IMG/VR virus record: IMGVR_UViG_3300025771_000012
Coordinates: 62,001-126,000 of that record
Strand: one strand, 5' to 3'
Origin: a virus
DNA: 64,000 bases
The stretch's first letter is position 1; the number at the start of each line of letters is the position of its first letter. Below the pieces are notes generated by a model, which saw only the letters and a list, made by a program, of their open reading frames with translations, did no database searches and was not told the origin of the DNA. This document shows, in pieces, positions 1 through 64,000 of the stretch. A program made the position numbers and the translations under genes.

Positions 1-1091
1 TTGTATATTCTATCCGTAACTTCTGCAGAGACTTCTAAACTTTTAACTCTAGATACCTTATACCACTTTAATGTACCTTGAGGATCTTCATCAATAACTT
101 CAGAAGTTGAAGTATACAACCAACCAGAACTATCTCTAACATCTTCTGAAATATCATTTGATGTTGCAAGAAGTTGGTTTTGCCAATAAAATTGGTAGTT
201 TGAGTCATTAGTTTCTAAAATATATGAACCATTGTACTTACCTTCGGCATAATCAGTTTCTGAAAAACCACTTGCAAGTGTTACTGTTCCAGTCTCTGTT
301 TGAAGTGTATCAGTAGTCTCGCCACGAATTGTTGTAGACTCTCCTGTTGCATTTGAAAGTTTACCACCAATACCACCAAAAATTTTAATCTTCTGATTAT
401 TTGGCATTGTAATAGTTGTGTCTTCGCCAGCAAATCCTTGGTCTTCCGTACCTACCAATCCTTCACGAACATAATCTTCTACAGTAGGTTGGCCAGGAAT
501 ATATTGTGAAGAACCAGAACCACCGGCACCAGTTGCTAAAATTCTAAGTCTTCTGTATCCTTTTGGAATTCTAATTTTCCAATCACCAGCCTCAAAGACT
601 TGTTGATTGTCTACTTTGTTAGACCAGTGTTGTTCATACCCAACTTGCTCAAATCCTTCTTCAGTTCCCATCTTGAAACTCATTGCAGGAATAGTTAACT
701 TAACATATTCCCAATCTTGTGGAGTATCAATTCTTACAGAACCAAGTTCTTCATTTCTTGTGAAATAGACGGTATTATTATCATTAATCTGATCCCACCT
801 AGTCATAAATGTTCCATCTCTAAGGCGCATATATTTCCATGCGTCTTCAACACATATGGTAGGAATTAAAATATTATAAGGAAGTGTTGCATCAGATGTT
901 CCACGGAAATCAGAATATTTTATTGTACGCCCTCTGGGCCCAACAGGAATATTTCTATTATTAAATCTATCTGGAACATTACCACCACCTCTATAATATT
1001 CAGACAGAGAATGGGGTGCGGAGTTATTTACTGGTTTAAACTCCGCAACAATGTGCGTCATTTTCAGTCTGCCGTCTGCTGGTATTGCCAT
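1..1091 (-). CDS. Tail-fibre/appendage-like virion protein, C-terminus outside window
   Basis: An open frame runs without a stop from an ATG at 1091 to the window edge (363 codons seen). The N-terminus begins MAIPADGRLKMTHIVAEFKP and includes YYRGGGNVPDRFNNRN. A glycine-rich stretch (ATGAGGSGSS) at about residue 182 resembles the receptor-facing parts of phage fibres. It is the last visible gene of the minus-strand virion operon, directly after a fibre-repeat protein. Assignment as a fibre or appendage rests on composition and position, not on a recognised domain. Confidence 0.6.
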   Translation of the reverse strand, partial: MAIPADGRLKMTHIVAEFKPVNNSAPHSLSEYYRGGGNVPDRFNNRNIPVGPRGRTIKYSDFRGTSDATLPYNILIPTICVEDAWKYMRLRDGTFMTRWDQINDNNTVYFTRNEELGSVRIDTPQDWEYVKLTIPAMSFKMGTEEGFEQVGYEQHWSNKVDNQQVFEAGDWKIRIPKGYRRLRILATGAGGSGSSQYIPGQPTVEDYVREGLVGTEDQGFAGEDTTITMPNNQKIKIFGGIGGKLSNATGESTTIRGETTDTLQTETGTVTLASGFSETDYAEGKYNGSYILETNDSNYQFYWQNQLLATSNDISEDVRDSSGWLYTSTSEVIDEDPQGTLKWYKVSRVKSLEVSAEVTDRIY

Positions 1092-1119
1092 GTTAGAATT
1101 CTCTTCTCTTACTAATTAA

Positions 1120-2319
1120 TTAAACTTGGAATGCAATAATATCACCACTACATTCAATTTTCAGCGACTGATTTCCAGTAACTTTGAGATCTGCACCTTC
1201 GATTGTTAGTGTTCCAGACATTGTATCGCCAGTTTTCTTAACATATCCACCAGCGTTGTGGTCGGTAATTAATGGAAGAACCTGTTGATATAGTGCATTA
1301 ATGGCATTAACAATTGAAGTAGTATCACCGACACCACTATTCAAGTTACCAAGTGGGTCTGCATCAGTAGCGCCAGGCCCTCTTACAATTAACTTATCTT
1401 CTTTGGTTTCTAAATCAGTTACAATATTGTCAACTCTATCTTTAAGACTTCCAAAAACTTCATCATTAACCAATTTCAATGTGGAATCAAGAATGTTTAT
1501 GTTTTCTTTTACAGTACCGTAGTCTGCATAATTATTTGATAATACTGCATCGTATACACCATCATTGTTTGTACCCACTGAGTGTTTCAAGAAGTTTTGT
1601 ACATTTTCCAATCTAGTTGTTTTAGATTCTAATGAAGTGATATCGTCCTCATTAACTTTTACTGCAGTATCTAATTCAACAAGATTTGTCTTTACTACTG
1701 CATTATTATCACTGTCTGTAGAAAGATAATTAACACCCAAACCATCATAATCAAACTGTCCAGTAAGAGCACCACCACCAACTGTAATATTTAATCTATC
1801 TAACAAATCAGATTTAGTTTTCAAAGTGGTATCTAAAAGACTAATTCCCTGTCTAAGACTAGTCGCAGCAGGAACATATGTTGCCGTAGAAATTAATGAA
1901 TATGTTCCGTCAGCGTTTAATCCGGCAGCATTCTGAGTTACATCTAATTCTGCCTGTAGGGCATTGTCTGCTGCAATTCGTGCATTTCTTTCTTTTTCTA
2001 CCTCATCGTCTGTGTATTCTACAGACCATTGATTTTCTGCATTAATTGTGTCTACAAGATTATCTCTTCTCCACCCACGATTTTCTGGGTCAAGAGTAGA
2101 CATGTTACCAATATTTCTAGTATTGATATCTGTATGAGTGTTTACTTCGTTGATTGCGTCAACGATTGTAGACTGTGCATCAGTTTCTAAGAATGCGAGA
2201 TTACCAATATTTGCAGCCGCTGCCTCGGCATAAGCTTTGAAATTATTAGTTTTGACTCTCCACTCTTCAAAGGTGTCTGTTGTCAACACATCTACAAGGG
2301 ATGGATATTCTACGGCCAT
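1120..2319 (-). CDS. Tail-fibre-like structural protein with repeat modules
   Basis: 399 residues. Two similar modules are visible: one starts GLNADGTYSLISTATY and runs to LDTTLKTKSDLLDRL, the other starts GTNNDGVYDAVLSNNY and runs to LDSTLKLVNDEVFG. Each ends in a short heptad-like segment that could form a trimeric coiled coil. The C-terminus holds YVKKTGDTMSGTLTI, the classic phage tail-fibre repeat (phage_fiber_2 type). The position in the virion operon fits a baseplate-attached fibre or appendage. The partner it binds cannot be told from the sequence. Confidence 0.7.
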   Translation of the reverse strand: MAVEYPSLVDVLTTDTFEEWRVKTNNFKAYAEAAAANIGNLAFLETDAQSTIVDAINEVNTHTDINTRNIGNMSTLDPENRGWRRDNLVDTINAENQWSVEYTDDEVEKERNARIAADNALQAELDVTQNAAGLNADGTYSLISTATYVPAATSLRQGISLLDTTLKTKSDLLDRLNITVGGGALTGQFDYDGLGVNYLSTDSDNNAVVKTNLVELDTAVKVNEDDITSLESKTTRLENVQNFLKHSVGTNNDGVYDAVLSNNYADYGTVKENINILDSTLKLVNDEVFGSLKDRVDNIVTDLETKEDKLIVRGPGATDADPLGNLNSGVGDTTSIVNAINALYQQVLPLITDHNAGGYVKKTGDTMSGTLTIEGADLKVTGNQSLKIECSGDIIAFQV

Positions 2320-2520
2320 TTAAAGTTTCTCCAATATTAAGTTTAGTGTGTTTTTTATTTCATTCATTTCTTGTTGTAAATCTTTTATTTCATCGTCACG
2401 CCTTCTAAGTGCATTAGACCTTCTGATAAAATTATTATAACCATTGTTATCAGTATTTATTATCGCCTGTGAGTTCGTATCTCTGACAAGATCTTTATTA
2501 CCCTTAACTTTTAGTCTCAT
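2320..2520 (-). CDS. Small coiled-coil virion-operon protein
   Basis: I chose the ATG at 2520 (MRLKVKGNKD) because GGAG lies just upstream. The longer frame to 2532 would need a TTG that is itself part of this ribosome-binding site. About 66 residues. The C-terminal half (RRDDEIKDLQQEMNEIKNTL) has a heptad pattern typical of a coiled coil. It lies between the long DUF4815-type gene and the fibre-repeat gene with almost no spacing, so it is probably a minor structural or assembly protein. No family recognised. Confidence 0.65.
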   Translation of the reverse strand: MRLKVKGNKDLVRDTNSQAIINTDNNGYNNFIRRSNALRRRDDEIKDLQQEMNEIKNTLNLILEKL

Positions 2521-2532
2521 TATATTCTCCAA

Positions 2533-4701
2533 TTAAGTTGCCAATGCAATAACTCTAAAGTCTCTGACTTTTGGTACAACACTAGAGTTTTTACTCTTAA
2601 GAACAATTTTGATTGCTACAGAATTAAATTCTGGTAAATTTCTTACTTCGTAATCAAATTCTTTATAATCTGAAACATCTCTAGATGCCTTATCATAAAC
2701 GGCAGGACGGTCAAGTAATACATAATTAAGTTTTTCAAAATTCTGATCTGGTGATGTTTTAATCTTATAGTAAAAATCTACATCTGTTACATCTGGGCGA
2801 TAAACTGAACCTATAATTTTTAGTGATGTTGATGACTGATCTAATTTAATTTCTCTTGTCATATACTTAGTTGCAGCTGAACCACCGTGTGGACTCGTTT
2901 CATCAACAAATCCAGTATTGACATGTCCTCTAACTCCACTAGGAACATTTTCAGCACTATTTGTTACATTAGATACCAATACGGCAGCAATTCTTTCTAA
3001 GTCGATAATAGGACTCAGATTGTCCTTATTAGAAACTAAGTCTACCTTCCAGATCAATGACTTTTTGTCAAGGGAATTCGTAGATGTATCAAAAACAGTC
3101 TCATTATAATTGTCTGCAACCATCATTGGTCTATTAAATGCATAGTTTTGATTTGGTGTAATTCCTCTGAAACTTAAGTCTTTAACCCCTGGCGCCTCTG
3201 TCGAATCCTGCGATGTACCTGTCAATGCTTTAAATTTCATCGAAATACCAGTACCAGCTAGTTCAACAGATGTAATGTTAGGTTTCATTAAATCATATTT
3301 AATATTAGTACACCAACTAGCTGGTTTCTTTTGTCTAAACTGCGAAAATGTATTTGATGCAGGAGTAAATATAGAGTCAACTGATGGAATGGTTCCACCA
3401 TGGGCAATTCTTGCTGACTGCACTCCTTCTGGATAGAAAAAACCTCTCATATCGATAGTAAACGAATTATGAGTTGTTGCAACAACCAAATGCGAACCAT
3501 TTAAATCTGCAGCGCTATATTGGTCGTAAGTCCCATGGAAATTTTTAAGAGTAACATAATTATATCCGTTTGGTTGCCAGAAACTTGTTGGGACACATCC
3601 AGAACTATCATTTACAGTAAATGTAATAAGAGAACTATCTTTATGAACAAACATTGCGTTATCATCAAATATTCTCTCCATAACATTAATATCGGACATT
3701 CCAACATCTATTTCGGAATTTGTGAAATATAGACTACTATCTTTATTAATATCAAATTTTGCTCTAGAAAGTGTGAATTTTAAATCTTCTTTTTGTTCTG
3801 CAGTCCATGTAGAAGCATTTTGAGATTTAAAGAAAACACCAGCATAAGGTTGTTCAGAAATAATTCCAGATCCATCAAGTGCCTCTTGTCCTAATGTTGC
3901 AACATGAACTCTATATCCTTGCGTATTTGCAATTAATACAAGGCAGTATTCTGTTGCCTCTTCCAAATATACTGGTTCATCAAAGGTAAATATTGTTTCT
4001 AAAGAACCATCATCCGAAAGTTGAATTAAATCTTGTCTTGGATCTAACATCTTTTCACCAAGTATATATTGGCCAGGATATCCATTAACCATATTTCTTA
4101 TTTGCAGAGTCACTGGAACAACTTCGTCTTTTGCAGAGAAGAAAATCTCCGCACTTGTAATGAAGGCGCCGCCCTCTACATCAACCAAAAATGATTGTGC
4201 AAGTGGGTCACCCCATCCACGAACTTGTCTCCATTGACCAAAACTAGAATTACTACTTGAACGTAATTCTGAAACAACATCTTCTGTCGAACTGGTTACT
4301 GTATCAACAATTTCAACTGTTCTTGTATTTACGGTTGTTTTTTGTCTAGTTTCAATGATTCCTCTTGCAGTATATGTTGCATTCGTATCCGTATCGGAAT
4401 CATCTAGATTTCCGTTTGGTTGATCGCATAACTTAAACACCCTTTCTCCAGTTCTGAATTTCAAATCATCATCATTTGGAGTTTGGTTGTTATTTGGAAT
4501 TGAAAAGTTACCGTAAACAGTACCAGCTGAGTCTGATCTTAAAGCAGAACCACCAACAATACCTTCATTTGGGAAGCTTCCAATGTTATGAGATTTCCCA
4601 TCTCGTTCAACTAAGAATAGAACCTCTCCTAAACTGAAAGAACTATTACTTTTGCCAGGCACATTATCCAATACATAAAGTTTTAGAGAAGTTGCATCCA
4701 A
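2533..4701 (-). CDS. C-terminal part of the DUF4815-type virion protein, split off by a tandem duplication
   Basis: This 722-residue frame opens with MDATSLKLYVLDNVPGK. The upstream 1604-residue frame ends in YLDATSLKL followed by an out-of-frame tail. The shared DATSLKL lies in a 29-base tandem repeat (4679-4736). With one copy removed, both frames join into one continuous protein of 2311 residues. The segment is rich in beta-type sequence and reads as the distal part of a large appendage protein. It has no ribosome-binding site of its own that I can see, so it is probably not an independent gene. Confidence 0.8.
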   Translation of the reverse strand: MDATSLKLYVLDNVPGKSNSSFSLGEVLFLVERDGKSHNIGSFPNEGIVGGSALRSDSAGTVYGNFSIPNNNQTPNDDDLKFRTGERVFKLCDQPNGNLDDSDTDTNATYTARGIIETRQKTTVNTRTVEIVDTVTSSTEDVVSELRSSSNSSFGQWRQVRGWGDPLAQSFLVDVEGGAFITSAEIFFSAKDEVVPVTLQIRNMVNGYPGQYILGEKMLDPRQDLIQLSDDGSLETIFTFDEPVYLEEATEYCLVLIANTQGYRVHVATLGQEALDGSGIISEQPYAGVFFKSQNASTWTAEQKEDLKFTLSRAKFDINKDSSLYFTNSEIDVGMSDINVMERIFDDNAMFVHKDSSLITFTVNDSSGCVPTSFWQPNGYNYVTLKNFHGTYDQYSAADLNGSHLVVATTHNSFTIDMRGFFYPEGVQSARIAHGGTIPSVDSIFTPASNTFSQFRQKKPASWCTNIKYDLMKPNITSVELAGTGISMKFKALTGTSQDSTEAPGVKDLSFRGITPNQNYAFNRPMMVADNYNETVFDTSTNSLDKKSLIWKVDLVSNKDNLSPIIDLERIAAVLVSNVTNSAENVPSGVRGHVNTGFVDETSPHGGSAATKYMTREIKLDQSSTSLKIIGSVYRPDVTDVDFYYKIKTSPDQNFEKLNYVLLDRPAVYDKASRDVSDYKEFDYEVRNLPEFNSVAIKIVLKSKNSSVVPKVRDFRVIALAT

Positions 4702-4736
4702 ATAATCAGTTTTAGAGAAGTTGCATCCAAATAATC
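4679..4736. repeat. 29-bp perfect tandem duplication (two copies), frame-breaking
   Basis: Two exact 29-base copies lie head to tail, starting at 4679 and 4708. The length is not a multiple of three. The gene across it changes frame here, so a natural 2311-residue protein is cut into 1604 and 722 residue frames. Total coding length minus 29 is exactly divisible by three. Confidence 0.95.
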
Positions 4737-7700
4737 AATATCTGCAACAAAGATTTCATGTGCAGTAGATTGTCCACGCAATTTCAATTCACCATATTGA
4801 TCTGCAAATATATTTCTATTGTTTTTAATATATTGCGCTGTTGCCGGCGGAACATTTGTAATATTTAATGTTTTTATCGGAGTAACATAATCACTAACTG
4901 GTGTATTGTCAAAGAATGCAAACAACTTTGTATTTGGTTTCATCCCAGTGGCTTTAAAATATACATCTCTAGTACGAATAAATGGAATTTGTTCAGTACT
5001 GACCAGTTTATCTGTAGTAACTGGAGTCCAACTTTCGTTAAGTGATGTTGTAACACCTGTTCTTGTTCTTGTTCCTGTATCATTCCAAGTATTAGTTGTA
5101 GTTGTTACTGTGCGGTCATTGTTTCCACTAGATTCGGTACGAGAACTTGTATTTGTTGCCTGATTAGTTGCACCAGTCCATGTCGTTTCCCAAGAGCCCC
5201 AAACGGTTCCAAGAATTCCTGACCTCTGTGCAAGTTCTTCAAAATTATCTGTGTTTCCTCGTTCATTAATTGTAATTGTATCCAAATACTTTGGATCGTC
5301 ATGCCAGTTGTCCGTAGAAGGTACAAGTACCATAGAACCCTTAAAACTAAAAATTGCAAATGGGTTTACATTTACAGTTTTTGAAGATTTTCTTTGTTCG
5401 ATTAATAACTGACTCGTATATGGAAGTGACGCCCATCTACCCGAAACTTCAAATCCCTCAGAGTTTACAAAATCTAAATGCATTGGAATGTTTGAGGTAG
5501 TAAAAAACGGACGCAACTCACCCTTTCCTGTATCCATAGAAGCGTTAAAATCAGAATCATAAACGTTTGCAGTTCCAAAACCAGTAAAGTTTTCAACTAC
5601 AAATCCATTCTTAAATCTATCAAGTCCATTTTCGTCCGTAACCAACAAGTCTTTAGTTTCTTTTTCTAAAAGATTTAAAGAAGTATAATATTCTAAATTA
5701 GTAATTCTCTTATCAAGTTTACCAATATCTCTCATGGTATATCTTCTATTGTCAATCATTTTCGCACTAACATCTTTAGGAACACCAGTATATGGTAGTG
5801 TTTCTAATGTGTATAATACCATTCCATCTTCTGGATCTGTTGGGAAAACAGGAGTTTCAGAAGGAGCACCATACTTCACATTAATGTTTCCAAACTTATC
5901 CATGTAAAGTTTATCCGCTCTACCAAAATAGATACGCATATCTGCACTGATTGCACTCGCATCGATTGGATAATCAGAAATTCCAGAAACAACACCCTTA
6001 CCATATGGATACCCAGACAGTTGTTGATAAGTTGCAGCAGGTCTAAAGTCTAATGTACTGTGTAATCTAACACCCTCAAAAATTGGGATTTTATGATATG
6101 GGATATTAACATATGAGTCTACGGATGCATAATCGCCTGTGCCGTGTTCAAAATAAGAGTAAATAATAATGGGGCGGCCGCCACATGGTAATGTACCAGC
6201 CTTTAGTTCTAATTCGCCCAATTGAATGATAGAATGTCTTTGTCCAGAAAATAAAGTATATCTATCAGTAATATCATTAATTTTAACAGGAACTTCTGCA
6301 GGAGTTTCGATACCAACATTACTCAACCATAATTCTTCGATTTCTTCCTTAAATGGATTTACTGTACCATCAACAGTCAGTTGCGGTTGAATACTAACAA
6401 GAGTTGGATATACAGTATGATCTAAATCAACAGAAAATGGAGAGGCGCCAGTCGTTTCATAAAAAGTATAGGCTTTCAGTGCAAATTCAAAATCTGCCTC
6501 TGTCATTTCATGTAGGAATTTTCTGTCATTTGATTCAATTGAAATTCTATAAGAAGTATTGTTTACATTACAAGTGTCATATATTTTTTTGATTTCATAT
6601 ACATCTGAATGTGGTAATTGAAAATTAGACACACTAAGAATAAGATCATTATTTGCGCCAGTAGGAATTGAAGAATTCACAACTCCTGTTGCAACACTAG
6701 AATTTGATCCTAATAAATCTACATCATAACTTAGAGATGTATCGTTATTTGCATCGTTTACATTATCATAGTCAGTTTGTCCAATTGTTTGTCCAATTGC
6801 ATCCACTAAGGTGTAAGGCAAATGTAACTGATTTTCTCTCAAAGTTTTAATTTTTTCTCTGGAAGAAGTCTTTTTGATTGGTGCGTATACAGTTACCCCA
6901 GTTGTTCCTGCGGGCAAATTTGTGACATTAAGAGTGGCAGTTCTTCTATCAGAAGAAAATGAAATACTTGTAATTCTACCAATTTCACCTACAGAAGAAT
7001 TCAAATCTGCCCTATCAAATGCCAAATATAAACTTTGAGTTGAAATAAAGAATGAGTTATCATCTGTTGCGGTTAAAACAAGCTGTCCATTGGCTGTAAC
7101 TGTTTGATCTTCAAATACTTTCAGTACATCGTATTGAGTATCTACTGTTTCTCTTCCACTTTCATCATCAACAAATCTAACAGTTTGCAAAAATCTTTTA
7201 CCAGTATCAACAATACTTGCACCACCATCTGACAAAAGTGCAAATTTACCAGTAATCCTTGCCTGAGTTCCTGTCATATCAGCAGATGCATTACCATCAA
7301 AAGATGTAGTATCTGTCCCAGCAGAACCACTGGCAATCGCCTCGTTAATAAGTTCATTTGTAACAAAGGTTGCACTAGGCAATACTCCCGATTCTGTAGA
7401 CAATCCATTTCCAGAATTAAGATTTTTTACCAATAGGAACTGATCTGCAGAGTTATAATAATAGTTAATTGCTCTTACATCTCTATCATATCTATCATAG
7501 ATGAGAGATTTTAGTGTAAACTGTCCCTGCACATCCGACAATGACATCAGTGTTAATACGTTAGCGCCAAATCTATAAATTGAACCACCTAATGTTGTTG
7601 GAACAACTTCTTCATTTGAAACAATAGACCTTGCATCCAACATAGTATAAGGAACATTTGTTCTTGGATTAATTTCATATTCGATGTCATATAGAAAAAC

Positions 7701-9497
7701 TTTCCATATTCCAGTTTCAACGGATGTATTTGAAGGCCTAAAAGTAGAAGTTCCGTAGTTGTCATCAATTGAATCATCATCGGAATCTGTAAAATATTCT
7801 ATCGCCTTAACTTTTGCATTTGCAATTACATCAATACCATATGCATTTGCGCCCAAGTTAGTGCCGCCACCAGCAAAAAATGTCAAATCTTCGTCATATT
7901 GTACTGGTTGGAAATATGCAGTATCAGCATCATCTAAATTCGATGTTACAATTGTGTAATCTTCATTAATTACTGGAGAAATGTTCATATTAACAAGTTT
8001 AACTTCTTCATCTATCAGTGGAAGTCCTTTTGCATCTGTAATGTAGATGTATGGGCCCAGATCGACAGGAATATAATGATTGTTTACTTGATAATTTTCT
8101 CTCGACCTTTTATAAGGAATGTATGTAGTGGCCGTTTTGGTAATTTCATAACCTCTAACATAGGCCTTTCCACTCTCAACTCCAAGTGCAAGATAATTTC
8201 TTACTGCATCAACTAAAAATTGATGACTTGAGCCTGGGTAATATTTTAATCCAGTCGAATCCAAATTTTGATCAGAAAATTTTATAAGTTCTAATGCACT
8301 TACTGTATGAGCAAGTCCGTTTCCATTTTGATCGACCATTCCATCTTCATCTGTAAAATTCTTTAGTGCGAAATCTTTTGCTGCCACTTCGGTATCAAAT
8401 TCAAAATTTTTCATGGTGTATACACCACCATTTCCATTTTCTTTGAAATACTCTCTAATGTCTAAATTGAATGGGCGAACCGTATAATCACCAGACTCAT
8501 CATAAGTTCTTCTTGCAAGTACATCGGTAATTACTGAATATTCTGTATTTCTAACATGTGTTTTAATAATACCGTCTTGAACGGTAATAATTTCTATAAA
8601 GTTATCTGTTGTTGGAGTATCTAATGTTCTTTTACTCCATACGAGATTGATTCGATATCTATCGGCGCCAGGGGCGTTGTAATTTGTTGTTCCCTGTGCG
8701 TTATCAAAAAGAGATGGATCTTCGTTTGCACTTACAACCGTTTCTTGTATTTCAAATCCAATTTTATAACTAGGAGTGTCATCATATTTGTCTAGAATTA
8801 CACTTTGTGATTGGTTTTTGACCATAAACCCCTGAGTGTAATAAATTCCTTCTTCAACAAATGCAAGAGAACCCTTACCTAAAGGATCTGCATGGTCGGA
8901 ACTAAGTGCAACTGTTGCGATTAAATTTAAACCATCATCATTTGATGCAGTTAGAACCTCTCCCTCTACGAAGGATGAAGTATCACCCTCTTTTAAATTT
9001 ACAGTATTTCCATTAACAACAAAATCGATTCCATTTTCATCATCAATTTCAAGTGTAACACCATCTACTACTCTTTGGCCTCCAGCAACACCATCAAGAT
9101 ATTTTACAAACAGTGTTGTTGGTTCATCATTATCATCAATCTGTGCATCTTGATTTAAATCAACAGCATCAGCATAAGAAATGACAATCGCCCTGATCCC
9201 TGTCTTATTACCTTGAATTACTTTGCCGACAAATTCTGCAGCAGTGGTAAGTCCTTCAGCAAGAGTCACTTTGATATAAGGAACAGCAACATCTACAGCA
9301 GAACTGCCAGGGATAACCATAGAACCTTCTTTAAAGAAGTGATCTCCCATGTTTGCAATTTGTTGTTGTAAGATTGTTTGTTGTTGCGTTAATTCTCTTG
9401 CCTGTACAGAATTTCCAGGCTTATACAATACCCTCAAGTACCCTTTATCAATATCATAGTCATCGTGATAGGGAGTGACGTTTAAATTTATTGCCAT
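4683..9497 (-). CDS. DUF4815-type giant virion structural protein, N-terminal part
   Basis: 1604 residues. The start MAINLNVTPYHDDYDIDKGY followed by VLYKPGNSVQARELTQQQTILQQQI matches the N-terminal signature of the DUF4815 virion proteins of marine T4-like phages. These are long proteins attached to the baseplate or tail fibres. The rest is mostly beta-rich. The last about seven residues (IIWMQLL) are read out of frame after the tandem repeat at 4679-4736; the true C-terminus continues in the frame 2533-4701. It follows gp8 in the minus-strand operon. Confidence 0.8.
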   Translation of the reverse strand: MAINLNVTPYHDDYDIDKGYLRVLYKPGNSVQARELTQQQTILQQQIANMGDHFFKEGSMVIPGSSAVDVAVPYIKVTLAEGLTTAAEFVGKVIQGNKTGIRAIVISYADAVDLNQDAQIDDNDEPTTLFVKYLDGVAGGQRVVDGVTLEIDDENGIDFVVNGNTVNLKEGDTSSFVEGEVLTASNDDGLNLIATVALSSDHADPLGKGSLAFVEEGIYYTQGFMVKNQSQSVILDKYDDTPSYKIGFEIQETVVSANEDPSLFDNAQGTTNYNAPGADRYRINLVWSKRTLDTPTTDNFIEIITVQDGIIKTHVRNTEYSVITDVLARRTYDESGDYTVRPFNLDIREYFKENGNGGVYTMKNFEFDTEVAAKDFALKNFTDEDGMVDQNGNGLAHTVSALELIKFSDQNLDSTGLKYYPGSSHQFLVDAVRNYLALGVESGKAYVRGYEITKTATTYIPYKRSRENYQVNNHYIPVDLGPYIYITDAKGLPLIDEEVKLVNMNISPVINEDYTIVTSNLDDADTAYFQPVQYDEDLTFFAGGGTNLGANAYGIDVIANAKVKAIEYFTDSDDDSIDDNYGTSTFRPSNTSVETGIWKVFLYDIEYEINPRTNVPYTMLDARSIVSNEEVVPTTLGGSIYRFGANVLTLMSLSDVQGQFTLKSLIYDRYDRDVRAINYYYNSADQFLLVKNLNSGNGLSTESGVLPSATFVTNELINEAIASGSAGTDTTSFDGNASADMTGTQARITGKFALLSDGGASIVDTGKRFLQTVRFVDDESGRETVDTQYDVLKVFEDQTVTANGQLVLTATDDNSFFISTQSLYLAFDRADLNSSVGEIGRITSISFSSDRRTATLNVTNLPAGTTGVTVYAPIKKTSSREKIKTLRENQLHLPYTLVDAIGQTIGQTDYDNVNDANNDTSLSYDVDLLGSNSSVATGVVNSSIPTGANNDLILSVSNFQLPHSDVYEIKKIYDTCNVNNTSYRISIESNDRKFLHEMTEADFEFALKAYTFYETTGASPFSVDLDHTVYPTLVSIQPQLTVDGTVNPFKEEIEELWLSNVGIETPAEVPVKINDITDRYTLFSGQRHSIIQLGELELKAGTLPCGGRPIIIYSYFEHGTGDYASVDSYVNIPYHKIPIFEGVRLHSTLDFRPAATYQQLSGYPYGKGVVSGISDYPIDASAISADMRIYFGRADKLYMDKFGNINVKYGAPSETPVFPTDPEDGMVLYTLETLPYTGVPKDVSAKMIDNRRYTMRDIGKLDKRITNLEYYTSLNLLEKETKDLLVTDENGLDRFKNGFVVENFTGFGTANVYDSDFNASMDTGKGELRPFFTTSNIPMHLDFVNSEGFEVSGRWASLPYTSQLLIEQRKSSKTVNVNPFAIFSFKGSMVLVPSTDNWHDDPKYLDTITINERGNTDNFEELAQRSGILGTVWGSWETTWTGATNQATNTSSRTESSGNNDRTVTTTTNTWNDTGTRTRTGVTTSLNESWTPVTTDKLVSTEQIPFIRTRDVYFKATGMKPNTKLFAFFDNTPVSDYVTPIKTLNITNVPPATAQYIKNNRNIFADQYGELKLRGQSTAHEIFVADIDYLDATSLKLIIWMQLL

Positions 9498-9531
9498 GTG
9501 TCTTCTTCTCTCAACTGGTTTTTTATTTTAA

Positions 9532-9960
9532 TTAGAATTCAAATACTACTTTAATATCTTCAATTTGATCAATGGCTCTAGAAACGGGCTGTCGGTTTTC
9601 AATGTAGAGAACTTTACCTGTACCAGTTACGATATCAAATGTTTCTTCATCTGCAGAACCAAAATCTGGGTGCTGTGGGCCTCTATATGACTCTTCGTTT
9701 GCAGGAGTCGACCCACCCTGAGTCTGTGCATCGGGATCAGCGACAATAGCAATCTGTCTAAACTGTGCTTCAGAATTTTCGACAGGAAACATAATCTTAG
9801 TTTCCAAACTCCCCAAAGAATTTTCTCTTGTAGACTGTTCGTCATATTCAAGTTTTATTGCAGTCATTACATAATAACCACCCAATTCTTCTACAGGATT
9901 AAATCCATGTCCATTTTCTGGGGAAACAATTGGTTTTACTTTACATGCATTTACATTCAA
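9532..9960 (-). CDS. 8: gp8-like baseplate wedge, C-terminal fragment after frameshift
   Basis: 142 residues as an isolated frame. Its apparent start is a TTG that in the intact gene is an ordinary leucine codon (GTLNVNACKVKPIVSPENG). Upstream in the same frame the sequence is open back to the 41-base repeat at 10180-10261. Removing one repeat copy joins it to the frame 10173-11267 as one protein of 564 residues. It has the motif HGFNPVEELGGYYVM and ends KVVFEF, consistent with the end of a gp8-type wedge protein. It is a fragment, not a separate gene. Confidence 0.8.
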   Translation of the reverse strand: MNVNACKVKPIVSPENGHGFNPVEELGGYYVMTAIKLEYDEQSTRENSLGSLETKIMFPVENSEAQFRQIAIVADPDAQTQGGSTPANEESYRGPQHPDFGSADEETFDIVTGTGKVLYIENRQPVSRAIDQIEDIKVVFEF

Positions 9961-10172
9961 TGTTCCATCGAAATTGTATGCTGGAACATTATTAACATCA
10001 ACGGTTGCGTTGTCTACAGCAGACCAATTTGCACCAGTACTGGTGATAACAATTTTTTCAATTCTTTGGTCTACGACAAGTCCATATGCACTGAAAGAAG
10101 AACCATTACCAGAAATATTAACGCCGGGCGCAATAAGAATATCTCTACCAGCACCACCAGTAAAAGAACCGT

Positions 10173-11267
10173 TTACATATGCAGTTGCAGTTGTACCAGA
10201 AAGACTCCAGTTTGTAATTCTGCAGTTGCAGTTGTACCAGAAAGACTCCAGTTTGTAATTCTAAACTGTTCCTGATTTCCAAGGTCTACTAAATCATAAC
10301 CAGTATAATCTGTCGCACCGTCAACACCGGCGATGGTAACTTGATTACCAGTTAGTGTAACAGAGGCTGTTTGTTGAATGTTTGGATGATAACCCAATCC
10401 TCCACCAATCGCACCACCCTCTTCGTTTGGCATAATTTTTACATGTTCAATTTGGCCAGGATTTGGTTGAGATGCGGCTTGTTTGATGTCCCACTGTACC
10501 TGAGCGGCGGTGCCAGGTGCAACTGGATCTTCTAGAAGATTTTTAACTGGAATATAATCTTTTGTCAAGAATTTAAGAGAATCTTGAAGATCGATTGCAT
10601 ACATAAACTTCCACTTATAACCATCTACAGTCTCTTCAATTTCTGTTCCAGTAGTTGATGGTTGGACTGTTGAAGCAACTGTAGTCACTGTTTGGGCAGC
10701 AGCATCATATTTTTGGTTATTAATACACTTATAAACATTAAATTGATTTCCAGATGCAACAATCACATATCCATTTGGAATAATTTCTTCTGGGTTATCA
10801 TGTTCGTACATAGTATATACTCTACCAGAAGTCCAGTTGATTCTTGGAATTGCAAGAGTCATATCACTGTAATTGACTTTCTTAAGTGCAATTGTATCGT
10901 ACTTAAATCTATATGAGTAACCAATTGAATCTTCTGGTGTCGGTGGGTTTGAATCATTTAACCAAGGAGTTTGTTTACCAATTGCCATATAAAGCATATT
11001 GTAAACCGATTGTCCTTGATGGGCCCACTGTACAGTACCATCTTGGAGAGTATCTGGTGCTGGGCCATCCCCATCACCAGCAGAAACACCACTTGTGGAA
11101 GAACCACTAATATTTCCTAGTGCAATAAATGAGTTCTGGTTGTTGACCACAACATCACCTTCTGCATAGGTATTGTTAGGTTTCCAATTAGGTGCGGATC
11201 TGTTAATTGATTGCAAGAATTCCATTGCATTGAAAATTCTTAATTTGTTTGTAATAATCGCTGCCAT
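10173..11267 (-). CDS. 8: Baseplate wedge subunit gp8-like, N-terminal part
   Basis: 364 residues starting MAAIITNKLRIFNAMEFLQS, the usual opening of gp8 in marine T4-like phages. Next comes a wedge region with TPWLNDSNPPTPEDS and RINWTSGRVYTMYEHD. gp8 bridges gp7, gp10 and gp6 in the T4 wedge. The final residues (ELQTGVFLVQLQLHM) are an out-of-frame tail created by the 41-base duplication; the real protein continues as SLSGTTATAYVNGSFTGG into the downstream fragment. A late promoter lies about 35 bases upstream of the start. A chitin-binding-like segment (WKPNNTYAEGDVVVNNQNSF) near residue 28 is unusual compared with T4 gp8. Confidence 0.8.
   Translation of the reverse strand: MAAIITNKLRIFNAMEFLQSINRSAPNWKPNNTYAEGDVVVNNQNSFIALGNISGSSTSGVSAGDGDGPAPDTLQDGTVQWAHQGQSVYNMLYMAIGKQTPWLNDSNPPTPEDSIGYSYRFKYDTIALKKVNYSDMTLAIPRINWTSGRVYTMYEHDNPEEIIPNGYVIVASGNQFNVYKCINNQKYDAAAQTVTTVASTVQPSTTGTEIEETVDGYKWKFMYAIDLQDSLKFLTKDYIPVKNLLEDPVAPGTAAQVQWDIKQAASQPNPGQIEHVKIMPNEEGGAIGGGLGYHPNIQQTASVTLTGNQVTIAGVDGATDYTGYDLVDLGNQEQFRITNWSLSGTTATAELQTGVFLVQLQLHM
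10180..10261. repeat. 41-bp perfect tandem duplication in the gp8 gene, frame-breaking
   Basis: Two exact copies start at 10180 and 10221. The unit starts with a natural micro-repeat (GCAGTTGCAGTTG on the plus strand). 41 is not a multiple of three and the gene frame changes at this point. 1736 coding bases minus 41 gives exactly 565 codons. Confidence 0.95.
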
Positions 11268-11301
11268 TTTTTTACCTTTTTAGTGTCATGAATTTTAATA
11301 C

Positions 11302-11309
11302 TATTTATA
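11302..11309 (-). promoter_or_regulatory. T4-type late promoter upstream of gp8
   Basis: TATAAATA on the minus strand, the T4 late-promoter consensus recognised by gp55 with gp33 and the sliding clamp. It is about 35 bases upstream of the gp8 start, in the short gap after the gp7-like gene. It probably starts a late transcript covering gp8, the DUF4815 gene and the fibre genes. Confidence 0.75.
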
Positions 11310-11318
11310 ATTTATTTT

Positions 11319-14300
11319 TTAGTCTTTCAGAACAATCTGTTGATTTAATTCTTCAATTGTTGTTGGATTCGTATTATACAGTACAATAGATGATTCTGGT
11401 GCGACATTTGACTTATCATGAATGTGTTCTGCTTGATACTTTATAAAAGTATTCAAGTCTAATAAATTTTCGTCATAGTCAACTCTATCTACATTATAAT
11501 CAAGTCCTGATTGTAATCTATCATTAAATTTTATTCTCTCAATTGTTAAATTTGTAGGCCCCAGTCTTTTTCTAGTCGGGACATCTGGTTCTTCCTCACT
11601 CATTATCAAGAATACAGGTGTAATATTAATAAACGAATCTAAAACCGCACGATATTTGTTATCTGCAAGTTTTACAACATCTTCAATTACAGTATTTCTC
11701 CAATTATGATCTGTTCCGTCTGTATTTGCAATCCAATCATTATCTGTTGCATCCACTGGTAAGTGATACCAAATCCCAAGGCCTTCTGCCTTTGCGGGAA
11801 TATGAGTCAATCCATTTCCATTTACAATTGGTCGTTTTATCAGATATGGAGAATTATCCATTTCTCTCTGAGGACTAAACAGTAATGGTCTCAACCTTTC
11901 CCAAGGGAATCTGGAAGTAAAGTAAAACTTAAACCTTTCTAGTGACCTGTATGTGGTGTGTAATGTCGGCAGGTCACCAGTATAGTTTTTGTAGAACATA
12001 TACTTACCTGTTATATTTATCACCATTTTTTCATCTCTTGGATTTGCACCATCTGCAATAGCACCAACCCAATAGTTTGGTTGTCTGTTTACATTCCCAC
12101 GCCAAATGTTGTCCCATCTAAACTCAACTCTATTCTGAGGAGCAGTAGAAGGAAGTTCTCTATAAGACTGAATAATCTTCACATCAAAAACTGCAATTCT
12201 GTCAAGATAATCAGGATCTAGTTCTACACTCTCTACAACATACTTTGCCCAAGGCCTTACATTTATCCATTCATCATTAGTCATACTCTCATCAGATGTA
12301 TCATATATTGTAAATGTATTACCAAGTATTTTAGACGACCAATAGTGTCCATAATCTTTTCCATATGCATCTTTGTAGTTAATTGCGATTTTCTTTACAT
12401 CTTCCCAGCGCAAAGCATTATTTCCATTTTCATCTAATAATGCATATCTACCAGACCCACTATCTACCGTTGCTGCACCAACTGTATCATCAGATATTTC
12501 TCCAGTTCCTACACCTTGATAAAGGCCATCAATTTCACTGTCAATACTAAGTTGACGATTATCATACACAAAATAATAACCATGAGAATTCAAATCGTTG
12601 ATATCAGTTTGTTGGGCAGTAGCATATGTCCAACTTCCACTACCATCCATATTACGCATTCTCAAATTAACATTTTTAATAATTTCGAACATGAGTTCAC
12701 GATATGCAACCCCAAGTCCTTTTCTTACAGAGGCCTTAGTTAGAGTAGTAAATTCTCCAAACATCATCAAACCAGCGGGGTGAATAATCTTCTTAACGAT
12801 TCTTCTCCACTCATCAATATATCTGTTTACTTTTACAACATAAGAATAATCCTGCCACAGATAACCATCATGAATACGATTATCATCTGAAATAAATCCT
12901 TGTTGGTTGACATAAACACCATCACGAACACATAGAGGCCCAGTTAGTACTTTAATAGATGCCTGTCCATTACCATAATTACTCAAGTCAATTTCTGGTG
13001 GAGTATCATATCCAACTCCAAATCCGTCAAAATCTTCTCTAAATGGATTTGCGTATATTTCTAGTCTATTAATTTTACCAATATCTTTTCCAAGTCCTCG
13101 CAAAACTCCACTTCTACCAGTAGAAGTATACGACAATGTTTCCCTCGCAACATTTCCATATGGATATCTAATGTAACCCTCACCACCTGTAATAAGTCTA
13201 GTAGTCTCAATACCAGACTTTGGAATTTCTTCCCATCCAACAGTCAGTGTATGGGCATCAGGCAATTGATATTGCGCCATAGTGTCATCAAGAGTTTGAG
13301 GATTATCTACCCACCTTCTCAATCTGATTTTATTTGGTTCTACTAAAGATTCACTATTGAATATCACATATTCAAGCTTGTCCGACAAAGCACCATAATA
13401 TCTAATCATTATAATATCACCAGCAACTAACGGATTAGTAAAGGTTATCGCAGTACCTGTTGTTGCATTATACTCTGATGGGTCAAGTTCAACATAGTTT
13501 TTCCATGCACCATCAATCCAGATATAATAATTATCCGCCCATTCCCATACCAACCGTTCTATAGGATTTGTTGGGAATGCATCTGGAATGTTTTCTGGAG
13601 TGATAATACTATCTGTAACTTTGAATATTCTCACTGCAGAATTACTGTCATAGAATAATTCAATAACTGTTTCGCCTCCAACGGCGTCAACTCTTTCTAG
13701 ATATCTTGATGACTGTCTAATATCTTGTTTAAAGGGAATAGGATTGACATGTTCTGGACTTATTCCATTACCAGAAACAGGGTTCTGGGTTCCCTTATCT
13801 TCTACTAAAACACCAGTAGAAGAACCCGATGCATCTAACAATGAGAAGTTCGCAGCATCTTGACTGTGTGCGCCAAAACCCCACTGAATTGCACCTTCAA
13901 ATTTATTTAAGACTGGGTTTGTACTCAAATCAACATAAAGTGTAGTTGAAGAATCTAAAGAAGTTGACCCATTCTGGGAAGTAGTTGCATATACACTGGC
14001 ACCATTTTTTATTACTTTTACTTTTGTAGCACCATTTGCACTCCATCCACCAGAAATAAACGGTACATTAGATGTTTGAAGAACAATCTGATCATCTTGT
14101 AGATAATTATATACTATTCCCCAACCAACATTAGGAGTAGTTCCGCCCATATTTCTGACCGCACTTAAAGTATATTCTTTATATCCAGCGTCTGTAGGTT
14201 GTAATCCATTAGTCACAAATCCAACTATAAGCGCAAGTGTATCATCATCTGATGAAGTACTTGACATGACGGATTCAAATTCTAAGTTTGTTGCAGGAGT

Positions 14301-17300
14301 TGAGCCAATAAAACCAGTAAAACTACCTGTGTTTGCGGTACATTCAATACTATTTGTACTAGAGTTATAAATCCATGCAGACAAGTCGCTGGGGATTGCT
14401 TGGTATGATGATGCACCAGAATGTGAAAATCTATACCAATCATCAAATGCCGCCTCGACTGCTGCAGGATCTCCTTCTAAAGTAATATTAGATTCATAAT
14501 TAGCAACATATCTTTGTCCTTTAGTCATTCTGAATGCACCAAAGAAACCAAGAGTATAATCATTCATAATTACTAAAGAATTTCCATCTACAATCTGTCT
14601 TGCACCAATATAGAAATTTGAGTTTGTACTATAATTTAACATATTGACGCCAGGAATTGTATTTTCTAATAGTCCATTCAAATAGATAGAAGTTCCATCG
14701 TTAGAAAAATAAACCGCTATATGATTCCACTCTCCAAACGGAACTGATCTTGCACCAAGTACATTTCCAGAAGAATCAATTAAATCAATTGTACCATCAT
14801 AATTTTGCCAAAGGGTTAAATGTTGAGTACCACCATCTTCACTGTTGATTGCAAAAATAACGCCGCCGGGCGAATCTATATCTGTAATAGAAATAGATTT
14901 TCTAAAATACCAAAAGTCGATTGTTAGTTCTTTGTTGGTTAACTCGACATCAAATTTTAGATCGATGTTATCACTTCTCAACCATCCATAATCTGTGTAT
15001 AATGCATGTTCCCCAACCTTTGCAAGTCCTGCTTTAAATCCTTCTTTTAAGTATTGGTGTGCTAACTTATAACCTTTAATCTTAAAATTTTGTCCTACAA
15101 GATAATTGGCGCCTGGTTGATTTGGCGTAACAGTATATACTCCGTTATTAATATTAACATCAAAGGTTGCACCATAACCATTAGACATAACACTAACTAA
15201 ATTATCATTCTTGTTTAGATTTTCTGGCGATGAATTAATAGCAGTTCCACTAATATTTCCAATCTGCAATATACCACCATTGTCGTCAATCTTAATTACA
15301 TCAAAAACTAGATCGTTAATTCCATCAACACCCCCCAATTCACTACCAATTATTGTAATTGAATCGCCAACGGAATAGTTAATTCCATTAAATCTTGACG
15401 CAGGATTTGTTACATAATATGTTGTCCCATCTCTTCTAATGAAATTAAATATTGCACCTGTTCCAGAAGTTCCGCCATTTTGAGTAGAAGCGGTATATTG
15501 TGGTGCGTAGTAATATGAATATCCATCTGGCATCGGAGTTGTTGGATTTAAAACTTCAAATGTTGATATATGTCCAGTGATTGGATTTGCAAAAACTTCA
15601 AAATCTTCGATTCGTCCTTCATCGTTGACTTCTGTTACGGTAATTGTTACATCATTCTCTCCATCCGTACCACCAACAACAGAACCTAAAATTGTAAACT
15701 TATCCCCAACGATATAATTTGTAGTTGGTGATAAAACTCCTTGTGCATTTGCATCACTCAAAAGAACAGAAAGGTTTTGGGGATAACTGGGTTCGTCTGT
15801 ATCAATATCCCACACAGCGCCTGTACCAATTCTAGAAGTTGTAGTATATGAAGATGCGTCTAGATTTAAATATGCCGAACCACCTGTAACAGTCAATACT
15901 TTTATAAAGATATCATGAACACCCGACACACCATTAAAAAATTGTTCGCCGTCAATTTTAATAAAATCGCCAGGGACATAATGTTTAGAAGTTTCTTGAC
16001 TCCCTAAAGTGACAGAAGTTATTACATTATCAAGATATGCAACATCAAACAACGCACCTACACCTCTACCTTGATGATAGGTTGCAGTTTGGTTTCTTAC
16101 ATCCGCAATCTGTGGGAAAACATTGGTTGGACTTGCTAAGTTATTTGTAATTGAAACTCCAGTAATACCACCAAATTCATTTACAGATGTAACTTGAAAC
16201 TCCAAGTCTGTTCTTAATCTATATTCTGTGGGATCACCTTCATTTAAATTTGTAATTATAAATGGTGGTTCTTCGACTGGAGTTATAGAACTTCTATAAG
16301 TAGAACTTAACTCCCCAGTCTTATAATCTTTGACGGCGGCAAAAAACGTTTGGACCTGATGTGTAATTTTTCTATTATAGATGTCTTCATAATCGTATAG
16401 ATAAAAAACATCATCATAGAGATAATCTATGTTTTCAATCGTAACTGATGGATTTTGTGCTCTAGGGCCAAAATCAAACCCCGAAAGTCCAATATCAAAT
16501 GACATGACTGGATATTCTAAACTTTCTGGGTTTTGAAAGAATGAAACACTAAAATTATTTTTAACGGATTGAATAGAACTAATTTGACCAATAGCATATG
16601 AACCCAATGTGTTGCCATTTTGAAACTCAATTGTTTCGCCAGTAATATACTGATCTCCATTATTAACAATTTTGATATTTTCAACTGGGCCGAAAGAAGT
16701 GTGTGCGATTTTTGCAGCAAAACCATAACCACTACCATTTGAAGATAAATTATTTTGCAGTGTCAAATTTCGTGGCATATCTTCGCCAGGATTTTCTATT
16801 TCAAATCCTACGACACATTCATATAAACTTTCTTCATAAATGGATGAATCTATTTGTTTTATTTTTACAGTTTCTTTACTAGAAAACTCACCATTGATAG
16901 AACTAATTACATATTCACGAACTTTATAATCACCTAAAGTATAATCATTGAAATATTCAATATTTGCTGAGGCACCACTAGACGCACCTTCAATGAACAG
17001 TGGTTGATTGATCTTAATTGGGCCTTCATACGGAACAGTCCTAAGACTTGTTAGTGTTTGCCAAGTATTAGAACTTGGTTTTAACAAGTTTTCTTTTGGG
17101 TAATATATTTCTATATCTTCATTAAACAGTGCCCTAAACAAAAATTTATAGGAACTTTCGCTGCCCTTTTGTTTATAGAACTTATTAATTAACTTTAAAA
17201 AGTTTCTTTCATTAGTATATCTGGTTTTTTCTTTTCCACTTTCTTCTACTAATTTTTGGATTGCAGATTCAGTATCTACGTCTGCAGTAGGACTTATAAA

Positions 17301-17984
17301 AGTTCTCAAATAAAATCTTATTTTTATAATATCACGATTATCATGAACAATCGGATCGTTATTTTCATCTTGAAAAATAATAGAGTTTTCTAAAAGTCTA
17401 TAATCAACTCCCTCAATTAATTCAACCCAATCACCAGTGCTTCCTGTTGGGTCATCATTTGGGGGTGTTAAATTATCTACAACATCACTTAAAGATTCCC
17501 CAACTCTTCCAGCAAAATTGACATCATTTATAAAGACTCGTATCTTAGTAACTTTTGTGTCTACATCTTGATCTGAGAAATAATAAAAGGGATTAAAATA
17601 ATCCATTACATATTTTGCAGAAACACCGTCAGTAAAAAATTCTTGGTCAGCAGTAGTATCTATAGATGTTTCTGCATCATCGCCATTGTTTAATTCTTGC
17701 AAAATTTCAGTTGCAATTTGAGTATTTGTCTTAATCTTGGTAATGGTTGGCCATGCGCCAGCAAGTTCAGACTTAAACTCTTGAACAAAAACATCAAAAG
17801 TTTCGTCTAAGTCTGTAAGTGAAGTAATTTTTCCAGTGACATTACTAACATTGTCATCTAGTGCCAACCATTCATAATACAGTTCTAAAAAACGAACAAA
17901 GTTATCATATTCACTACTGTTTAAATAAGTAGGAAGTTGTTCTCTTATCCTAGATGCAATATTTTGTAAATTAGTTCTATCCAT
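11319..17984 (-). CDS. 7: Baseplate wedge initiator gp7-like with lectin-type domains
   Basis: 2221 residues, about twice the length of T4 gp7. The N-terminus (MDRTNLQNIASRIREQLPTY, then NFVRFLELYYEWL) and position between gp6 and gp8 fit gp7-like wedge proteins of marine T4-like phages. Around residues 1010-1180 there is a LamG/concanavalin-type jellyroll (FGEWNHIAVYFSNDGTSIYL, then NSNFYIGARQI). A second beta-sandwich-like region follows at about 1180-1400. These look like insertions that could bind surface glycans. The C-terminal third (PAGLMMFGEFTTLTKASVRK) is closer to the wedge core. Confidence 0.75.
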   Translation of the reverse strand: MDRTNLQNIASRIREQLPTYLNSSEYDNFVRFLELYYEWLALDDNVSNVTGKITSLTDLDETFDVFVQEFKSELAGAWPTITKIKTNTQIATEILQELNNGDDAETSIDTTADQEFFTDGVSAKYVMDYFNPFYYFSDQDVDTKVTKIRVFINDVNFAGRVGESLSDVVDNLTPPNDDPTGSTGDWVELIEGVDYRLLENSIIFQDENNDPIVHDNRDIIKIRFYLRTFISPTADVDTESAIQKLVEESGKEKTRYTNERNFLKLINKFYKQKGSESSYKFLFRALFNEDIEIYYPKENLLKPSSNTWQTLTSLRTVPYEGPIKINQPLFIEGASSGASANIEYFNDYTLGDYKVREYVISSINGEFSSKETVKIKQIDSSIYEESLYECVVGFEIENPGEDMPRNLTLQNNLSSNGSGYGFAAKIAHTSFGPVENIKIVNNGDQYITGETIEFQNGNTLGSYAIGQISSIQSVKNNFSVSFFQNPESLEYPVMSFDIGLSGFDFGPRAQNPSVTIENIDYLYDDVFYLYDYEDIYNRKITHQVQTFFAAVKDYKTGELSSTYRSSITPVEEPPFIITNLNEGDPTEYRLRTDLEFQVTSVNEFGGITGVSITNNLASPTNVFPQIADVRNQTATYHQGRGVGALFDVAYLDNVITSVTLGSQETSKHYVPGDFIKIDGEQFFNGVSGVHDIFIKVLTVTGGSAYLNLDASSYTTTSRIGTGAVWDIDTDEPSYPQNLSVLLSDANAQGVLSPTTNYIVGDKFTILGSVVGGTDGENDVTITVTEVNDEGRIEDFEVFANPITGHISTFEVLNPTTPMPDGYSYYYAPQYTASTQNGGTSGTGAIFNFIRRDGTTYYVTNPASRFNGINYSVGDSITIIGSELGGVDGINDLVFDVIKIDDNGGILQIGNISGTAINSSPENLNKNDNLVSVMSNGYGATFDVNINNGVYTVTPNQPGANYLVGQNFKIKGYKLAHQYLKEGFKAGLAKVGEHALYTDYGWLRSDNIDLKFDVELTNKELTIDFWYFRKSISITDIDSPGGVIFAINSEDGGTQHLTLWQNYDGTIDLIDSSGNVLGARSVPFGEWNHIAVYFSNDGTSIYLNGLLENTIPGVNMLNYSTNSNFYIGARQIVDGNSLVIMNDYTLGFFGAFRMTKGQRYVANYESNITLEGDPAAVEAAFDDWYRFSHSGASSYQAIPSDLSAWIYNSSTNSIECTANTGSFTGFIGSTPATNLEFESVMSSTSSDDDTLALIVGFVTNGLQPTDAGYKEYTLSAVRNMGGTTPNVGWGIVYNYLQDDQIVLQTSNVPFISGGWSANGATKVKVIKNGASVYATTSQNGSTSLDSSTTLYVDLSTNPVLNKFEGAIQWGFGAHSQDAANFSLLDASGSSTGVLVEDKGTQNPVSGNGISPEHVNPIPFKQDIRQSSRYLERVDAVGGETVIELFYDSNSAVRIFKVTDSIITPENIPDAFPTNPIERLVWEWADNYYIWIDGAWKNYVELDPSEYNATTGTAITFTNPLVAGDIIMIRYYGALSDKLEYVIFNSESLVEPNKIRLRRWVDNPQTLDDTMAQYQLPDAHTLTVGWEEIPKSGIETTRLITGGEGYIRYPYGNVARETLSYTSTGRSGVLRGLGKDIGKINRLEIYANPFREDFDGFGVGYDTPPEIDLSNYGNGQASIKVLTGPLCVRDGVYVNQQGFISDDNRIHDGYLWQDYSYVVKVNRYIDEWRRIVKKIIHPAGLMMFGEFTTLTKASVRKGLGVAYRELMFEIIKNVNLRMRNMDGSGSWTYATAQQTDINDLNSHGYYFVYDNRQLSIDSEIDGLYQGVGTGEISDDTVGAATVDSGSGRYALLDENGNNALRWEDVKKIAINYKDAYGKDYGHYWSSKILGNTFTIYDTSDESMTNDEWINVRPWAKYVVESVELDPDYLDRIAVFDVKIIQSYRELPSTAPQNRVEFRWDNIWRGNVNRQPNYWVGAIADGANPRDEKMVINITGKYMFYKNYTGDLPTLHTTYRSLERFKFYFTSRFPWERLRPLLFSPQREMDNSPYLIKRPIVNGNGLTHIPAKAEGLGIWYHLPVDATDNDWIANTDGTDHNWRNTVIEDVVKLADNKYRAVLDSFINITPVFLIMSEEEPDVPTRKRLGPTNLTIERIKFNDRLQSGLDYNVDRVDYDENLLDLNTFIKYQAEHIHDKSNVAPESSIVLYNTNPTTIEELNQQIVLKD

Positions 17985-18003
17985 TTAATTTAACTTCTGC
18001 TTG

Positions 18004-19947
18004 TTATGTTGTAGTATCAGATATTACATTTGTAATACTTGCCTGTGATGTATTATATGTTGTTCTAAGTGATCTAGTGACAACAACTCTCTGTGAAGAG
18101 ATATCGTAGTTCTCATTAAATTCATCTGTATCAGGCATCATTACAATATCAAGTTCGTCATAATCAATAAAGATAATTTGATTACGAACAGGAAATATAT
18201 CATTAGATTCTGGTTCTGCAACCAAACCTAAAACGGTTGAGCCAACAATGCCTGTAATCTGAATATCATTCAAAACAACTTTACCAGTTCCATAGTTAAT
18301 AGTTCCACCCAAAACATTATTATATTTTCTAGCGAATAATGGAGTTAATGTGTATATTCTCAATCCACCCAATCCGTCATCTTCAATATAATGAGGGTCA
18401 CTTAATCCAGCAATAGTAAATGCATTAGAATACAAACTATTAGGACGTATTGCATTATTAAAATTGAATGTATATGATGCAACACCATTATATACTGGTG
18501 TTTTTTCATTAATCATCAAAACTTCTGTTATGTTATTTGTAACAGAATCATCAGTTTTATCAATGGTAGACAAGAACTGCGAATATCTAAAATAACTATT
18601 AAATTCGTTTAGAAACTCATTATTATAAGAAATGATATTTTGCCTTACAGATTCTTTTAGTGCCGATTCGTCCAATAAGGTTGACTCATCATTATACTTT
18701 ACATTTGTAGTTATCTTCAATTTTAAATAGTCGGGGTCGATAATTTGAGGCGAAAGAGTAAGAACTGAATAATTACTTTTCAACTGATTCAAAATATATT
18801 GTTTTTCTTGAGTGGAAAGAATCAATCCAGTATTTGGTTTAATAGACATAAACACAGAACCATATGCAGGAGGGTCATTATCTTCTCCACCCCAAACATT
18901 CATCGTGTCTACCTCTGGATAAATTTGTGGAACAATCGCTTTATAGTCTCTGGCAGTAACTGCTCTATTTTGACTTTCGAATGTTCTTGGTGCAAAAAAT
19001 TTAATAGACTCAATATCTTCTCTGTCGGCACCACCATAACTCTCACCAATAATCTGAACATTTTCGGTGTCAACAATTACACCTTTAGGCAGTGCAACTG
19101 CAGTAAGTCTTCCAGTAATACCATTTCCATTAGCACCCTTTGTCGTAATATAACGAACTGTAATTATATTACCATTTTCTACTTCGTCCCCAAGAACACC
19201 ATCTCCAAAAAATATTTCATACTTCATATCTCTCGATTCTTGAAGAAAATATGTTTTAGAAATATCCGAAAGTTGTGTAGTATCAGTTGCTAAATTAAAT
19301 TCAGAAACAACATCATCGTCTGCACTTGCCTGTACTAGAACTTGAATAGTGCCAGTATCTACATTTTCGTTAGATAAAATAAATTTTTGGTTTGGATTGT
19401 TAATATCAACAACAAACTTTTCTTCCACTTGTTGTCCTTGAAACAATTCTAAATCGTTTATAGTATAGTAATGAGCCCTTGAACCATCTGGTTCTGCTGC
19501 AGAGCGTGACCTTGTAATTGACCTAGAAACCTTCGGAACAAAAATATAAGATTCGTTATCAATAGAAGTAGAAAATGCAAGTTGTCTATCGATTCTTAAT
19601 GTGTTATATTGATAATCTCTTTCTTGTCTATTCTTTCTAATAATCTTAAATGTTACTGCAACCAATGCAGTCGCAGACTTATTAGAACGTGGAGTATAAC
19701 CCAATAACTTTGCCTTGGATACAACATTCTCACGAATTCTTGCAGTATCTAAAAAACTTTCGTTTGCGATCATGTTCATATAATATGAATTGTAATAAGT
19801 ATTATATGTTAGTATGTCGAGAATACTAGACAATGCAGAGCCTTCAAAGTTATAATCTTTGAAAACTTTATCATTCTCCATGTATTTTTTGATATTGTCT
19901 TTTATTCCATCAAAACTTAAATCTGATATGTTTATATTTTTGGCCAT
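18004..19947 (-). CDS. 6: Baseplate wedge subunit gp6
   Basis: 647 residues, close to T4 gp6 (660). It begins MAKNINISDLSFDGIKDNIK and has the typical early region DYNFEGSALSSILDILTYNT followed by YYNSYYMNMIANESFLDTA, a hallmark of gp6/baseplate J-like proteins. The middle includes ITVRYITTKGANGNGITG and ESYGGADREDIESIKFFAPR, the conserved J-domain block. gp6 forms the ring that ties the wedges together. It sits directly after gp25, as in most T4-like phages, and is followed at 19 bases by gp7. Confidence 0.92.
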   Translation of the reverse strand: MAKNINISDLSFDGIKDNIKKYMENDKVFKDYNFEGSALSSILDILTYNTYYNSYYMNMIANESFLDTARIRENVVSKAKLLGYTPRSNKSATALVAVTFKIIRKNRQERDYQYNTLRIDRQLAFSTSIDNESYIFVPKVSRSITRSRSAAEPDGSRAHYYTINDLELFQGQQVEEKFVVDINNPNQKFILSNENVDTGTIQVLVQASADDDVVSEFNLATDTTQLSDISKTYFLQESRDMKYEIFFGDGVLGDEVENGNIITVRYITTKGANGNGITGRLTAVALPKGVIVDTENVQIIGESYGGADREDIESIKFFAPRTFESQNRAVTARDYKAIVPQIYPEVDTMNVWGGEDNDPPAYGSVFMSIKPNTGLILSTQEKQYILNQLKSNYSVLTLSPQIIDPDYLKLKITTNVKYNDESTLLDESALKESVRQNIISYNNEFLNEFNSYFRYSQFLSTIDKTDDSVTNNITEVLMINEKTPVYNGVASYTFNFNNAIRPNSLYSNAFTIAGLSDPHYIEDDGLGGLRIYTLTPLFARKYNNVLGGTINYGTGKVVLNDIQITGIVGSTVLGLVAEPESNDIFPVRNQIIFIDYDELDIVMMPDTDEFNENYDISSQRVVVTRSLRTTYNTSQASITNVISDTTT

Positions 19948-20463
19948 TTATCGTACTCTTTTTATACTAAATTGAAATGTTATATCTTCTTCGGATGCAG
20001 GGACATTGTATACTATACTAACTTCTAAGGTATTATTATCTACTAACTGTGCCTGTCTCATTCTTTCGTCTTCTGTCTTTATTCCTTTCAACGATGACAT
20101 AACTCTTTCTCTAGAGAAAAAATTAACATCAGAAACTACTATCCTTGGTTCATGTATTTTTAACGCAAGTTTTATCTCTTCTTGCATATTTATGTCATGC
20201 GGCGAACCCTTATAATCCCAATTCGTCATTAAATCAAATAAAGTGTTGTAAATATTTCCACCGAACCTTGGTTTAAATGGTTTTTCGAGTTTATTAGTCA
20301 ATAAAATATTTTTAATACTTTGATTTATTGAACCAATATCTTTTTTGATTAAAACATCTCCACTGACTGGATTTCGTCTAAACGTTAGATCAAAATCAAT
20401 ATATTGATCTCTCTTAGATGGTAATATCCCAAGTCTTTCTTCTGCACTACTTAAATTTGACAT
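19948..20463 (-). CDS. 25: Baseplate wedge subunit gp25
   Basis: 171 residues. The GPW/gp25 fold is evident from INQSIKNILLTNKLEKPFKP, FGGNIYNTLFDL and the EPR motif in ALKIHEPRIVVSDVNF. gp25 joins gp6 and gp53 in the wedge core. It sits directly between gp5 and gp6 on the same strand with no gap before gp6, so the genes are likely translated from one transcript. A slightly long N-terminal lead (MSNLSSAEERLGILPSKRDQ) is the only difference from T4. Confidence 0.92.
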   Translation of the reverse strand: MSNLSSAEERLGILPSKRDQYIDFDLTFRRNPVSGDVLIKKDIGSINQSIKNILLTNKLEKPFKPRFGGNIYNTLFDLMTNWDYKGSPHDINMQEEIKLALKIHEPRIVVSDVNFFSRERVMSSLKGIKTEDERMRQAQLVDNNTLEVSIVYNVPASEEDITFQFSIKRVR

Positions 20464-20472
20464 GACTTCCTC

Positions 20473-22773
20473 TTATGGATTTAAATGAATGTTTGGTGCT
20501 TTTATTGTGGTATTCCCACCAGATTCGGTATCAATTGTTCCACCGACTTTCGCATCGACATTGCCACCCACTCTAATATTTACATCTGCATCTACAACAA
20601 CGTTAATCGTTCCCTTAACGTAAATATTATTATTACCAAAGATAATTTCATAATTATCCTTAACAACTTTTGTGACCACAGAACCATCTGGATGTATTTC
20701 TTCAAATGTTCCAGACCTATGATATGTATGTATTCTTTCTGCGCCGGGCGTGTCATCAAACTCTTGATGGTGTCCAGACTCAGTAGATAACACTTTGTTG
20801 TGTGGATACTCTGCAGCGTATGGAGTTGGTGGTTCATCAAATAGTTCTGTACTTTCAGTACTTTCCTTTTTCATTTCGACAATAGAACGTGGATTATATG
20901 TGTCCTGTCCATATGAAGAGTTGCCAGAGTTTGCATTAAATGTTGATGGAGACTGATCCACATCTACCACACTACCTTCTTCCACTGCATCATCAATCAC
21001 TGGTAATGGATCTTCATATACTTCCCAAAGAATGTCACCATCTTTTAAACTTGATGAAGTTGGGCCATCACCTTCTGCATCAGAAGTTCCAGAATTTTTA
21101 GCAATAAATGTTTTTTGTTGGACAAATGTACTGTCATTAGAACCCGCTAGAAGACGCTTGGCGTTTCTTTCATGTCCTTCCATCTGATTGTTTACTTTGT
21201 CTCTTACAGTCCCTGCTGCCCCGCCAGCTGCGGTATCTGAGCGACTATAATACTTTTCTCCGATACCACCAGCATTGATTGCAGAATAAACTTCTAGTCT
21301 ACCCATGCCAGGCCTGACACCCTTATCTCGTAAATACTTAACCACAGCACCGCTTGGGCCAAGTTGAGTGTCTATTGCTGTTTGTGGAGTACTGAAGTCT
21401 ACACCGTATTGCTTTGCCTGCGGCTCTCCGAATTGAATAAGTCCTCTGTGTTGACCCCATTTAGTGGTAGGCCCTCTTTTCTGAGGATCGAGTGTGCCGC
21501 CAGTTTCGTATGACATCACTGTTGCAAGATCAATCGCACTGATTCCAAGTGCTTCGGCGGCCGCCAAAGTTCCAGAACGCATTGTGTATGGAGGCCCGCC
21601 AGACTCTTCTCCCTCTTCTAGTGGCGGCGATTTCACCAAATCACCTTCATTATAAGATTTTCCAGCAGACCATTGTGTTGCACTTGCAGATGGTGCCTGA
21701 CTTTGTTGTTGCGCCGCTGTATCTGCAGACCTACTAGAAGTTGCACCCGATTCACTGGTTGTTACGGTATCACATTCTTGACTCTCTCCTGGCTTATCAG
21801 TACCACCACCAGAAGAACTTTCGGTTTGACTGCCTGATGATGGGTCAGGAACAATACCGTTTCGTTTTAAAGGAGTAGAACCTCTTTCTCCAGATGCAGC
21901 ACTAAAATGCATTGCGTCCTTAACACTATTCCAATCGCCGCCCCAACCTAAACCATATTTCTTTGCAATAGAAGATACGCCGTCTGGCATATCTGTTATC
22001 AAAGTATTCCCATTAGGATTCTCGGCGGGATTAATATCAATTGCGGCACCACTAGCATGATAACTAAATCTACTTGGATTGTTTACATTTTTTCGATATG
22101 CATATCCACCAATACTTTTAATAACATACCCTGTACTCTCAAGTTCATTCACAAATCCTTGGAACTGATCTTTAAATACTGTAGCAACCCAAGCACTCTT
22201 TCCAGACTTTGTAGTAATCTTACTAAGTCTTTTTCTATTTTCTTTATCACTTGAAACACCATCTTGGTTAACTTCTTTTCCACATTCAGTCGCATTTCCA
22301 GAAGAAGATGTATTTTCATCTCCACCATTTGTATTAGATGTACTATCACTTACACCCCTTGCAAGTCTATTAACATCAGATTCATTTTTAGTAGAACCAC
22401 CGAATACTGACCCACTTTCTGAAGGATATGTTCCATCTGCATTTGTTTCGGAACCCTCTGTTGGGCGTCCATAAACTGTTCCAAAAATTATAGGATCTTG
22501 ACCTTGTTCTCCATCTCTAAAAAATCCCATAACCCAAGCACCCGGCATTGCGCCCGTTGGAGATTGTCCGATACCACCAGTAGATGAACTGGTAATAGGC
22601 ATGATTGGAGATGCCCATGGAAGTTTTTCTGTAGGAAGAAGTGCCTTGTCTGCAGTATGCCATCCAATAATTCTAACTTTTACTCGGCCAAGAGCTTCTG
22701 GGTCTTTTACGTCTTCGATAACACCCTGCCACCAAACCATTCCCTCTCTACCCGAAAACATATTCATATCCAT
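20473..22773 (-). CDS. 5: Baseplate hub needle gp5 with peptidase M15-like and transglycosylase-like domains
   Basis: 766 residues. An N-terminal OB-fold (VWWQGVIEDVKDPEALGRVK, GAWVMGFFRDGEQGQDPIIF, about 10-110) is typical of gp5. At about 170-295 there is an M15-type D,D-peptidase-like domain with YHASGAAIDINPAENP and DAMHFS giving the usual H, D and H ligands. At about 395-545 there is a lysozyme/transglycosylase-like domain with the catalytic-type glutamate in VMSYETGGTLDP and HRGLIQFGEPQA. The C-terminus (about 690-766) has the repeating short strands of a triple beta-helix needle. T4 gp5 has a single lysozyme domain, so two murein-cutting modules are unusual. Confidence 0.88.
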   Translation of the reverse strand: MDMNMFSGREGMVWWQGVIEDVKDPEALGRVKVRIIGWHTADKALLPTEKLPWASPIMPITSSSTGGIGQSPTGAMPGAWVMGFFRDGEQGQDPIIFGTVYGRPTEGSETNADGTYPSESGSVFGGSTKNESDVNRLARGVSDSTSNTNGGDENTSSSGNATECGKEVNQDGVSSDKENRKRLSKITTKSGKSAWVATVFKDQFQGFVNELESTGYVIKSIGGYAYRKNVNNPSRFSYHASGAAIDINPAENPNGNTLITDMPDGVSSIAKKYGLGWGGDWNSVKDAMHFSAASGERGSTPLKRNGIVPDPSSGSQTESSSGGGTDKPGESQECDTVTTSESGATSSRSADTAAQQQSQAPSASATQWSAGKSYNEGDLVKSPPLEEGEESGGPPYTMRSGTLAAAEALGISAIDLATVMSYETGGTLDPQKRGPTTKWGQHRGLIQFGEPQAKQYGVDFSTPQTAIDTQLGPSGAVVKYLRDKGVRPGMGRLEVYSAINAGGIGEKYYSRSDTAAGGAAGTVRDKVNNQMEGHERNAKRLLAGSNDSTFVQQKTFIAKNSGTSDAEGDGPTSSSLKDGDILWEVYEDPLPVIDDAVEEGSVVDVDQSPSTFNANSGNSSYGQDTYNPRSIVEMKKESTESTELFDEPPTPYAAEYPHNKVLSTESGHHQEFDDTPGAERIHTYHRSGTFEEIHPDGSVVTKVVKDNYEIIFGNNNIYVKGTINVVVDADVNIRVGGNVDAKVGGTIDTESGGNTTIKAPNIHLNP

Positions 22774-23900
22774 TATTGTATACTCCCACCTGATGGAGGC
22801 GTTGGCTGTTCCGCTGGTAACGGAAGTCCGATACTATCTCTAACCAACTCAATGTCAGTTTGATATCTTCCACCCTCAATTCTATGTCTAATTGCAAACA
22901 CTAAATACTTTCCACTATAATATTTGTTTGTTCCTGTGTTATCTCTTTGATATATTGGCATTTCAAGTTCTAAGATATCTCCAGCACAAACATCAGTATC
23001 TCCAAAAACAGTAATAGTTACTTTTATGTTTTTCATCAACTGCATATAAAACAATCTTGGAAGAAAGAGTTTTTCCTGATTGAATGTAGGATTCCCACCC
23101 TGCAAGTCTCTTTCTGGAACAACATATAAGTTTTTTGGTTTATATTGCATTCCTTGTCCAGTAGTATCTTGAAAAGTATTACTGTCCAAGTACTTGTAGT
23201 CTCCATAATTTTCCCAATATGAGTGTGTATAATTATTAACCTGTCGTGTTAGTAAATCCACAGCATAAACTTCTGAATTATAAAACCCCTTTGTAATATT
23301 TCCAAGCACATCGAAGTTTGAATCAAAATTAAAACTAATTACTTTCTTATTTTCAACATTTGTTGAAATATCATCAAGTTCTTTTGCCCCAGCACTTTTG
23401 TATGCACCAACGATGAATTTATTCTTTGGTTCTGCCTGTGTTAGCATTTCTAACGGTTTCATAACATATTCTTTTGTTGTTTCAAAAAACATATACGAAG
23501 AACTTTTATATGTCTCACTGAATGCTTTATTACATAAAAATGAAATACTTTTCATTGGAGTATAATTTGGAATTACCAATCCATTATCACCACTGTACTG
23601 GTCACTACTTGATTCTACAGAAAGACTCTTTGAACTACCAAGTCTTGAAAAAATGGTTTGTGCAATATCTGTAGAACTTCCTTGAAAATATTCCGACACT
23701 TTTTCTTCAAAATTTTTTGCAAAATCTTTTGAAATTAATTCTAAATTATAAGTCTGAGTTCCCTCATCATCTGTTAGTTCAGATATTTTATGAACAAGGA
23801 AATCCAACTTAATATTTTTCCACTCTGGAACTTCAAAATCTAAAGAAACTTCTTCTTGCCCAACAATTGGCATAAAAGTTAACATATCTTCTACATCCAT
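22773..23900 (-). CDS. 27: Baseplate hub gp27, main part downstream of a frameshift
   Basis: 375 residues from an internal methionine (MDVEDMLTFMPIVGQEEVSL). In the same frame the sequence is open upstream as RIFEDILSSSITATVSF, and it reaches the proper start at 24087 if one copy of the 34-base repeat is removed, giving 426 residues (T4 gp27 has 391). The content EVPEWKNIKLDFLVHKISEL and the position between gp53 and gp5 fit the trimeric hub that holds the gp5 needle. The stop overlaps the start of gp5. Confidence 0.82.
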   Translation of the reverse strand: MDVEDMLTFMPIVGQEEVSLDFEVPEWKNIKLDFLVHKISELTDDEGTQTYNLELISKDFAKNFEEKVSEYFQGSSTDIAQTIFSRLGSSKSLSVESSSDQYSGDNGLVIPNYTPMKSISFLCNKAFSETYKSSSYMFFETTKEYVMKPLEMLTQAEPKNKFIVGAYKSAGAKELDDISTNVENKKVISFNFDSNFDVLGNITKGFYNSEVYAVDLLTRQVNNYTHSYWENYGDYKYLDSNTFQDTTGQGMQYKPKNLYVVPERDLQGGNPTFNQEKLFLPRLFYMQLMKNIKVTITVFGDTDVCAGDILELEMPIYQRDNTGTNKYYSGKYLVFAIRHRIEGGRYQTDIELVRDSIGLPLPAEQPTPPSGGSIQ

Positions 23901-23951
23901 AAAACTAACTGTCGCCGTAATACTAGACGATAGTATATCTTCAAAAATGCG

Positions 23952-24019
23952 AATTGATGTAAAATATCTTTTAAGGTCTAATTCAAATTGATGTAAAATA
24001 TCTTTTAAGGTCTAATTCA
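23952..24019. repeat. 34-bp perfect tandem duplication near the 5' end of the gp27 gene
   Basis: Exact copies start at 23952 and 23986. The 34-base length shifts the frame, so translation from the natural start at 24087 stops after 34 residues. 1315 coding bases minus 34 equals 427 codons. Confidence 0.95.
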
Positions 24020-24087
24020 AATCCGTTATGTGAACGAATAGTGAATTTACGAATATTGTAATCACCTAACTTAAATGTATCTGACAT
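23983..24087 (-). CDS. 27: gp27 N-terminal fragment (truncated by the tandem duplication)
   Basis: 34 residues from the ATG at 24087, which overlaps the stop of gp53 as TAATG. It reads MSDTFKLGDYNIRKFTIRSH and NGFELDLKRYFTSI before a premature TGA created by the duplicated segment. The same residues reappear after the second copy in frame with the rest of gp27, so this is the true beginning of the hub gene. Confidence 0.8.
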   Translation of the reverse strand: MSDTFKLGDYNIRKFTIRSHNGFELDLKRYFTSI

Positions 24088-24755
24088 TAAAGAACCTCTT
24101 CAAATCTCAAAAGAAAATCATTTAATAAATTTGCTCTCATTAATTTAATCACTCTATTCTTTTCATTCTTATCATGTTCATAATCGTATGCACTATAGAT
24201 TGTATATTTTTTCTTATCCTGTGGAGTAAGAAGATTATATGTGTCTGGAGATATTTTATGTCCCAATACATCATGAGTATAATGAATAGGAATATTCCTT
24301 GAAATAGACAATCCATTTAAATTGCTTGCAGAATAATCATTGAGTACAATTTCCCATCTGTCATTTCTTCTGACAAAAACTTTTTGTTCTAATGTGTCAT
24401 AAATATAATCACCAGTTTTAAATATTCTTGGATAAAAATTTGACCCTGCATAAGCGGGAGCCCCATAAACAGTTTCGATATGAGTTTGTAGTGTTCTACT
24501 TGTCATTGGCCAATCATCGTAAACATTTGAAATATCGTTCATCCACAAAATAACCCAACCATAAGTATGACTTCCATAGTATAAATGTGCAATTGTTTCT
24601 GGCGTGTCTTCATCCCTGACAGTATACTCATAATGCGAAAGAGGATCTTCTCTATATTTTTCTAGGATATATGCATTTTGAAAAATATTAGTTACATTTT
24701 TTGGTTTTCCATTCAACATCAAATCATATTTCTTTTTTTCTAGATAACTAAACAT
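24087..24755 (-). CDS. 53: Baseplate wedge subunit gp53
   Basis: 222 residues. It contains the gp53 core: FQNAYILEKYREDPLSHYEY, DEDTPETIAHLYYGSHTYGW and WVILWMNDISNVYDDWPMTS. This LysM-like unit clamps the wedges to the hub in T4. Start MFSYLEKKKYDLM overlaps the stop of the tube-cap gene upstream, and its own stop overlaps the hub gene start (TAATG), so translation is likely coupled. Length is close to the family's usual about 200. Confidence 0.88.
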   Translation of the reverse strand: MFSYLEKKKYDLMLNGKPKNVTNIFQNAYILEKYREDPLSHYEYTVRDEDTPETIAHLYYGSHTYGWVILWMNDISNVYDDWPMTSRTLQTHIETVYGAPAYAGSNFYPRIFKTGDYIYDTLEQKVFVRRNDRWEIVLNDYSASNLNGLSISRNIPIHYTHDVLGHKISPDTYNLLTPQDKKKYTIYSAYDYEHDKNEKNRVIKLMRANLLNDFLLRFEEVL

Positions 24756-25600
24756 TAGTAACCCTCCGCTGCGTCTGAAGAAGTAACCAACTGAATCTCT
24801 TGGAAAGTCAGAGATAGCTCAATAACTGCAGGAGCATCTGTTTCATTGAAAGTTGCAAACGCACCGTTGCCACCATATTTAACAGTACAGTCAGTTAATA
24901 CACATGGTTTGATTTTGTGAAGAAACTCGGCAGGTCTACCACCCAAGTAGTATTCAACAGTAAATGTATTGGGAACTTGGAAAAAATTTAGGCCTGTCAT
25001 TTCTGGAAGCATATTCTTTCTTAAAAATTTTATCATGTTATTAATTTCAATAGATTCTTTTGCTGACCTTGGAAGAATACTATATTGATAATTGAATGCC
25101 CTAAAATCAATTCCTCTGAATAACATATGTTTATTCGCACCAGAAACTCTACCACCAATAACTTGAGACTGCAAATTACCATCTCCACCAAATGCAAGGC
25201 CTCCTGCAAATTGCGTTGCCGATAATGAAAGTTCCCCACCAAGATTGAGTACTTTGTCTAAGAATCCATTATCTTCGCCTGCTACTGCACCAGTTTTACC
25301 CATCAACCCCAAGGCGCCACTGTCTGCACCTTCAAATTGGGATTTTGTTGAATTTTCAATATTTTCTGGAAGATGAAGAGTAACACTCCCTATTTTCTCA
25401 AGATCAACTGCAGTTCCTCTTGTCTGCATGGTTGTGTAGCCAGGCTGCTCGCCTTTATATGCAGTAAATCTAACAAAATCTTTCATCTCCACAACTTCTT
25501 CATGTTCATGCAATGACATTGGATATATATAAGTTTCCCCGCCTGCTGCAACCTGTTGTCTCTGTTGCGTCAAAGTGGATGGTGAGTCTGATGCGGCCAT
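24755..25600 (-). CDS. 48: Baseplate tail-tube cap gp48-like
   Basis: 281 residues. FRAFNYQYSILPRSAKESIE, FLRKNMLPEMTG and VPNTFTVEYYLGG match the gp48 family, which caps the hub and templates the tail tube. gp54 belongs to a related family, so a gp54 role cannot be fully excluded. It is the first gene of the left minus-strand virion block and has a TATAAATA late promoter 30 bases upstream. The divergent plus-strand gp4 begins only 51 bases away. Confidence 0.78.
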   Translation of the reverse strand: MAASDSPSTLTQQRQQVAAGGETYIYPMSLHEHEEVVEMKDFVRFTAYKGEQPGYTTMQTRGTAVDLEKIGSVTLHLPENIENSTKSQFEGADSGALGLMGKTGAVAGEDNGFLDKVLNLGGELSLSATQFAGGLAFGGDGNLQSQVIGGRVSGANKHMLFRGIDFRAFNYQYSILPRSAKESIEINNMIKFLRKNMLPEMTGLNFFQVPNTFTVEYYLGGRPAEFLHKIKPCVLTDCTVKYGGNGAFATFNETDAPAVIELSLTFQEIQLVTSSDAAEGY

Positions 25601-25629
25601 TAAATACTTGCTCCTAAATATTTTAGTAC

Positions 25630-25637
25630 TATTTATA
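25630..25637 (-). promoter_or_regulatory. T4-type late promoter for gp48-gp53-gp27-gp5 operon
   Basis: Exact TATAAATA on the minus strand, 30 bases upstream of the gp48-like start and within the 51-base divergent gap to gp4. Confidence 0.8.
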
Positions 25638-25651
25638 AAGGTTTTTATGAA

Positions 25652-26095
25652 GTGAGAAAAAGATTTACTTATAGAGGAAAATACAAACCAGTAAATCCAG
25701 AAAAATATGCAGGAAATGTGAATAACATTATATATCGTTCTTCATGGGAAAGAAGGTTTATGGTGTATTGCGACAACAACGAAGCAATCACTTTCTGGTC
25801 GAGCGAAGAATTAGTAATACCTTACATTTCACCAGTGGACAGAAAACAACACAAATATTATCCAGATTTTGTAATAAGAATCCAAGAAGAAAATAAATCA
25901 AGAACCATTGTTATCGAAGTAAAACCAAAAAAAGAAACCAAACCCCCAAGAAAGCGAACCAAGATTACACCAAGATATTTGAGTGAAATGAAAACATGGA
26001 GTATTAACGAGGCCAAGTGGAAATATGCGAAAGAATTTTGCGAAGATAGGAAGTGGGAATTTAAAATTTTAACAGAAGATCAACTCGCTCAATAA
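25652..26095 (+). CDS. 4: Head completion protein gp4-like (nuclease fold)
   Basis: 147 residues from a GTG start; the nearest upstream ATG (25647) meets a stop at once. The sequence RSSWERRFMVYCDNNEAITF, EELVIPYISPVDRKQHKYYP, DFVI and IVIEVKPKKE is characteristic of the gp4/gp50 head-completion family, which carries a TnsA/restriction-like nuclease core (E, D and ExK-type residues visible). The protein finishes the packaged head so the tail can join. It opens the short plus-strand late cluster and is divergent from gp48. Confidence 0.82.
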   Translation: MRKRFTYRGKYKPVNPEKYAGNVNNIIYRSSWERRFMVYCDNNEAITFWSSEELVIPYISPVDRKQHKYYPDFVIRIQEENKSRTIVIEVKPKKETKPPRKRTKITPRYLSEMKTWSINEAKWKYAKEFCEDRKWEFKILTEDQLAQ

Positions 26096-26100
26096 AACGA

Positions 26101-26108
26101 TATAAATA
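26101..26108 (+). promoter_or_regulatory. T4-type late promoter, plus strand
   Basis: Exact TATAAATA on the plus strand, 21 bases before the ATG at 26129. It would drive the plus-strand run from 26129 to the tape-measure candidate. Confidence 0.8.
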
Positions 26109-26128
26109 GTAAAAAACGGCATAAACGA

Positions 26129-26704
26129 ATGACAGACTTTACACCACTATTAAATAGACTCGCTGCTCGAAACATTAGACCAAATACTGATAAAGCAAGG
26201 GAGTGGTTTAGAAAAAAGGCAAGAGAAACGAGAATCACAAGGGCATCCCTATTGGGCGATGGGGATCGTTCTGCAGCAACACCTAATATTGGTAGTATGT
26301 ATTGTTATCAATATGACCCTAAGTATGCAAAGAAGTTGCCATATTACGATGAATTTCCACTTATCTTTATGGTAGAAAGAATATCTGGGGGGTTTGTTGG
26401 AATTAACTTGCACTATGTTTCGCCAAGAAATAGAATCGTTGTAATGAATGCATTATCTGAAATTGCATCGAACAAAAGATATGATTCAACAACAAGACTC
26501 AGATTATCTTATAATGTTCTAAAAGGTCTGTCTAAATATAATGTCATAAAACCTTGTCTCAAAAAATACTTGTTTACTCATGTTAGATCAAAGTTTGTAA
26601 AAATTGAGGCAAATGAATGGGACATCGCATTGTTTTTACCAGTACAAAAATTCAAAAAGGCCGCTGCTTCGAAAGTTTGGTCAGATTCTGCTAGGAGATC
26701 ATAA
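26129..26704 (+). CDS. Conserved T4-like protein next to gp4, function unknown
   Basis: 191 residues, basic. Visible blocks: SMYCYQYDPKYAKKLPYYDE, FPLIFMVERISGGFVGINLH and YVSPRNRIVVMNALSEI. I believe proteins with this block occur next to structural genes of marine T4-like phages, but I cannot name the function. Its place between gp4 and a tail-tube-family gene under a late promoter suggests a virion or assembly role. The downstream gene starts right after its stop. Confidence 0.7.
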   Translation: MTDFTPLLNRLAARNIRPNTDKAREWFRKKARETRITRASLLGDGDRSAATPNIGSMYCYQYDPKYAKKLPYYDEFPLIFMVERISGGFVGINLHYVSPRNRIVVMNALSEIASNKRYDSTTRLRLSYNVLKGLSKYNVIKPCLKKYLFTHVRSKFVKIEANEWDIALFLPVQKFKKAAASKVWSDSARRS

Positions 26705-27295
26705 ATGGCATCAATAGAAGATTTTATTGCAAACATTTCAAAATCTGGCCTTACTCAGGCAAATCGTTATGAACTTAGAATTAAACCACCGCCGAAGTCG
26801 TTTCTAACAAATCCAGACAATTTATTAAAATTTCGTGTTCCATCAATTTCTTTGCCAGGGAAAACCATTTCAACAACGGAAACAAAAATTTATGGCCCTA
26901 TAAGAATGGCACCATACACAACTACATACGATCAATTGACATTTAGTATATATTTGAGCGATAACTTAAAAGAAAGAGATTGGTTTGAAGATTGGTTTCA
27001 CCAAGTTATAGATTTTACTACACATAAAATTTCATATTATAACGACTATGTGGCACCACAGGCAGAGCTCATTACATATAATAAAAACGATGAGAGAACA
27101 CACACTGTAACATTTGAGAATCTATATCCATTATCTATAGGCCCAGTTGAATATGCATATGCAAACGAAGAACCGGCGCAATGTCAGATTACGATGTTCT
27201 ACAGAAAATATCGTTCTGAATATAGTAAAGAGGAGGCGAATAAACGTGTACAGCTTACTGTAACCGGCCCAGAGCTTACTGTAACCGGCCCATAA
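26705..27295 (+). CDS. Tail-tube-family protein (gp54/gp19-like)
   Basis: 196 residues. The T4 gp19/gp54 fold is indicated by QANRYELRIKPPPK, LLKFRVPSISLPGKTI, YGPIRMAPYTTTYDQLTFSI and RDWFEDWFHQVIDF. gp19 is the tube subunit and gp54 the tube initiator; both share the fold, and this position near gp26/gp51 favours an initiator or tube-like adaptor. The C-terminus ends in a doubled LTVTGP motif caused by an in-frame 21-base repeat (27252-27293), which may not be natural. Confidence 0.72.
   Translation: MASIEDFIANISKSGLTQANRYELRIKPPPKSFLTNPDNLLKFRVPSISLPGKTISTTETKIYGPIRMAPYTTTYDQLTFSIYLSDNLKERDWFEDWFHQVIDFTTHKISYYNDYVAPQAELITYNKNDERTHTVTFENLYPLSIGPVEYAYANEEPAQCQITMFYRKYRSEYSKEEANKRVQLTVTGPELTVTGP
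27252..27293. repeat. 21-bp tandem duplication, in frame
   Basis: Two copies start at 27252 and 27273, differing only at the last base. They double the LTVTGP motif just before the stop of the tail-tube-family gene. The reading frame is kept. Confidence 0.85.
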
Positions 27296-27325
27296 TAATT
27301 AAATTATACTTGAAGAGGATAAAAT

Positions 27326-28048
27326 ATGTTACCTACAATTAATGCACCAACATATGATTTGACTATACCATCAACAAATGAAAGTGTAAAGTTTCGTCCA
27401 TTTTTAGTCAAAGAAGAAAAAATTCTTCTGATGGCACAAGAAGGAGAAGAACTACAAGAAAAAATTGATGCGATAAAACAAATTATTGGAAACTGTTTAG
27501 TATCAGATGTAGATGTTGATAAACTTTCTACATTTGATATTGAACACATTTTCATCAAACTTAGAAGTAAGTCTATCGGAAACGTAATTGGTTTGAGTTA
27601 CAATCGGGAAGATTGTAAAGAAGAAGGAGTAGGGCAGGGGGGCTGTCAAATTCCTTTCACATTAGACTTAGAAAAGGCGGAGATTGAAAATCAAGAAGGA
27701 CACACCAATGAATTGAATCTAACATCAGATATTAAAATCATTATGAAATATCCAGATTTTAATATCTTAAATTCTGTATTAACTGCAGATAGTGTAGATG
27801 ATGTAATTGATGTTGTAGCTACTTGTATTGACATGATCGTTGATGGAAGTGAAGTATATAATGCGTCTGATTATTCAGAAAGTGAATTAAAAACTTTTGT
27901 TGAGAATTTAACACAACAACAGTTTGAATCTATTAACAATTTTTTCAATACAATGCCAGAAACGGCGTGTGATGTAAATATTGTTTGTAGAAAATGTGGA
28001 TGGAAAAAATCGATGAAAGTAAAAGGAATTACCGATTTTTTTTCCTAA
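27326..28048 (+). CDS. 26: Baseplate hub/assembly protein gp26-like
   Basis: 240 residues. VKFRPFLVKEEKILLMAQEG followed by EKIDAIKQIIGNCLVSDVDV and LSTFDIEHIFIKLRSKSIGN is the signature of the T4 gp26 baseplate family (PF12322). The C-terminus has a cysteine cluster (CDVNIVCRKCGW) that may bind zinc. The gene ends in a run of eight T followed by CC and TAA, where a -1 slip leads straight into gp51. It is in the plus-strand late cluster. Confidence 0.85.
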   Translation: MLPTINAPTYDLTIPSTNESVKFRPFLVKEEKILLMAQEGEELQEKIDAIKQIIGNCLVSDVDVDKLSTFDIEHIFIKLRSKSIGNVIGLSYNREDCKEEGVGQGGCQIPFTLDLEKAEIENQEGHTNELNLTSDIKIIMKYPDFNILNSVLTADSVDDVIDVVATCIDMIVDGSEVYNASDYSESELKTFVENLTQQQFESINNFFNTMPETACDVNIVCRKCGWKKSMKVKGITDFFS

Positions 28049-28230
28049 GTTTAAATCATGAGTCCCTTGCATCGATGTATCGAAATAATTTTGCGTTGAT
28101 GCAGCACCATAAATATAGTTTGAGTGAATTAGAAGATATGATACCGTGGGAAAGAGAGATATATTTAAATCTTTTGATAAACTATATTAAAGAAGAAGAA
28201 AAGCGTAGAAAAGACGCAATGAGGAGTTAA
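27994..28230 (+). CDS. 51: Baseplate hub assembly catalyst gp51-like, probably made as gp26-gp51 fusion
   Basis: Open frame of 78 residues; the conserved part begins at about residue 18 (LSLNHESLASMYRNNFALMQ), followed by YSLSELEDMIPWEREIYLNL, typical of gp51. The first 17 residues are an out-of-frame reading of the gp26 end and the ATG at 27994 lacks a clear ribosome-binding site. A -1 frameshift at 28036-28042 would fuse the conserved part to gp26. That layout parallels tail-assembly chaperone pairs of other phages such as E/E+E' of P2. Confidence 0.8.
   Translation: MWMEKIDESKRNYRFFFLSLNHESLASMYRNNFALMQHHKYSLSELEDMIPWEREIYLNLLINYIKEEEKRRKDAMRS
28036..28042 (+). promoter_or_regulatory. Putative -1 programmed frameshift site joining gp26 to gp51
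   Basis: The zero frame reads GAT TTT TTT TCC TAA. The T_TTT_TTT heptamer lies four bases before the stop, inside a run of eight T. A -1 slip continues as FFFLSLNHESLASM directly into gp51, giving a fusion of about 301 residues. No independent start with a good ribosome-binding site exists for gp51 near its conserved region. Confidence 0.6.
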
Positions 28231-28231
28231 T

Positions 28232-28561
28232 ATGGAAGAAGAAATTAAAGCATCTGGACATCACCCCGCCGATACTAATGGAGATGGAAAGGTTTCAAAA
28301 GAAGAAGAAAAGATGTATCTTGAGTTTAAAAGAAAAGAACTAGAAGATGCTGACGCTCGCAGAGATGCAATGCGTCAAATGGCCTGGTTCTCTTTATTCG
28401 GTATGTTACTCTATCCCTTCGCAGTAGTGATTGCAGTAGTTGCAGGATTGGATCAAGCATCAAAGATTCTGGGTGACATGGCGGCAACATACTTCGTTTC
28501 TGTCGCTGCAATTGTGGCCGCATTCTTTGCGGGCAACGCATATTCAGATAAGAAGAAGTAA
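28232..28561 (+). CDS. Membrane protein with an EF-hand-like calcium loop
   Basis: 109 residues. Near residue 14 there is DTNGDGKVSKEE, an EF-hand/dockerin-type calcium loop. It is followed by a charged helix (EFKRKELEDADARRDAM) and two hydrophobic segments (about 49-73 and 84-103). The gene lies between gp51 and the tape-measure candidate with 1-3 base gaps, so it is part of the late tail cluster. A role in the tail tip or in genome entry across the inner membrane is possible but only inferred. Confidence 0.7.
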   Translation: MEEEIKASGHHPADTNGDGKVSKEEEKMYLEFKRKELEDADARRDAMRQMAWFSLFGMLLYPFAVVIAVVAGLDQASKILGDMAATYFVSVAAIVAAFFAGNAYSDKKK

Positions 28562-28564
28562 TAA

Positions 28565-31108
28565 ATGGCAAGTCCTGATCTAAAAGCGGTAACAGAAAAA
28601 CTTATCAGACAAAACCAAGAGGAATTGTCTGCTTCATTTAGCACTGCAACCGACCAGTTGCAGTCAGCCGCAGCTAGACAGGCCCTTGCAGAAGTTGCTG
28701 ATATTCTTGGACAACAAGAAGGTATATCTGTAAAAGAATTTAAAGAAACCAAAAAGAAGATAGACCTTCTTGATGCCGATTTGGCACAACTAGAGGGTGT
28801 TACTGACCAAGAAAAGAAAGCACTTCAAGAGATATTAAGAGCATCTCAAGAAAGTATAAAACAAAACACTACATTTAAAAAATCTATTGGTGATCTTGCA
28901 ACAAAGACAGTAGAAAGTTCAATTAGTGGAATTGGTGGAGTTATTACAGGTGCATTGAGTGGTAGTCCACTATTAGCATTTGGTGCATCATTTGTTGGTG
29001 ACAGAATTAAACAATTCAGAGAAACAAGTAAGGCAAATAAGGCAGAGGAAGAAGAGAGACAAAGAAGAATTGTAGAACAGAAAAAAATTGAAGAAGAAGA
29101 ATTTTCTGTTTTAAGAACACAAATATCAAATGAAGAAGCAATCTCAAGAGCAAATATAACATCGGAAGAAGTAGCAGCACAAGCACTTGCAAGAGGTATT
29201 ACTGAACAAGAAGTTATTGACGAACAGAAAAATGCTATCATTCGTCAGGCAAAAACAGCAAAAGAAGCAGAAGACGCAAACAAGGCAAGAGAAGATGAAA
29301 TTGAGTCCATTAGAAAAAGTTATGGACTTGATATGTCAGAATCTCCAGTATCTGTTCCACAACCAGAAACCTCAGTATCAGACGATAGAGAAAATATTAC
29401 AGTACCATCTCCGTCCGAAAATACTCAAAGTTTATCTACCGATGAAACATCTACTCCAAGTGAAGTTTCTCAAATCACAGCAACTAAGTTGGATGAAGTA
29501 AAAGAGCAACTTGGCGAAAACAGTCCATATCTAGAAGAAGTAGTAAATCTTCTAAAATTCTTGCAGGATACTTCTGACAATCCATCTCCATTAGATTTAG
29601 AAAATCAAAGAGAAGCTAATAGAGAAAGAAAAATAGAACAAGAATTAGAGAAAAAACAAATTAAACTTCTCGAACAGATTGCAGAAAACACTGGAAACTT
29701 AGATGAAATCTCTGGTGATGGGGGTGGATTTTTAGACGGATTGTTAGGTGGAATCGGAGGCGGCCTATTAGACGGCGTTGGAGATGGACGAAGAGGTAGA
29801 AGAGGTCGAGGTAACGTTAGAGGAAGAGGCGGTATTAGAGGTGCATTCTCAAGAGCTGGTGGAGCAGTAAGAGGTGGTCTAGGAAGAGTTGGTTCAGTAG
29901 CAAATAGAGCAAGCGGTGGTAGATTTGGTAGACTTGGCAATCTAATAAGGAATGCAGGATCTGGAATTACAGGAAGAGCAAGAAGTCTAGTCGGTGGTGG
30001 ACTGAATGTCGCAAGAGGTGCATTGGGGGGAATTAAAAACATTGGATTAAATGCACTGAAACTTGGCGGCGGGGCAGTAGCAGGACTTGCTGCAACTGGA
30101 GCGGTGAAAACAGCAAGCGCTGCAAGTAATGTTGCGAGTAATGTAAAAAATACAATGACTTCGATGCCTGATAGAATAAAAGGTGTTGGTAGTGCAATAC
30201 CCGACAAACTTCCAAAAACGCCAAGTATTTCAGTACCCCCAAAAATGCCATCAGTAATGGATAAAATAACAGCACCAGCAAAAGGAGTTGGTGCGAAAAT
30301 AAGTGGACTTGCATCTAAAGTAACTGGAAAGGGCGCCGCCAGTGTCGCCACAAAGGGCGCCGCAACAGCTGGTAAGGGACTTGGGAAATCTTTATTGAAA
30401 AAAATCCCTGGCGTTGGTTTAATTGCAGGATTGGGATTTGGTGCTCAAAGAGCATTTGGTGGAGACTTCTCTGGTGCAGGCCTAGAGGTACTTTCTGGAC
30501 TTACTAGTATAATACCAGGCCTTGGTACTGCTGCGTCAACAGCGATTGATGCTGGACTCATGGCGAAGGATATGGGTGCATTTGATGGTGAAGAAGGTGC
30601 AATCGCACCAGAGATTTCTCCAGAAGATCAAAAAGCAGAACTTCAGTCAAAAATTGCAGAGGCAAAAGACAGAATTACCAGAAGTGAAGGTGGTGAAAAT
30701 GTTTATTGGGGTAGAGATTCTAAAGGTAGAGAAGAAGATACAGCAGAAATAGAAAAACTACAAGCTGAATTGGACAAATTGAATATCACTCCAAAAGAAG
30801 AAAATGCATTTGCGAATCCATCTGCACAAGAAATGATGGATTTTGATTCTGGTGTTTCTGCACAACAATCATTCTCAAGTGATGTTCCTAACAAAAAATT
30901 AGAAGCGTCTAATATGATGGACAATGCTGCTATGGATAAATCTACAGCAGATGCGAAACAGGCCGCAAATATTATTAATGCACCACAACAAAACACTGTG
31001 AATAATGTAACTAATAATTCGACAATTATGCCTAAACAAAAACCAGAAGTAAGACATACTGATGGTGCTGTAAGAGATGCTAGATTATCACTAGTAGGTG
31101 CATGGTAG
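28565..31108 (+). CDS. Tape-measure/hub candidate (gp29-like position)
   Basis: 847 residues. The N-terminus is a long charged coiled coil (about 1-230, EEERQRRIVEQKKIEEEEF). A Gly/Arg-rich section follows at about 400-480. Then come hydrophobic glycine-rich segments (GAVAGLAATGAV, KKIPGVGLIAGLGFGAQRAF, LSGLTSIIPGLGTAAST) at about 495-670, and a Gln/Asn-rich C-terminus with VNNVTNNSTIMPKQKP. Long helices plus late membrane-active segments are the usual make-up of tape-measure proteins. It follows gp26, gp51 and the EF-hand gene, where gp29 is expected. Direct sequence similarity to T4 gp29 is not obvious. Confidence 0.65.
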   Translation: MASPDLKAVTEKLIRQNQEELSASFSTATDQLQSAAARQALAEVADILGQQEGISVKEFKETKKKIDLLDADLAQLEGVTDQEKKALQEILRASQESIKQNTTFKKSIGDLATKTVESSISGIGGVITGALSGSPLLAFGASFVGDRIKQFRETSKANKAEEEERQRRIVEQKKIEEEEFSVLRTQISNEEAISRANITSEEVAAQALARGITEQEVIDEQKNAIIRQAKTAKEAEDANKAREDEIESIRKSYGLDMSESPVSVPQPETSVSDDRENITVPSPSENTQSLSTDETSTPSEVSQITATKLDEVKEQLGENSPYLEEVVNLLKFLQDTSDNPSPLDLENQREANRERKIEQELEKKQIKLLEQIAENTGNLDEISGDGGGFLDGLLGGIGGGLLDGVGDGRRGRRGRGNVRGRGGIRGAFSRAGGAVRGGLGRVGSVANRASGGRFGRLGNLIRNAGSGITGRARSLVGGGLNVARGALGGIKNIGLNALKLGGGAVAGLAATGAVKTASAASNVASNVKNTMTSMPDRIKGVGSAIPDKLPKTPSISVPPKMPSVMDKITAPAKGVGAKISGLASKVTGKGAASVATKGAATAGKGLGKSLLKKIPGVGLIAGLGFGAQRAFGGDFSGAGLEVLSGLTSIIPGLGTAASTAIDAGLMAKDMGAFDGEEGAIAPEISPEDQKAELQSKIAEAKDRITRSEGGENVYWGRDSKGREEDTAEIEKLQAELDKLNITPKEENAFANPSAQEMMDFDSGVSAQQSFSSDVPNKKLEASNMMDNAAMDKSTADAKQAANIINAPQQNTVNNVTNNSTIMPKQKPEVRHTDGAVRDARLSLVGAW

Positions 31109-31115
31109 GAACCTT

Positions 31116-31229
31116 TCAGTCCCTACACATAACTCTTTTTGCTTCTTCGTATAAACCCTGCTGTACAAGAACGTGTGCGGCTCTTGCTCTTCCAATACGT
31201 TCAAAAGTTTCTAAAATTCTTTTAAACAT
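31116..31229 (-). CDS. Short basic protein of the DUF1127-associated type
   Basis: 37 residues, MFKRILETFERIGRARAAHV then QQGLYEEAKRVM. Its start overlaps the stop of the DUF1127-like gene by 8 bases, so the two are probably translated together. Similar tiny proteins sit next to DUF1127 genes in alphaproteobacteria, as far as I recall. Function unknown. It converges with the tape-measure gene, with only 7 bases between the two stops. Confidence 0.6.
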   Translation of the reverse strand: MFKRILETFERIGRARAAHVLVQQGLYEEAKRVMCRD

Positions 31230-31437
31230 CTTTTAAATCCAATTCCATTGCAATAGATTTTATCTGTGATCTTGCAATACCAATATCACTTAAATCTTTA
31301 TCGGATAGTGAACTTAATTCTTTTATAGTTTCTTTTTGAAGTTTTCTCAATTTCATTCTTTTTTGTAAATCACGAATAAAATCTACAAATGGGGTAATGT
31401 TTAACCATTCTGATGCTGTTAATACTAATTGTGTCAT
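31222..31437 (-). CDS. DUF1127-like small protein
   Basis: 71 residues. The C-terminal ELSSLSDKDLSDIGIARSQI is the DUF1127 (YjiS-like) signature. In alphaproteobacteria such short arginine-rich proteins can affect RNA turnover and phosphate or stress physiology. A phage copy suggests capture from the host and a role in reprogramming host metabolism; this is inference. The following 37-residue gene overlaps its stop. Confidence 0.72.
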   Translation of the reverse strand: MTQLVLTASEWLNITPFVDFIRDLQKRMKLRKLQKETIKELSSLSDKDLSDIGIARSQIKSIAMELDLKDV

Positions 31438-31448
31438 CTAATTCTCCG

Positions 31449-31550
31449 TTAATTAACATACGGAAAGATAGACATAAACATAACTGCAGCCACAATAGTA
31501 AGTGATACTGTAAGAACACTCAAACTCTTAATAATTTCTTCGACACTCAT
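31449..31550 (-). CDS. 33-residue single-span membrane protein
   Basis: MSVEEIIKSLSVLTVSLTIV then AAVMFMSIFPYVN; the middle forms one membrane span. AGGAG lies a few bases upstream of the ATG. It leads the small group that includes the DUF1127-like gene. No family recognised. Confidence 0.6.
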   Translation of the reverse strand: MSVEEIIKSLSVLTVSLTIVAAVMFMSIFPYVN

Positions 31551-31601
31551 TTTATTCTCCTGTGTATGATATGTGTGAAATGTCAGTGATTCTGACATTA
31601 A

Positions 31602-31609
31602 TATTTATT
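31602..31609 (-). promoter_or_regulatory. Possible late promoter variant (AATAAATA)
   Basis: Minus-strand AATAAATA about 50 bases upstream of the 33-residue membrane protein, close to the TATAAATA consensus. A small inverted repeat (TGTCAG and CTGACA, 31581-31597) lies between it and the gene. Confidence 0.4.
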
Positions 31610-31676
31610 TCGCAAGTGCAGAAAATTGTCATATAATTTTCGCAATTTCGATATGCAATGTGAACATACCTAAGAC

Positions 31677-31708
31677 AAAAAAAGGGCAAGGATTTCTCCC
31701 TGCCCTTT
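31677..31708 (-). terminator. Intrinsic terminator after gene 32
   Basis: On the minus strand the hairpin AAAGGGCAGGGA...TCCTTGCCCTTT is followed by a T run. It lies 120 bases downstream of the gp32 stop and separates gp32 from the late-type small genes. Confidence 0.85.
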
Positions 31709-31827
31709 CCCCACACTCAGTTCTTTATATGCGATAATAGATGGCGGTCGAGTGTGTTGTATACCTTCTATTACCTGTATGGACTCTGTGTCGTGTCTTA
31801 CACTAACACTTCAGTGCCACCAACTGT

Positions 31828-32736
31828 CTAACTTTCATCCGCAAGACGTTCAAAGTAAGAGATTGAATCATCTTCCTCATCTTCATTATAAGACACAGAC
31901 TTTGGTTCTGGCGCAGGCGCAGATTTAGTCTGAGTAGGTTCAGCGTAGTATGAAGAATCATCAGAAACAAAATCTGTTTCTACTGAAACTGCAGACTGTT
32001 GAAGTCCAAGAACACGATCAAGGCGTTCCTTGAGTTGTTCATAAGACTTGAACTTCTCTTCACTTACAAACTCTTGCAATGAATATAGTTGGTTATAGAT
32101 TGTTTCCAATTCCGAATCATCATCTGCAAGCGCTGCCTGTGAATCGAATTCAGACTTGTCATAGTTACCATAACCGTCAACAGTACGATACTTCAGTTTG
32201 AAGTTTGCACCATCCCAAAAATCAAATGGGTTGTAACGAGCTTCATCTTCGAAATGAGGATTCATTGCCTCGTTCAACTTGTCAAAGATTTTCTTACCGT
32301 ATGAGTAAAGAAAAACTTTTCCTTCATTATCTGGGTTTGCAGGATCTTTTACAACATAAATGTTCGAAAGGAACTTAAGTTTACGTTTACGATCACGGGC
32401 AAGGTTTTGATTGTCTTGTGAACCAGTATTCCATAGTTCAGTATTAGACTCACAAACAGGACACTGTTTGTTGATTGTAGTAAGACAGTTATCAATCAAC
32501 CAACCGCCTGGGCCTTTAAAACCATGATTAAACACACGAACCCAAGGAATATCTTCACCATCTGCAGGGGGAAGGAAACGAATTACAGCATAACTGTTAC
32601 CATCCTTACCAATAGTTGGTTTCCAAAATCGATCATCGATATTTGATGTGGTTTGTTGTGGGGATTGGGTTTTTTCCAACTCTTCCGCAAGGCGAGCAAA
32701 GTTAGAGCGACCTTTTTTAAGGTTTGCAAAAGACAT
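31828..32736 (-). CDS. 32: Single-stranded DNA-binding protein gp32
   Basis: 302 residues, as in T4 (301). The N-terminal basic part contains the LAST-like KKGRSNFARL for cooperative binding. The zinc site is visible as VFNHGF and CLTTINKQCPVC (H, C, CxxC). OB-fold elements follow (KFLSNIYVVKDPANPDNEGK, VFLYSYGKKIFDKL). The C-terminus is acidic (EDEEDDDSISYFERL), the usual site for binding replication partners. It is transcribed from a near-consensus promoter whose -35 lies at the end of gp59 and is followed by a strong terminator. Confidence 0.95.
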   Translation of the reverse strand: MSFANLKKGRSNFARLAEELEKTQSPQQTTSNIDDRFWKPTIGKDGNSYAVIRFLPPADGEDIPWVRVFNHGFKGPGGWLIDNCLTTINKQCPVCESNTELWNTGSQDNQNLARDRKRKLKFLSNIYVVKDPANPDNEGKVFLYSYGKKIFDKLNEAMNPHFEDEARYNPFDFWDGANFKLKYRTVDGYGNYDKSEFDSQAALADDDSELETIYNQLYSLQEFVSEEKFKSYEQLKERLDRVLGLQQSAVSVETDFVSDDSSYYAEPTQTKSAPAPEPKSVSYNEDEEDDSISYFERLADES

Positions 32737-32779
32737 AATTTTTCTCCTTTATACGTTATATGCGTTTTGTATTTTTACT

Positions 32780-32808
32780 AATATACTATATTATCCAAAG
32801 GTTGTCAA
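32780..32808 (-). promoter_or_regulatory. Sigma70-type promoter for gene 32
   Basis: Minus strand TTGACA (32803-32808), 17-base spacer, TATATT (32780-32785). The -35 overlaps the last codons of gp59. Confidence 0.8.
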
Positions 32809-33500
32809 CTAGTTTTTTTAATTAATTGACCATAATCTTCATAATAATCATCAATCAATATGTCCCTAAGAACATTAACATAATAATTAACATCTATGTC
32901 TAAGAAAGACATATAGTCTTTTACTTTCTTAGTGTATATAGGCCAATAAGTTGTATCGTTTATTTTGACCTTATCTATGAAAGCAAAAATCTTTTCAAAG
33001 ATAATTAACGTTTCTAATGAAAGTTCTCCACGTTTTTCTAAGAATACAATAAATGGGTAGTCATTGTCAATAGATTTAAATATGGAATTAAACTCTATAT
33101 TTTCCTCAGACGCCCTTGTAAACAATACATGACAATCATTAGTAAAAGTATACTTTATACTTTGAATTCTTTTCTTCCAATTTTTATATGTATCGTAAGA
33201 TTCTTTATCTAAAAGATTTCCTGTCCACATAAACTCATTACGAGAAATTGCAAGATTACCATTTTCTGTCACATTCAAGAATAATGCGAGCAGAAACTCT
33301 TCTAAACTTTTTTTATCAAACCTTCTTGAAAGTTCTTCAAAAGTTCTTCTATCTCTCCTACCATAATATGTCTCTTTCTTCGGAGAAACTTTTCCTTTAT
33401 ACTTTATAAAATCATACTCACTATTAAAATGACTTTTCATTGCAAGGTAAATTTTAAACGCCTCAAAGTCATCTATCTTCTTACCAGACATAGTAATCAT
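32805..33500 (-). CDS. 59: Helicase loader gp59
   Basis: 231 residues (T4: 217). The start MITMSGKKIDDFEAFKIYLA, then EYDFIKYKGKVSPKKETYYG and RRDRRTFEELSRRFDKKSL, is the typical gp59 N-terminal domain. It loads the gp41 helicase on gp32-coated DNA. The ATG overlaps the gp33 stop as ATGA, so the two are coupled. The order gp33-gp59-gp32 is that of T4. Confidence 0.9.
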   Translation of the reverse strand: MITMSGKKIDDFEAFKIYLAMKSHFNSEYDFIKYKGKVSPKKETYYGRRDRRTFEELSRRFDKKSLEEFLLALFLNVTENGNLAISRNEFMWTGNLLDKESYDTYKNWKKRIQSIKYTFTNDCHVLFTRASEENIEFNSIFKSIDNDYPFIVFLEKRGELSLETLIIFEKIFAFIDKVKINDTTYWPIYTKKVKDYMSFLDIDVNYYVNVLRDILIDDYYEDYGQLIKKTS

Positions 33501-33721
33501 AGAGGCAATTTTTCCGTAGACTTCTGAACCATGTTCAGTCCTTCAGCCTCGTACTTGATTTTTTCTTTTATGAAAGGACTCAAAAGAGAAACTACATTTT
33601 CTATTTCTAAATTATTCTTCTCGCAATAGTATGTGATTGTATCAATATATGTACTGTTTAATTTAGAAACTTGTTTTTCTATCTCATCACTAAATTCTTT
33701 TGAACTCTTAAGTTTCAACAT
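33497..33721 (-). CDS. 33: Late-transcription coactivator gp33-like
   Basis: 74 residues (T4: 112, so short). IDTITYYCEKNNLEIENVVS and IKYEAEGLNMVQKS match the gp33 proteins of marine T4-like phages. gp33 links the sliding clamp to RNA polymerase at TATAAATA late promoters, several of which are seen in this window. Position upstream of gp59 supports the call. Driven by a consensus-like promoter that contains a large dyad. Confidence 0.82.
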   Translation of the reverse strand: MLKLKSSKEFSDEIEKQVSKLNSTYIDTITYYCEKNNLEIENVVSLLSPFIKEKIKYEAEGLNMVQKSTEKLPL

Positions 33722-33744
33722 TATAATAAATTCTCCTTAGATAT

Positions 33745-33773
33745 GTGTTACAGCGTATAATACGCTATAACAC
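33745..33773. promoter_or_regulatory. 29-bp dyad over the gp33 promoter, operator-like
   Basis: Arms GTGTTA-C-AGCGTA and TACGCT-A-TAACAC around a TAA loop (one mismatch). It covers the -10 element of the gp33 promoter, the place expected for a repressor site; it could instead form a hairpin in the leader. Confidence 0.55.
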
Positions 33774-33785
33774 ACGTTTTGTCAA
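33757..33785 (-). promoter_or_regulatory. Sigma70-type promoter for gp33-gp59
   Basis: Minus strand TTGACA (33780-33785), 17-base spacer, TATTAT (33757-33762), followed by AAGGAG before the gp33 ATG. Confidence 0.8.
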
Positions 33786-33789
33786 TAGT

Positions 33790-33951
33790 TTATTCTGATT
33801 TCCAGATAGTCCAAAGACCATAAACAATCGCTGCATATGCAGCCCATGTAATTAAACCATCAAAGAGTAGTGCAACAACACCCATCGCAATAAGTGCGCC
33901 ACCATCCCATGATGTTCTTTCTGTTAATCTAGCTTTGATCCAATTTACCAT
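33790..33951 (-). CDS. Small membrane protein
   Basis: 53 residues: MVNWIKARLTERTSWDGGAL then IAMGVVALLFDGLITWAAYA and AIVYGLWTIWKSE, which gives one to two membrane spans. Similar short proteins are common in marine T4-like phages, to my knowledge without a function. It lies 1 base after the preceding gene. Confidence 0.68.
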   Translation of the reverse strand: MVNWIKARLTERTSWDGGALIAMGVVALLFDGLITWAAYAAIVYGLWTIWKSE

Positions 33952-33952
33952 A

Positions 33953-34744
33953 TTACATTCTCCCTATAATACTTGTGATTTCAACTTGTGCCACTGGGTC
34001 TAAATTCATAGCACTTACATCTTCCGTTTCGAAAGTAATATCCGCCCTGCAGTCTACCTTAGACCCCTGCTTTGAAAAATAATTGGGCAGAACTTTAAAA
34101 TAACTGTTTTGTGAATTTATAAAGTCTCTGAAAATAAACTCATTCTCGCCAAGTTCCTTACCCACAGACAAAGAAAATCCTACGGTTGGAATCTTATCTA
34201 TATCCCATCTTAAAATTCTTTGCCATCCAAGTGGAGCGCCTGGACATAAATCTCCTTTAGTATAAAGTTCCGTACTACGAACAGGAGTATTATCAGAGAT
34301 TACTTCTGTAATTCTGAATCTCAACTTAGAATCTACTGATGCTTTATAATTAGAATATATTTTTATAGATTGTTCTTGTGCTGTATTGTTTTGATAAATG
34401 TGGGTAGAATTGTTTGCGTTACTAATACTTTCACCAATCTCTGGTTCATCAAGTGGAATGATACCACATTGAACTCGATCTAAAGTATTTGTTTTTTCAT
34501 ATTCAAATTTGATAGTAGTAGCGGGGTTTACTCGAAAGATTTTTTCTCTGTAATTGTTAGTAGCAGGCAAAAGAATGTTTCCATCAAATAGTACAATATC
34601 ACTAGATCGAATGCCAGGCTTTCTTTTAAAACCGCCGACAAACAAATGTCCCGCCCTTGTTCTTGTGTTGTAATCATACATCACTCCCAAATAGTCTGGG
34701 ACTCCTACATATCTTCTTGCACTACTTTTTAGATATTGAACCAT
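33953..34744 (-). CDS. Unrecognised protein, possibly virion-associated
   Basis: 263 residues. Begins MVQYLKSSARRYVGVPDYLG. Alternating polar and hydrophobic residues suggest a mostly beta-sandwich fold; no catalytic motif is seen and there is no signal peptide. It sits 12 bases after the exonuclease gene, so both likely share the promoter at 35448-35476. I do not recognise the family. Confidence 0.65.
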   Translation of the reverse strand: MVQYLKSSARRYVGVPDYLGVMYDYNTRTRAGHLFVGGFKRKPGIRSSDIVLFDGNILLPATNNYREKIFRVNPATTIKFEYEKTNTLDRVQCGIIPLDEPEIGESISNANNSTHIYQNNTAQEQSIKIYSNYKASVDSKLRFRITEVISDNTPVRSTELYTKGDLCPGAPLGWQRILRWDIDKIPTVGFSLSVGKELGENEFIFRDFINSQNSYFKVLPNYFSKQGSKVDCRADITFETEDVSAMNLDPVAQVEITSIIGRM

Positions 34745-34756
34745 GTTTTTTATTTC

Positions 34757-35425
34757 CTACAATTGTGCTTTATATTCTGTTATCATTTCTATCAATCCAT
34801 TGATATGACTATCACGTTTAGAAGTATAAACTTCCGCATCTTTTTGGTCATCAATGGCCGCAATGATTACTAGATTATTTATAGGAATTTTTGTCCTCTC
34901 TTCAAACATAACAGCATAACCAGATGCTTGTCTGAAGTAGTTCTCCAGTTTATTTGGATGCATTGACTTTCTTGATGTTTTAAAATCAATAATAGAAAGT
35001 TTACCATCAAAATATGCAATACAATCACATTTTCCCGCAATTCCTAGATGTCCAGAATACATTGGCCACTCTTGAACATATACATCATCTAATCTAGTAT
35101 CAAGAGTTTCTTTCAATGTTAGAAACATCTCTGTATCATTCGGCATGAGTTTACTATAATCTATTTCTATGTTATTTATATAATCTTCACACAACTGATG
35201 CACAGAAGTTCCTCTTCTTGCGGCCTGAGTAGTGATTCTATTAGCTTCTTTTTCGCCTACACGGTTTCTCCACTCCATTATGGACTTCTTAGAAAAATGT
35301 GATATGACAGTTGTTATCGAAGGATATTTGTTGCCATCTTCGTCATAGTAATATCTAGTACCAGACTTAAGGGTTTCACTTCTCAGTGAAAATTCAGGCA
35401 AATCCAATTGAACATGATTAAACAT
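34757..35425 (-). CDS. PD-(D/E)XK exonuclease, MGME1/Cas4-like
   Basis: 222 residues. RRGTSVHQLCEDY supplies the early His/Glu region, GKCDCIAYFDGKLSIIDFKT carries the D and DxK catalytic residues, and NYFRQASGYAVMFEE is the QxxxY motif. This pattern fits the RecB-like exonucleases related to mitochondrial MGME1 and Cas4. A role in single-strand DNA processing during replication or recombination is likely. The N-terminal VQLDLPEF resembles a sliding-clamp-binding stretch. Preceded by a perfect sigma70-type promoter. Confidence 0.78.
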   Translation of the reverse strand: MFNHVQLDLPEFSLRSETLKSGTRYYYDEDGNKYPSITTVISHFSKKSIMEWRNRVGEKEANRITTQAARRGTSVHQLCEDYINNIEIDYSKLMPNDTEMFLTLKETLDTRLDDVYVQEWPMYSGHLGIAGKCDCIAYFDGKLSIIDFKTSRKSMHPNKLENYFRQASGYAVMFEERTKIPINNLVIIAAIDDQKDAEVYTSKRDSHINGLIEMITEYKAQL

Positions 35426-35447
35426 AAATTACTCCAAAGTTGACTAC

Positions 35448-35476
35448 ATTATATCAAATATCCTTCGACATGTCAA
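35448..35476 (-). promoter_or_regulatory. Perfect sigma70-type promoter for the exonuclease gene
   Basis: Minus strand TTGACA (35471-35476), 17-base spacer, TATAAT (35448-35453): exact consensus. Confidence 0.88.
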
Positions 35477-35483
35477 GCAGTTT

Positions 35484-35825
35484 TTACGATATTTCTTCTT
35501 GTCTTGTTTTAAGTTCTTCTATCGCTTCGTCAATATTCTGTATTAGAGCATTTTCAATTCCATAATGTCTGTCCATAATGGCCTGCAATACAATTCCCAT
35601 AAAACTCAAATCATCAACAAGGGCCTTATTACTTAAGTCAAAACCATACTCCTCTGTCATAATGTAAACAAATTCATCAAGGAGTTCATTTGTAGTCCCA
35701 ATAGATACATCATAATCTTCATCCATACCACCTAAATTAATAAATGACTTTATATCCTCTAAGTTGTTACTTTTAGATTTTACTTTAGCAGAAAAAATAT
35801 CTTTAGCTTCGATTATGTTTTCCAT
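35484..35825 (-). CDS. Unknown acidic protein after PhoH
   Basis: I set the start at the ATG at 35825 (MENIIEAKDIFSAK) because AAGGAGG stands just upstream; the longer frame to 35846 needs a TTG inside the phoH end. 113 residues, mostly helical, with DDLSFMGIVLQAIMDRHYG. Proteins of this kind often follow phoH in marine phages. Function unknown; it is probably co-transcribed with phoH. Confidence 0.68.
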   Translation of the reverse strand: MENIIEAKDIFSAKVKSKSNNLEDIKSFINLGGMDEDYDVSIGTTNELLDEFVYIMTEEYGFDLSNKALVDDLSFMGIVLQAIMDRHYGIENALIQNIDEAIEELKTRQEEIS

Positions 35826-35838
35826 TTGAGGCCTCCTT

Positions 35839-36555
35839 TTAGGCAAAACCCAATTCTAATTTATTAATTATATAGGACTTTACCAAAGGACTTCTGACAA
35901 TATCTTGTTGCATAAACTCAATGAAAGAAAAACGATCCATACTTTTTATGATTTTCATAAAGTCAAGTATTCCATCTTTTTCATCTTTCCATTTAAAGTC
36001 TGACTGTCTAAAGTCTCCACAGAAAATTATTTTACAGTTGTCTCCTATTCTAGTTATGACAGAATCCAGTTCATGAAAATTCATGTTCTGGCATTCATCT
36101 ACAATAATAATACTATCATAAAAGGTCATGCCTCTTATATAAGATGTCGAGTTAAAATTTATGAGGGAAGTTTTTCGTAAACTTTCGTATGCACTGCCGC
36201 ATTCAAATAATTCGTTTACTATGGTTCTATATGGGGTTTCGTATGATTGAAGTTTTTGTTTTTCCGAGCCGGGCAGAAACCCCATATCCCTTGTCGGAAC
36301 AACACTTCTGATAATTTGTATATCTCTATAACTAGAAGATTTATTCATTAATTCATCTAGTGCAAGGTACAAAGAGATGTATGTCTTTCCTGTCCCTGCA
36401 ACTCCATGAAGAAACAAATGGTCTTCATAAAAGGCATCAAACACTTCTTCTTGTGCTGGCGTTATTGGTGTAATTTTTTTAAGATGTGTTCGTGTATCTA
36501 TCCCTATTAATCTACTATTACTGTTTGATTTTGTCTTTCTAGCTTTTCTACTCAC
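35839..36555 (-). CDS. phoH: PhoH-like P-loop ATPase
   Basis: 238 residues. Walker A GVAGTGKTYISLYLALDELM and Walker B IIVDECQN are visible, with ITPAQEEVFDAFYEDHLFLH ahead of them, as in PhoH. PhoH proteins are ATPases/RNA-helicase-like and common in marine phages; their exact role in infection is unsettled. Located upstream of the exonuclease group. Confidence 0.9.
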   Translation of the reverse strand: MSRKARKTKSNSNSRLIGIDTRTHLKKITPITPAQEEVFDAFYEDHLFLHGVAGTGKTYISLYLALDELMNKSSSYRDIQIIRSVVPTRDMGFLPGSEKQKLQSYETPYRTIVNELFECGSAYESLRKTSLINFNSTSYIRGMTFYDSIIIVDECQNMNFHELDSVITRIGDNCKIIFCGDFRQSDFKWKDEKDGILDFMKIIKSMDRFSFIEFMQQDIVRSPLVKSYIINKLELGFA

Positions 36556-36595
36556 TAATGAGACTCCTTTGAAAGTTGGAATCCACGGTGAAAAA

Positions 36596-36865
36596 TTACA
36601 TATTAAATTTAGACTCTGTTTTTACTGCACCAGGCACTTTGGCCACTCTATCTAAAACATTCTCCTTAAATGATTGTGGAACTTTTTGTCTGCCCATGCG
36701 AACAGGATCTCCAATATTTGGAGCACCAGTAAGAAATTGTTGGATTTTTCCTGTGATTTGACAGCTTGGACAAGAGCCATTTAAATGTTCTTCTCTTTCA
36801 GCAATACGACACCAAACTTCAAATTCATGATCACAATCTGTACATTTAAAATCATATCTCGGCAT
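36596..36865 (-). CDS. FmdB-type zinc-ribbon protein
   Basis: 89 residues. MPRYDFKCTDCDHEFEVWCR and GSCPSCQITGKIQQFLTGAP give the two CxxC pairs of the FmdB zinc ribbon. Such proteins may act as small regulators, and phage copies are frequent. The C-terminal tail (QSFKENVLDRVAKVPGA) is phage-type. It follows the gene at 36873 within 7 bases. Confidence 0.8.
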   Translation of the reverse strand: MPRYDFKCTDCDHEFEVWCRIAEREEHLNGSCPSCQITGKIQQFLTGAPNIGDPVRMGRQKVPQSFKENVLDRVAKVPGAVKTESKFNM

Positions 36866-36872
36866 AATATTA

Positions 36873-37088
36873 TTACTTCTCCATAATGTGTTTTTGCGTG
36901 AATTTATTTTTCACAATAGTATTCCATTGGTTAAGTTTAATTTTACATTTTCTAATCAATAAAGGATCATTTGTGTTATTTCTGACATAAACCCATTTTC
37001 GTCCTACTTTAACCACAACAGTCCTTCTTCCAGAACCAATTCGAGGCATTTCATCCTGTAAGTGAACTGAATAAATCTGTTCTTTCAC
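36873..37088 (-). CDS. Small basic hypothetical protein
   Basis: 71 residues, strongly basic: MKEQIYSVHLQDEMPRIGSG, RRTVVVKVGRKWVYVR, NTIVKNKFTQKHIMEK. Short beta-strands with surface basic residues could bind nucleic acid. Upstream of the FmdB gene. No family recognised. Confidence 0.62.
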   Translation of the reverse strand: MKEQIYSVHLQDEMPRIGSGRRTVVVKVGRKWVYVRNNTNDPLLIRKCKIKLNQWNTIVKNKFTQKHIMEK

Positions 37089-37149
37089 TATAAATTACCT
37101 CTATCATTATATATCTCTAACCATCTCTACAATATTGCGTTTCACGCAT

Positions 37150-37180
37150 TTTTAAAAATAGGGGGCGTTGCACCCCCTAT
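37150..37180 (-). terminator. Intrinsic terminator after gene 37186-37437
   Basis: Minus-strand hairpin with arms ATAGGGGG and CCCCCTAT (loop TGCAACG region) followed by TTTTTA. Confidence 0.75.
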
Positions 37181-37185
37181 CAATT

Positions 37186-37437
37186 TTACTCTTTAGTTGA
37201 AATAAAAGTATACAACTCTTGAGCCTTTTTCATGATGTCTTGAGGGGCAGGCATTTCTGGTTTCAAGTGTTGTGTATGTTGAACCAATTCCTCAACACTT
37301 TTATTCCATGTCTCTGCAGTCGCATTCAAAGTTTGCCAATATGTATCCATTGCCATATGGTAACTTTGTTCAGACATATCTTTTGCCATTTTTAAAACTT
37401 CTAGTCTAATTTCAAATGGATTTTTATTACTCATCAT
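37186..37437 (-). CDS. Conserved small helical protein of marine T4-like phages
   Basis: The start at 37437 (MMSNKNPFEIRLEVLKMAKD) has AAGGAG at the right distance; the frame to 37473 begins upstream of it. 83 residues, almost fully helical, with AMDTYWQTLNATAETWNKSV. Similar proteins recur in marine T4-like genomes, function unknown. It has its own promoter (37497-37525) and terminator, so it is a one-gene transcript. Confidence 0.72.
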   Translation of the reverse strand: MMSNKNPFEIRLEVLKMAKDMSEQSYHMAMDTYWQTLNATAETWNKSVEELVQHTQHLKPEMPAPQDIMKKAQELYTFISTKE

Positions 37438-37496
37438 ATTTCTCCTTTTCTGTGTGATGTGTGTAATTAGCAACTTTATAGGAAGTTGCCACCTTT

Positions 37497-37525
37497 ATTA
37501 TATAGTATGAAAATCAGAATGTAAA
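37497..37525 (-). promoter_or_regulatory. Sigma70-type promoter for 37186-37437
   Basis: Minus strand TTTACA (37520-37525), 17-base spacer, TATAAT (37497-37502). It lies partly inside the 3' end of the barrel-protein gene. Confidence 0.75.
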
Positions 37526-37861
37526 GCGAAATCCAACTGATGTATCTTCATATTCAAAATCATGATCTGCACTAATATCACTGTAAAGAGAAAGTGCAGG
37601 AGATACTGCATATGAAACTCCTAAATTAACACCGTCAAAATTAATTGTATCAGATGCTAAGTTACGATCATATGAAAAATCTGCCCATGGGCGTAGCACC
37701 AATCCTTGTGGAAGTGCCATTGTGTATCCTAATTCAGATGTAAATTTTTCATTTTCCAAACTATATTCAACTTCGCCATCTACATGGCCTCTAATTCCTT
37801 CTGCCATTGCAGATGTGCATAAAAAAACCGCCGAAGCGGCCCCGAATAAAAACTTTGTCAT
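37514..37861 (-). CDS. Small outer-membrane beta-barrel-like protein
   Basis: 115 residues. Signal peptide MTKFLFGAASAVFLCTSAMA with cleavage after AMA, then alternating strands and a C-terminal phenylalanine (SVGFRFTF), the usual outer-membrane sorting signal. It is too short for a porin (about six to eight strands) and recalls OmpA/Lom/Ail-like barrels that phages use to alter the host surface. The ATG is only some 20 bases after the tmRNA 3' region, so both may come from one transcript. Confidence 0.72.
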   Translation of the reverse strand: MTKFLFGAASAVFLCTSAMAEGIRGHVDGEVEYSLENEKFTSELGYTMALPQGLVLRPWADFSYDRNLASDTINFDGVNLGVSYAVSPALSLYSDISADHDFEYEDTSVGFRFTF

Positions 37862-37877
37862 TTATTAAATCCTTTTA

Positions 37878-38175
37878 CTATGACTGCGGGCCCGTTTGGT
37901 AACAAGGTGGAACCCATACCCCGCTGATCATGCTGCTAGAGCAAACTCAGGTGCAAAGTTATCGTTTGCGTTTAGTTTTGTTCGACCGAATATCGTAGGT
38001 CAACACGGTAATCTACTCTCATCTCTACACACCTGTCGATCCTAGTTCGCCCCCATCATAAACACACCCTGCGTAGTCTTCTACGGTAATCCGTTGGGAA
38101 CCTTACTGCGCCTTACGGATGTGCTTATGGTGGAGGCGTTGGGTACTGCCCCCAAGTCCAGTATGTATGTTGAAT
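37878..38175 (-). ncRNA. ssrA: tmRNA, two-piece circularly permuted (ssrA), phage-encoded
   Basis: In minus-strand order the acceptor piece comes first and ends in an encoded CCA at 38128. Its T-arm has stem TTGGG/CCCAA (38139-38155). A 73-base intervening segment (38055-38127) follows, then the coding piece starting GGGGGCG at 38054. GGGGGCG pairs with CGCCTCC into a 7-bp acceptor stem with the G3-U70 pair that alanyl-tRNA synthetase needs. The tag frame starts GCA at 37967 and ends TGA at 37928: ANDNFAPEFALAA, close to the alphaproteobacterial tag. Outer ends are approximate. tmRNA rescues stalled ribosomes and marks products for proteolysis. Confidence 0.9.
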
Positions 38176-38195
38176 CGTATCAACAATTACAACTG

Positions 38196-38226
38196 TATTT
38201 ATACACTATTCTTTTCTTTTTGTCAA
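38196..38226 (-). promoter_or_regulatory. Dual promoter of the tmRNA gene (sigma70-type and late)
   Basis: Minus strand TTGACA (38221-38226), 17-base spacer, TATAAA (38198-38203). The same -10 lies within TATAAATA (38196-38203), the late-promoter consensus. Early and late transcription could therefore start at the same place. Confidence 0.75.
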
Positions 38227-38403
38227 GCAAAAAATAATATAAAAAATATAATGTATTAATACAACACCAAAAAACTCATACATTACTATATTTTTTTCTG
38301 GTGTAAATATCATTAAACTTTTTCCAAATAAACCCAAGAGGAATAGAAGGATAAAGTAAGAAGACATGGGGATACTTATAAAGTAACCCCAACTTATTTT
38401 CAT
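38206..38403 (-). CDS. Two-span membrane protein, holin candidate
   Basis: 65 residues. Two hydrophobic stretches (about 7-32 and 42-60) and a charged end (CLTKRKE). The start overlaps the stop of the endolysin as ATGA. A small two-span protein next to a murein peptidase is the usual holin-endolysin layout. Holin identity rests on size, topology and neighbour only. The tmRNA promoter lies in its 3' end. Confidence 0.6.
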   Translation of the reverse strand: MKISWGYFISIPMSSYFILLFLLGLFGKSLMIFTPEKNIVMYEFFGVVLIHYIFYIIFCLTKRKE

Positions 38404-38855
38404 ACCATCAGCTCAAAGTGTGGTGCGTCAATAAATGGGCGTCTTCCTTGAGAGCGTCTTAAATCAACATAGGCGTTCATGGCATCTTCCATGGAACCAT
38501 CCCACTCCCTAATGTCATCAATGTGCCAGGCTGCACCCCAGCGGATTGCCACACCCTCTTCTATTGCAGCTGCCTTCATTGCATCAGCAACCTCATCATA
38601 CACATTGAGTTCCCAGACGCCACGGCCTCCAACATAGGCCATTAAGTCTACTGCAAGTCCATCAAGATGTTTACTCTTCATTGTTTGACTTGCGCCCTTT
38701 GCAACTAAAGCCTCTTGTTCTTCGAGCGTTCTTAAACCTTGAATCACTCCAAAATCGACCTCAGTCAATTCGATGGCACGGCTGACAACTCTAACCATGT
38801 CATCATGAACACCTTCTAATTTAGAAAGTGATCTATTCGATAATTTAAAAGCCAT
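38400..38855 (-). CDS. Endolysin, peptidase M15-like (L-Ala-D-Glu endopeptidase type)
   Basis: 151 residues. Motifs: DFGVIQGLRTLEEQEALVAK, then SKHLDGLAVDLMAYV with the H and D zinc ligands, and DAPHFELMV with the last H. This is the VanY/M15 family, as in the T5 endolysin. No signal peptide, so release depends on a holin. Upstream ATG with a normal spacing to the 182-residue gene. Confidence 0.85.
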   Translation of the reverse strand: MAFKLSNRSLSKLEGVHDDMVRVVSRAIELTEVDFGVIQGLRTLEEQEALVAKGASQTMKSKHLDGLAVDLMAYVGGRGVWELNVYDEVADAMKAAAIEEGVAIRWGAAWHIDDIREWDGSMEDAMNAYVDLRRSQGRRPFIDAPHFELMV

Positions 38856-38857
38856 TT

Positions 38858-39406
38858 TTAATCCTTTTCTTTTTCGTTTTCGAAGTTAGTAAATTTAAAT
38901 GTAACGTCATCTGGAGTTAAAGATACGTTATAATCTTGAGTAAAAGAAATATCGGAAGTATCTAAGGTAATATTCATACCATCAGTAATATCCATTCCAT
39001 CAAATGTGATAGAACCCATATCATACTCCCCAGAAAAAACATAATCATTAGAACCAGTAGTCAATGTTATATTTTCTTCTTTTTCTTTCTTAGGAAATTC
39101 AACAATTTTTGCAGTATTATCTAAACCGTTAAGTCTATTATACATTTCTTCTGCACTTACAGAATATTCATCAAACAATTCTGCTCCTACAGTAGAGTCA
39201 TAGTCTTCATCAGTCACACCTTTCACATGCTGAATTTCACCTTTCTTAATCCAATCAAATCCTACTGCAATCAAAAAGATTTCGATTTTCTCCAACACTT
39301 CACCAAGTGTTGCATTTGTCGCATCGAATGAATGAGTAATAACCTCATCATTGCCAGCATCGGTATGTACACTACTAAGCGTGTAATTTGTACTGTAATC
39401 TATCAT
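38858..39406 (-). CDS. Unknown acidic protein upstream of the endolysin
   Basis: 182 residues: MIDYSTNYTLSSVHTDAGND, LEKIEIFLIAVGFDWIKKG, then a low-complexity acidic beta-rich tail with ITFDGMDITDG. CAGGAG precedes the ATG. It is probably co-transcribed with the endolysin and holin candidate. No family recognised. Confidence 0.62.
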   Translation of the reverse strand: MIDYSTNYTLSSVHTDAGNDEVITHSFDATNATLGEVLEKIEIFLIAVGFDWIKKGEIQHVKGVTDEDYDSTVGAELFDEYSVSAEEMYNRLNGLDNTAKIVEFPKKEKEENITLTTGSNDYVFSGEYDMGSITFDGMDITDGMNITLDTSDISFTQDYNVSLTPDDVTFKFTNFENEKEKD

Positions 39407-39530
39407 TATTAATCTCCTGAGAATTTCTTCTCTGTCTGTTTATATACGCCTGTCGTTGCCAATATTGTCTAGTCCTTGACCTTGCGCCACGCAATCTAAT
39501 CCTTAATTGATTTATATTTCTCTTTTTCAT
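39375..39530 (-). CDS. 51-residue arginine-rich protein
   Basis: MKKRNINQLRIRLRGARSRT then RQYWQRQAYINRQRRNSQEI: about a third basic. GGAG precedes the ATG at 39530. Its 3' end overlaps the start of the next gene by 32 bases in another frame. Such a protein could bind RNA or DNA; function unknown. Confidence is limited by size. Confidence 0.5.
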   Translation of the reverse strand: MKKRNINQLRIRLRGARSRTRQYWQRQAYINRQRRNSQEINNDRLQYKLHA

Positions 39531-39556
39531 TATATACTCCACAATTATATAGGTTA

Positions 39557-40354
39557 TTAAAAAAAACTATCAATCGTAATATCTGCCTTATATCTTGCAA
39601 TATTACTCTTATTATGTTTTATATCATTACTATGAATGAACGGCATATCATCACACCATTCGTATTCTGTTTCGCCGGGCCTTTTAATTTTCCATTGCAA
39701 ATCTTCATCCTTTGGATATTGATTTGTCCAACAACATGTAGAATTTCTATTCATATATTTTCTATCTGTCTTAGTCAATGGATAGATATATCTGAACTGT
39801 TTACCCCAAACTCTTGAAAACCCCATATCACCCATTTTGGCGTCATTTGGTCGAGGGCCATACTTCGTATCATGTCTACCCATCTCTTTCTTCATCTTCC
39901 TCTGTATAGTCCTAAAATGTACCTTCTCGCCTGTTTCAGAGACATATACATCAGACCATATAAAACCACCATAAAGAAAGTTTGCAGACTGGTAAACATA
40001 TCCTGGCTTTCCAACTATTCCATCTGCCCAAGTGTACAGATATTTTGCATTTGTATTTTCACGCATCCACTTTACTGTTTGGGACAACATTTGGGATTCG
40101 GAGTTTCTAGGCATAGAATCATCCATGCACATCTTTCCAATTTCAAAGTAATCAGAAGTTGTCAAATCTGGAAACATTTTTTTAATTGTTCCCATCGGAT
40201 TGGTTCCCCATCCTAAAGTTAAAACCCCAACTAACTTATCATCTAAGTGAAATCCTAGATAATGTTTAGTTAGTCGAGGCATAACTGCAGAATAATGGCG
40301 TTCTGCAACAAATACAGAAGCATTATTCTTGTGAAGGGGTCTTATATCATACAT
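39557..40354 (-). CDS. Mom-like/GNAT-fold protein, possible DNA-modification enzyme
   Basis: 265 residues. MYDIRPLHKNNASVFVAERH YS (residues 1-22), LGFHLDDKLVGVLTLGWGTN and KYLYTWADGIVGKPGYVYQS ANFLYGG (about 105-131) resemble the Mom family, a GNAT relative that in phage Mu adds a methylcarbamoyl group to adenine to protect DNA from restriction. It starts where the peroxiredoxin gene stops (overlap of one base). Whether this protein modifies phage DNA is inferred from family only. Confidence 0.6.
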   Translation of the reverse strand: MYDIRPLHKNNASVFVAERHYSAVMPRLTKHYLGFHLDDKLVGVLTLGWGTNPMGTIKKMFPDLTTSDYFEIGKMCMDDSMPRNSESQMLSQTVKWMRENTNAKYLYTWADGIVGKPGYVYQSANFLYGGFIWSDVYVSETGEKVHFRTIQRKMKKEMGRHDTKYGPRPNDAKMGDMGFSRVWGKQFRYIYPLTKTDRKYMNRNSTCCWTNQYPKDEDLQWKIKRPGETEYEWCDDMPFIHSNDIKHNKSNIARYKADITIDSFF

Positions 40355-40941
40355 TATACAACCGTGTAATCGCCGATACTGGTTCGTTTTTTAACTTCAT
40401 TCCACATATTTTTTTGATCTAGATAACTCAACATATTTTCTGGAGTTGTTTGTACATATGGATCATCATCACTTCCATCGTTATTAATGCCTGGCTCTTG
40501 CCACCAATGTTCAATAACACCGTCATTAATAACACACATATATCTCCAACTACGCATACCAAACCCTAAATGGTTTTTGCCAATTAACATTCCCATAAAT
40601 CGAGTAAAGTTTCCAGAACCATCTGGAATAACTTTTACATTTTGAATATCTTGTGCCTTGGCCCATGCATTCATAACAAATGCATCGTTAACCGAAATGC
40701 AGTATACTTCGTCAATACCATATTCTTTAATCTTTGAATAATTACTTTCAAAGCCAGGCAATTGATATGTAGAACAAGTAGGTGTAAATGCGCCAGGCAA
40801 ACTGAATAAAACTACCCTCTTACCTTTGAACAGATCATCACTTGTTACATCTTCCCAACGATATGGGTTTGGGCCTTCGATTGATTCATCTCTGACCCTA
40901 GTTCTGAATACCACACAAGGTGGCTTAAATCCTTCTATCAT
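40354..40941 (-). CDS. Peroxiredoxin (Prx5-like)
   Basis: 195 residues. VVLFSLPGAFTPTCSTYQLP holds the peroxidatic cysteine in the P-x3-T-x2-C motif, and SVNDAFVMNAWAKAQ is the next conserved block. Prx5-type enzymes reduce peroxides with thiols. As an auxiliary gene it may protect the infected cell from oxidative stress. A C-terminal extension after about residue 165 is longer than in bacterial relatives. The ATG overlaps the preceding stop by 4 bases. Confidence 0.85.
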   Translation of the reverse strand: MIEGFKPPCVVFRTRVRDESIEGPNPYRWEDVTSDDLFKGKRVVLFSLPGAFTPTCSTYQLPGFESNYSKIKEYGIDEVYCISVNDAFVMNAWAKAQDIQNVKVIPDGSGNFTRFMGMLIGKNHLGFGMRSWRYMCVINDGVIEHWWQEPGINNDGSDDDPYVQTTPENMLSYLDQKNMWNEVKKRTSIGDYTVV

Positions 40942-41210
40942 ACAGCCGGTGCTCCTTTCATCATAAATTTTCTTTGATTTCTAAAATCTCCCCATACCTC
41001 ACTCGCCTTAACCTTTATGAAAGGTTTATTGGTTTCTGAAGTATTTGGATTTGGAATTGTAAGAACTACATTCTTACCTTGTTGCCATGCCTCTCTTTGA
41101 CGAATTGCGTGTACAAGAGTACCCTTTGGGTTTTTGGTTCTATTCTGCCGTGATACACTTCGCCGTTCGCCCTTAGAGGTGTAATTTTTTCCCTTTGACT
41201 TACCACCCAT
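40938..41210 (-). CDS. Small basic hypothetical protein
   Basis: 90 residues, strongly basic: MGGKSKGKNYTSKGERRSVS, TLVHAIRQREAWQQGKN, VLTIPNPNTSETNKPFIKVK. The LTIPNPN block is recognisable in other marine phage proteins, function unknown. Overlaps both neighbours by a few bases, pointing to translational coupling. Confidence 0.65.
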   Translation of the reverse strand: MGGKSKGKNYTSKGERRSVSRQNRTKNPKGTLVHAIRQREAWQQGKNVVLTIPNPNTSETNKPFIKVKASEVWGDFRNQRKFMMKGAPAV

Positions 41211-41506
41211 TATTCTAAATCTCCATATTCTCTGAGTCTTTCAAATCGAAATGATCTCCATCCATCTTTTTCTAAATCCCAAACAACAATAAGGTTTGGA
41301 TCTTTTTCTTTTTGAACTGAGCCTTCTGCTTCTACTGGATTATCAGGCCACGGCACGATCTTCGGGTTTGTCGTGCAATGCATTACTCTTAGAGTTCCGT
41401 CTGCCTTTTCGAACACCACTCGTTGTGCTTTTTCTTGTAGGATTGCCTTTAGTGTTGGTGCGTCCAGATTTGACACTGGACTTTGTTGTTGCATTTGCTG
41501 TACCAT
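41210..41506 (-). CDS. DUF2693-type small protein
   Basis: 98 residues. RVVFEKADGTLRVMHCTTNP and DPNLIVVWDLEKDGWRSFRF match the WYL/SH3-like DUF2693 proteins of large phages. AAGGTG lies upstream of the ATG. The first 164 coding bases... overlap in another frame with the tail of the lysine-rich gene upstream (41343-41506). Function unknown; a role in transcription control has been guessed for this fold. Confidence 0.68.
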   Translation of the reverse strand: MVQQMQQQSPVSNLDAPTLKAILQEKAQRVVFEKADGTLRVMHCTTNPKIVPWPDNPVEAEGSVQKEKDPNLIVVWDLEKDGWRSFRFERLREYGDLE

Positions 41507-42014
41507 TATTTTTCACCTTTTTTGTTTTTTCATTTTTACCATTATCGCACGTTCTTTTGTATAAGTCAAGATAAAATTGCCAATGTTTTTCAGTATTATT
41601 ATATCTTGCATTATATAATATACTCCAATCACCCATTCCCCAAGACAATACATGTCTACCATGTTTTGTTTCCTTAGTAATTGCGTACTTGGCGCCGCCA
41701 GGGAATTTTATTTGTTTGTCGATTAAACTAGTATCGAACTTTTGTCTTGGTGGGGGTGGGGAATATGAACGAGGTTTCTTTTTTGGTTTTGGTGGGGGCG
41801 GTTTTGGGCCCTTATACCCAATCTCATACCACTTGGGTTCTGGTGGTAATGATGCTGCCCGAGCGGCCTCTATCTCTGCTTTGGGTCTGCGCTTCCTCTT
41901 TTGTTTTGGTTTTGAGGATTGAGACTCGGCCTCTCGGGCGGCTTCCATTTCTGCCTTTGTTCTTCTTTTCCGTTTAGGTTTCGCTTCCGTCTTCTTCGCC
42001 ACTATCATTACCAA
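41343..42014 (-). CDS. Lysine/proline-rich protein with repeated KRKRR motifs
   Basis: 223 residues. Near the N-terminus two copies of one module stand in series: KRKRRTKAEMEAAREAE and KRKRRPKAEIEAARAAS. Then a proline-rich linker (KPPPPKPKKKP), a small folded part (GRHVLSWGMGDWSILYNARY) and a basic low-complexity tail. The KRKRR-K-AE modules look like AT-hook or histone-like DNA-binding tails. The last 164 bases overlap the DUF2693 gene in another frame, so the real protein may end earlier. Confidence 0.55.
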   Translation of the reverse strand: MVMIVAKKTEAKPKRKRRTKAEMEAAREAESQSSKPKQKRKRRPKAEIEAARAASLPPEPKWYEIGYKGPKPPPPKPKKKPRSYSPPPPRQKFDTSLIDKQIKFPGGAKYAITKETKHGRHVLSWGMGDWSILYNARYNNTEKHWQFYLDLYKRTCDNGKNEKTKKVKNNGTANATTKSSVKSGRTNTKGNPTRKSTTSGVRKGRRNSKSNALHDKPEDRAVA

Positions 42015-42243
42015 TCAATTTTTCTACACTCTTGTCATCAATAACTTCACGCATATCCATGATTTTTTCTCGCCCTATTAAATCTATTATAAGATTTGTT
42101 AAGTCGATTTCTTTGCGAATGAAAAACATTTTATTATTTAATTTTTCCAACTCTCGTTGATAATATTCAAGCTCTTTTTCTTTTCGAACCTTTTGTTCTA
42201 TTATATCTGTTAGAAGAATTATTTTTCTTTCTTTGTTTTCCAT
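41974..42243 (-). CDS. Coiled-coil hypothetical protein
   Basis: 89 residues: LLTDIIEQKVRKEKELEYYQ then RELEKLNNKMFFIRKEIDLT forms a clear coiled coil, followed by an acidic tail (GNDSGEEDGSET). Overlaps the start of the lysine-rich gene by 41 bases. Proteins of this form occur in other marine T4-like phages; role unknown. Confidence 0.65.
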   Translation of the reverse strand: MENKERKIILLTDIIEQKVRKEKELEYYQRELEKLNNKMFFIRKEIDLTNLIIDLIGREKIMDMREVIDDKSVEKLIGNDSGEEDGSET

Positions 42244-42255
42244 CCAACACCTATA

Positions 42256-42331
42256 TGGTGCCGCTAGAGAGATTCGAACTCCCGACCTACTGATTACAAA
42301 TCAGTTGCTCTACCAGCTGAGCTACAGCGGC
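42256..42331 (-). tRNA. tRNA-Thr (TGT)
   Basis: 76-nt cloverleaf. Acceptor GCCGCTG pairs with TAGCGGC (one G-U), D-arm GCTCAGCTGGTAGAGC, anticodon stem ACTGA/TCAGT around TTTGTAA (anticodon TGT), T-arm CGGGAGTTCGAATCTC. CCA is encoded. The stop codon of the neighbouring gene lies within its first bases. Confidence 0.95.
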
Positions 42332-42519
42332 GTATTCTCTATTTCACTTTCTCTTTCTTTAATCCAGTCCTTTAATTCACAAACCTTTCCAACATACATC
42401 ATATATGCAGCATGCCATTCTGGTTCTCCAGTAAGAACCCACTGTTGACTGCACTGGTCGGCATTCTGAACTAAATTCTTAATTATGTTTTGGTATTTGT
42501 CTCTAAATCCAAGTGACAT
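42322..42519 (-). CDS. Small hypothetical protein ending inside tRNA-Thr
   Basis: 65 residues: MSLGFRDKYQNIIKNLVQNA, QWVLTGEPEWHAAYMMYVGK, VCELKDWIKERESEI. Helical. The TAG stop is made of bases of the tRNA-Thr 5' end, so mRNA cleavage during tRNA maturation would remove the stop. Function unknown. Confidence 0.6.
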   Translation of the reverse strand: MSLGFRDKYQNIIKNLVQNADQCSQQWVLTGEPEWHAAYMMYVGKVCELKDWIKERESEIENTPL

Positions 42520-42527
42520 AACTATTC

Positions 42528-42701
42528 CTATTCTTTTAAAGTTAACTCCAACTTAATTAGAATGGGCTTTCCATCAACAATCATTGCAGCATATGTATCT
42601 CCACTTTGAATTTGCAAATCCTTGGGAGACTGACTACTATTTAAAAGTATATTCCCTGCAACATCAATATCAAAATTTTTCTTCGCAGTTTCCATTCTCA
42701 T
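42528..42701 (-). CDS. Small hypothetical protein
   Basis: Start at 42701 (MRMETAKKNFDIDVAGNILL) with AAAGGA upstream; the longer frame to 42785 runs through the SET-domain gene. 57 residues, with SGDTYAAMIVDGKPILIKLE, a small beta-type fold. It follows the SET-domain gene. No family recognised. Confidence 0.6.
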   Translation of the reverse strand: MRMETAKKNFDIDVAGNILLNSSQSPKDLQIQSGDTYAAMIVDGKPILIKLELTLKE

Positions 42702-42717
42702 AATATATATACATCCT

Positions 42718-42999
42718 TTACATCTGATAAAAAGTATACTGACATGTAATCTCTTCGCCTGGCCAAATATCTCTAATGGCAACAATAAAGAATCTACTAT
42801 CTTTTTTAATCTTTACTATATTAGGTTCGTCAGAGTGATTATAAAAAGCACCTAATGGAGTTCTTTGCAAATTTTCTCCCCAATAAAAATGCGACATTCC
42901 GATCTCAGTTCCTTCTTTGATCGGTTTTATGCACCAAAGGCCAAGTCCGTGTATACCTGATTTTTTTATTGTTACTTCTTCTGGTAGAGGTTTATACAT
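42718..42999 (-). CDS. SET-domain protein (putative lysine methyltransferase)
   Basis: 93 residues, a minimal SET domain. SGIHGLGLWCIKPIKEGTEI, GAFYNHSDEPNIVKI (the NHS motif of the cofactor site) and DIWPGEEITCQYTFY (final ITxxY block) are all present. SET enzymes methylate protein lysines using S-adenosylmethionine. The phage target is unknown; ribosomal or host proteins are plausible. It starts 12 bases after a hydroxylase-like gene. Confidence 0.8.
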   Translation of the reverse strand: MYKPLPEEVTIKKSGIHGLGLWCIKPIKEGTEIGMSHFYWGENLQRTPLGAFYNHSDEPNIVKIKKDSRFFIVAIRDIWPGEEITCQYTFYQM

Positions 43000-43011
43000 C
43001 TCGTATCCTTA

Positions 43012-43554
43012 CTATGGATTGTTTTCTGACTTTGGAACATCAAATACAAAAGTTATTCTTTCAACATCACCTACATTATGCGCCTGATGGTATTTTTTAT
43101 TATCAAACCAGAAGAAAGTGCCCGGCTCAATAGTATGCCATTCTCCATCAACTTCATAATCATAACTACCTTGTAGAGAAAGATGATACCTATCTCTAGT
43201 TAAATAGTAAGATCCTTCATCTATATGTTTACCAACCCACTCATCAACACCCAACTTAAAAAATGCAGCTCTTGATAATTGTGTTATTCCTTGACTTCTT
43301 AACCACTTCGAAACTTCATCATATTTATCATAAAGCTCAGTCTTCTGAGTTTTTTCTGTATTCTTTGGACTTTCTCCTGGCTTTACAACTGCCATAACTA
43401 GAGGCAAGAATCCATATGGGTCTACATCACCGCCGACATCTTTTCCATCTGTCTTTAAGTTATTAACATAATTCCAATCTTTTGGATTATCAAGAACTTG
43501 TTGTAGTATCTTACTTACATCTAGGTTCTTTTCAATAAATCTAAAATTACTCAA
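43012..43554 (-). CDS. Aspartyl/asparaginyl beta-hydroxylase-like oxygenase
   Basis: 180 residues. DEWVGKHIDEGSYYLTRDRY, HLSLQGSYDYEVDGEW, PGTFFWFDNKKYHQAHNVGD and RITFVFDV give the double-stranded beta-helix with HxD and a distal H (iron site) and the R that binds 2-oxoglutarate. Related enzymes hydroxylate Asp/Asn in proteins. With the SET gene it makes a pair of likely protein-modifying enzymes. Confidence 0.75.
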   Translation of the reverse strand: MSNFRFIEKNLDVSKILQQVLDNPKDWNYVNNLKTDGKDVGGDVDPYGFLPLVMAVVKPGESPKNTEKTQKTELYDKYDEVSKWLRSQGITQLSRAAFFKLGVDEWVGKHIDEGSYYLTRDRYHLSLQGSYDYEVDGEWHTIEPGTFFWFDNKKYHQAHNVGDVERITFVFDVPKSENNP

Positions 43555-43574
43555 CTAGTATCCTACTCTTTATT

Positions 43575-43650
43575 TGGCTCCCAGAGAGGGGCTCGAACCC
43601 CCGACCCAATGATTAACAGTCATTTGCTCTACCAACTGAGCTATCTGGGA
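43575..43650 (-). tRNA. tRNA-Asn (GTT)
   Basis: 76-nt cloverleaf: acceptor TCCCAGA/TCTGGGA, D-arm GCTCAGTTGGTAGAGC, anticodon loop CTGTTAA (GTT), T-arm CGGGGGTTCGAGCCCC, encoded CCA after G73. Confidence 0.95.
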
Positions 43651-43662
43651 ATATTCCTAAAT

Positions 43663-43739
43663 TGGTCGGGGTAGCTGGATTCGAACCAACGACCCTCTGC
43701 TCCCAAAGCAGATGCGCTACCAGACTGCGCTATACCCCG
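43663..43739 (-). tRNA. tRNA-Pro (TGG)
   Basis: 77-nt cloverleaf: acceptor CGGGGTA/TACCCCG, D-arm GCGCAGTCTGGTAGCGC, anticodon loop TTTGGGA (TGG), T-arm CGTTGGTTCGAATCC, A73 and encoded CCA. Confidence 0.95.
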
Positions 43740-43740
43740 A

Positions 43741-43836
43741 TAAATTTTTAAATACACATGACTTGCAGTCTTTCAAACCCTTGTCCTATGCACAGGAAAG
43801 TAGGTGCATCTACTCTCATGTGTACTTAGAAATTTA
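43741..43836 (-). ncRNA. Structured RNA element closed by a 21-bp stem, unknown
   Basis: The ends 43741-43761 and 43816-43836 are inverted copies over 21 bases with two differences (one G-U, one A-C on the minus-strand RNA). Inside are three further possible hairpins: GTAG/CTAC, CCT..AGG near CCTGTGCATAGG, and GACT-GCA-AGTC. It follows tRNA-Gly and the spacer and precedes tRNA-Pro on the transcript. I cannot match it to a known riboswitch or ncRNA. Confidence 0.45.
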
Positions 43837-44019
43837 TTAGTGTGGGCAGGGTTAGGATCCTGCAACGAGTCACTGGCAAACTTCCTGTCTAACTTGACTC
43901 ATACCTGTCTGCATCCGCTAAGACGAACCGCTAAGTTCCTTCGACATTACCTTATCCCCATTTGCAAGGGATTATTCAGTCACCACAATCCACAGGCCGT
44001 CACCTTGGATTTTTATTTT
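43837..44019 (-). other. tRNA-cluster spacer, no clear gene
   Basis: 183 bases between tRNA-Gly and the 21-bp-stem element. Small hairpins are visible (ATCCC..GGGAT, GAGTCA..TGACTC, GCAGG..CCTGC). Only mini-frames of 4 to 13 codons occur, two of them joined as TAATG. It could be part of a stable RNA or only a processed spacer. Confidence 0.4.
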
Positions 44020-44093
44020 TGGAGCGGATGAGGGGAATCGAACCCCTGTCATTAGCTTGGAAGGCTAAGGTAATACCATTATACGACATCCGC
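44020..44093 (-). tRNA. tRNA-Gly (TCC)
   Basis: 74-nt cloverleaf: acceptor GCGGATG/CATCCGC, D-arm CGTATAATGGTATTACC, anticodon loop CTTCCAA (TCC), T-arm CAGGGGTTCGATTCCCCT, T73 and encoded CCA. Directly adjacent to the stop of the upstream coding gene. Confidence 0.95.
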
Positions 44094-44297
44094 CTAAACT
44101 TCAACATCAACTTTACTAACTGGTTCGACTGTTCTTATCTTTCCAGTTTTATCGTATGTTCTATAAACTTCTTCAACTCTAACAGAGCCTCCAAAATCTT
44201 TATGTGTTACTACAATGTTATGAATTTTATCACCGACATTCAGTTGTCTAACATACTCACTCACAATTCTTACTGGCGATACTGGTGATACTTGCAT
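44094..44297 (-). CDS. Small beta-rich hypothetical protein
   Basis: 67 residues: MQVSPVSPVRIVSEYVRQLN, VGDKIHNIVVTHKDFGGSVR. The ATG overlaps the stop of the 28-residue frame upstream as TAATG. The stop touches tRNA-Gly. Function unknown. Confidence 0.6.
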   Translation of the reverse strand: MQVSPVSPVRIVSEYVRQLNVGDKIHNIVVTHKDFGGSVRVEEVYRTYDKTGKIRTVEPVSKVDVEV

Positions 44298-44383
44298 TAT
44301 AGTAACTCCGAATAAAAAGGACAGTAGGTGTTCGTAACCTTAGCAGTTTGAGGGGTTGCAGGCCGCTTTATTTTCTTATACAT
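44297..44383 (-). CDS. 28-residue lysine-rich peptide, translationally coupled
   Basis: MYKKIKRPATPQTAKVTNTY then CPFYSELL. GGAAGAGG stands at a suitable distance from the ATG. Its start overlaps the stop of a 12-codon frame (MIKQGRTVGRGD, 44383-44421) as TAATG and its stop overlaps the next start as TAATG, a chain that suggests real coupled translation. Too short for a firm call. Confidence 0.4.
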   Translation of the reverse strand: MYKKIKRPATPQTAKVTNTYCPFYSELL

Positions 44384-44543
44384 TAGTCGCCTCTTCCTAC
44401 TGTCCGCCCCTGTTTAATCATGTTGGTTTCTTGTGAGGGATTTCCAACTTCCCACCTGAGTCTTCTATTTAGTGTCGTTTTCAGGCTTAACCGTGTTTTT
44501 ACTCACTCGACAAAATCGAGCGTCCGACTCGCCCGATATTAAT
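44384..44543 (-). other. Leader/spacer between tRNA-Arg and the coupled mini-genes
   Basis: 160 bases of the same transcript as tRNA-Arg. A hairpin CTCGA/TCGAG (44495-44520 region) and a 12-codon frame at 44383-44421 are the only structures I see. No larger gene. Confidence 0.4.
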
Positions 44544-44620
44544 TGGCCTGCCCTGTAGGATTCGAACCTACGACCCACAGCTTAGAAGGCTGTTGCTCTA
44601 TCCAGCTGAGCTAAGGGCAG
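44544..44620 (-). tRNA. tRNA-Arg (TCT)
   Basis: 77-nt cloverleaf: acceptor CTGCCCT/AGGGCAG, D-arm GCTCAGCTGGATAGAGC, anticodon loop CTTCTAA (TCT), T-arm CGTAGGTTCGAATCCTAC, G73 and encoded CCA. It is the first tRNA after a sigma70-type promoter. AGA codons are frequent in this genome's proteins, matching this anticodon. Confidence 0.95.
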
Positions 44621-44655
44621 ATTTCTATGTTTCATAAAATAGTCATACAAGTATT

Positions 44656-44684
44656 AATGTACCATATATGAAACATATTGTCAA
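44656..44684 (-). promoter_or_regulatory. Sigma70-type promoter of the tRNA cluster
   Basis: Minus strand TTGACA (44679-44684), 17-base spacer, TACATT (44656-44661), 36 bases before tRNA-Arg. Confidence 0.72.
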
Positions 44685-44690
44685 TATATT

Positions 44691-44882
44691 TTAATTTTTT
44701 TCCCTTAACTTTATCCATTCTTCATGAATTCTAAGTTGATGCTCAAGTTCATAAACTGTTTCTTCTAATAGAACAACCTTTTTAAAAAGATGTTTAATAA
44801 GTTCTCTATCAGAGATGCCGAACATTTTTGCCTCATCATCGTCAATACGAACATCCGAAACATCAGTTGGAAAATATTTCAT
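44691..44882 (-). CDS. Small helical hypothetical protein
   Basis: 63 residues: MKYFPTDVSDVRIDDDEAKM then FKKVVLLEETVYELEHQLRI, a coiled-coil C-terminus. Shares one base with the stop of the preceding gene. Function unknown. Confidence 0.6.
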   Translation of the reverse strand: MKYFPTDVSDVRIDDDEAKMFGISDRELIKHLFKKVVLLEETVYELEHQLRIHEEWIKLREKN

Positions 44883-45106
44883 TACACACCAAGAATTCTG
44901 GCAACATCATTGTGTCCAGTTTGAATTCTTCCCCCATCACGCAACCAATCTTCTACTTGTCCAAAGTAGAATGCAGCATCTTCTTCTCCACGTTCCTCTA
45001 AAATAACTTTTGCATGTTTACAGAAAGTAGTCAAAGACATTGCATCTATTCTACTACTATCATTCATTGCAGCTGGTTTCCAGTTTCCTCTTCGCTGATT
45101 ACTCAT
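44882..45106 (-). CDS. Small hypothetical protein
   Basis: 74 residues: MSNQRRGNWKPAAMNDSSRI, HAKVILEERGEEDAAFYFGQ, VEDWLRDGGRIQTG. Mostly helical. Coupled to both neighbours by short overlaps. No family recognised. Confidence 0.62.
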   Translation of the reverse strand: MSNQRRGNWKPAAMNDSSRIDAMSLTTFCKHAKVILEERGEEDAAFYFGQVEDWLRDGGRIQTGHNDVARILGV

Positions 45107-45366
45107 TTTCTACTCCCAATTATTTTGAGTTTCATATCATCACTTCTAACGAAGGCATTTAAAACAAATCGTCCAGTCTCATTAACTGCATAAATCAATA
45201 CACTGCGGAAACTATTTTCTTTATGAATTTCATATGCCATTTTTATGGCATCTTCAAAAGTTTTTGTTTCCCCGACTTGTTTTGTTGAGGTTTGAGGTTT
45301 AAATGCTATAATACTATAACTTACTGCATTTAATCTAATATCTTCCTCATACTCATCCAAGTCCAT
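45103..45366 (-). CDS. Small hypothetical protein
   Basis: 87 residues, mixed alpha/beta: SIIAFKPQTSTKQVGETKTF, EDAIKMAYEIHKENSFRSVL and IYAVNETGRFVLNAFV. It follows the gene at 45367 with no gap and overlaps the next start by 4 bases. Function unknown. Confidence 0.62.
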   Translation of the reverse strand: MDLDEYEEDIRLNAVSYSIIAFKPQTSTKQVGETKTFEDAIKMAYEIHKENSFRSVLIYAVNETGRFVLNAFVRSDDMKLKIIGSRK

Positions 45367-45570
45367 CTAAATTCCTTTCTTGAAGAAATTTAAATTGGCA
45401 AAATACATGTGTTCGTATCTATTCCACTCTTCATCAAAAATTGTTTCCAACTTTTCTTTAGAAAACTTTTCATACGCAGACTCAAAAAACTGTTTCTTGG
45501 CAGAATCATAATCTAACCCAACAGAATAAAGTTTACCTATATTATTTTTTACTTCAGATATTTGTGACAT
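45367..45570 (-). CDS. Small helical hypothetical protein
   Basis: 67 residues: MSQISEVKNNIGKLYSVGLD, YDSAKKQFFESAYEKFSKEK, LETIFDEEWNRYEHM. Overlaps the end of the upstream gene by 17 bases. Function unknown. Confidence 0.6.
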   Translation of the reverse strand: MSQISEVKNNIGKLYSVGLDYDSAKKQFFESAYEKFSKEKLETIFDEEWNRYEHMYFANLNFFKKGI

Positions 45571-45871
45571 TGTAACTCTCCATCAAATTGGCTTGAACAG
45601 GGATTTCTTTTGTAATAGTATGAAGTTTTTTTATGATCGTATCAACTTCATCTTCTGTCAAGTATCCCTTAATATCATCTTCAATAATGCCAGGCAAATT
45701 TGCAAATTCTCCATTGATGAATACGGCGATCTCATAGGGAGCATTTTTCGAACCATATGCACCTTCACCACTAATAACACTCAATTGATGATGCTCACCA
45801 AAGGATAATAATGACTGAAAACCGCCAGGCATGTAATCCTTTTCAATCATTTCAAAATTTGCAAGTTTCAT
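45554..45871 (-). CDS. Hypothetical protein
   Basis: Start set at 45871 (MKLANFEMIEKDYMPGGFQS). The longer frame to 45943 runs through what was the upstream gene before its frameshift, so its first 24 residues are not real. 105 residues, with VISGEGAYGSKNAPYEIAVF and LTEDEVDTIIKKLHTI. The unshifted upstream gene would end two bases before this ATG. Function unknown. Confidence 0.65.
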   Translation of the reverse strand: MKLANFEMIEKDYMPGGFQSLLSFGEHHQLSVISGEGAYGSKNAPYEIAVFINGEFANLPGIIEDDIKGYLTEDEVDTIIKKLHTITKEIPVQANLMESYNVTNI

Positions 45872-45872
45872 T

Positions 45873-46090
45873 TTAAATAGTCCACTTCCTTTGTTCTTCA
45901 AAAGCGATTTGTGCCGCTTGATAGTAATCACGATCTTCATCATTCATGTGACTGAAGTAAAGTCCAAGTAAAGTCCAACTTTATCCAGTTCAATCATAAA
46001 CTCTTCTGGCGACTCAATATGTCGCTGACTTTCTAAACTCTCTTGTACAGTATCCATAAGAGTTTTTATTTTTTCTTGTATTTTCGACAT
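45873..46090 (-). pseudogene. Small gene broken by an 11-bp duplication
   Basis: From the ATG at 46090 it reads MSKIQEKIKTLMDTVQESLE to DKVGLY and then runs out of frame to an early TGA after about 48 residues. Removing one 11-base copy (45955-45976) lets it continue as FSHMNDEDRDYYQAAQIAFE and end at 45873, 68 residues in total. The restored end meets the next gene's start as expected for an operon. Confidence 0.75.
45955..45976. repeat. 11-bp perfect tandem duplication, frame-breaking
   Basis: AAGTAAAGTCC occurs twice in a row. It shifts the frame of the 68-residue gene at 45873-46090. Confidence 0.9.
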
Positions 46091-46147
46091 TTAGAACTCC
46101 TTAACTATAATACTTAGTCGAAAAAACCAAAAATGTAAAGTAACATT

Positions 46148-46288
46148 CTACATTTCTCCAATTTCAAGTGACCAATATTTACCATCAGACTTAAGTTTTG
46201 CAACAACATCTAATGCCTGTTCTTCCGTTAGAGCTTCCCAACGGAATTTTTCTTCACTGAATCTTTCTTTCACTTCAACAAAAAACAT
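46148..46288 (-). CDS. 46-residue hypothetical protein
   Basis: MFFVEVKERFSEEKFRWEAL, TEEQALDVVAKLKSDGKYWS, LEIGEM. AGGAG lies upstream of the ATG, which overlaps the previous gene's stop region by 14 bases. The pattern of strands and one helix looks like a small folded domain. Function unknown. Confidence 0.6.
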   Translation of the reverse strand: MFFVEVKERFSEEKFRWEALTEEQALDVVAKLKSDGKYWSLEIGEM

Positions 46289-46523
46289 CTAAGTACTCCT
46301 GATTACTAGTTTCCAAAACTACGATGTGTCCAAAATTCTCTTCAAACACTTTAAGGAGATTGAGATAATCTCCAGATTTCATATCTTGTATGATGGACTC
46401 CGAATCTACACCACATATAGAGGCAAGTTTTTCAGCGATTCCAAAAAGAACAAATGCGTTCCCTTGGGGCCCGTCCAAATCGATATGAATTTTTTCATTG
46501 TATTTTTTTGAACGAACAGCCAT
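46275..46523 (-). CDS. Small conserved-type hypothetical protein
   Basis: 82 residues: KIHIDLDGPQGNAFVLFGIA, EKLASICGVDSESIIQDMKS and VFEENFGHIVVLETSNQEYL. Acidic, alpha/beta. Starts 4 bases after the LPD-like gene. Function unknown. Confidence 0.65.
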   Translation of the reverse strand: MAVRSKKYNEKIHIDLDGPQGNAFVLFGIAEKLASICGVDSESIIQDMKSGDYLNLLKVFEENFGHIVVLETSNQEYLDVFC

Positions 46524-46526
46524 GAA

Positions 46527-46955
46527 TTACACTCCTGTGAATTCGTAAGGTTTGTCCCACTTACCTACATTGATGTCCAAGTAATACGCAGTATCGAAAT
46601 AATCAATCATCGCATCACTATTGTCATACCACTTAGGGCCATCTTTAGAGAAAGCACCTTTCATAGCGGCAACCAACTCCTCAAAGAATTGAGAAGCTTC
46701 GCCGTACTGATCTGGGTGGTAGGGATTTGCTTGGAAGTAACCTTCGTTGGCGTAGTAGGGCATGTTCCTGCGTTCTGATATCTCTTTGTTTTTTGCATTG
46801 GCGATACCAATTAGATCAAGAACACCACTCTTAATGTTTACTACCAAAGAAGAATGATTGTGAACACCAATCGTTCCCTTGAATCCGTACTTCTTAAGTA
46901 CAGATTTGATCGCAGGAGCGAGTGATTTTTTCATTTCTTGGGAAACATATGCCAT
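46527..46955 (-). CDS. LPD29-like conserved phage protein
   Basis: 142 residues. MAYVSQEMKKSLAPAIKSVL, KKYGFKGTIGVHNHSSLVVN and SDAMIDYFDTAYYLDINVGK match a family often described as large-polyvalent-protein-associated domain 29 and found in many phages and mobile elements. Function unknown. Driven by the promoter at 46997-47025. Confidence 0.72.
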   Translation of the reverse strand: MAYVSQEMKKSLAPAIKSVLKKYGFKGTIGVHNHSSLVVNIKSGVLDLIGIANAKNKEISERRNMPYYANEGYFQANPYHPDQYGEASQFFEELVAAMKGAFSKDGPKWYDNSDAMIDYFDTAYYLDINVGKWDKPYEFTGV

Positions 46956-46996
46956 AATTTAGAACCTCATCAGTTATTTCATCATCTTACATATAT

Positions 46997-47025
46997 AATA
47001 TAATACTTTTTAGGGCGAATGTCAA
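46997..47025 (-). promoter_or_regulatory. Sigma70-type promoter
   Basis: Minus strand TTGACA (47020-47025), 17-base spacer, TATATT (46997-47002), upstream of the LPD29-like gene. Its -35 overlaps the end of the preceding gene. Confidence 0.8.
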
Positions 47026-47207
47026 GCCCTAAAGAAGAATTTTTTACATATTTCGTCAATTTTTTCCTTGCCCAATTCCCATTCGTAGAGATAACTCTCT
47101 AATTTTCTATAACAATATGCATCCGATTGAATATCAAACGGTTCTGCATCCTTTTTTTCGACTTGGTACATGGTTCTGAGGGCGGGAATCCAGCTACAAT
47201 CGTACAT
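47022..47207 (-). CDS. C-terminal fragment of a gene split by a 58-bp duplication
   Basis: 61 residues. The opening (MYDCSWIPALRTMYQVEKKD) repeats the end of the upstream frame and continues to AEPFDIQSDAYCYRKLESYL. After removal of one 58-base copy both frames join into one 115-residue protein, so this is not a separate gene. Confidence 0.75.
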   Translation of the reverse strand: MYDCSWIPALRTMYQVEKKDAEPFDIQSDAYCYRKLESYLYEWELGKEKIDEICKKFFFRA

Positions 47208-47262
47208 CCTTTTTTTCGACTTGGTACATGGTTCTGAGGGCGGGAATCCAGCTACAATCGTA
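47147..47262. repeat. 58-bp perfect tandem duplication, frame-breaking
   Basis: Copies start at 47147 and 47205 and are identical, including a run of seven T. 406 coding bases minus 58 equals 116 codons. Confidence 0.95.
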
Positions 47263-47427
47263 AATCATCATAGCCTGTTTTAGTGCAGATTTGAAGGCAC
47301 TAAGTTTTTCTGTATAATATTCTTCATAATACGCTTCGATGTCGGGTTCTGGATAATCTGGCTCTTCCCAAAGTCCATCTTCCATCAAACCAACAACATA
47401 ATTACCCATCTTCGACATGTCTTTCAC
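47194..47427 (-). CDS. N-terminal part of a 115-residue protein, split by duplication
   Basis: 77 residues: MKDMSKMGNYVVGLMEDGLW, EEPDYPEPDIEAYYEEYYTE, KLSAFKSALKQAMM. Ends out of frame in KKDVRL. In the intact form it continues as KKDAEPFDIQSDAYCYRKLE. Acidic, helical; family not recognised. Own promoter at 47451-47479. Confidence 0.7.
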   Translation of the reverse strand: MKDMSKMGNYVVGLMEDGLWEEPDYPEPDIEAYYEEYYTEKLSAFKSALKQAMMIYDCSWIPALRTMYQVEKKDVRL

Positions 47428-47450
47428 CTCTTTTGTTCACTATACTTTAC

Positions 47451-47479
47451 ATAATACAGTAATATTATGATAAAGTCAA
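47451..47479 (-). promoter_or_regulatory. Sigma70-type promoter
   Basis: Minus strand TTGACT (47474-47479), 17-base spacer, TATTAT (47451-47456). Confidence 0.72.
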
Positions 47480-47495
47480 GAATATTTTACATTTT

Positions 47496-47705
47496 TTAGT
47501 AGTCTGTTAGGTATTTTGTCCAGTATTCACTCCAAAGGTCTGCGATAAATTCATCAATTTCTTCTTGACTCCAGTGCTCAACGAGTTTTTTTGATTTCAA
47601 ACACTCATTTTTTACCTGTTCCAAACTTTCAGACTCCTGTACGGCCTGAATTACAATCTCTTCAAACACTTCTTCCTGCTGGCATTGTTGTTCAGCCAAA
47701 TGCAT
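47496..47705 (-). CDS. Small acidic hypothetical protein
   Basis: 69 residues: MHLAEQQCQQEEVFEEIVIQ, AVQESESLEQVKNECLKSKK, WSQEEIDEFIADLWSEYWTK. Acidic and helical. Four bases after the metallopeptidase gene, so co-expressed. Function unknown. Confidence 0.62.
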   Translation of the reverse strand: MHLAEQQCQQEEVFEEIVIQAVQESESLEQVKNECLKSKKLVEHWSQEEIDEFIADLWSEYWTKYLTDY

Positions 47706-47709
47706 TCGG

Positions 47710-48162
47710 TTAAACTCCTAAGAATTTCCATCCGTGAGTAGTGATAAATGATTCAGATAAGTCTTTTTCTAATGAAAACGCTTCAATTTCCCATGGACGT
47801 TCTTCATATTTAGTTTCTGAGGGGATTTGGCCACCCTTCCACAACTGATGCTTGACTGAATGTTGTACTAATTCTTTACGAACATACTGTTTTACATGAA
47901 CCATCTCATGTAAAATTGTTTCAACAAAGTCTTTTGCAGATAATTTGGAATCAACACGGACAATATACCAACGATCCTCATCGTCAATACAATCGCCCCA
48001 GATACCTTCTTTACCATTTAAGTCTGGAATGAGTTCAACTTCGACAACAACGTTTCTGTGGCGAGGAAATAAAATACTTTTAGCAAAAGTTACCGCTAAC
48101 TCTGCCAGTTTTCTTTTATTTTTAGTGGAACCTTTGACATAGAGTTCTTCAAAATCTACCAT
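47710..48162 (-). CDS. SprT-like zinc metallopeptidase, paralogue 1
   Basis: 150 residues. ILHEMVHVKQYVRKELV holds the HExxH zinc motif (HEMVH), and EERPWEIEAFSLEKDL the downstream Glu region. SprT/WLM-type proteases can act on DNA-bound proteins, but small phage members have no proven role. A second gene at 53667-54062 has the same layout with HEMVHAKQFIKKELV and ETQPWEISAYAQEEKLF. Confidence 0.75.
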   Translation of the reverse strand: MVDFEELYVKGSTKNKRKLAELAVTFAKSILFPRHRNVVVEVELIPDLNGKEGIWGDCIDDEDRWYIVRVDSKLSAKDFVETILHEMVHVKQYVRKELVQHSVKHQLWKGGQIPSETKYEERPWEIEAFSLEKDLSESFITTHGWKFLGV

Positions 48163-48191
48163 AACAACCTCTAACTGTTCCCTATACTATT

Positions 48192-48220
48192 AATATAAGT
48201 ACTCTACATACAAATGTCAA
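48192..48220 (-). promoter_or_regulatory. Sigma70-type promoter for the metallopeptidase gene
   Basis: Minus strand TTGACA (48215-48220), 17-base spacer, TATATT (48192-48197). Confidence 0.8.
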
Positions 48221-48228
48221 GCTCTAAT

Positions 48229-48444
48229 TTAAATATTTTTTATTTTTTTATCAGGTTTTTTTGTCAATTCTTTAACTATTTTATGAAACTCGACTGAATC
48301 TTCTGGAATTACTTTTTCCACTGTGTTTAATAAGACAGTTGCGCCCATACAGAAACCTTCATAGTGTGCCTTTTTCCAAGTTCTGCTGATTGCAATTACA
48401 AAGAATAACCCGATGGTGATTATCATCCACCATTCTAGGTACAT
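48229..48444 (-). CDS. Membrane-anchored small protein
   Basis: 71 residues. One span (MIITIGLFFVIAISRTW) near the N-terminus, then a soluble tail with VEKVIPEDSVEFHKIVKELT. Unknown family. Confidence 0.62.
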   Translation of the reverse strand: MYLEWWMIITIGLFFVIAISRTWKKAHYEGFCMGATVLLNTVEKVIPEDSVEFHKIVKELTKKPDKKIKNI

Positions 48445-48456
48445 ATATTATCCTTT

Positions 48457-48657
48457 TTAATTATATTTACTAAAGTAATCATTTATGAAGGAAGGAATTC
48501 CTTCTAAAACAAAATCTTCTTTAGTTTCTTGATATGCCTTTACCTTTAAACCAATCTGTGTCAGTATCCATTCAAGATGTTCTACACGTTCTTTATTTTC
48601 ATTCCGTCTATAAGGTAGAGGTGGGTCACTAAACAAATCTAGTTGTACTTCATGCAT
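48457..48657 (-). CDS. Small protein with an N-terminal clamp-binding-like motif (QLDLF)
   Basis: Start at 48657 (MHEVQLDLFSDPPLPYRRNE); GGAG of the upstream ATGGAGAATATT is the ribosome-binding site. 66 residues. VQLDLF matches the bacterial sliding-clamp (DnaN) binding consensus QLxLF. The rest is helical (HLEWILTQIGLKVKAYQETK). A clamp-binding or clamp-hijacking role is an inference from this motif alone. Confidence 0.6.
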   Translation of the reverse strand: MHEVQLDLFSDPPLPYRRNENKERVEHLEWILTQIGLKVKAYQETKEDFVLEGIPSFINDYFSKYN

Positions 48658-48684
48658 AATATTCTCCATTTTATTTATTATTTT

Positions 48685-48888
48685 TTAAGAATATGCCTTC
48701 TCCAGAACCCAAGTCATTGCAGATTCCCAACCATCTCTCCATGCCTGTTTTCGAAAATCATCATCCACCCAAGGGCAATTTTCAAATCCAAGGCCTTCAC
48801 GGCATGCTAGTGCGCCTTGTTGAAATGCTTCTCTATATTTCACAATAGTTCTTTTATTATGAAATAAACTTTTTTCTAACTTTTCCAT
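48685..48888 (-). CDS. RMF/CrpP-like small protein
   Basis: Start at 48888 (MEKLEKSLFHNKRTIVKYRE). 67 residues. AFQQGALACREGLGFENCPW and AWRDGWESAMTWV carry the G-x-x-A-R-x-G, CPW and W-x-x-GW pattern of the ribosome-modulation-factor/CrpP family. In bacteria RMF pairs 100S ribosomes; phage members are undescribed as to function. Starts inside the last codons of the preceding gene. Confidence 0.62.
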   Translation of the reverse strand: MEKLEKSLFHNKRTIVKYREAFQQGALACREGLGFENCPWVDDDFRKQAWRDGWESAMTWVLEKAYS

Positions 48889-49067
48889 GATGAAAGTTTC
48901 GATAAATTTACAACGACTCCAGTATTCCACTTTTTAGCTTCAATAAGAGCATCTTCTTTAGTGTTAAATGTTAGAAAGGGAGAGTCTGACTTCCAACCAT
49001 TCCCTTCTCTAACATATTCATATTCGCCCTCATCGATTTCGATTTGGACTCCATATACTATATCCAT
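48876..49067 (-). CDS. Small hypothetical protein
   Basis: 63 residues: MDIVYGVQIEIDEGEYEYVR, EDALIEAKKWNTGVVVNLSK. A small beta-beta-alpha-beta type. Overlaps the next start. Function unknown. Confidence 0.6.
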   Translation of the reverse strand: MDIVYGVQIEIDEGEYEYVREGNGWKSDSPFLTFNTKEDALIEAKKWNTGVVVNLSKLSSWKS

Positions 49068-49088
49068 ATTTAGTTCCTTTCCTAAACA

Positions 49089-49292
49089 CTAATCTCCAAA
49101 ATGATTCCATTTCAAGAGTTCTATATTGTCCTCATCGTCTTTACGAAAACGCAAGTATCCTTTGTCGATGAGTTGATCTAAAGTGTTTTCGATTGCTGCA
49201 ACATCACTTTCTTCTTTGTTTCCACGGCCCCAAATGAAACCAAACACAGTAAAAATGAATGCAGTGATTAACAACCAAGCTTCTATTGACAT
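49089..49292 (-). CDS. Membrane-anchored hypothetical protein
   Basis: 67 residues. N-terminal span (AWLLITAFIFTVFGFIWG), then an acidic soluble part with TLDQLIDKGYLRFRKDDEDN, resembling a small winged-helix-like tail. Function unknown. Confidence 0.62.
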   Translation of the reverse strand: MSIEAWLLITAFIFTVFGFIWGRGNKEESDVAAIENTLDQLIDKGYLRFRKDDEDNIELLKWNHFGD

Positions 49293-49322
49293 TTTTTGTC
49301 TCCTTTAAGATTTCGATATAAT

Positions 49323-49487
49323 CTAGTATTCTTCATCCGCAAGAGCATTAAGTTTGGGAAGTGCCCAAAACATTAGAGTCAATCCAAGAAGTGAACCGAG
49401 AATTGCTTCCGTAAAGGTCGCAGTATCCTGTTCAAGTCCACCAACAGAACCAAAAACTAACAACATTCCAATCATAAAGCGAATCAT
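49323..49487 (-). CDS. 54-residue two-span membrane protein
   Basis: MIRFMIGMLLVFGSVGGLEQ, DTATFTEAILGSLLGLTLMF, WALPKLNALADEEY. Two hydrophobic segments. Similar short membrane proteins occur in cyanophages and other marine T4-like phages, to my knowledge without a function. Confidence 0.65.
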   Translation of the reverse strand: MIRFMIGMLLVFGSVGGLEQDTATFTEAILGSLLGLTLMFWALPKLNALADEEY

Positions 49488-49510
49488 AATTTAATCCTTT
49501 CGTTATTTCA

Positions 49511-49789
49511 CTATATTGCATACTCTGTATTCTTTTTGAGTTGCCATTTTTCCAGCACAGGCAGTCCGTATTCATCTTCGTCTACGCAGATGTAGGCTAC
49601 AGTCTTCTTGACTATTGCATAACGATAACCAGTCATACCGCATACGTCTTTGCCACCTACCCAAACCTTGTGCGGAAAGTCTTCGCAGAAGTTGAACGGA
49701 TCATCGTTGAGTGAATATTCAAAGTAATTACCCACTTCCTTCTCTACGAAGCAACCTATTGGATCTTTGGTGTAGGTGTAATATGCCAT
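49511..49789 (-). CDS. Hypothetical protein
   Basis: 92 residues: MAYYTYTKDPIGCFVEKEVG, DFPHKVWVGGKDVCGMTGYR, YAIVKKTVAYICVDEDEYGL. Acidic, beta-rich. Driven by the perfect promoter 49822-49850. No family recognised. Confidence 0.65.
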   Translation of the reverse strand: MAYYTYTKDPIGCFVEKEVGNYFEYSLNDDPFNFCEDFPHKVWVGGKDVCGMTGYRYAIVKKTVAYICVDEDEYGLPVLEKWQLKKNTEYAI

Positions 49790-49821
49790 GTACTGTGTCC
49801 TTTTGCCTAACTGTTACATAC

Positions 49822-49850
49822 ATTATACGATCTAATTAGAAGTTTGTCAA
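49822..49850 (-). promoter_or_regulatory. Perfect sigma70-type promoter
   Basis: Minus strand TTGACA (49845-49850), 17-base spacer, TATAAT (49822-49827). Confidence 0.88.
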
Positions 49851-49855
49851 GCACT

Positions 49856-50107
49856 TTAACCCCAATCTTTGAAGTTTCCGTCTTCTTCGTTATCGTCATA
49901 TCCTGCTTTGTAGGCCATGATTTCTTCGGGCGTCATATTCTCAATCGTTACAGCATTCGATTGATAAGTAGCTCCTACAAAGTAATGAGGCTGAAACCCT
50001 CTTCGATAATAACTATCCGCACTTCCTCTATCATAAGGGCCTCCATGACGTTCATCATACTTACATTCACTCTGTTGTTCTTGAGCTAGTTTATTCCACC
50101 ATCCCAT
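49856..50107 (-). CDS. Conserved phage protein with HGGPYDRGSADSYYRR motif
   Basis: 83 residues. The motif HGGPYDRGSADSYYRRGFQP followed by HYFVGATYQSNAVTIENMTP and EIMAYKAGYDDNE is widespread in large phages. It is short and hydrophilic with many aromatic residues; function unknown. A late promoter lies about 70 bases upstream. Confidence 0.7.
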   Translation of the reverse strand: MGWWNKLAQEQQSECKYDERHGGPYDRGSADSYYRRGFQPHYFVGATYQSNAVTIENMTPEEIMAYKAGYDDNEEDGNFKDWG

Positions 50108-50177
50108 TTCACATTTCCTTTCATATTATATTAAAGACTTTGACCAGACCGATTTGACCAATTTTTTGACTCGTTTC

Positions 50178-50185
50178 TATTTATA
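50178..50185 (-). promoter_or_regulatory. T4-type late promoter
   Basis: TATAAATA on the minus strand in the divergent gap before 49856-50107. Confidence 0.6.
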
Positions 50186-50221
50186 CATATTACTATAGAA
50201 TAACTCAGGAGTCAATAGAAA

Positions 50222-50413
50222 ATGTCTGAAGGAACCCCAAATAGAACACTGGAAAGAATGCGAGTCTTAGAAGAATCTTTGAATAGTGCTCATGATAAAA
50301 TCAATTCACTAGAAATGGCACTCTATCTCGCAAAGAAACAAGAGAAAGAACTCAAAGAAAAAATTGAGAAATTTGAGATGAAACTTCCACCATCACTTTC
50401 GAATTCCCTTTAA
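50222..50413 (+). CDS. Small coiled-coil protein on the plus strand
   Basis: 63 residues: MSEGTPNRTLERMRVLEESL, NSAHDKINSLEMALYLAKKQ, EKELKEKIEKFEMKL. A clean coiled coil. CAGGAG precedes the ATG. It is the only plus-strand gene I accept in the right half and converges on the hydrolase with a 21-base overlap. Function unknown. Confidence 0.65.
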   Translation: MSEGTPNRTLERMRVLEESLNSAHDKINSLEMALYLAKKQEKELKEKIEKFEMKLPPSLSNSL

Positions 50414-51004
50414 ACAATCCGAAATCAAACTGACAGTTCTTTTAGACTGAACAATCTCATAGTGATTACGGTCAATTGCATAATAGTCAACATCATCTCG
50501 ACTCATCATTGATTCCATTGTAACTACGCCATCATTCTTTCCTGCTATTAAAGGAACATCTCCAGTTGTTGTAATCACCTGTTTCCATGGAATTACAATC
50601 TTAATCTTTCGTGACTCTGCGATAAATCGACTGTTGATAAATCGACTGTTAGGAACGATATCTGCAAACAATTGATATTGTGGTGCGATCCATCTTCCCC
50701 AGTTTGCAACTTCTGAACCATTGAAAGGAGTTGCAAGCGAAACCGCAAACGAAGAGTTGTATGCAAATTCTTCCTGTAAATAAATTCCGTAGATGCCTCC
50801 TAGAGAATGCATAATATAAAATAACTTGTCATTAGGACGCATTTGTTCTCTCAACGTTTCCTTTAGAAAGTCTAGGTTCTCTTTTGCAGTTGCATCCTTG
50901 GAATTGTAGTTAAGGTATATTGGATTCTTTGCATTAATGTTCTTTTGAATAAACGCAAAGGTTCTTTCAGTTGCAGTTGCACCGTGAATGTAAACAATTC
51001 TCAT
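50393..51004 (-). CDS. Alpha/beta-hydrolase (lipase/esterase-like)
   Basis: 203 residues. MRIVYIHGATATERTFAFIQ (oxyanion HG), LFYIMHSLGGIYGIYL (nucleophile serine in HSLGG), AGKNDGVVTMESM (Asp) and NHYEIVQSKRT (His) make up the hydrolase triad. The substrate may be a lipid or ester; no signal peptide. A five-residue repeat (NSRFINSRFI) comes from a 15-base in-frame duplication at 50621-50650. Confidence 0.78.
   Translation of the reverse strand: MRIVYIHGATATERTFAFIQKNINAKNPIYLNYNSKDATAKENLDFLKETLREQMRPNDKLFYIMHSLGGIYGIYLQEEFAYNSSFAVSLATPFNGSEVANWGRWIAPQYQLFADIVPNSRFINSRFIAESRKIKIVIPWKQVITTTGDVPLIAGKNDGVVTMESMMSRDDVDYYAIDRNHYEIVQSKRTVSLISDCLKGIRK
50621..50650. repeat. 15-bp perfect tandem duplication, in frame
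   Basis: Two copies of a 15-base unit, starting 50621 and 50636, in the hydrolase gene; they add five residues without a shift. Confidence 0.9.
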
Positions 51005-51303
51005 CTCTCAAACAACTCCCAAAATTTTCCAAGAAGTATTAAAAGACCTCCAAAGAATGACCATACAAATGCTGAACCAAAACCCTCCGAATACCAAAGA
51101 AATGGAATTGCGCCTAACCATACAGTTTTTGCAAGATAACTTTTCCAATTCCAGAGTATGTAAAAGGCTCCATCCCAACTAATCATTTTATCAGGTTTTT
51201 CTGGGCCAAAATCCAGTTTAACTTTAGGTTTATCTTTATTCATCCACCAAACCCACCAAACTATGGGAACAAAAAGTATTAGGAACGCTGTGAGTTCAGA
51301 CAT
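51001..51303 (-). CDS. Tryptophan-rich membrane protein
   Basis: 100 residues with two to three spans (LTAFLILFVPIVWWVWW, KTVWLGAIPFLWYSEGF, FVWSFFGGLLILLGKF). Overlaps the hydrolase start by 4 bases (ATGA). Function unknown. Confidence 0.65.
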   Translation of the reverse strand: MSELTAFLILFVPIVWWVWWMNKDKPKVKLDFGPEKPDKMISWDGAFYILWNWKSYLAKTVWLGAIPFLWYSEGFGSAFVWSFFGGLLILLGKFWELFER

Positions 51304-51307
51304 CGAA

Positions 51308-51493
51308 TTATTCTTTTCCTTCTCTCTGAATACAGATACCCTGCATGTCTAAAGGATAGTATCCTTTTTCTCCACCAGCTGTAATTGCGAGTTGTTCTCT
51401 GTTTGCAAAACATTCATACATTGTATTGTATGTCCCTACGTTTGTTGCGACTACTTCGTTTTCCATTAAGATTATAAACACTAATGTCCACAT
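51308..51493 (-). CDS. Small exported or membrane protein
   Basis: Start at 51493 (MWTLVFIILMENEVVATNVG), which overlaps the stop of the upstream gene as TAATG; the frame to 51514 needs a TTG. 61 residues with an N-terminal signal-like stretch and CFANREQLAITAGGEKG. Two cysteines suggest a disulfide outside the cytoplasm. Function unknown. Confidence 0.62.
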   Translation of the reverse strand: MWTLVFIILMENEVVATNVGTYNTMYECFANREQLAITAGGEKGYYPLDMQGICIQREGKE

Positions 51494-51675
51494 TAATCTT
51501 GTACCTTTCTCCAAGCATCTTCAAATCCCTCTAACCATATCTCCATGTCTTCTCCTGCATAATCATACCAGACTCTCTTAAAATATCCATCTGCAGAATC
51601 CATGATAGTATTATGAGGGGCGTTAAGATGCCCCTTGACTAACCAGAACAGGCGATATGCTTCTTTTTTCTCCAT
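51493..51675 (-). CDS. Small hypothetical protein
   Basis: Start at 51675 (MEKKEAYRLFWLVKGHLNAP); the longer frame begins with TTG in an A-rich stretch. 60 residues, with HNTIMDSADGYFKRVWYDYA and GFEDAWRKVQD. No ribosome-binding site of the usual type is seen. Function unknown. Confidence 0.58.
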   Translation of the reverse strand: MEKKEAYRLFWLVKGHLNAPHNTIMDSADGYFKRVWYDYAGEDMEIWLEGFEDAWRKVQD

Positions 51676-51843
51676 AAAGGTATTTAGATATTTTGCCCTC
51701 AAAAAAAATTTTTGAAAAACACCTTTTAGAAAACTTGCAGACTTTTTAGAGGCGTGTCGGGTGACTATATCATTCCCGCAAGATTTTCTAGGAGTCCCAT
51801 AAATTTAAAGTTACACTCTAAGTATTTTCGAAAGATGACAAAT

Positions 51844-51882
51844 AAAAAAACCCTTAGAGAATCCTTGCAGACTCTCTAAGGG
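51844..51882 (-). terminator. Intrinsic terminator after 51943-52182
   Basis: Minus-strand hairpin with arms CCCTTAGAGA and TCTCTAAGGG followed by TTTTTTT. The 160 bases between it and 51675 hold no gene that I can support. Confidence 0.88.
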
Positions 51883-51942
51883 CAAGTTACCATTATCTAA
51901 GGAGATATTTCAGTCAGTTCCTAATACTACTTAGGTAAAATA

Positions 51943-52182
51943 TCATGCACCAATGGTCAAGTAATAGCCATCAGCACTCACAGTCACATACTCATCTTCA
52001 CTACTCATTATTCTCAATTCACTACCTGTAAAATGAATACAGGCTTCATTCATGATGTCGAAATCCTTTGAGAATATTCTAACATTCTCTATAGGATCTT
52101 TCCAATTCTCCATACCATTTGTCAATTCATCAAAGGCTTCTGACAGAATGGATTGTCTCTGCATATCAAAGACAGTATTCAT
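51943..52182 (-). CDS. Small acidic hypothetical protein
   Basis: 79 residues: MNTVFDMQRQSILSEAFDEL, NEACIHFTGSELRIMSSEDE, YVTVSADGYYLTIGA. A helix followed by a beta-meander. Downstream terminator is strong. No family recognised. Confidence 0.65.
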   Translation of the reverse strand: MNTVFDMQRQSILSEAFDELTNGMENWKDPIENVRIFSKDFDIMNEACIHFTGSELRIMSSEDEYVTVSADGYYLTIGA

Positions 52183-52196
52183 ATCTAACTCTCCTA

Positions 52197-52520
52197 TTAA
52201 CCCATAGTTCTCACTAAGCGTCCAACATCAGAAACTCTCCAGTATTTCTCAGAAGACTTCTTTTTTGTCTTCTTGTCTACAACGGTTTTCATATCCCAAC
52301 CATCAGTATCCCAATAGTCTCCAGTTGAACACCAGTTACGAAAGGCTGAACACTCAGTCTCATTTACCATACATGTGGCAGCTAGAGGACAAGTATCACA
52401 AGGACAAGACTTTACATTCATTGGCCCTAAGATCTCATCAATTCTCTCAGAGAAAACATCAGAGAAACTATCAGGAACACCTTTCATAGCTTCAGCATCT
52501 ATCCATATTTCATGAGTCAT
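52197..52520 (-). CDS. Cysteine-rich (zinc-binding?) protein
   Basis: 107 residues. CPCDTCPLAATCMVNETECS AFRNWC (about 38-63) carries seven cysteines, probably a metal site. The C-terminal YWRVSDVGRLVRT looks helical. Similar Cys-rich proteins occur in marine T4-like phages. Function unknown. Own promoter at 52574-52602. Confidence 0.68.
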   Translation of the reverse strand: MTHEIWIDAEAMKGVPDSFSDVFSERIDEILGPMNVKSCPCDTCPLAATCMVNETECSAFRNWCSTGDYWDTDGWDMKTVVDKKTKKKSSEKYWRVSDVGRLVRTMG

Positions 52521-52573
52521 ACATTTACCTTTCTAAGAACATTTAAATTTATCTGAATCATCATCAGCATAGT

Positions 52574-52602
52574 TAATATAACAGCTTGTCAAGAAGAAGT
52601 CA
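52574..52602 (-). promoter_or_regulatory. Sigma70-type promoter
   Basis: Minus strand TTGACT (52597-52602), 17-base spacer, TATATT (52574-52579); a second TTGACA sits within the spacer. Confidence 0.7.
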
Positions 52603-52642
52603 AGCACTTTTTTAAATTATTTTAAGTTTTTTTTAAGTTTTT

Positions 52643-52840
52643 TTATACAATCCTCACAATGTAAGCGGGTTTACTAGGGTCAAGCTTAATCTCAGGATTA
52701 GTCACTTCTGTCACTACATCCCATATTTCTGCATTCTTCAATGCGTCAAACAAAAACTCAGAAACAACCCCATGTCTTTTGGCCGCACGATCAGCAACAT
52801 ACTCAGAGTAGGTTTCAAAGTCAGTAATATGGTCAGTCAT
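52643..52840 (-). CDS. Small hypothetical protein
   Basis: 65 residues: MTDHITDFETYSEYVADRAA, KRHGVVSEFLFDALKNAEIW, VVTEVTNPEIKLDPSKPAYI. Alpha/beta. AGAGAAAAAA is the only upstream purine stretch. Function unknown. Confidence 0.6.
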   Translation of the reverse strand: MTDHITDFETYSEYVADRAAKRHGVVSEFLFDALKNAEIWDVVTEVTNPEIKLDPSKPAYIVRIV

Positions 52841-52937
52841 TTTTTCTCTCTTTTCTTCATTTTAAAAACATATTATAGAGTACTTTTTGGAATAAAACAA
52901 GCGAAATACTGGAATACATTATATTCCCGTTTTTCAT

Positions 52938-53504
52938 CTATGCAGCTCGTGCGAAGACAAACATCTCCTTCATTCCATCGTATATTTCTTTAGTAGGATG
53001 CCATATTTCACGTTCCTCTTCGTCAATACCAACGACAAAAGGCATACCACGTTTTGACCTAGTATATACTTCAAGATCATTAGATTGAGCAAGATCAAAC
53101 CAAATCTTTCGGCCGCCTTTCGACTGAGCCGTGCCAGCTTGTAAAGTAATTCCCATTTTCTTAATGATATAACGGTAAGCTTTAGCAGCAATACCACGAC
53201 CACCATAACGATGATCAAGCCGAGTCATGTTGATATGGAAAGCATCTTTGAAGCATTCTGTTGATAGGTTGATCTCAAGGACGATTTTAACTCGTTGAGG
53301 ACTTCTTCCATGAACCACGCTGGTATCTACCACTATAACCTCAAGATAGCCTTCAGGATGTTGCATCGAGTTATCAACCCAAACTTGTAGCTTGGAGAAA
53401 GAACCTAAACGAACCCAAGTATCATCATTTGCTTTAGTATCAAAGTATCCTAATGCAAATTTCTTCTTCATGTCAATGCGTTCCAAATCTCTCACTTTTC
53501 CCAT
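52938..53504 (-). CDS. GNAT-like acetyltransferase-fold protein
   Basis: 188 residues. RLDHRYGGRGIAAKAYRYII resembles the GNAT acetyl-CoA loop (R-x-x-G-x-G/A), followed by GITLQAGTAQSKGGRKIWFD. Such N-acetyltransferase-like proteins occur in many tailed phages. Substrate unknown; a protein or small molecule is possible. Own promoter at 53518-53546. Confidence 0.65.
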   Translation of the reverse strand: MGKVRDLERIDMKKKFALGYFDTKANDDTWVRLGSFSKLQVWVDNSMQHPEGYLEVIVVDTSVVHGRSPQRVKIVLEINLSTECFKDAFHINMTRLDHRYGGRGIAAKAYRYIIKKMGITLQAGTAQSKGGRKIWFDLAQSNDLEVYTRSKRGMPFVVGIDEEEREIWHPTKEIYDGMKEMFVFARAA

Positions 53505-53517
53505 TCATTAAAAACAT

Positions 53518-53546
53518 ATTATCGCATGTATGAGGGCAAATGTAAA
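53518..53546 (-). promoter_or_regulatory. Sigma70-type promoter
   Basis: Minus strand TTTACA (53541-53546), 17-base spacer, GATAAT (53518-53523). Confidence 0.72.
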
Positions 53547-53666
53547 GCGCCAAGTACTTGATTTGTAAAGGGTTTTTTTGGAGTCGTAAGTCATTGATTT
53601 GTAAGGGGATTTATATGAAGTTTTTTAAACTTTTTTTAGATTGTTTTGGAATAAGAAAAGAGAGTT

Positions 53667-54062
53667 TTAAGAACTTTTTTTCCAGTTCTTTCGAAATAAC
53701 TTTTCTTCTTGAGCATATGCAGATATCTCCCAAGGCTGTGTCTCGTAGTCACAGGCAGAATAATTGCGGCCTTTGTACATATATCCGTCAACTAATTCCT
53801 TTTTGATAAATTGTTTCGCATGTACCATTTCATGGGCGAGTGTCTGCATCATCTGGTTCATATCCCCAGACTTCCAGATGTCGATATAGACAACTTTCTC
53901 AGTACCCCAACAGAGTCCAAGACAATCATCTAAATCTTTTCGAAAACGGATTTGAATAAGGCGGGAATAATATCGGGAAATACCTAGATCTTTTTCTAGA
54001 TCTTTTACATATTGGTATACTTTTTCAGAGTCTTTAATACGTCCTAATACAATCAGTGCCAT
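53667..54062 (-). CDS. SprT-like zinc metallopeptidase, paralogue 2
   Basis: 131 residues. TLAHEMVHAKQFIKKELV holds the HExxH motif (HEMVH), and YETQPWEISAYAQEEKLF the C-terminal block. Aligned by eye it shares its layout with 47710-48162 (HEMVH-x-KQ-x4-KEL and PWEI-x-A). The N-terminal half differs (LGRIKDSEKVYQYVKDLEKD). A substrate cannot be inferred. Confidence 0.75.
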   Translation of the reverse strand: MALIVLGRIKDSEKVYQYVKDLEKDLGISRYYSRLIQIRFRKDLDDCLGLCWGTEKVVYIDIWKSGDMNQMMQTLAHEMVHAKQFIKKELVDGYMYKGRNYSACDYETQPWEISAYAQEEKLFRKNWKKSS

Positions 54063-54350
54063 ACAGAGAATTCTCTAACCAAACAATATGCATATTTTCG
54101 CATAGCCAGAGTACTATGTCAAGCATTTTCTGAAGTTTTTTTCATGAATTTTTTCGATAATTCTTACAGATATCATCGATTTTCTCTATGATTTGTTTCG
54201 AAACCCTCAGCAGCGAGCAGAAATTTGCTCTGCAGATTTAGACCAAGGGGGTAAATCTTTGTAGCCTTCATATTTCTATGGTTTCTGCAACAGATTCAAT
54301 GGTTTTTTGTGGGTCTTTGTGGGAAACCGTGGGATTTTGGAAGTACTTTT
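54063..54350 (-). other. Non-coding or decayed stretch
   Basis: 288 bases with no gene I can support. A possible degraded frame at 54150-54210 (VSKQIIEKIDDICKNYRKNS) has no start codon and is closed upstream by a TAA. A 32-codon frame at about 54175-54275 lacks a ribosome-binding site. A TTGACA at about 54118-54123 has no good -10. Confidence 0.4.
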
Positions 54351-54479
54351 CTAGTATAATCCGAAGATTCTTGGAAGGCAATTCATAATCAAACAGTGTG
54401 ATACCAGTCCTAAAAGGATTCCAAATGCTAAACATTCTTCTCTACTGCAGTATTCTAAAAACGTTGACAATTTTTCCAT
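54351..54479 (-). CDS. 42-residue membrane protein under a late promoter
   Basis: MEKLSTFLEYCSREECLAFG, ILLGLVSHCLIMNCLPRIFG, LY. One span in the middle and four cysteines. GAGGG precedes the ATG and a TATAAATA late promoter lies 21 bases upstream, which supports expression. Function unknown. Confidence 0.55.
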   Translation of the reverse strand: MEKLSTFLEYCSREECLAFGILLGLVSHCLIMNCLPRIFGLY

Positions 54480-54499
54480 GGCTTTTTCCCTCTGAATTC

Positions 54500-54507
54500 T
54501 ATTTATA
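54500..54507 (-). promoter_or_regulatory. T4-type late promoter
   Basis: TATAAATA on the minus strand, 21 bases before the 42-residue membrane protein. Confidence 0.7.
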
Positions 54508-54613
54508 ACTCTTTCAGATTAACTGCATATATGTCCATGAAAGACTAAAAACGACTATCAGAAAACTCAGTAAACTCAGTAATTCTGTCTTTGTAATGAT
54601 TCGATACATCTCC

Positions 54614-54814
54614 TTATCCTATTGTGTTAATATATCCAGTTCGATTAAATAAATCTGCAGGATTGCACTGTGGCTGACTCCTACAATTTCTTATATTATG
54701 TTCCCATTGTAATGAACTCGGCATCCAGTCAAACTCTGGTAATTCTCTATTAGATTCTGATGAGGTTGTACATGATACCATTATGAGTGGTAAAAATAGG
54801 TATAGTTTTTTCAT
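54614..54814 (-). CDS. Small lipoprotein
   Basis: 66 residues. MKKLYLFLPLIMVSCTTSSE is a lipoprotein signal with the lipobox IMVSC. The mature part (NRELPEFDWMPSSLQWEHNI RNCRSQPQCNPADLF, residues 22-56) carries two cysteines. Phage lipoproteins of this size are often superinfection-exclusion factors or spanin subunits; neither can be decided. AAGGAG lies upstream. Confidence 0.7.
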   Translation of the reverse strand: MKKLYLFLPLIMVSCTTSSESNRELPEFDWMPSSLQWEHNIRNCRSQPQCNPADLFNRTGYINTIG

Positions 54815-54883
54815 AGCATTTCTCCTTGTGAAATATAGAGCATACTACGAAATTACTCTTATTTTAGTTTGATTATAGTTGTG

Positions 54884-55057
54884 TTAAATTGTAACTTCTA
54901 CGAACTTTCTTCGTGATTTACTAAACTGCTTAGAGGGTTTATTAAATCTCAGTAATTCTTTTGTACCTTGTTTAATATATCCTACACATTGTCCATTCTC
55001 AAAAGCATAGATATGATTAGGATATTCCCACTCTGTAATCTCTTTTAGAAATTTCAC
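54884..55057 (-). CDS. 57-residue hypothetical protein from a GTG start
   Basis: MKFLKEITEWEYPNHIYAFE, NGQCVGYIKQGTKELLRFNK, PSKQFSKSRRKFVEV. The GTG overlaps the stop of the upstream gene (GTGA). The strand pattern and C-terminal RKFVE are like small phage proteins I have seen in T4-like genomes. Function unknown. Confidence 0.65.
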   Translation of the reverse strand: MKFLKEITEWEYPNHIYAFENGQCVGYIKQGTKELLRFNKPSKQFSKSRRKFVEVTI

Positions 55058-55230
55058 TTAGTCTCTTCCTTAGAATCTACTGGTTTCTCAGTCACTGTAC
55101 TCAATCGGGCATCGTTATAGACATCTAATGAATCTTTCCTTGACTTTTTAGAATTAAAGATTTTGTCCCAATTATCATCAAATGTTTTTTGATTTACAGA
55201 ACGTGGACGTTGTTTACTTCCTTTACTCAT
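55054..55230 (-). CDS. 58-residue hypothetical protein of a phage-wide family
   Basis: MSKGSKQRPRSVNQKTFDDN, WDKIFNSKKSRKDSLDVYN. The opening MSKGSKQRP...FDDNWDKIF is common in marine T4-like phages; no function is known to me. Overlaps both neighbours by a few bases. Confidence 0.68.
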   Translation of the reverse strand: MSKGSKQRPRSVNQKTFDDNWDKIFNSKKSRKDSLDVYNDARLSTVTEKPVDSKEETK

Positions 55231-55639
55231 TCGATACCTCTATAAATTTACCATCTACAATTTTAAACACACCATCTAGTCCTGTGCTTCGAATGTACTG
55301 TCTACCACCATCAATCATTTTACCATCAATGAAAATACAGTCATGATGACTGCACGAATAGTACCAATGATTGTCTGAGTCTTTTATCATACCAAACTCA
55401 AAGTCTTCTACAATATCAGCATTACAAATCATCATTCTATCGTTCATTCTATCGTTGTATAATCCAAAGTAACGATTACCGAACTCAGGATGTGGTGTAG
55501 ACCTATAGTAAATATCTACCGGCACATCACTTGCACTCAGATCAGTGGTACACACATACTGTACAGGAACACCGTCCTTTTCTGAGTAATGTGATTCTAC
55601 TTTGTCAATGTTAAATACATTTGCATGTTTAATGTCCAT
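55223..55639 (-). CDS. Hypothetical protein
   Basis: 138 residues: MDIKHANVFNIDKVESHYSE, VDIYYRSTPHPEFGNRYFGL, YYSCSHHDCIFIDGKMIDGG. Beta-rich, with a CSHHDC cluster that might bind metal. AAGGAG stands upstream. A 12-base in-frame repeat (55433-55456) doubles NDRM. The promoter and start are duplicated upstream (55625-55745). Function unknown. Confidence 0.68.
   Translation of the reverse strand: MDIKHANVFNIDKVESHYSEKDGVPVQYVCTTDLSASDVPVDIYYRSTPHPEFGNRYFGLYNDRMNDRMMICNADIVEDFEFGMIKDSDNHWYYSCSHHDCIFIDGKMIDGGRQYIRSTGLDGVFKIVDGKFIEVSNE
55433..55456. repeat. 12-bp perfect tandem duplication, in frame
   Basis: CATTCTATCGTT occurs twice in a row and gives NDRMNDRM in the protein at 55223-55639. 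Confidence 0.85.
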
Positions 55640-55745
55640 TAGAACTCCTTGATAACATAAAAAAAAGTAGGAAGTGTAAATATTAATGTTTAATGTCCAT
55701 TAGAACTCCTTGATAACATAAAAAAAGTAGGAAGTGTAAATATTA
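55625..55745. repeat. 61/60-bp tandem duplication over a promoter and gene start
   Basis: Copies 55625-55685 and 55686-55745 differ only in an A run (8 versus 7). Each has AAGGAG and ATG; the outer copy gives only the mini-frame MDIKH before a stop. A possible TTTACA/TGTTAT promoter in the unit has 17-base spacing in one copy and 16 in the other. Confidence 0.92.
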
Positions 55746-55747
55746 TA

Positions 55748-56167
55748 TCAATCATTTAGTTCTCTCTTTGTCGAATATAATGCAGCAGCATTTCTCATGA
55801 TATTAGGATCATCTCTTAGATTACTCATACCAGTATTGCATATATGACAAACCCAAGCAATAAACTTTCCTGTCTTATGACAATGATGCAAGACGAAATC
55901 TTGTCTCCACTTCACATAACCCTTTTCTCTCATATCGTCTACACTATCATGACAGGCAGGACAACGATATGTTCTTATATCTGGTTTTGGATGCAACTTC
56001 TTCAAGATCTTTAATTGACCTTCTGATTTCTTTCTACACTCTTTGCACTTGCTACGAACATATGTCGTATCCATAGCAAATTCATTGAGAGGTTTACTTT
56101 CTCGACATTCACTACATTTCCTACATGCAATCTCTATAGATTCACCAAAAACATCTACGACTTGCAT
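55748..56167 (-). CDS. Endonuclease VII-like (gp49-type) HNH nuclease
   Basis: 139 residues. Zinc pairs CRKCSEC and CKECRKK (about 15-43) and CPACHDSV, then VLHHCHKTGKFIAWVCHICN and TGMSNLRDDPNIM, the His-Asn catalytic core of the endonuclease VII family. T4 gp49 resolves branched DNA before packaging. The N-terminal zinc part resembles phage HNH proteins that cut DNA, so it could also be a homing-type nuclease. Confidence 0.78.
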   Translation of the reverse strand: MQVVDVFGESIEIACRKCSECRESKPLNEFAMDTTYVRSKCKECRKKSEGQLKILKKLHPKPDIRTYRCPACHDSVDDMREKGYVKWRQDFVLHHCHKTGKFIAWVCHICNTGMSNLRDDPNIMRNAAALYSTKRELND

Positions 56168-56548
56168 CTACTCATCATACTTTATTTTTTCATCTTCTGG
56201 AAAGTCTGCAGCATCAACTTGAAAAGAAGGATATCCATACGGCAAACTTCCATCAGAAACTGAATTGAGTTTACTAGGGGCATGATTCCAATCAATCTCT
56301 GCATCCTCTGCACGTTTCCGTAACTCATGGTGTTCTTTGCAGACTGCTTCGAAAGTTGTCCATAACTTCTGAAACTTCACATCATACAATTCTTTAATAC
56401 CAAAGTAACGATTCATTAGTGCATCCTGTACCTTTGAATCCATTCCTTCCCACTCAGGGGAATCTACGAAGTTGGATGTAACGACATCAATATCATCGCA
56501 TACATTCCAACAACTCATTATATCTTGTTCTAAATCAAATATATTCAT
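56168..56548 (-). CDS. Conserved hypothetical protein
   Basis: 126 residues: MNIFDLEQDIMSCWNVCDDI, DALMNRYFGIKELYDVKFQK, LWTTFEAVCKEHHELRKRAE. Helical. The opening MNIFDLEQ-IM-CW is frequent in marine T4-like phages. One base from the nuclease gene. Function unknown. Confidence 0.7.
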   Translation of the reverse strand: MNIFDLEQDIMSCWNVCDDIDVVTSNFVDSPEWEGMDSKVQDALMNRYFGIKELYDVKFQKLWTTFEAVCKEHHELRKRAEDAEIDWNHAPSKLNSVSDGSLPYGYPSFQVDAADFPEDEKIKYDE

Positions 56549-56708
56549 GTTTCATTGCACTCTCTAACTGTTGAAGGTAGATTTCAAACTTCTCAATCAT
56601 TCCTTGTGCAGCATCCACCGCACGTTCATCACCCATTTCTTTGTATGTCTGAATGTTACTTTCACACGCAGCGATATATCCTTGGAGTTCTGAAATCATT
56701 CCTTGCAT
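56535..56708 (-). CDS. Small helical hypothetical protein
   Basis: Start at 56708 (MQGMISELQGYIAACESNIQ); the longer frame to 56771 runs through a consensus promoter and is not likely. 57 residues, with AAQGMIEKFEIYLQQLESAM. A two-helix protein. Function unknown. Confidence 0.6.
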   Translation of the reverse strand: MQGMISELQGYIAACESNIQTYKEMGDERAVDAAQGMIEKFEIYLQQLESAMKHEYI

Positions 56709-56738
56709 TTTTCGATCTTTCTTTGTTACTACTCTCTT

Positions 56739-56767
56739 ATTATAGAGAAAGTACTTCACAATGTCAA
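56739..56767 (-). promoter_or_regulatory. Perfect sigma70-type promoter
   Basis: Minus strand TTGACA (56762-56767), 17-base spacer, TATAAT (56739-56744). It drives the group ending with the endonuclease VII-like gene. Confidence 0.88.
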
Positions 56768-56830
56768 GCACTTTCTCGTAGTTTAAGGAATAAAATTTTA
56801 CGGGCGTAACCGCAGGGCGGTCACAGGCGG

Positions 56831-58351
56831 TCAGGTCAAATTGACAGAACCCATTGATCTATTCTCCCCAGAGTCTTGAAGAACAAGATTCTCAGTAGAG
56901 TTAGATCCCCCATTATGTTTAGAGACTATGTGTCCTCTATCCAAGTTGTTTAGGTCACGAACAGAAATACGATTTCCTTTTGAGTCTTTTCGATTGTTCG
57001 TTTCCCATACGACTTCTTTCTGTGGCATTGGCATTGAAAGAGCTGCATCAATAACGATGTTGTCACTTTTCAAATGTTCCTCATTTTCGATGAATTTTTT
57101 GCAGAGCAATTCTACTCGACAACGAATAAACTCATCTTTGATTTCAGAACATGCCCAGAAGAAACCATTCGGTACTTTTGTGGGTGTTGGTAGTCTTACC
57201 CCATTTAAATCATGAGTAATGCGTCCATCAGGATCTTCTCTCATTGATTTTTGTGCGGCATCATACTCTTTCACAAAACCTTCTACATCTTTTATTTTCC
57301 ATAGGGGGGTCGTAATATCCGCATACACTCGATTGTCTAGTTGATAACGGAAATAGATGTAGTTTCGTACCATTACATTGTTATACTGTTTTGCAGAAGT
57401 CATGGTTTTCATTCCCATTGCAAATTCACGAAGATAACGTCTTACTTGATCTACTTGGGATTTTGTCACATTCTCCATACCAGAAAACATGAGTTCATGA
57501 GCACCGATTTTTGAAGAAGATGGTTGTGTACCTTTCGCAATCCAGTAAAACACTTCTGACAAGAACAATTCGTGTCCTGCAAGTTCTTCACTATATGTTT
57601 TCCCAGAAAGACTTTGTAATGCAGTAATTGCAACTTTGTCTTCAAGAATTGATGTTAATTGACGGCGATACGTTGAGAACCAGAAACGTGTAATCATTTT
57701 TTGCCATTCTGTCCATGGGTATCCTTCATTTTTCGCAATCAATGCATTTACGAGTTCTTGAATATCTCCCTCTTCTGCAACCATGTACAACAATTCGATA
57801 TTCATAAATGCATCTTGAAGAGATTCATGCAAATCTTGATAAAGTTTTCCTTGTGCAAACTCCACAATTTTTCCATTCTCATCTACAATTGGAATATCTG
57901 TAGCACCAAGAGGAAATTCGTTGTTGATAAACGGAACAATCGCATTTAAAATTCGGTTTTGTCCGTCAATGATATAGTTTTCAACACCACCGGCAACATC
58001 TTTTCGAATTTCTTCAATCTCCTGTGCAAGAGCAGTTTTCCGTTCTTTTTCGATAGTGCGGTCGTGATCGTTGATTAATCCTTGCAATAGAAGGTTCGCA
58101 GGCACAACGATAATTTTGTCCAAGAATTCCAATCCTTGAATTACAGTGTTGAGATAGGACTGCCTACGATGGTTGTCCCATGCATCTGTTTGTAGTTTTC
58201 GTTGAAGTAATCCTGCAGCAGTTGATAATACTGCATATGAAGTGTTGTCTCCAGCTTCATCTTTTATTGGTGATGCAAGTTTGTGTAAATCACCAACAGT
58301 AATAGTTTCCAGAAAAAATCTAGTTTTTTTTGCGAATTGTAGCTTTGACAT
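56831..58351 (-). CDS. DUF262-HNH two-domain protein (GmrSD/ParB-nuclease-like)
   Basis: 506 residues. The N-terminal domain has GGVENYIIDGQNRILNAIVP, the DUF262 (ParB-like) nucleotide-binding motif, here DGQNR rather than DGQQR. The C-terminal end has LDRGHIVSKHNGGSNSTENL and VLQDSGENRSMG, an HNH nuclease core. DUF262 plus HNH is the layout of type IV restriction enzymes such as GmrSD, which cut modified DNA. In a phage it could attack host or rival DNA or act at a specific site. It is by far the largest gene of the right half. Confidence 0.75.
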   Translation of the reverse strand: MSKLQFAKKTRFFLETITVGDLHKLASPIKDEAGDNTSYAVLSTAAGLLQRKLQTDAWDNHRRQSYLNTVIQGLEFLDKIIVVPANLLLQGLINDHDRTIEKERKTALAQEIEEIRKDVAGGVENYIIDGQNRILNAIVPFINNEFPLGATDIPIVDENGKIVEFAQGKLYQDLHESLQDAFMNIELLYMVAEEGDIQELVNALIAKNEGYPWTEWQKMITRFWFSTYRRQLTSILEDKVAITALQSLSGKTYSEELAGHELFLSEVFYWIAKGTQPSSSKIGAHELMFSGMENVTKSQVDQVRRYLREFAMGMKTMTSAKQYNNVMVRNYIYFRYQLDNRVYADITTPLWKIKDVEGFVKEYDAAQKSMREDPDGRITHDLNGVRLPTPTKVPNGFFWACSEIKDEFIRCRVELLCKKFIENEEHLKSDNIVIDAALSMPMPQKEVVWETNNRKDSKGNRISVRDLNNLDRGHIVSKHNGGSNSTENLVLQDSGENRSMGSVNLT

Positions 58352-58450
58352 CGCATTCTCCTTTTTAATAAGCGTCTTCGATATTCGATAGACTGTCCAA
58401 ATACTTGGATATTTTTTTAGGTCGTTACCAAGTTTATCGACTCAAAGTGT

Positions 58451-58469
58451 GGGGGGCATTGCACCCCCC
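58451..58469. terminator. GC-rich hairpin, likely terminator
   Basis: GGGGGG and CCCCCC arms around CATTGCA. On the plus strand TTTTTT follows; on the minus strand it follows gene 58483-58782 by 14 bases but lacks a clean T run. Its loop resembles the terminator at 37150-37180. Confidence 0.6.
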
Positions 58470-58482
58470 TAGTTTTTTATTA

Positions 58483-58782
58483 TTATGCAGCTTGTGCAGC
58501 CAATGCCCTATAACCAGCAGCAACAACTGAACGAGGTGGAGTACCAAGACGATAGAAAGTCTTAGGAGTACCAAGACGATAGAAAGTCTTAGTGCGTCCC
58601 TTAGTATCAGTGTGCTGGTTTGCAAAAATTGCAAAACCCTTCATACGAAGGCTAGATACTGTTGCACGAGCATTTCCAACCTTGAATTGGTTTTCAATCT
58701 GAGCAGCAGTCAAACCTTTATCATTACTACGAAGAGCCTCAAGGACTCGATCTTGTTTTGTCACAACATTTGCATTAGTCAT
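58483..58782 (-). CDS. Winged-helix-like DNA-binding protein
   Basis: 99 residues. VLEALRSNDKGLTAAQIENQ FKVGNARATVSSLRMKGFAI (residues 13-52) reads as a winged helix. The segment after the wing, KTFYRLGTP, appears twice in a row because of an in-frame 27-base duplication (58538-58591). A palindrome stands between its promoter and start, so self-regulation is likely. Alanine-rich C-terminus. Confidence 0.7.
   Translation of the reverse strand: MTNANVVTKQDRVLEALRSNDKGLTAAQIENQFKVGNARATVSSLRMKGFAIFANQHTDTKGRTKTFYRLGTPKTFYRLGTPPRSVVAAGYRALAAQAA
58538..58591. repeat. 27-bp perfect tandem duplication, in frame
   Basis: Copies start at 58538 and 58565; nine residues (KTFYRLGTP) are doubled in the winged-helix protein. 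Confidence 0.92.
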
Positions 58783-58813
58783 ATTTTACATTCTCCATTT
58801 AAGTTTACGAAAT

Positions 58814-58834
58814 GTTAACACTTCACATGTTAAC
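58814..58834. promoter_or_regulatory. Operator-like palindrome before the winged-helix gene
   Basis: GTTAACA-7-TGTTAAC inverted repeat lies just downstream of the -10 element and upstream of the gene start, a usual place for repression. Confidence 0.6.
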
Positions 58835-58841
58835 TATAGAC

Positions 58842-58871
58842 AGTATATCACAAATAATTCCTCTTTGTCAA
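58842..58871 (-). promoter_or_regulatory. Sigma70-type promoter for the winged-helix gene
   Basis: Minus strand TTGACA (58866-58871), 18-base spacer, TATACT (58842-58847). Confidence 0.72.
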
Positions 58872-58876
58872 GAAGT

Positions 58877-59086
58877 TTATTCATTAATATACTGAATTAT
58901 TTTAGACTTTACTGTTCCACCAGCAAGTCCAAGACTGACAACATACGATTCAGCATCATCATATGAGTCAAATACTACAGGCACCATGTTAAAGTCACAT
59001 CTGCCAGTATCTTCGGTTATATACATCCAAGTATCCTCTCTATCAGAAGGATTAATCATAACAACATATCTATTATCATTTGACAT
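58877..59086 (-). CDS. Small hypothetical protein
   Basis: 69 residues: MSNDNRYVVMINPSDREDTW, MYITEDTGRCDFNMVPVVFD, SYDDAESYVVSLGLAGGTVK. Alpha/beta, similar in size to small regulators. Starts inside the end of the previous gene. Function unknown. Confidence 0.62.
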   Translation of the reverse strand: MSNDNRYVVMINPSDREDTWMYITEDTGRCDFNMVPVVFDSYDDAESYVVSLGLAGGTVKSKIIQYINE

Positions 59087-59219
59087 TTTCTTTACCTTTT
59101 AGAAATTTGTACAGTTTTACATAGTATGCAAAACTTTTTGGATAATGTACAGGACTTGGATGATGAGGAAACATCAGTAGAAATTTTTTATATTCTAATT
59201 CTGCTTCCTCATTCGACAT
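59076..59219 (-). CDS. 47-residue hypothetical protein
   Basis: MSNEEAELEYKKFLLMFPHH, PSPVHYPKSFAYYVKLYKFL, KGKENVK. The ATG overlaps the previous stop as TAATG. The FLLMFPHHPSPVHYPK block is recognisable in cyanophage proteins. Function unknown. Confidence 0.65.
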   Translation of the reverse strand: MSNEEAELEYKKFLLMFPHHPSPVHYPKSFAYYVKLYKFLKGKENVK

Positions 59220-59494
59220 TATATAACCAATCCACTAGTCTGTTCTGTCCACGCCTTTTGGACATCTTCATTCGCTTCTGTAATGAATACGGCATGACGA
59301 ATTTTCATTTCTTTAGGGTCTGAAATACCAGTTGCAGCAATACCATGTGCGAACCCCATGTTTTGATTTTCACCAAACACAATCATTCTGGGATTACTAA
59401 GAGTAATACCAGTGGCATCATCTTCAACTAATCGTCCAATAAACTCACCAACAGGTGTCACTACAGTGATAATTTGATTTTTTTCATAACTCAT
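59219..59494 (-). CDS. Small beta-barrel-like hypothetical protein
   Basis: Start at 59494 (MSYEKNQIITVVTPVGEFIG) with AAAGGAAAC upstream; the frame to 59569 overlaps the cupin gene. 91 residues. VVTPVGEFIGRLVEDDATGI and TLSNPRMIVF look like an Sm/SH3-type barrel. Function unknown. Confidence 0.65.
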   Translation of the reverse strand: MSYEKNQIITVVTPVGEFIGRLVEDDATGITLSNPRMIVFGENQNMGFAHGIAATGISDPKEMKIRHAVFITEANEDVQKAWTEQTSGLVI

Positions 59495-59505
59495 TTTAGT
59501 TTCCT

Positions 59506-59946
59506 TTAAGTATTTAATCTTGATTGGGTTTGCATTCTCTCTTTTAGATAAGTTTGATAGTGAACCCATTCACCATCTTTGATAAATCCCCATTCTTTCT
59601 TCTTACTAAATCGAAAGAACAGTGTCCATGCCGAGCCACCTTGAGGAATTTCCAAATAGTGCAGACTTCCTGCCTTTGAAAATCTCATGTGTCCAGGCCC
59701 TCTCCAAAACTTACCTTCTGGAGTGTGTTCCCAATAACCACCTTTTAGGATGATGGTAAAATAATCCCATGGATGGTCATGAAAAACTGGTTCATCGGAT
59801 AAAACTATTTTGTGTAGATAAGCGTTAAAAGGAACTTTTCTTCCCTTTGAAAAATTATCTACTTTATCTCTAAACAACAAATGCCAGCGATGCATATATG
59901 GTGTAATGCCATCTCTGTCATAGATAATTCTTTTCCTACCGAACAC
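59506..59946 (-). CDS. Cupin-fold protein
   Basis: 146 residues from a GTG start after GGAG. EPVFHDHPWDYFTIILKGGY gives the HxH and E-type metal site, and LHYLEIPQGGSAWTLFFRFS the second half. Proteins like this in phages are related to RmlC-type cupins or cysteine-dioxygenase-like enzymes. Substrate unknown. Confidence 0.72.
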   Translation of the reverse strand: MFGRKRIIYDRDGITPYMHRWHLLFRDKVDNFSKGRKVPFNAYLHKIVLSDEPVFHDHPWDYFTIILKGGYWEHTPEGKFWRGPGHMRFSKAGSLHYLEIPQGGSAWTLFFRFSKKKEWGFIKDGEWVHYQTYLKERMQTQSRLNT

Positions 59947-59974
59947 TTAAGTCTCCAATTCAAATATTACGTTT

Positions 59975-60003
59975 ATACTACACTAAACATTATGTAATGT
60001 CAA
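59975..60003 (-). promoter_or_regulatory. Sigma70-type promoter for the cupin gene
   Basis: Minus strand TTGACA (59998-60003), 17-base spacer, TAGTAT (59975-59980). Confidence 0.65.
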
Positions 60004-60010
60004 TATGTTT

Positions 60011-60523
60011 TTATAAAATTCTTTCGTATGCCCATTCTGGTGTGTCTGTTCTACTTTTACCATTTACTACACCATCTGCACCAAAAGATGCAGCCCAACT
60101 ATTTGGTTTTAACTTTGGTTCAATACCAGTCATACCAAGAACATAACCAGCTGCCTCTGATGCAGCACAATTAGAACCATATTGCGGATTTGTGTTAATG
60201 TCCAAATGTATTTCAATATCAAACTCATCGATAAAAGGTATCACTTGTGTATATAATTCACATACCTTTCTCACTTCGTTTAACATTCTCATTTTAGGTC
60301 TGTCTTTCTTTAAATCATAATCATCTTCATATGATATATTAGAGAATATCCGACAGCCACTGTTTCCATTCATATGGACAATACACACTGCAGCGTATCT
60401 GGCCTTTTTCTTTCCTTTTTTAGTAAGAAAACGAACACTGTCACACCCTAGATATATCTTTGTTCGATTATCTAGAGTGGATAACAGTTCTACCATATCG
60501 TCTATTTGAGTTGTTGATAACAT
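60011..60523 (-). CDS. RNase H-like protein, YkuK/DUF458 type
   Basis: 170 residues. RTKIYLGCDSVRFLTKKGKK, RYAAVCIVHM, RPKMRMLNEVRKVCELYTQV, FDIEIHLDINTNPQYGSNCA and LKPNSWAASFGADGVVNG match the YkuK/DUF458 family, an RNase H-like fold with conserved acidic residues (D28 region, D and N later). Its substrate is unknown. Overlaps the oxygenase gene stop by one base. Confidence 0.75.
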   Translation of the reverse strand: MLSTTQIDDMVELLSTLDNRTKIYLGCDSVRFLTKKGKKKARYAAVCIVHMNGNSGCRIFSNISYEDDYDLKKDRPKMRMLNEVRKVCELYTQVIPFIDEFDIEIHLDINTNPQYGSNCAASEAAGYVLGMTGIEPKLKPNSWAASFGADGVVNGKSRTDTPEWAYERIL

Positions 60524-61149
60524 TATTGTAACATGGCCCTTAAATTAAACGACATTGTTATTCTTTCATCACCAGTATGTTCTGCAACCCCATGTTCATA
60601 ATCAGCGGGGAAGATTGCAACATAACCATCTTTACCGTTATACTGAACCTCATTATTAAAATTTGTTGGTGAAGCTTCAGTATTTTTTACATATAGAACA
60701 CCAGATAGTTGTCCAACATGAGTATGCATCGGATTTATGTCACCAGTATTTGCATAATTAATCCAAACACCCCAATCATAATGATCTTGAGTTCCATAAA
60801 AAGAAACTCTATGGCGTAAAATTTCTAACCTTTCTTCCATACTCTTTTTTAGCAATGGTGGAAATGTTTTTGCAATATACAACTTTCCAAGTGTAATCAA
60901 ATATGCCTGTGTAAAAGAAGACTCCTGTAAATGTTTAGGAACACTAATTTGATAGCTGTTTAGTCCAGCATTAACATGTTCTAATAATATACTTAACTCA
61001 TGATCTTTAAACTTTCTACAATGTTCACTCCACTCCAGTAATTCTTGGTGTATCGCAGTTGGAAGTTTACCAACAAAAACTGGAGTATTTTCTAAGAACT
61101 GAAAACCTTCATAGATGTTTAACAGATCCTTTACAGATTGTTGTTTCAT
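60523..61149 (-). CDS. 2-oxoglutarate/Fe(II)-oxygenase-like protein (PF13759 type)
   Basis: 208 residues. WGVWINYANTGDINPMHTHV GQLSGVLYVKN (about 125-155), FPADYEHGVAEHTGDERITM and SFNLRAM provide HxH, a distal H and the R of the beta-helix oxygenases. Such proteins are frequent in marine phages; the substrate is unknown and may be a protein or nucleotide. Confidence 0.75.
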   Translation of the reverse strand: MKQQSVKDLLNIYEGFQFLENTPVFVGKLPTAIHQELLEWSEHCRKFKDHELSILLEHVNAGLNSYQISVPKHLQESSFTQAYLITLGKLYIAKTFPPLLKKSMEERLEILRHRVSFYGTQDHYDWGVWINYANTGDINPMHTHVGQLSGVLYVKNTEASPTNFNNEVQYNGKDGYVAIFPADYEHGVAEHTGDERITMSFNLRAMLQ

Positions 61150-61505
61150 TACATACCGTTTTCTGGATACTTTTCTGGTTCTTGTTCATCCTCATCAACG
61201 ACAACTTCAGCATCTTCCACTATAGTTTCGTCAAGGTTTTCTGGATTGACAAATACTTCCTTTTCAATTTGTGTCTCAGAACCGTCAGTTTCCACCATAT
61301 TAATTTTAGCGGATGGTTGCGGTGCCATTTGCATTCCCTGAGTTCTCATTGCATGAGCGATCATTTTTCTAATCCGCCTTTCTTGCAATTTTTGGTTGTT
61401 TTCAGCAACTTTTAACGCAAGCCGATGTTTTCTGCGTTTAGTGTTATGCAATCCATGTTTTTTTGCCCTTCTTGCAACACCAACTCTATCTTTTAGTTTA
61501 TACAT
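61149..61505 (-). CDS. Bipolar charged hypothetical protein
   Basis: 118 residues. The first half is very basic (GVARRAKKHGLHNTKRRKHR), the second half acidic (ETIVEDAEVVVDEDEQEPEK). This pattern suits nucleic-acid binding with an autoinhibitory tail. Overlaps the next gene by 8 bases. Function unknown. Confidence 0.62.
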   Translation of the reverse strand: MYKLKDRVGVARRAKKHGLHNTKRRKHRLALKVAENNQKLQERRIRKMIAHAMRTQGMQMAPQPSAKINMVETDGSETQIEKEVFVNPENLDETIVEDAEVVVDEDEQEPEKYPENGM

Positions 61506-61722
61506 TTAATTCTTCTCCAAGTTTTTTAATTCCAAGTGCCCAATTTTCTGCAGCATCCTCTACATAGTTTATAGATTTTTGCGGAAAATCTTCTGTGAAA
61601 AATAACAATCCTTCATTGTCAAAATATTTGATAAGATTGATATTTTGTACAAAATCGATATGCACTTCTGCATATCCTTTTTGATTATCAGCGTAATAGG
61701 TAGATATTTTTCGTGTTTTCAT
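61498..61722 (-). CDS. Small hypothetical protein
   Basis: Start at 61722 (MKTRKISTYYADNQKGYAEV) with GGGAG upstream. 74 residues, with NLIKYFDNEGLLFFTEDFPQ and AAENWALGIKKLGEEL. Alpha/beta. Function unknown. Confidence 0.65.
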   Translation of the reverse strand: MKTRKISTYYADNQKGYAEVHIDFVQNINLIKYFDNEGLLFFTEDFPQKSINYVEDAAENWALGIKKLGEELNV

Positions 61723-61756
61723 TTTTTTCTCCCTGTATAAACTGCACATTGTGCAT

Positions 61757-61788
61757 AAAAAAAGGGATGTAGAAATTTACATCCCTTT
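61757..61788 (-). terminator. Intrinsic terminator after 61793-62050
   Basis: Minus-strand hairpin with arms AAAGGGATGT and ACATCCCTTT followed by a T run of seven. Confidence 0.88.
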
Positions 61789-61792
61789 GTCT

Positions 61793-62050
61793 TTAATTCT
61801 TATTCTTACTCGTAATCCGATTCATCATATCATTAAATTCATTGGGATCTATTAACCGATCTCTATTTTTTTCAAAATGGTTATCTAATATTTCTATCCT
61901 AACTAACTCCATTAGAGTTTCCGCAATTTGTCTTTTTTCCGGCGAACATGAAGTCAAATATATTTGTAATTCAGGTTGTGATGTACAACTCCACAATTCG
62001 TCCATTATACCATGATATTTTTTTGGTATGTTATCGACTCTAAATTCCAT
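61793..62050 (-). CDS. Small helical hypothetical protein
   Basis: Start at 62050 (MEFRVDNIPKKYHGIMDELW) since GAGGAG precedes it; the frame to 62080 puts that site inside the coding part. 85 residues, helical (KRQIAETLMELVRIEIL). Followed by a terminator. Function unknown. Confidence 0.65.
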   Translation of the reverse strand: MEFRVDNIPKKYHGIMDELWSCTSQPELQIYLTSCSPEKRQIAETLMELVRIEILDNHFEKNRDRLIDPNEFNDMMNRITSKNKN

Positions 62051-62060
62051 AATAGTCTCC

Positions 62061-62672
62061 TCATTCATATTTATTACCATTTTGCCCGATAAAATATATG
62101 AGAGCCAATACGTCCAATACGATCTTTTTTAGTTGACCAATACGTCCAATACGATCTTTTTTAGTTGACCAATATGGTTTCACATAGGTAGCGTGATAGT
62201 GAGTCGCACCCTCAGTCAATCCACGATATGAACCAAGATAAAAATCTCTTGCAAATTTTCTAGAGCGATCCCATGCAGTGATATCACTTGGAACATCAGA
62301 TTTTCCATCACAATACCAAGAGAACTGACAACGATTTCGAACCATTACCATTTTATCAGGATTTTTCCAAGATGGTTTTTTTTCACCTTGATAAATAACA
62401 TCACAAATTGTGTCTGGAAAATGTTTATGATTTACTCTGTTTTGGACAACATCACTGACAGCCATTGCATCAGCGAGTGAAACTGCCCGTGTTTCCCAAT
62501 ATATATTAAGTGCAAGACACTGAATGGATGCAATATCATCAACAGTCATCTCTGTTTTTTCGTCCATGTGTGTCGCTGCGGATGCGACTGAGAGCATACT
62601 AACAACTATAAGTCCATTTAATGCAATAGTTGCAGTATTTTTAATTTTTCTTCCGAATTGTGTAAGCGCCAT
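62061..62672 (-). CDS. SleB-type cell-wall hydrolase with signal peptide, C-terminus frameshifted
   Basis: 203 residues as read. A signal-anchor (IALNGLIVVSMLSVASAATH) is followed by the Hydrolase_2/SleB domain: LALNIYWETRAVSLADAMAV (catalytic-type Glu) and GATHYHATYVKPYW. After DRIGRIG the frame is broken by a 32-base duplication and gains an unrelated tail (QLKKIVLDVLALIYF). Removing one copy gives the natural ending IGSHIFYRAKW and 188 residues. It likely cuts peptidoglycan from the periplasm, possibly for lysis or entry. Confidence 0.82.
   Translation of the reverse strand: MALTQFGRKIKNTATIALNGLIVVSMLSVASAATHMDEKTEMTVDDIASIQCLALNIYWETRAVSLADAMAVSDVVQNRVNHKHFPDTICDVIYQGEKKPSWKNPDKMVMVRNRCQFSWYCDGKSDVPSDITAWDRSRKFARDFYLGSYRGLTEGATHYHATYVKPYWSTKKDRIGRIGQLKKIVLDVLALIYFIGQNGNKYE
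62105..62168. repeat. 32-bp perfect tandem duplication, frame-breaking
   Basis: Copies start at 62105 and 62137. Inside lies a smaller natural repeat (CCAATACG twice). It changes the frame of the SleB-type hydrolase just before its end. Confidence 0.95.
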
Positions 62673-62874
62673 GATGTGCCTCTTCCCATATTAAATCATC
62701 ACCAATATCCCAACCCATCTGATTTAGTAATTCAGTAGGTAGGGGCAGTACAAGGTTTCCTTCATCGTCTTCTTCTAATTGTACTGACTTCAACTCTTCT
62801 TCTTTCGCCCGTTCTTCTCTAAGACGGCGGCCCATATAATCCCAATAAGATTCTCGCCGGATATTGTCAACCAT
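62641..62874 (-). CDS. AbrB/MazE-like swapped-hairpin protein
   Basis: 77 residues. NLVLPLPTELLNQMGWDIGD is the AbrB/MazE-type DNA-binding hairpin and ESYWDYMGRRLREERAKEEE a helix ahead of it. Such antitoxin-like proteins are found in cyanophages without a toxin nearby; no toxin partner is seen here. It overlaps the hydrolase gene by 32 bases. Confidence 0.68.
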   Translation of the reverse strand: MVDNIRRESYWDYMGRRLREERAKEEELKSVQLEEDDEGNLVLPLPTELLNQMGWDIGDDLIWEEAHHGAYTIRKKN

Positions 62875-63245
62875 TAACTAGGGTCTCCCTTCTTTACATT
62901 TTTATATGGCACAAAATTATTACCATTTAGTATGAGACAACCATATCCATTTGGAAATACCGCAATAACACTATATGAACCTTTCTCTGGATTCATTAAC
63001 CAAAAAGTCTCAACTTTAATCCACTGTCCATTTAATAGTCTTATAGTTGATATTGAACTACCTAGTGGGAGTTCTCCATATTTGTTTTGAACCAATTCGA
63101 ATAGATAATTTGATTCAGTATCACAACCATGCATGGTTACTAATGGTGTTGGTGTTGGCCTCGGTGTTGGTTGAATCTCTTGTCCGTTTGCAATCCCTGC
63201 TGTCATAAAGAGCAGGGGTAACGCTAATACTGCTCTTTTGAACAT
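62874..63245 (-). CDS. Secreted or periplasmic hypothetical protein
   Basis: 123 residues. Signal peptide (MFKRAVLALPLLFMTAGIAN GQ, residues 1-22), proline/threonine linker (PTPRPTPTPL), then a small domain with two cysteines (CDTESNYLFELVQNKYG and GYGCLILNGNNF). Function unknown. A CATAAATA late-type promoter lies 37 bases upstream. Confidence 0.7.
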   Translation of the reverse strand: MFKRAVLALPLLFMTAGIANGQEIQPTPRPTPTPLVTMHGCDTESNYLFELVQNKYGELPLGSSISTIRLLNGQWIKVETFWLMNPEKGSYSVIAVFPNGYGCLILNGNNFVPYKNVKKGDPS

Positions 63246-63281
63246 CTTGATACCTCTCTATAGGGGGAATACCCATCTAAT

Positions 63282-63289
63282 ATTTATGC
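63282..63289 (-). promoter_or_regulatory. Late-type promoter (CATAAATA)
   Basis: Minus strand CATAAATA about 37 bases before the secreted protein. It overlaps the end of the upstream gene. Confidence 0.5.
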
Positions 63290-63823
63290 GGCATCATATT
63301 CCTTATATGAAACCACATCGAGAAGACGGTTTACCAGTTCACGACCATAGTCTGTAAACAGAATACCTTGGTTGTATACCCAATGTTCCACATCTTGCGA
63401 ATGATAAAACTCTTCACTTTGAGTTAACCAACGAAGTGCAGTTTCTTCATCACCAGCACCCATCTCAATTGTATTCTGCACTAGAGATTTAAACTCGGCC
63501 AAAGCCTTAGACTTACGAGCCTCATCACGCTCAACTTCACGAGCAACCTCTTCGGATAACTCATCAGCCCACTGATTAAGTTCATCCATAGTCATGGCGT
63601 CCCAGTCGTAGCCACGAGGCCGGAAACCATATGCATCTTTATGTGCATCTGAGATATAACCAACTACTTGATGCCTCTTATAATCTTCAACAGTAAACAC
63701 GCCCATCTCCGCCCAATGTGCAGGATCGGTAACAGTGGTAGTATACCACTCTGCACCATTGGCCTGACACTCTGCAACCCACTTGGCATTTTCGGTTTCG
63801 ATGTATTGTTGAAGTTCTGTCAT
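63284..63823 (-). CDS. Conserved phage hypothetical protein
   Basis: 179 residues: MTELQQYIETENAKWVAECQ, GYISDAHKDAYGFRPRGYDW and MDELNQWADELSEEVAREVE. SDAHKDAYGFRPR is a conserved block in proteins of many phages. Hydrophilic, helical. Own promoter at 63860-63888. Function unknown. Confidence 0.7.
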   Translation of the reverse strand: MTELQQYIETENAKWVAECQANGAEWYTTTVTDPAHWAEMGVFTVEDYKRHQVVGYISDAHKDAYGFRPRGYDWDAMTMDELNQWADELSEEVAREVERDEARKSKALAEFKSLVQNTIEMGAGDEETALRWLTQSEEFYHSQDVEHWVYNQGILFTDYGRELVNRLLDVVSYKEYDAA

Positions 63824-63832
63824 AACTTTCTC

Positions 63833-64000
63833 CTAGTAATCAATCGGGTCTTCATTATTATCATAACGAATTGGGTCGAAGTTGTCAAGCATTTTTTCAC
63901 TATTTGACGAAAAATAATCTTCCCAATATTCAATGACGTAATCTTCGAAAAGATCTTTATTAAAATGGCTATACTTCTTAGTAATCCATTCTTGGATATC
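63833..64000 (-). CDS. 3' end of an unknown gene entering from the right
   Basis: 55 residues visible from the edge: DIQEWITKKYSHFNKDLFED, YVIEYWEDYFSSNSEKMLDN, FDPIRYDNNEDPIDY. Acidic. The promoter of the next gene lies within this coding end. No family can be named from this part. Confidence 0.6.
   Translation of the reverse strand, partial: DIQEWITKKYSHFNKDLFEDYVIEYWEDYFSSNSEKMLDNFDPIRYDNNEDPIDY
63860..63888 (-). promoter_or_regulatory. Sigma70-type promoter
   Basis: Minus strand TTGACA (63883-63888), 17-base spacer, TATGAT (63860-63865), inside the 3' end of the preceding gene. Confidence 0.72.

Follow-up and report, generated by a model that had tools for sequence, protein, structure and literature searches.

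A new virus-borne variant of the DUF262-HNH nucleases, predicted from the genome of a T4-like phage

In the window, by which we mean the whole 64,000-nucleotide stretch of DNA analysed here, the minus strand encodes at positions 56831-58351 a protein of 506 residues (ATG start) that joins an N-terminal domain of the DUF262 type to a C-terminal HNH-like core and that we found in 26 viral loci. Our verdict is that this protein is a new, virus-borne variant of the DUF262-HNH nucleases. Bacteria are known to use DUF262-HNH enzymes as weapons against phages whose DNA is modified. We put at about even chances the reading that the phage protein is an NTP-gated, modification-sensing HNH nuclease of the working type of GmrSD, BrxU and SspE, directed against competing phage or host DNA; its NTPase and nuclease activities, its sensing of modification, its dependence on a mark and its targets are predicted from sequence and from analogy with the bacterial enzymes.

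The open reading frame is real and not a chance occurrence, since the frame at the same locus is unbroken in four other IMG/VR contigs (83-100% amino acid identity), its dN/dS of 0.14-0.39 indicates purifying selection, and both the DGQNR motif and a GH...GG.N...Q....N core are retained in relatives at about 30% identity. No positive selection on the gene was seen in the dN/dS analysis. Its surroundings are small minus-strand genes. A sequence-only reading had described a large DUF262-HNH gene among small genes, with DGQNR in its N-terminal half and an HNH core at its very C-terminus, and each part of this description held. Close by on the same strand, an endonuclease VII-like HNH gene (55748-56167, minus strand) is replaced in locus L001 by a different endonuclease VII-like gene, the two having their first 13 residues in common, and is missing in L004. 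A perfect sigma-70-type promoter consensus, TTGACA-17-TATAAT (56739-56767, minus strand), lies immediately downstream of the nuclease gene and points towards the small genes that follow. A winged-HTH protein (58483-58782, minus strand) carries in the window a short in-frame duplication, KTFYRLGTP twice, that is not present in relatives.

The N-terminal domain (about residues 40-235; 57647-58234, minus strand) is of the DUF262/GmrSD_N-like, ParB/Srx-type sensor kind, an assignment supported by profile-profile comparison, by Foldseek on the predicted model and by motifs. With the window protein alone, direct family and profile scans including hmmscan did not find DUF262, the hmmscan score against PF03235 (DUF262/GmrSD_N) lying under the Pfam curated cut-off. 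A PDB sequence profile search returned chance matches only. When alignment A4 of the family (17 sequences, of which row L043 ends before the C-terminal core) was compared by hhalign with four bacterial DUF262 proteins, the two matched over residues 120-217 with a probability of 96.7 and an E-value of 4.6e-10. The tblastn matches on plasmids, all of them weak, were all DUF262 proteins and aligned at residues 126-219. A first fold built from five near-identical sequences was discarded (pLDDT 34); the AlphaFold2 model built from A4 reached a pLDDT of 83.4 and a pTM of 0.75. Foldseek returned 13 viral matches for this model at E<1e-3, mostly DUF262/GmrSD_N proteins; the top solved structure was SspE (6jiv), a weak match at E 0.064. 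Viral DUF262/GmrSD_N proteins of giant viruses, of phages GAP32 and CcrPW and of others in BFVD thus share the sensor fold by Foldseek, but their identity in the structural alignments is only 10-18%, and tblastn detected no relation to named phage records.

Three motifs mark the domain. The QR pair, Q50-R51 (58199-58204, minus strand), is invariant in the family, as is DGQNR at residues 129-133 (57953-57967, minus strand; IIDGQNR in its longer form in the window protein), a putative nucleotide-binding signature and family-specific variant of DGQQR, a motif whose role has been described (PMC4619093, PMC13251355). The third is LxxxN (L204...N208; 57728-57742, minus strand) within LI[AW]KNEG, likewise invariant and the counterpart of FxxxN in GmrS; in A4 the invariant positions are Q50-R51, D129GQNR133 and K207-N208-E209. 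A mostly helical middle region (residues 236-456; 56984-57646, minus strand), delimited from the secondary structure of the model, joins sensor and nuclease; it varies most between alleles at residues 281-400. At the C-terminus, an HNH/His-Me-finger-like core of the form D-x-G-H...N/D...Q...N (residues 471-498; 56858-56941, minus strand) reads D471-R-G-H474 ... N488 ... N497-R498 in the window protein and is followed by only 8 residues. H474 is the presumed general base. The HNH assignment is supported by weak profile matches (Pfam HNH, Endonuclea_NS_2, IscB and Cas9d-HNH) and by the GH...GG.N...Q....N core, which is nearly invariant at the C-terminus in A4.

These parts stand in the same order as in three bacterial systems, in which a DUF262 NTPase gates an HNH nuclease according to the modification state of the DNA: SspE, GmrSD and BrxU (PMC13251355, PMC10952713, PMC4619093). 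GmrSD and BrxU cut modified DNA (PMC10952713), and the phage protein resembles them in having a DUF262 sensor, a helical linker and a C-terminal HNH, together with the QR, DGQ-R and (F/L)xxxN motifs. Against GmrSD, QR is present, (I/V)DGQQR is replaced by DGQNR and FxxxN by LxxxN. The phage protein differs in that its minimal HNH ends the chain, in being found here only in viruses, and in lacking a match to DUF1524, whose GmrSD signature is (E/D)H...NLxLLxxxN...NxxFxxKK; the family has the HNH core, but NxxFxxKK is absent from its HNH region. The proposal of a GmrSD-type nuclease therefore stands in part only: the joining of a DUF262-type domain to an HNH and its GmrSD/SspE-like order are upheld, as is a DUF262/GmrSD_N domain by profile-profile comparison and Foldseek, but the protein is not GmrSD proper, since DUF1524/GmrSD_C (PF07510) had no match in any of the 21 carrier records. 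In SspE, a phosphorothioate-sensing nickase, the DUF262 domain senses the mark and hydrolyses GTP by means of the arginine of DGQQR, and the HNH is thereby licensed to cut (PMC13251355). SspE also shares with the phage protein a single chain with an N-terminal DUF262 domain bearing DGQ-R and a C-terminal HNH, and we count as a further likeness that the modification with which it cooperates is encoded in its own genome; it is longer, however (about 770 residues against 506), and the phage protein has DGQNR and is phage-borne. The phosphorothioation genes PAPS reductase and DndB had no match in G000, G004, G012 or G014.

The family was collected by an HNH pattern scan followed by stepwise profile scans, down to 28-30% identity. 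Its 26 viral loci span 28-100% identity and include near-duplicate contigs and some fragments, leaving about 19 distinct sequences. We found no relatives in 84,980 prokaryote genomes by two pattern-then-tblastn scans of limited sensitivity, nor in 50,697 named phages by tblastn with three family members as queries, likewise of limited sensitivity, where the sole weak match, to query L021, was a virion structural protein. The window protein itself found no DUF262 relative among phages by tblastn even at E 10. At this sensitivity the family appears to be confined to viruses.

The virus record from which the window comes is 135,728 bases long and belongs to a T4-like marine phage (gp32, a gp59 loader and a T4 baseplate protein are present), with a gp32 closest to those of cyanophages at about 55%. 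The phage has five tRNAs and a permuted tmRNA of alphaproteobacterial type (37837-38230, minus strand; tag ANDNFAPEFALAA), which by itself would suggest an alphaproteobacterial host; Melnitz, a phage of OM43, also has a two-piece tmRNA (PMC9004378). A gene that had been put forward as a Mom-like candidate (39557-40354, minus strand; 265 residues) proved to encode a genuine Mom DNA-modification enzyme: it matches PF25680 at E 1.9e-48, scoring 165 bits where the cut-off is 27, and the Mom-like PHROG at 5.7e-39, and is 73% identical to a protein of Methylophilales phage Melnitz that is annotated there as DUF465/hypothetical. Apart from Mom, no DNA-modification enzyme was recognised in the phage of the window, family scans finding no N6_N4, D12, C5 or Dam methyltransferase in G000 or G004. 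The suggestion that Mom and the nuclease form a matching pair gains no support. The two genes lie 16.5 kb apart; Mom recurs in the 128.9-kb relative G004, the two occur together only in the close relatives G000 and G004, the Melnitz phages, which are the nearest named Mom relatives, have no such nuclease, and many other carriers have methyltransferases in place of Mom. Mom is a possible functional partner of the nuclease, and the weaker idea that the nuclease cooperates with its phage's own DNA modification gains some support from other lineages.

In 10 of 22 loci an SPPY-type methyltransferase-like gene (c2) lies near the nuclease gene, and in seven of these ten a single methyltransferase or GNAT gene separates the two; in L042 the nuclease directly follows a D12 N6-adenine methyltransferase. 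A reciprocal scan found c2 at more than 400 loci, of which 80 were kept and the 61 with at least 1.5 kb downstream assessed. The nuclease was present in 4 of the 61, by which we reject an obligate partnership with the methyltransferase; because c2 is so common and so seldom accompanied, the linkage to modification genes is partly a linkage to a shared insertion slot. In the other c2 loci this slot, before UvsX, is empty or filled by different genes, among them c29, which is ParB-like (PHROG 723, E 3e-6), and c36, read by eye as GIY-YIG and with weak homing-endonuclease matches. Both occupy the same methyltransferase-adjacent position as the nuclease but bring a different nuclease or none, and we detected no sequence relation between c29 and the DUF262-HNH family. 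ParB-like motifs seen by eye in c36, c42, c47 and c63 were dropped; we limit the ParB-like claim to c29, since neither hhalign of c36 and c47 against c29 nor PDB searches gave support. The same locus is common in T4-like marine phages, often adjoining the gp43 polymerase (L027, L029, L033, L035, L046, L049 and L057-L133), in the order methyltransferase-like gene, variable enzyme (GNAT, second methyltransferase, PLP enzyme or Asp/Asn-hydroxylase-like), variable slot (ParB-like, GIY-YIG-like or DUF262-HNH genes) and UvsX. This methyltransferase-gp43-UvsX locus resembles a hot spot for DNA hypermodification. Beside its methyltransferase and PLP genes, L093 (8515-9954) and L095 (4561-6003) each carry a gene that by eye is asparagine-synthetase-like and reminiscent of the CmoY amide ligases that take part in hypermodifying phage DNA (PMC12783734).

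Near relatives swap the nuclease gene as a gene-length cassette. Most of L025 outside the gene is 92-100% identical to the window, against 75-93% inside it (58400-56800), whereas L026 is about 99% identical inside and 60-99% outside, a pattern which indicates that the gene was replaced by recombination near its own borders. Nuclease and polymerase identities correlate pairwise with a Mantel r of 0.63, a value helped by near-identical pairs, and are clearly discordant for some pairs, such as L040-L042 (polymerase 81%, nuclease 39%) and L032-L044 (44% and 40%).

How would such a protein act? The DUF262-like domain would bind and hydrolyse a nucleotide at DGQNR and read the modification state of the DNA, the helical middle would relay the signal, and the minimal HNH would nick or cut; during infection, its targets would be DNA marked unlike the phage's own, whether of co-infecting phages or of the host chromosome. 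As the phage protein shares its components and their order with SspE, GmrSD and BrxU, we consider NTP-gated HNH cleavage its likeliest way of working. An enzyme that cut Mom-marked DNA would harm a phage that makes Mom, so an SspE-like logic in which the own mark is present and unmarked DNA is cut, or one directed at foreign marks, is likelier than plain GmrSD logic. Counting against modification sensing are the near-invariance of GmrS at the position where DGQNR differs from DGQQR, the weak HNH profiles, the abundance of c2 without the nuclease and the occurrence of Mom without it.

Variable location and cassette exchange also count against modification sensing, as they fit a homing element too. 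A free-standing, homing-type selfish endonuclease, which would cut a site near replication genes in co-infecting phages without the gene and spread by repair, taking its own gene with it, is in our estimate unlikely, though it is the main rival: the nuclease is accessory and patchy, it lies near gp43, UvsX, gp41 or gp45 in different lineages, its exchange borders fall at gene ends, its identities are partly discordant with those of the polymerase, and its slot is elsewhere filled by the GIY-YIG gene. Patchiness, exchange and closeness to replication genes are the pattern expected of a homing gene, and phage HEGs are known to lie close to essential genes and where exchanged segments end (PMC10448857). 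Against homing, Pfam, PHROGs and NCBIfam scans matched no HEG-specific nuclease or DNA-binding module, only the weak HNH-like core; the sensor motifs show no less conservation than that core, and the position varies by lineage, marking no single target site. A DUF262 domain bearing a conserved DGQ-R motif is not known among homing endonucleases.

We regard as less probable still an early nuclease that degrades the unmodified host genome, functionally like T4 endonucleases II and IV, with phage DNA shielded by Mom or methylation. The gene does sit among small genes of a presumed early region, and many carriers have modification genes; however, it is accessory rather than core, Mom modifies just a fraction of the adenines, and family scans showed no relation to T4 DenA or DenB. 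Least probable of all, we judge, is a non-nuclease accessory of DNA modification, in which a DUF262/ParB-like domain directs or controls the enzymes of modification and the HNH serves for binding only or is vestigial. For it speak the ParB-like c29 in the same methyltransferase-side slot of other genomes and the ParBc proteins of unknown function that accompany phage cytosine carboxymethyltransferases (PMC12783734); conservation of the HNH core, including H474, at about 30% overall identity speaks against it.

Returning to the modification-sensing nuclease, we tentatively extend it: T4-like marine phages may carry exchangeable modification-plus-nuclease modules, each pairing a variable set of modification enzymes (either Mom or an SPPY methyltransferase accompanied by a GNAT, second methyltransferase or PLP enzyme) with a variable nuclease or ParB-like gene, DUF262-HNH being one such. 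These modules would give the phage a self/non-self system of its own for destroying the DNA of competitor phages or of the host. We hold this wider proposal to be doubtful, if possible. If a virus-only family of DUF262-HNH enzymes is present in phages that carry DNA-modification genes themselves, phages too would employ the logic of the bacterial enzymes, whether against one another or against the host, which raises the testable question of whether a phage's own mark licenses or blocks its own nuclease. The common methyltransferase-adjacent slot with its interchangeable nuclease and ParB-like genes is a place to seek more such systems.
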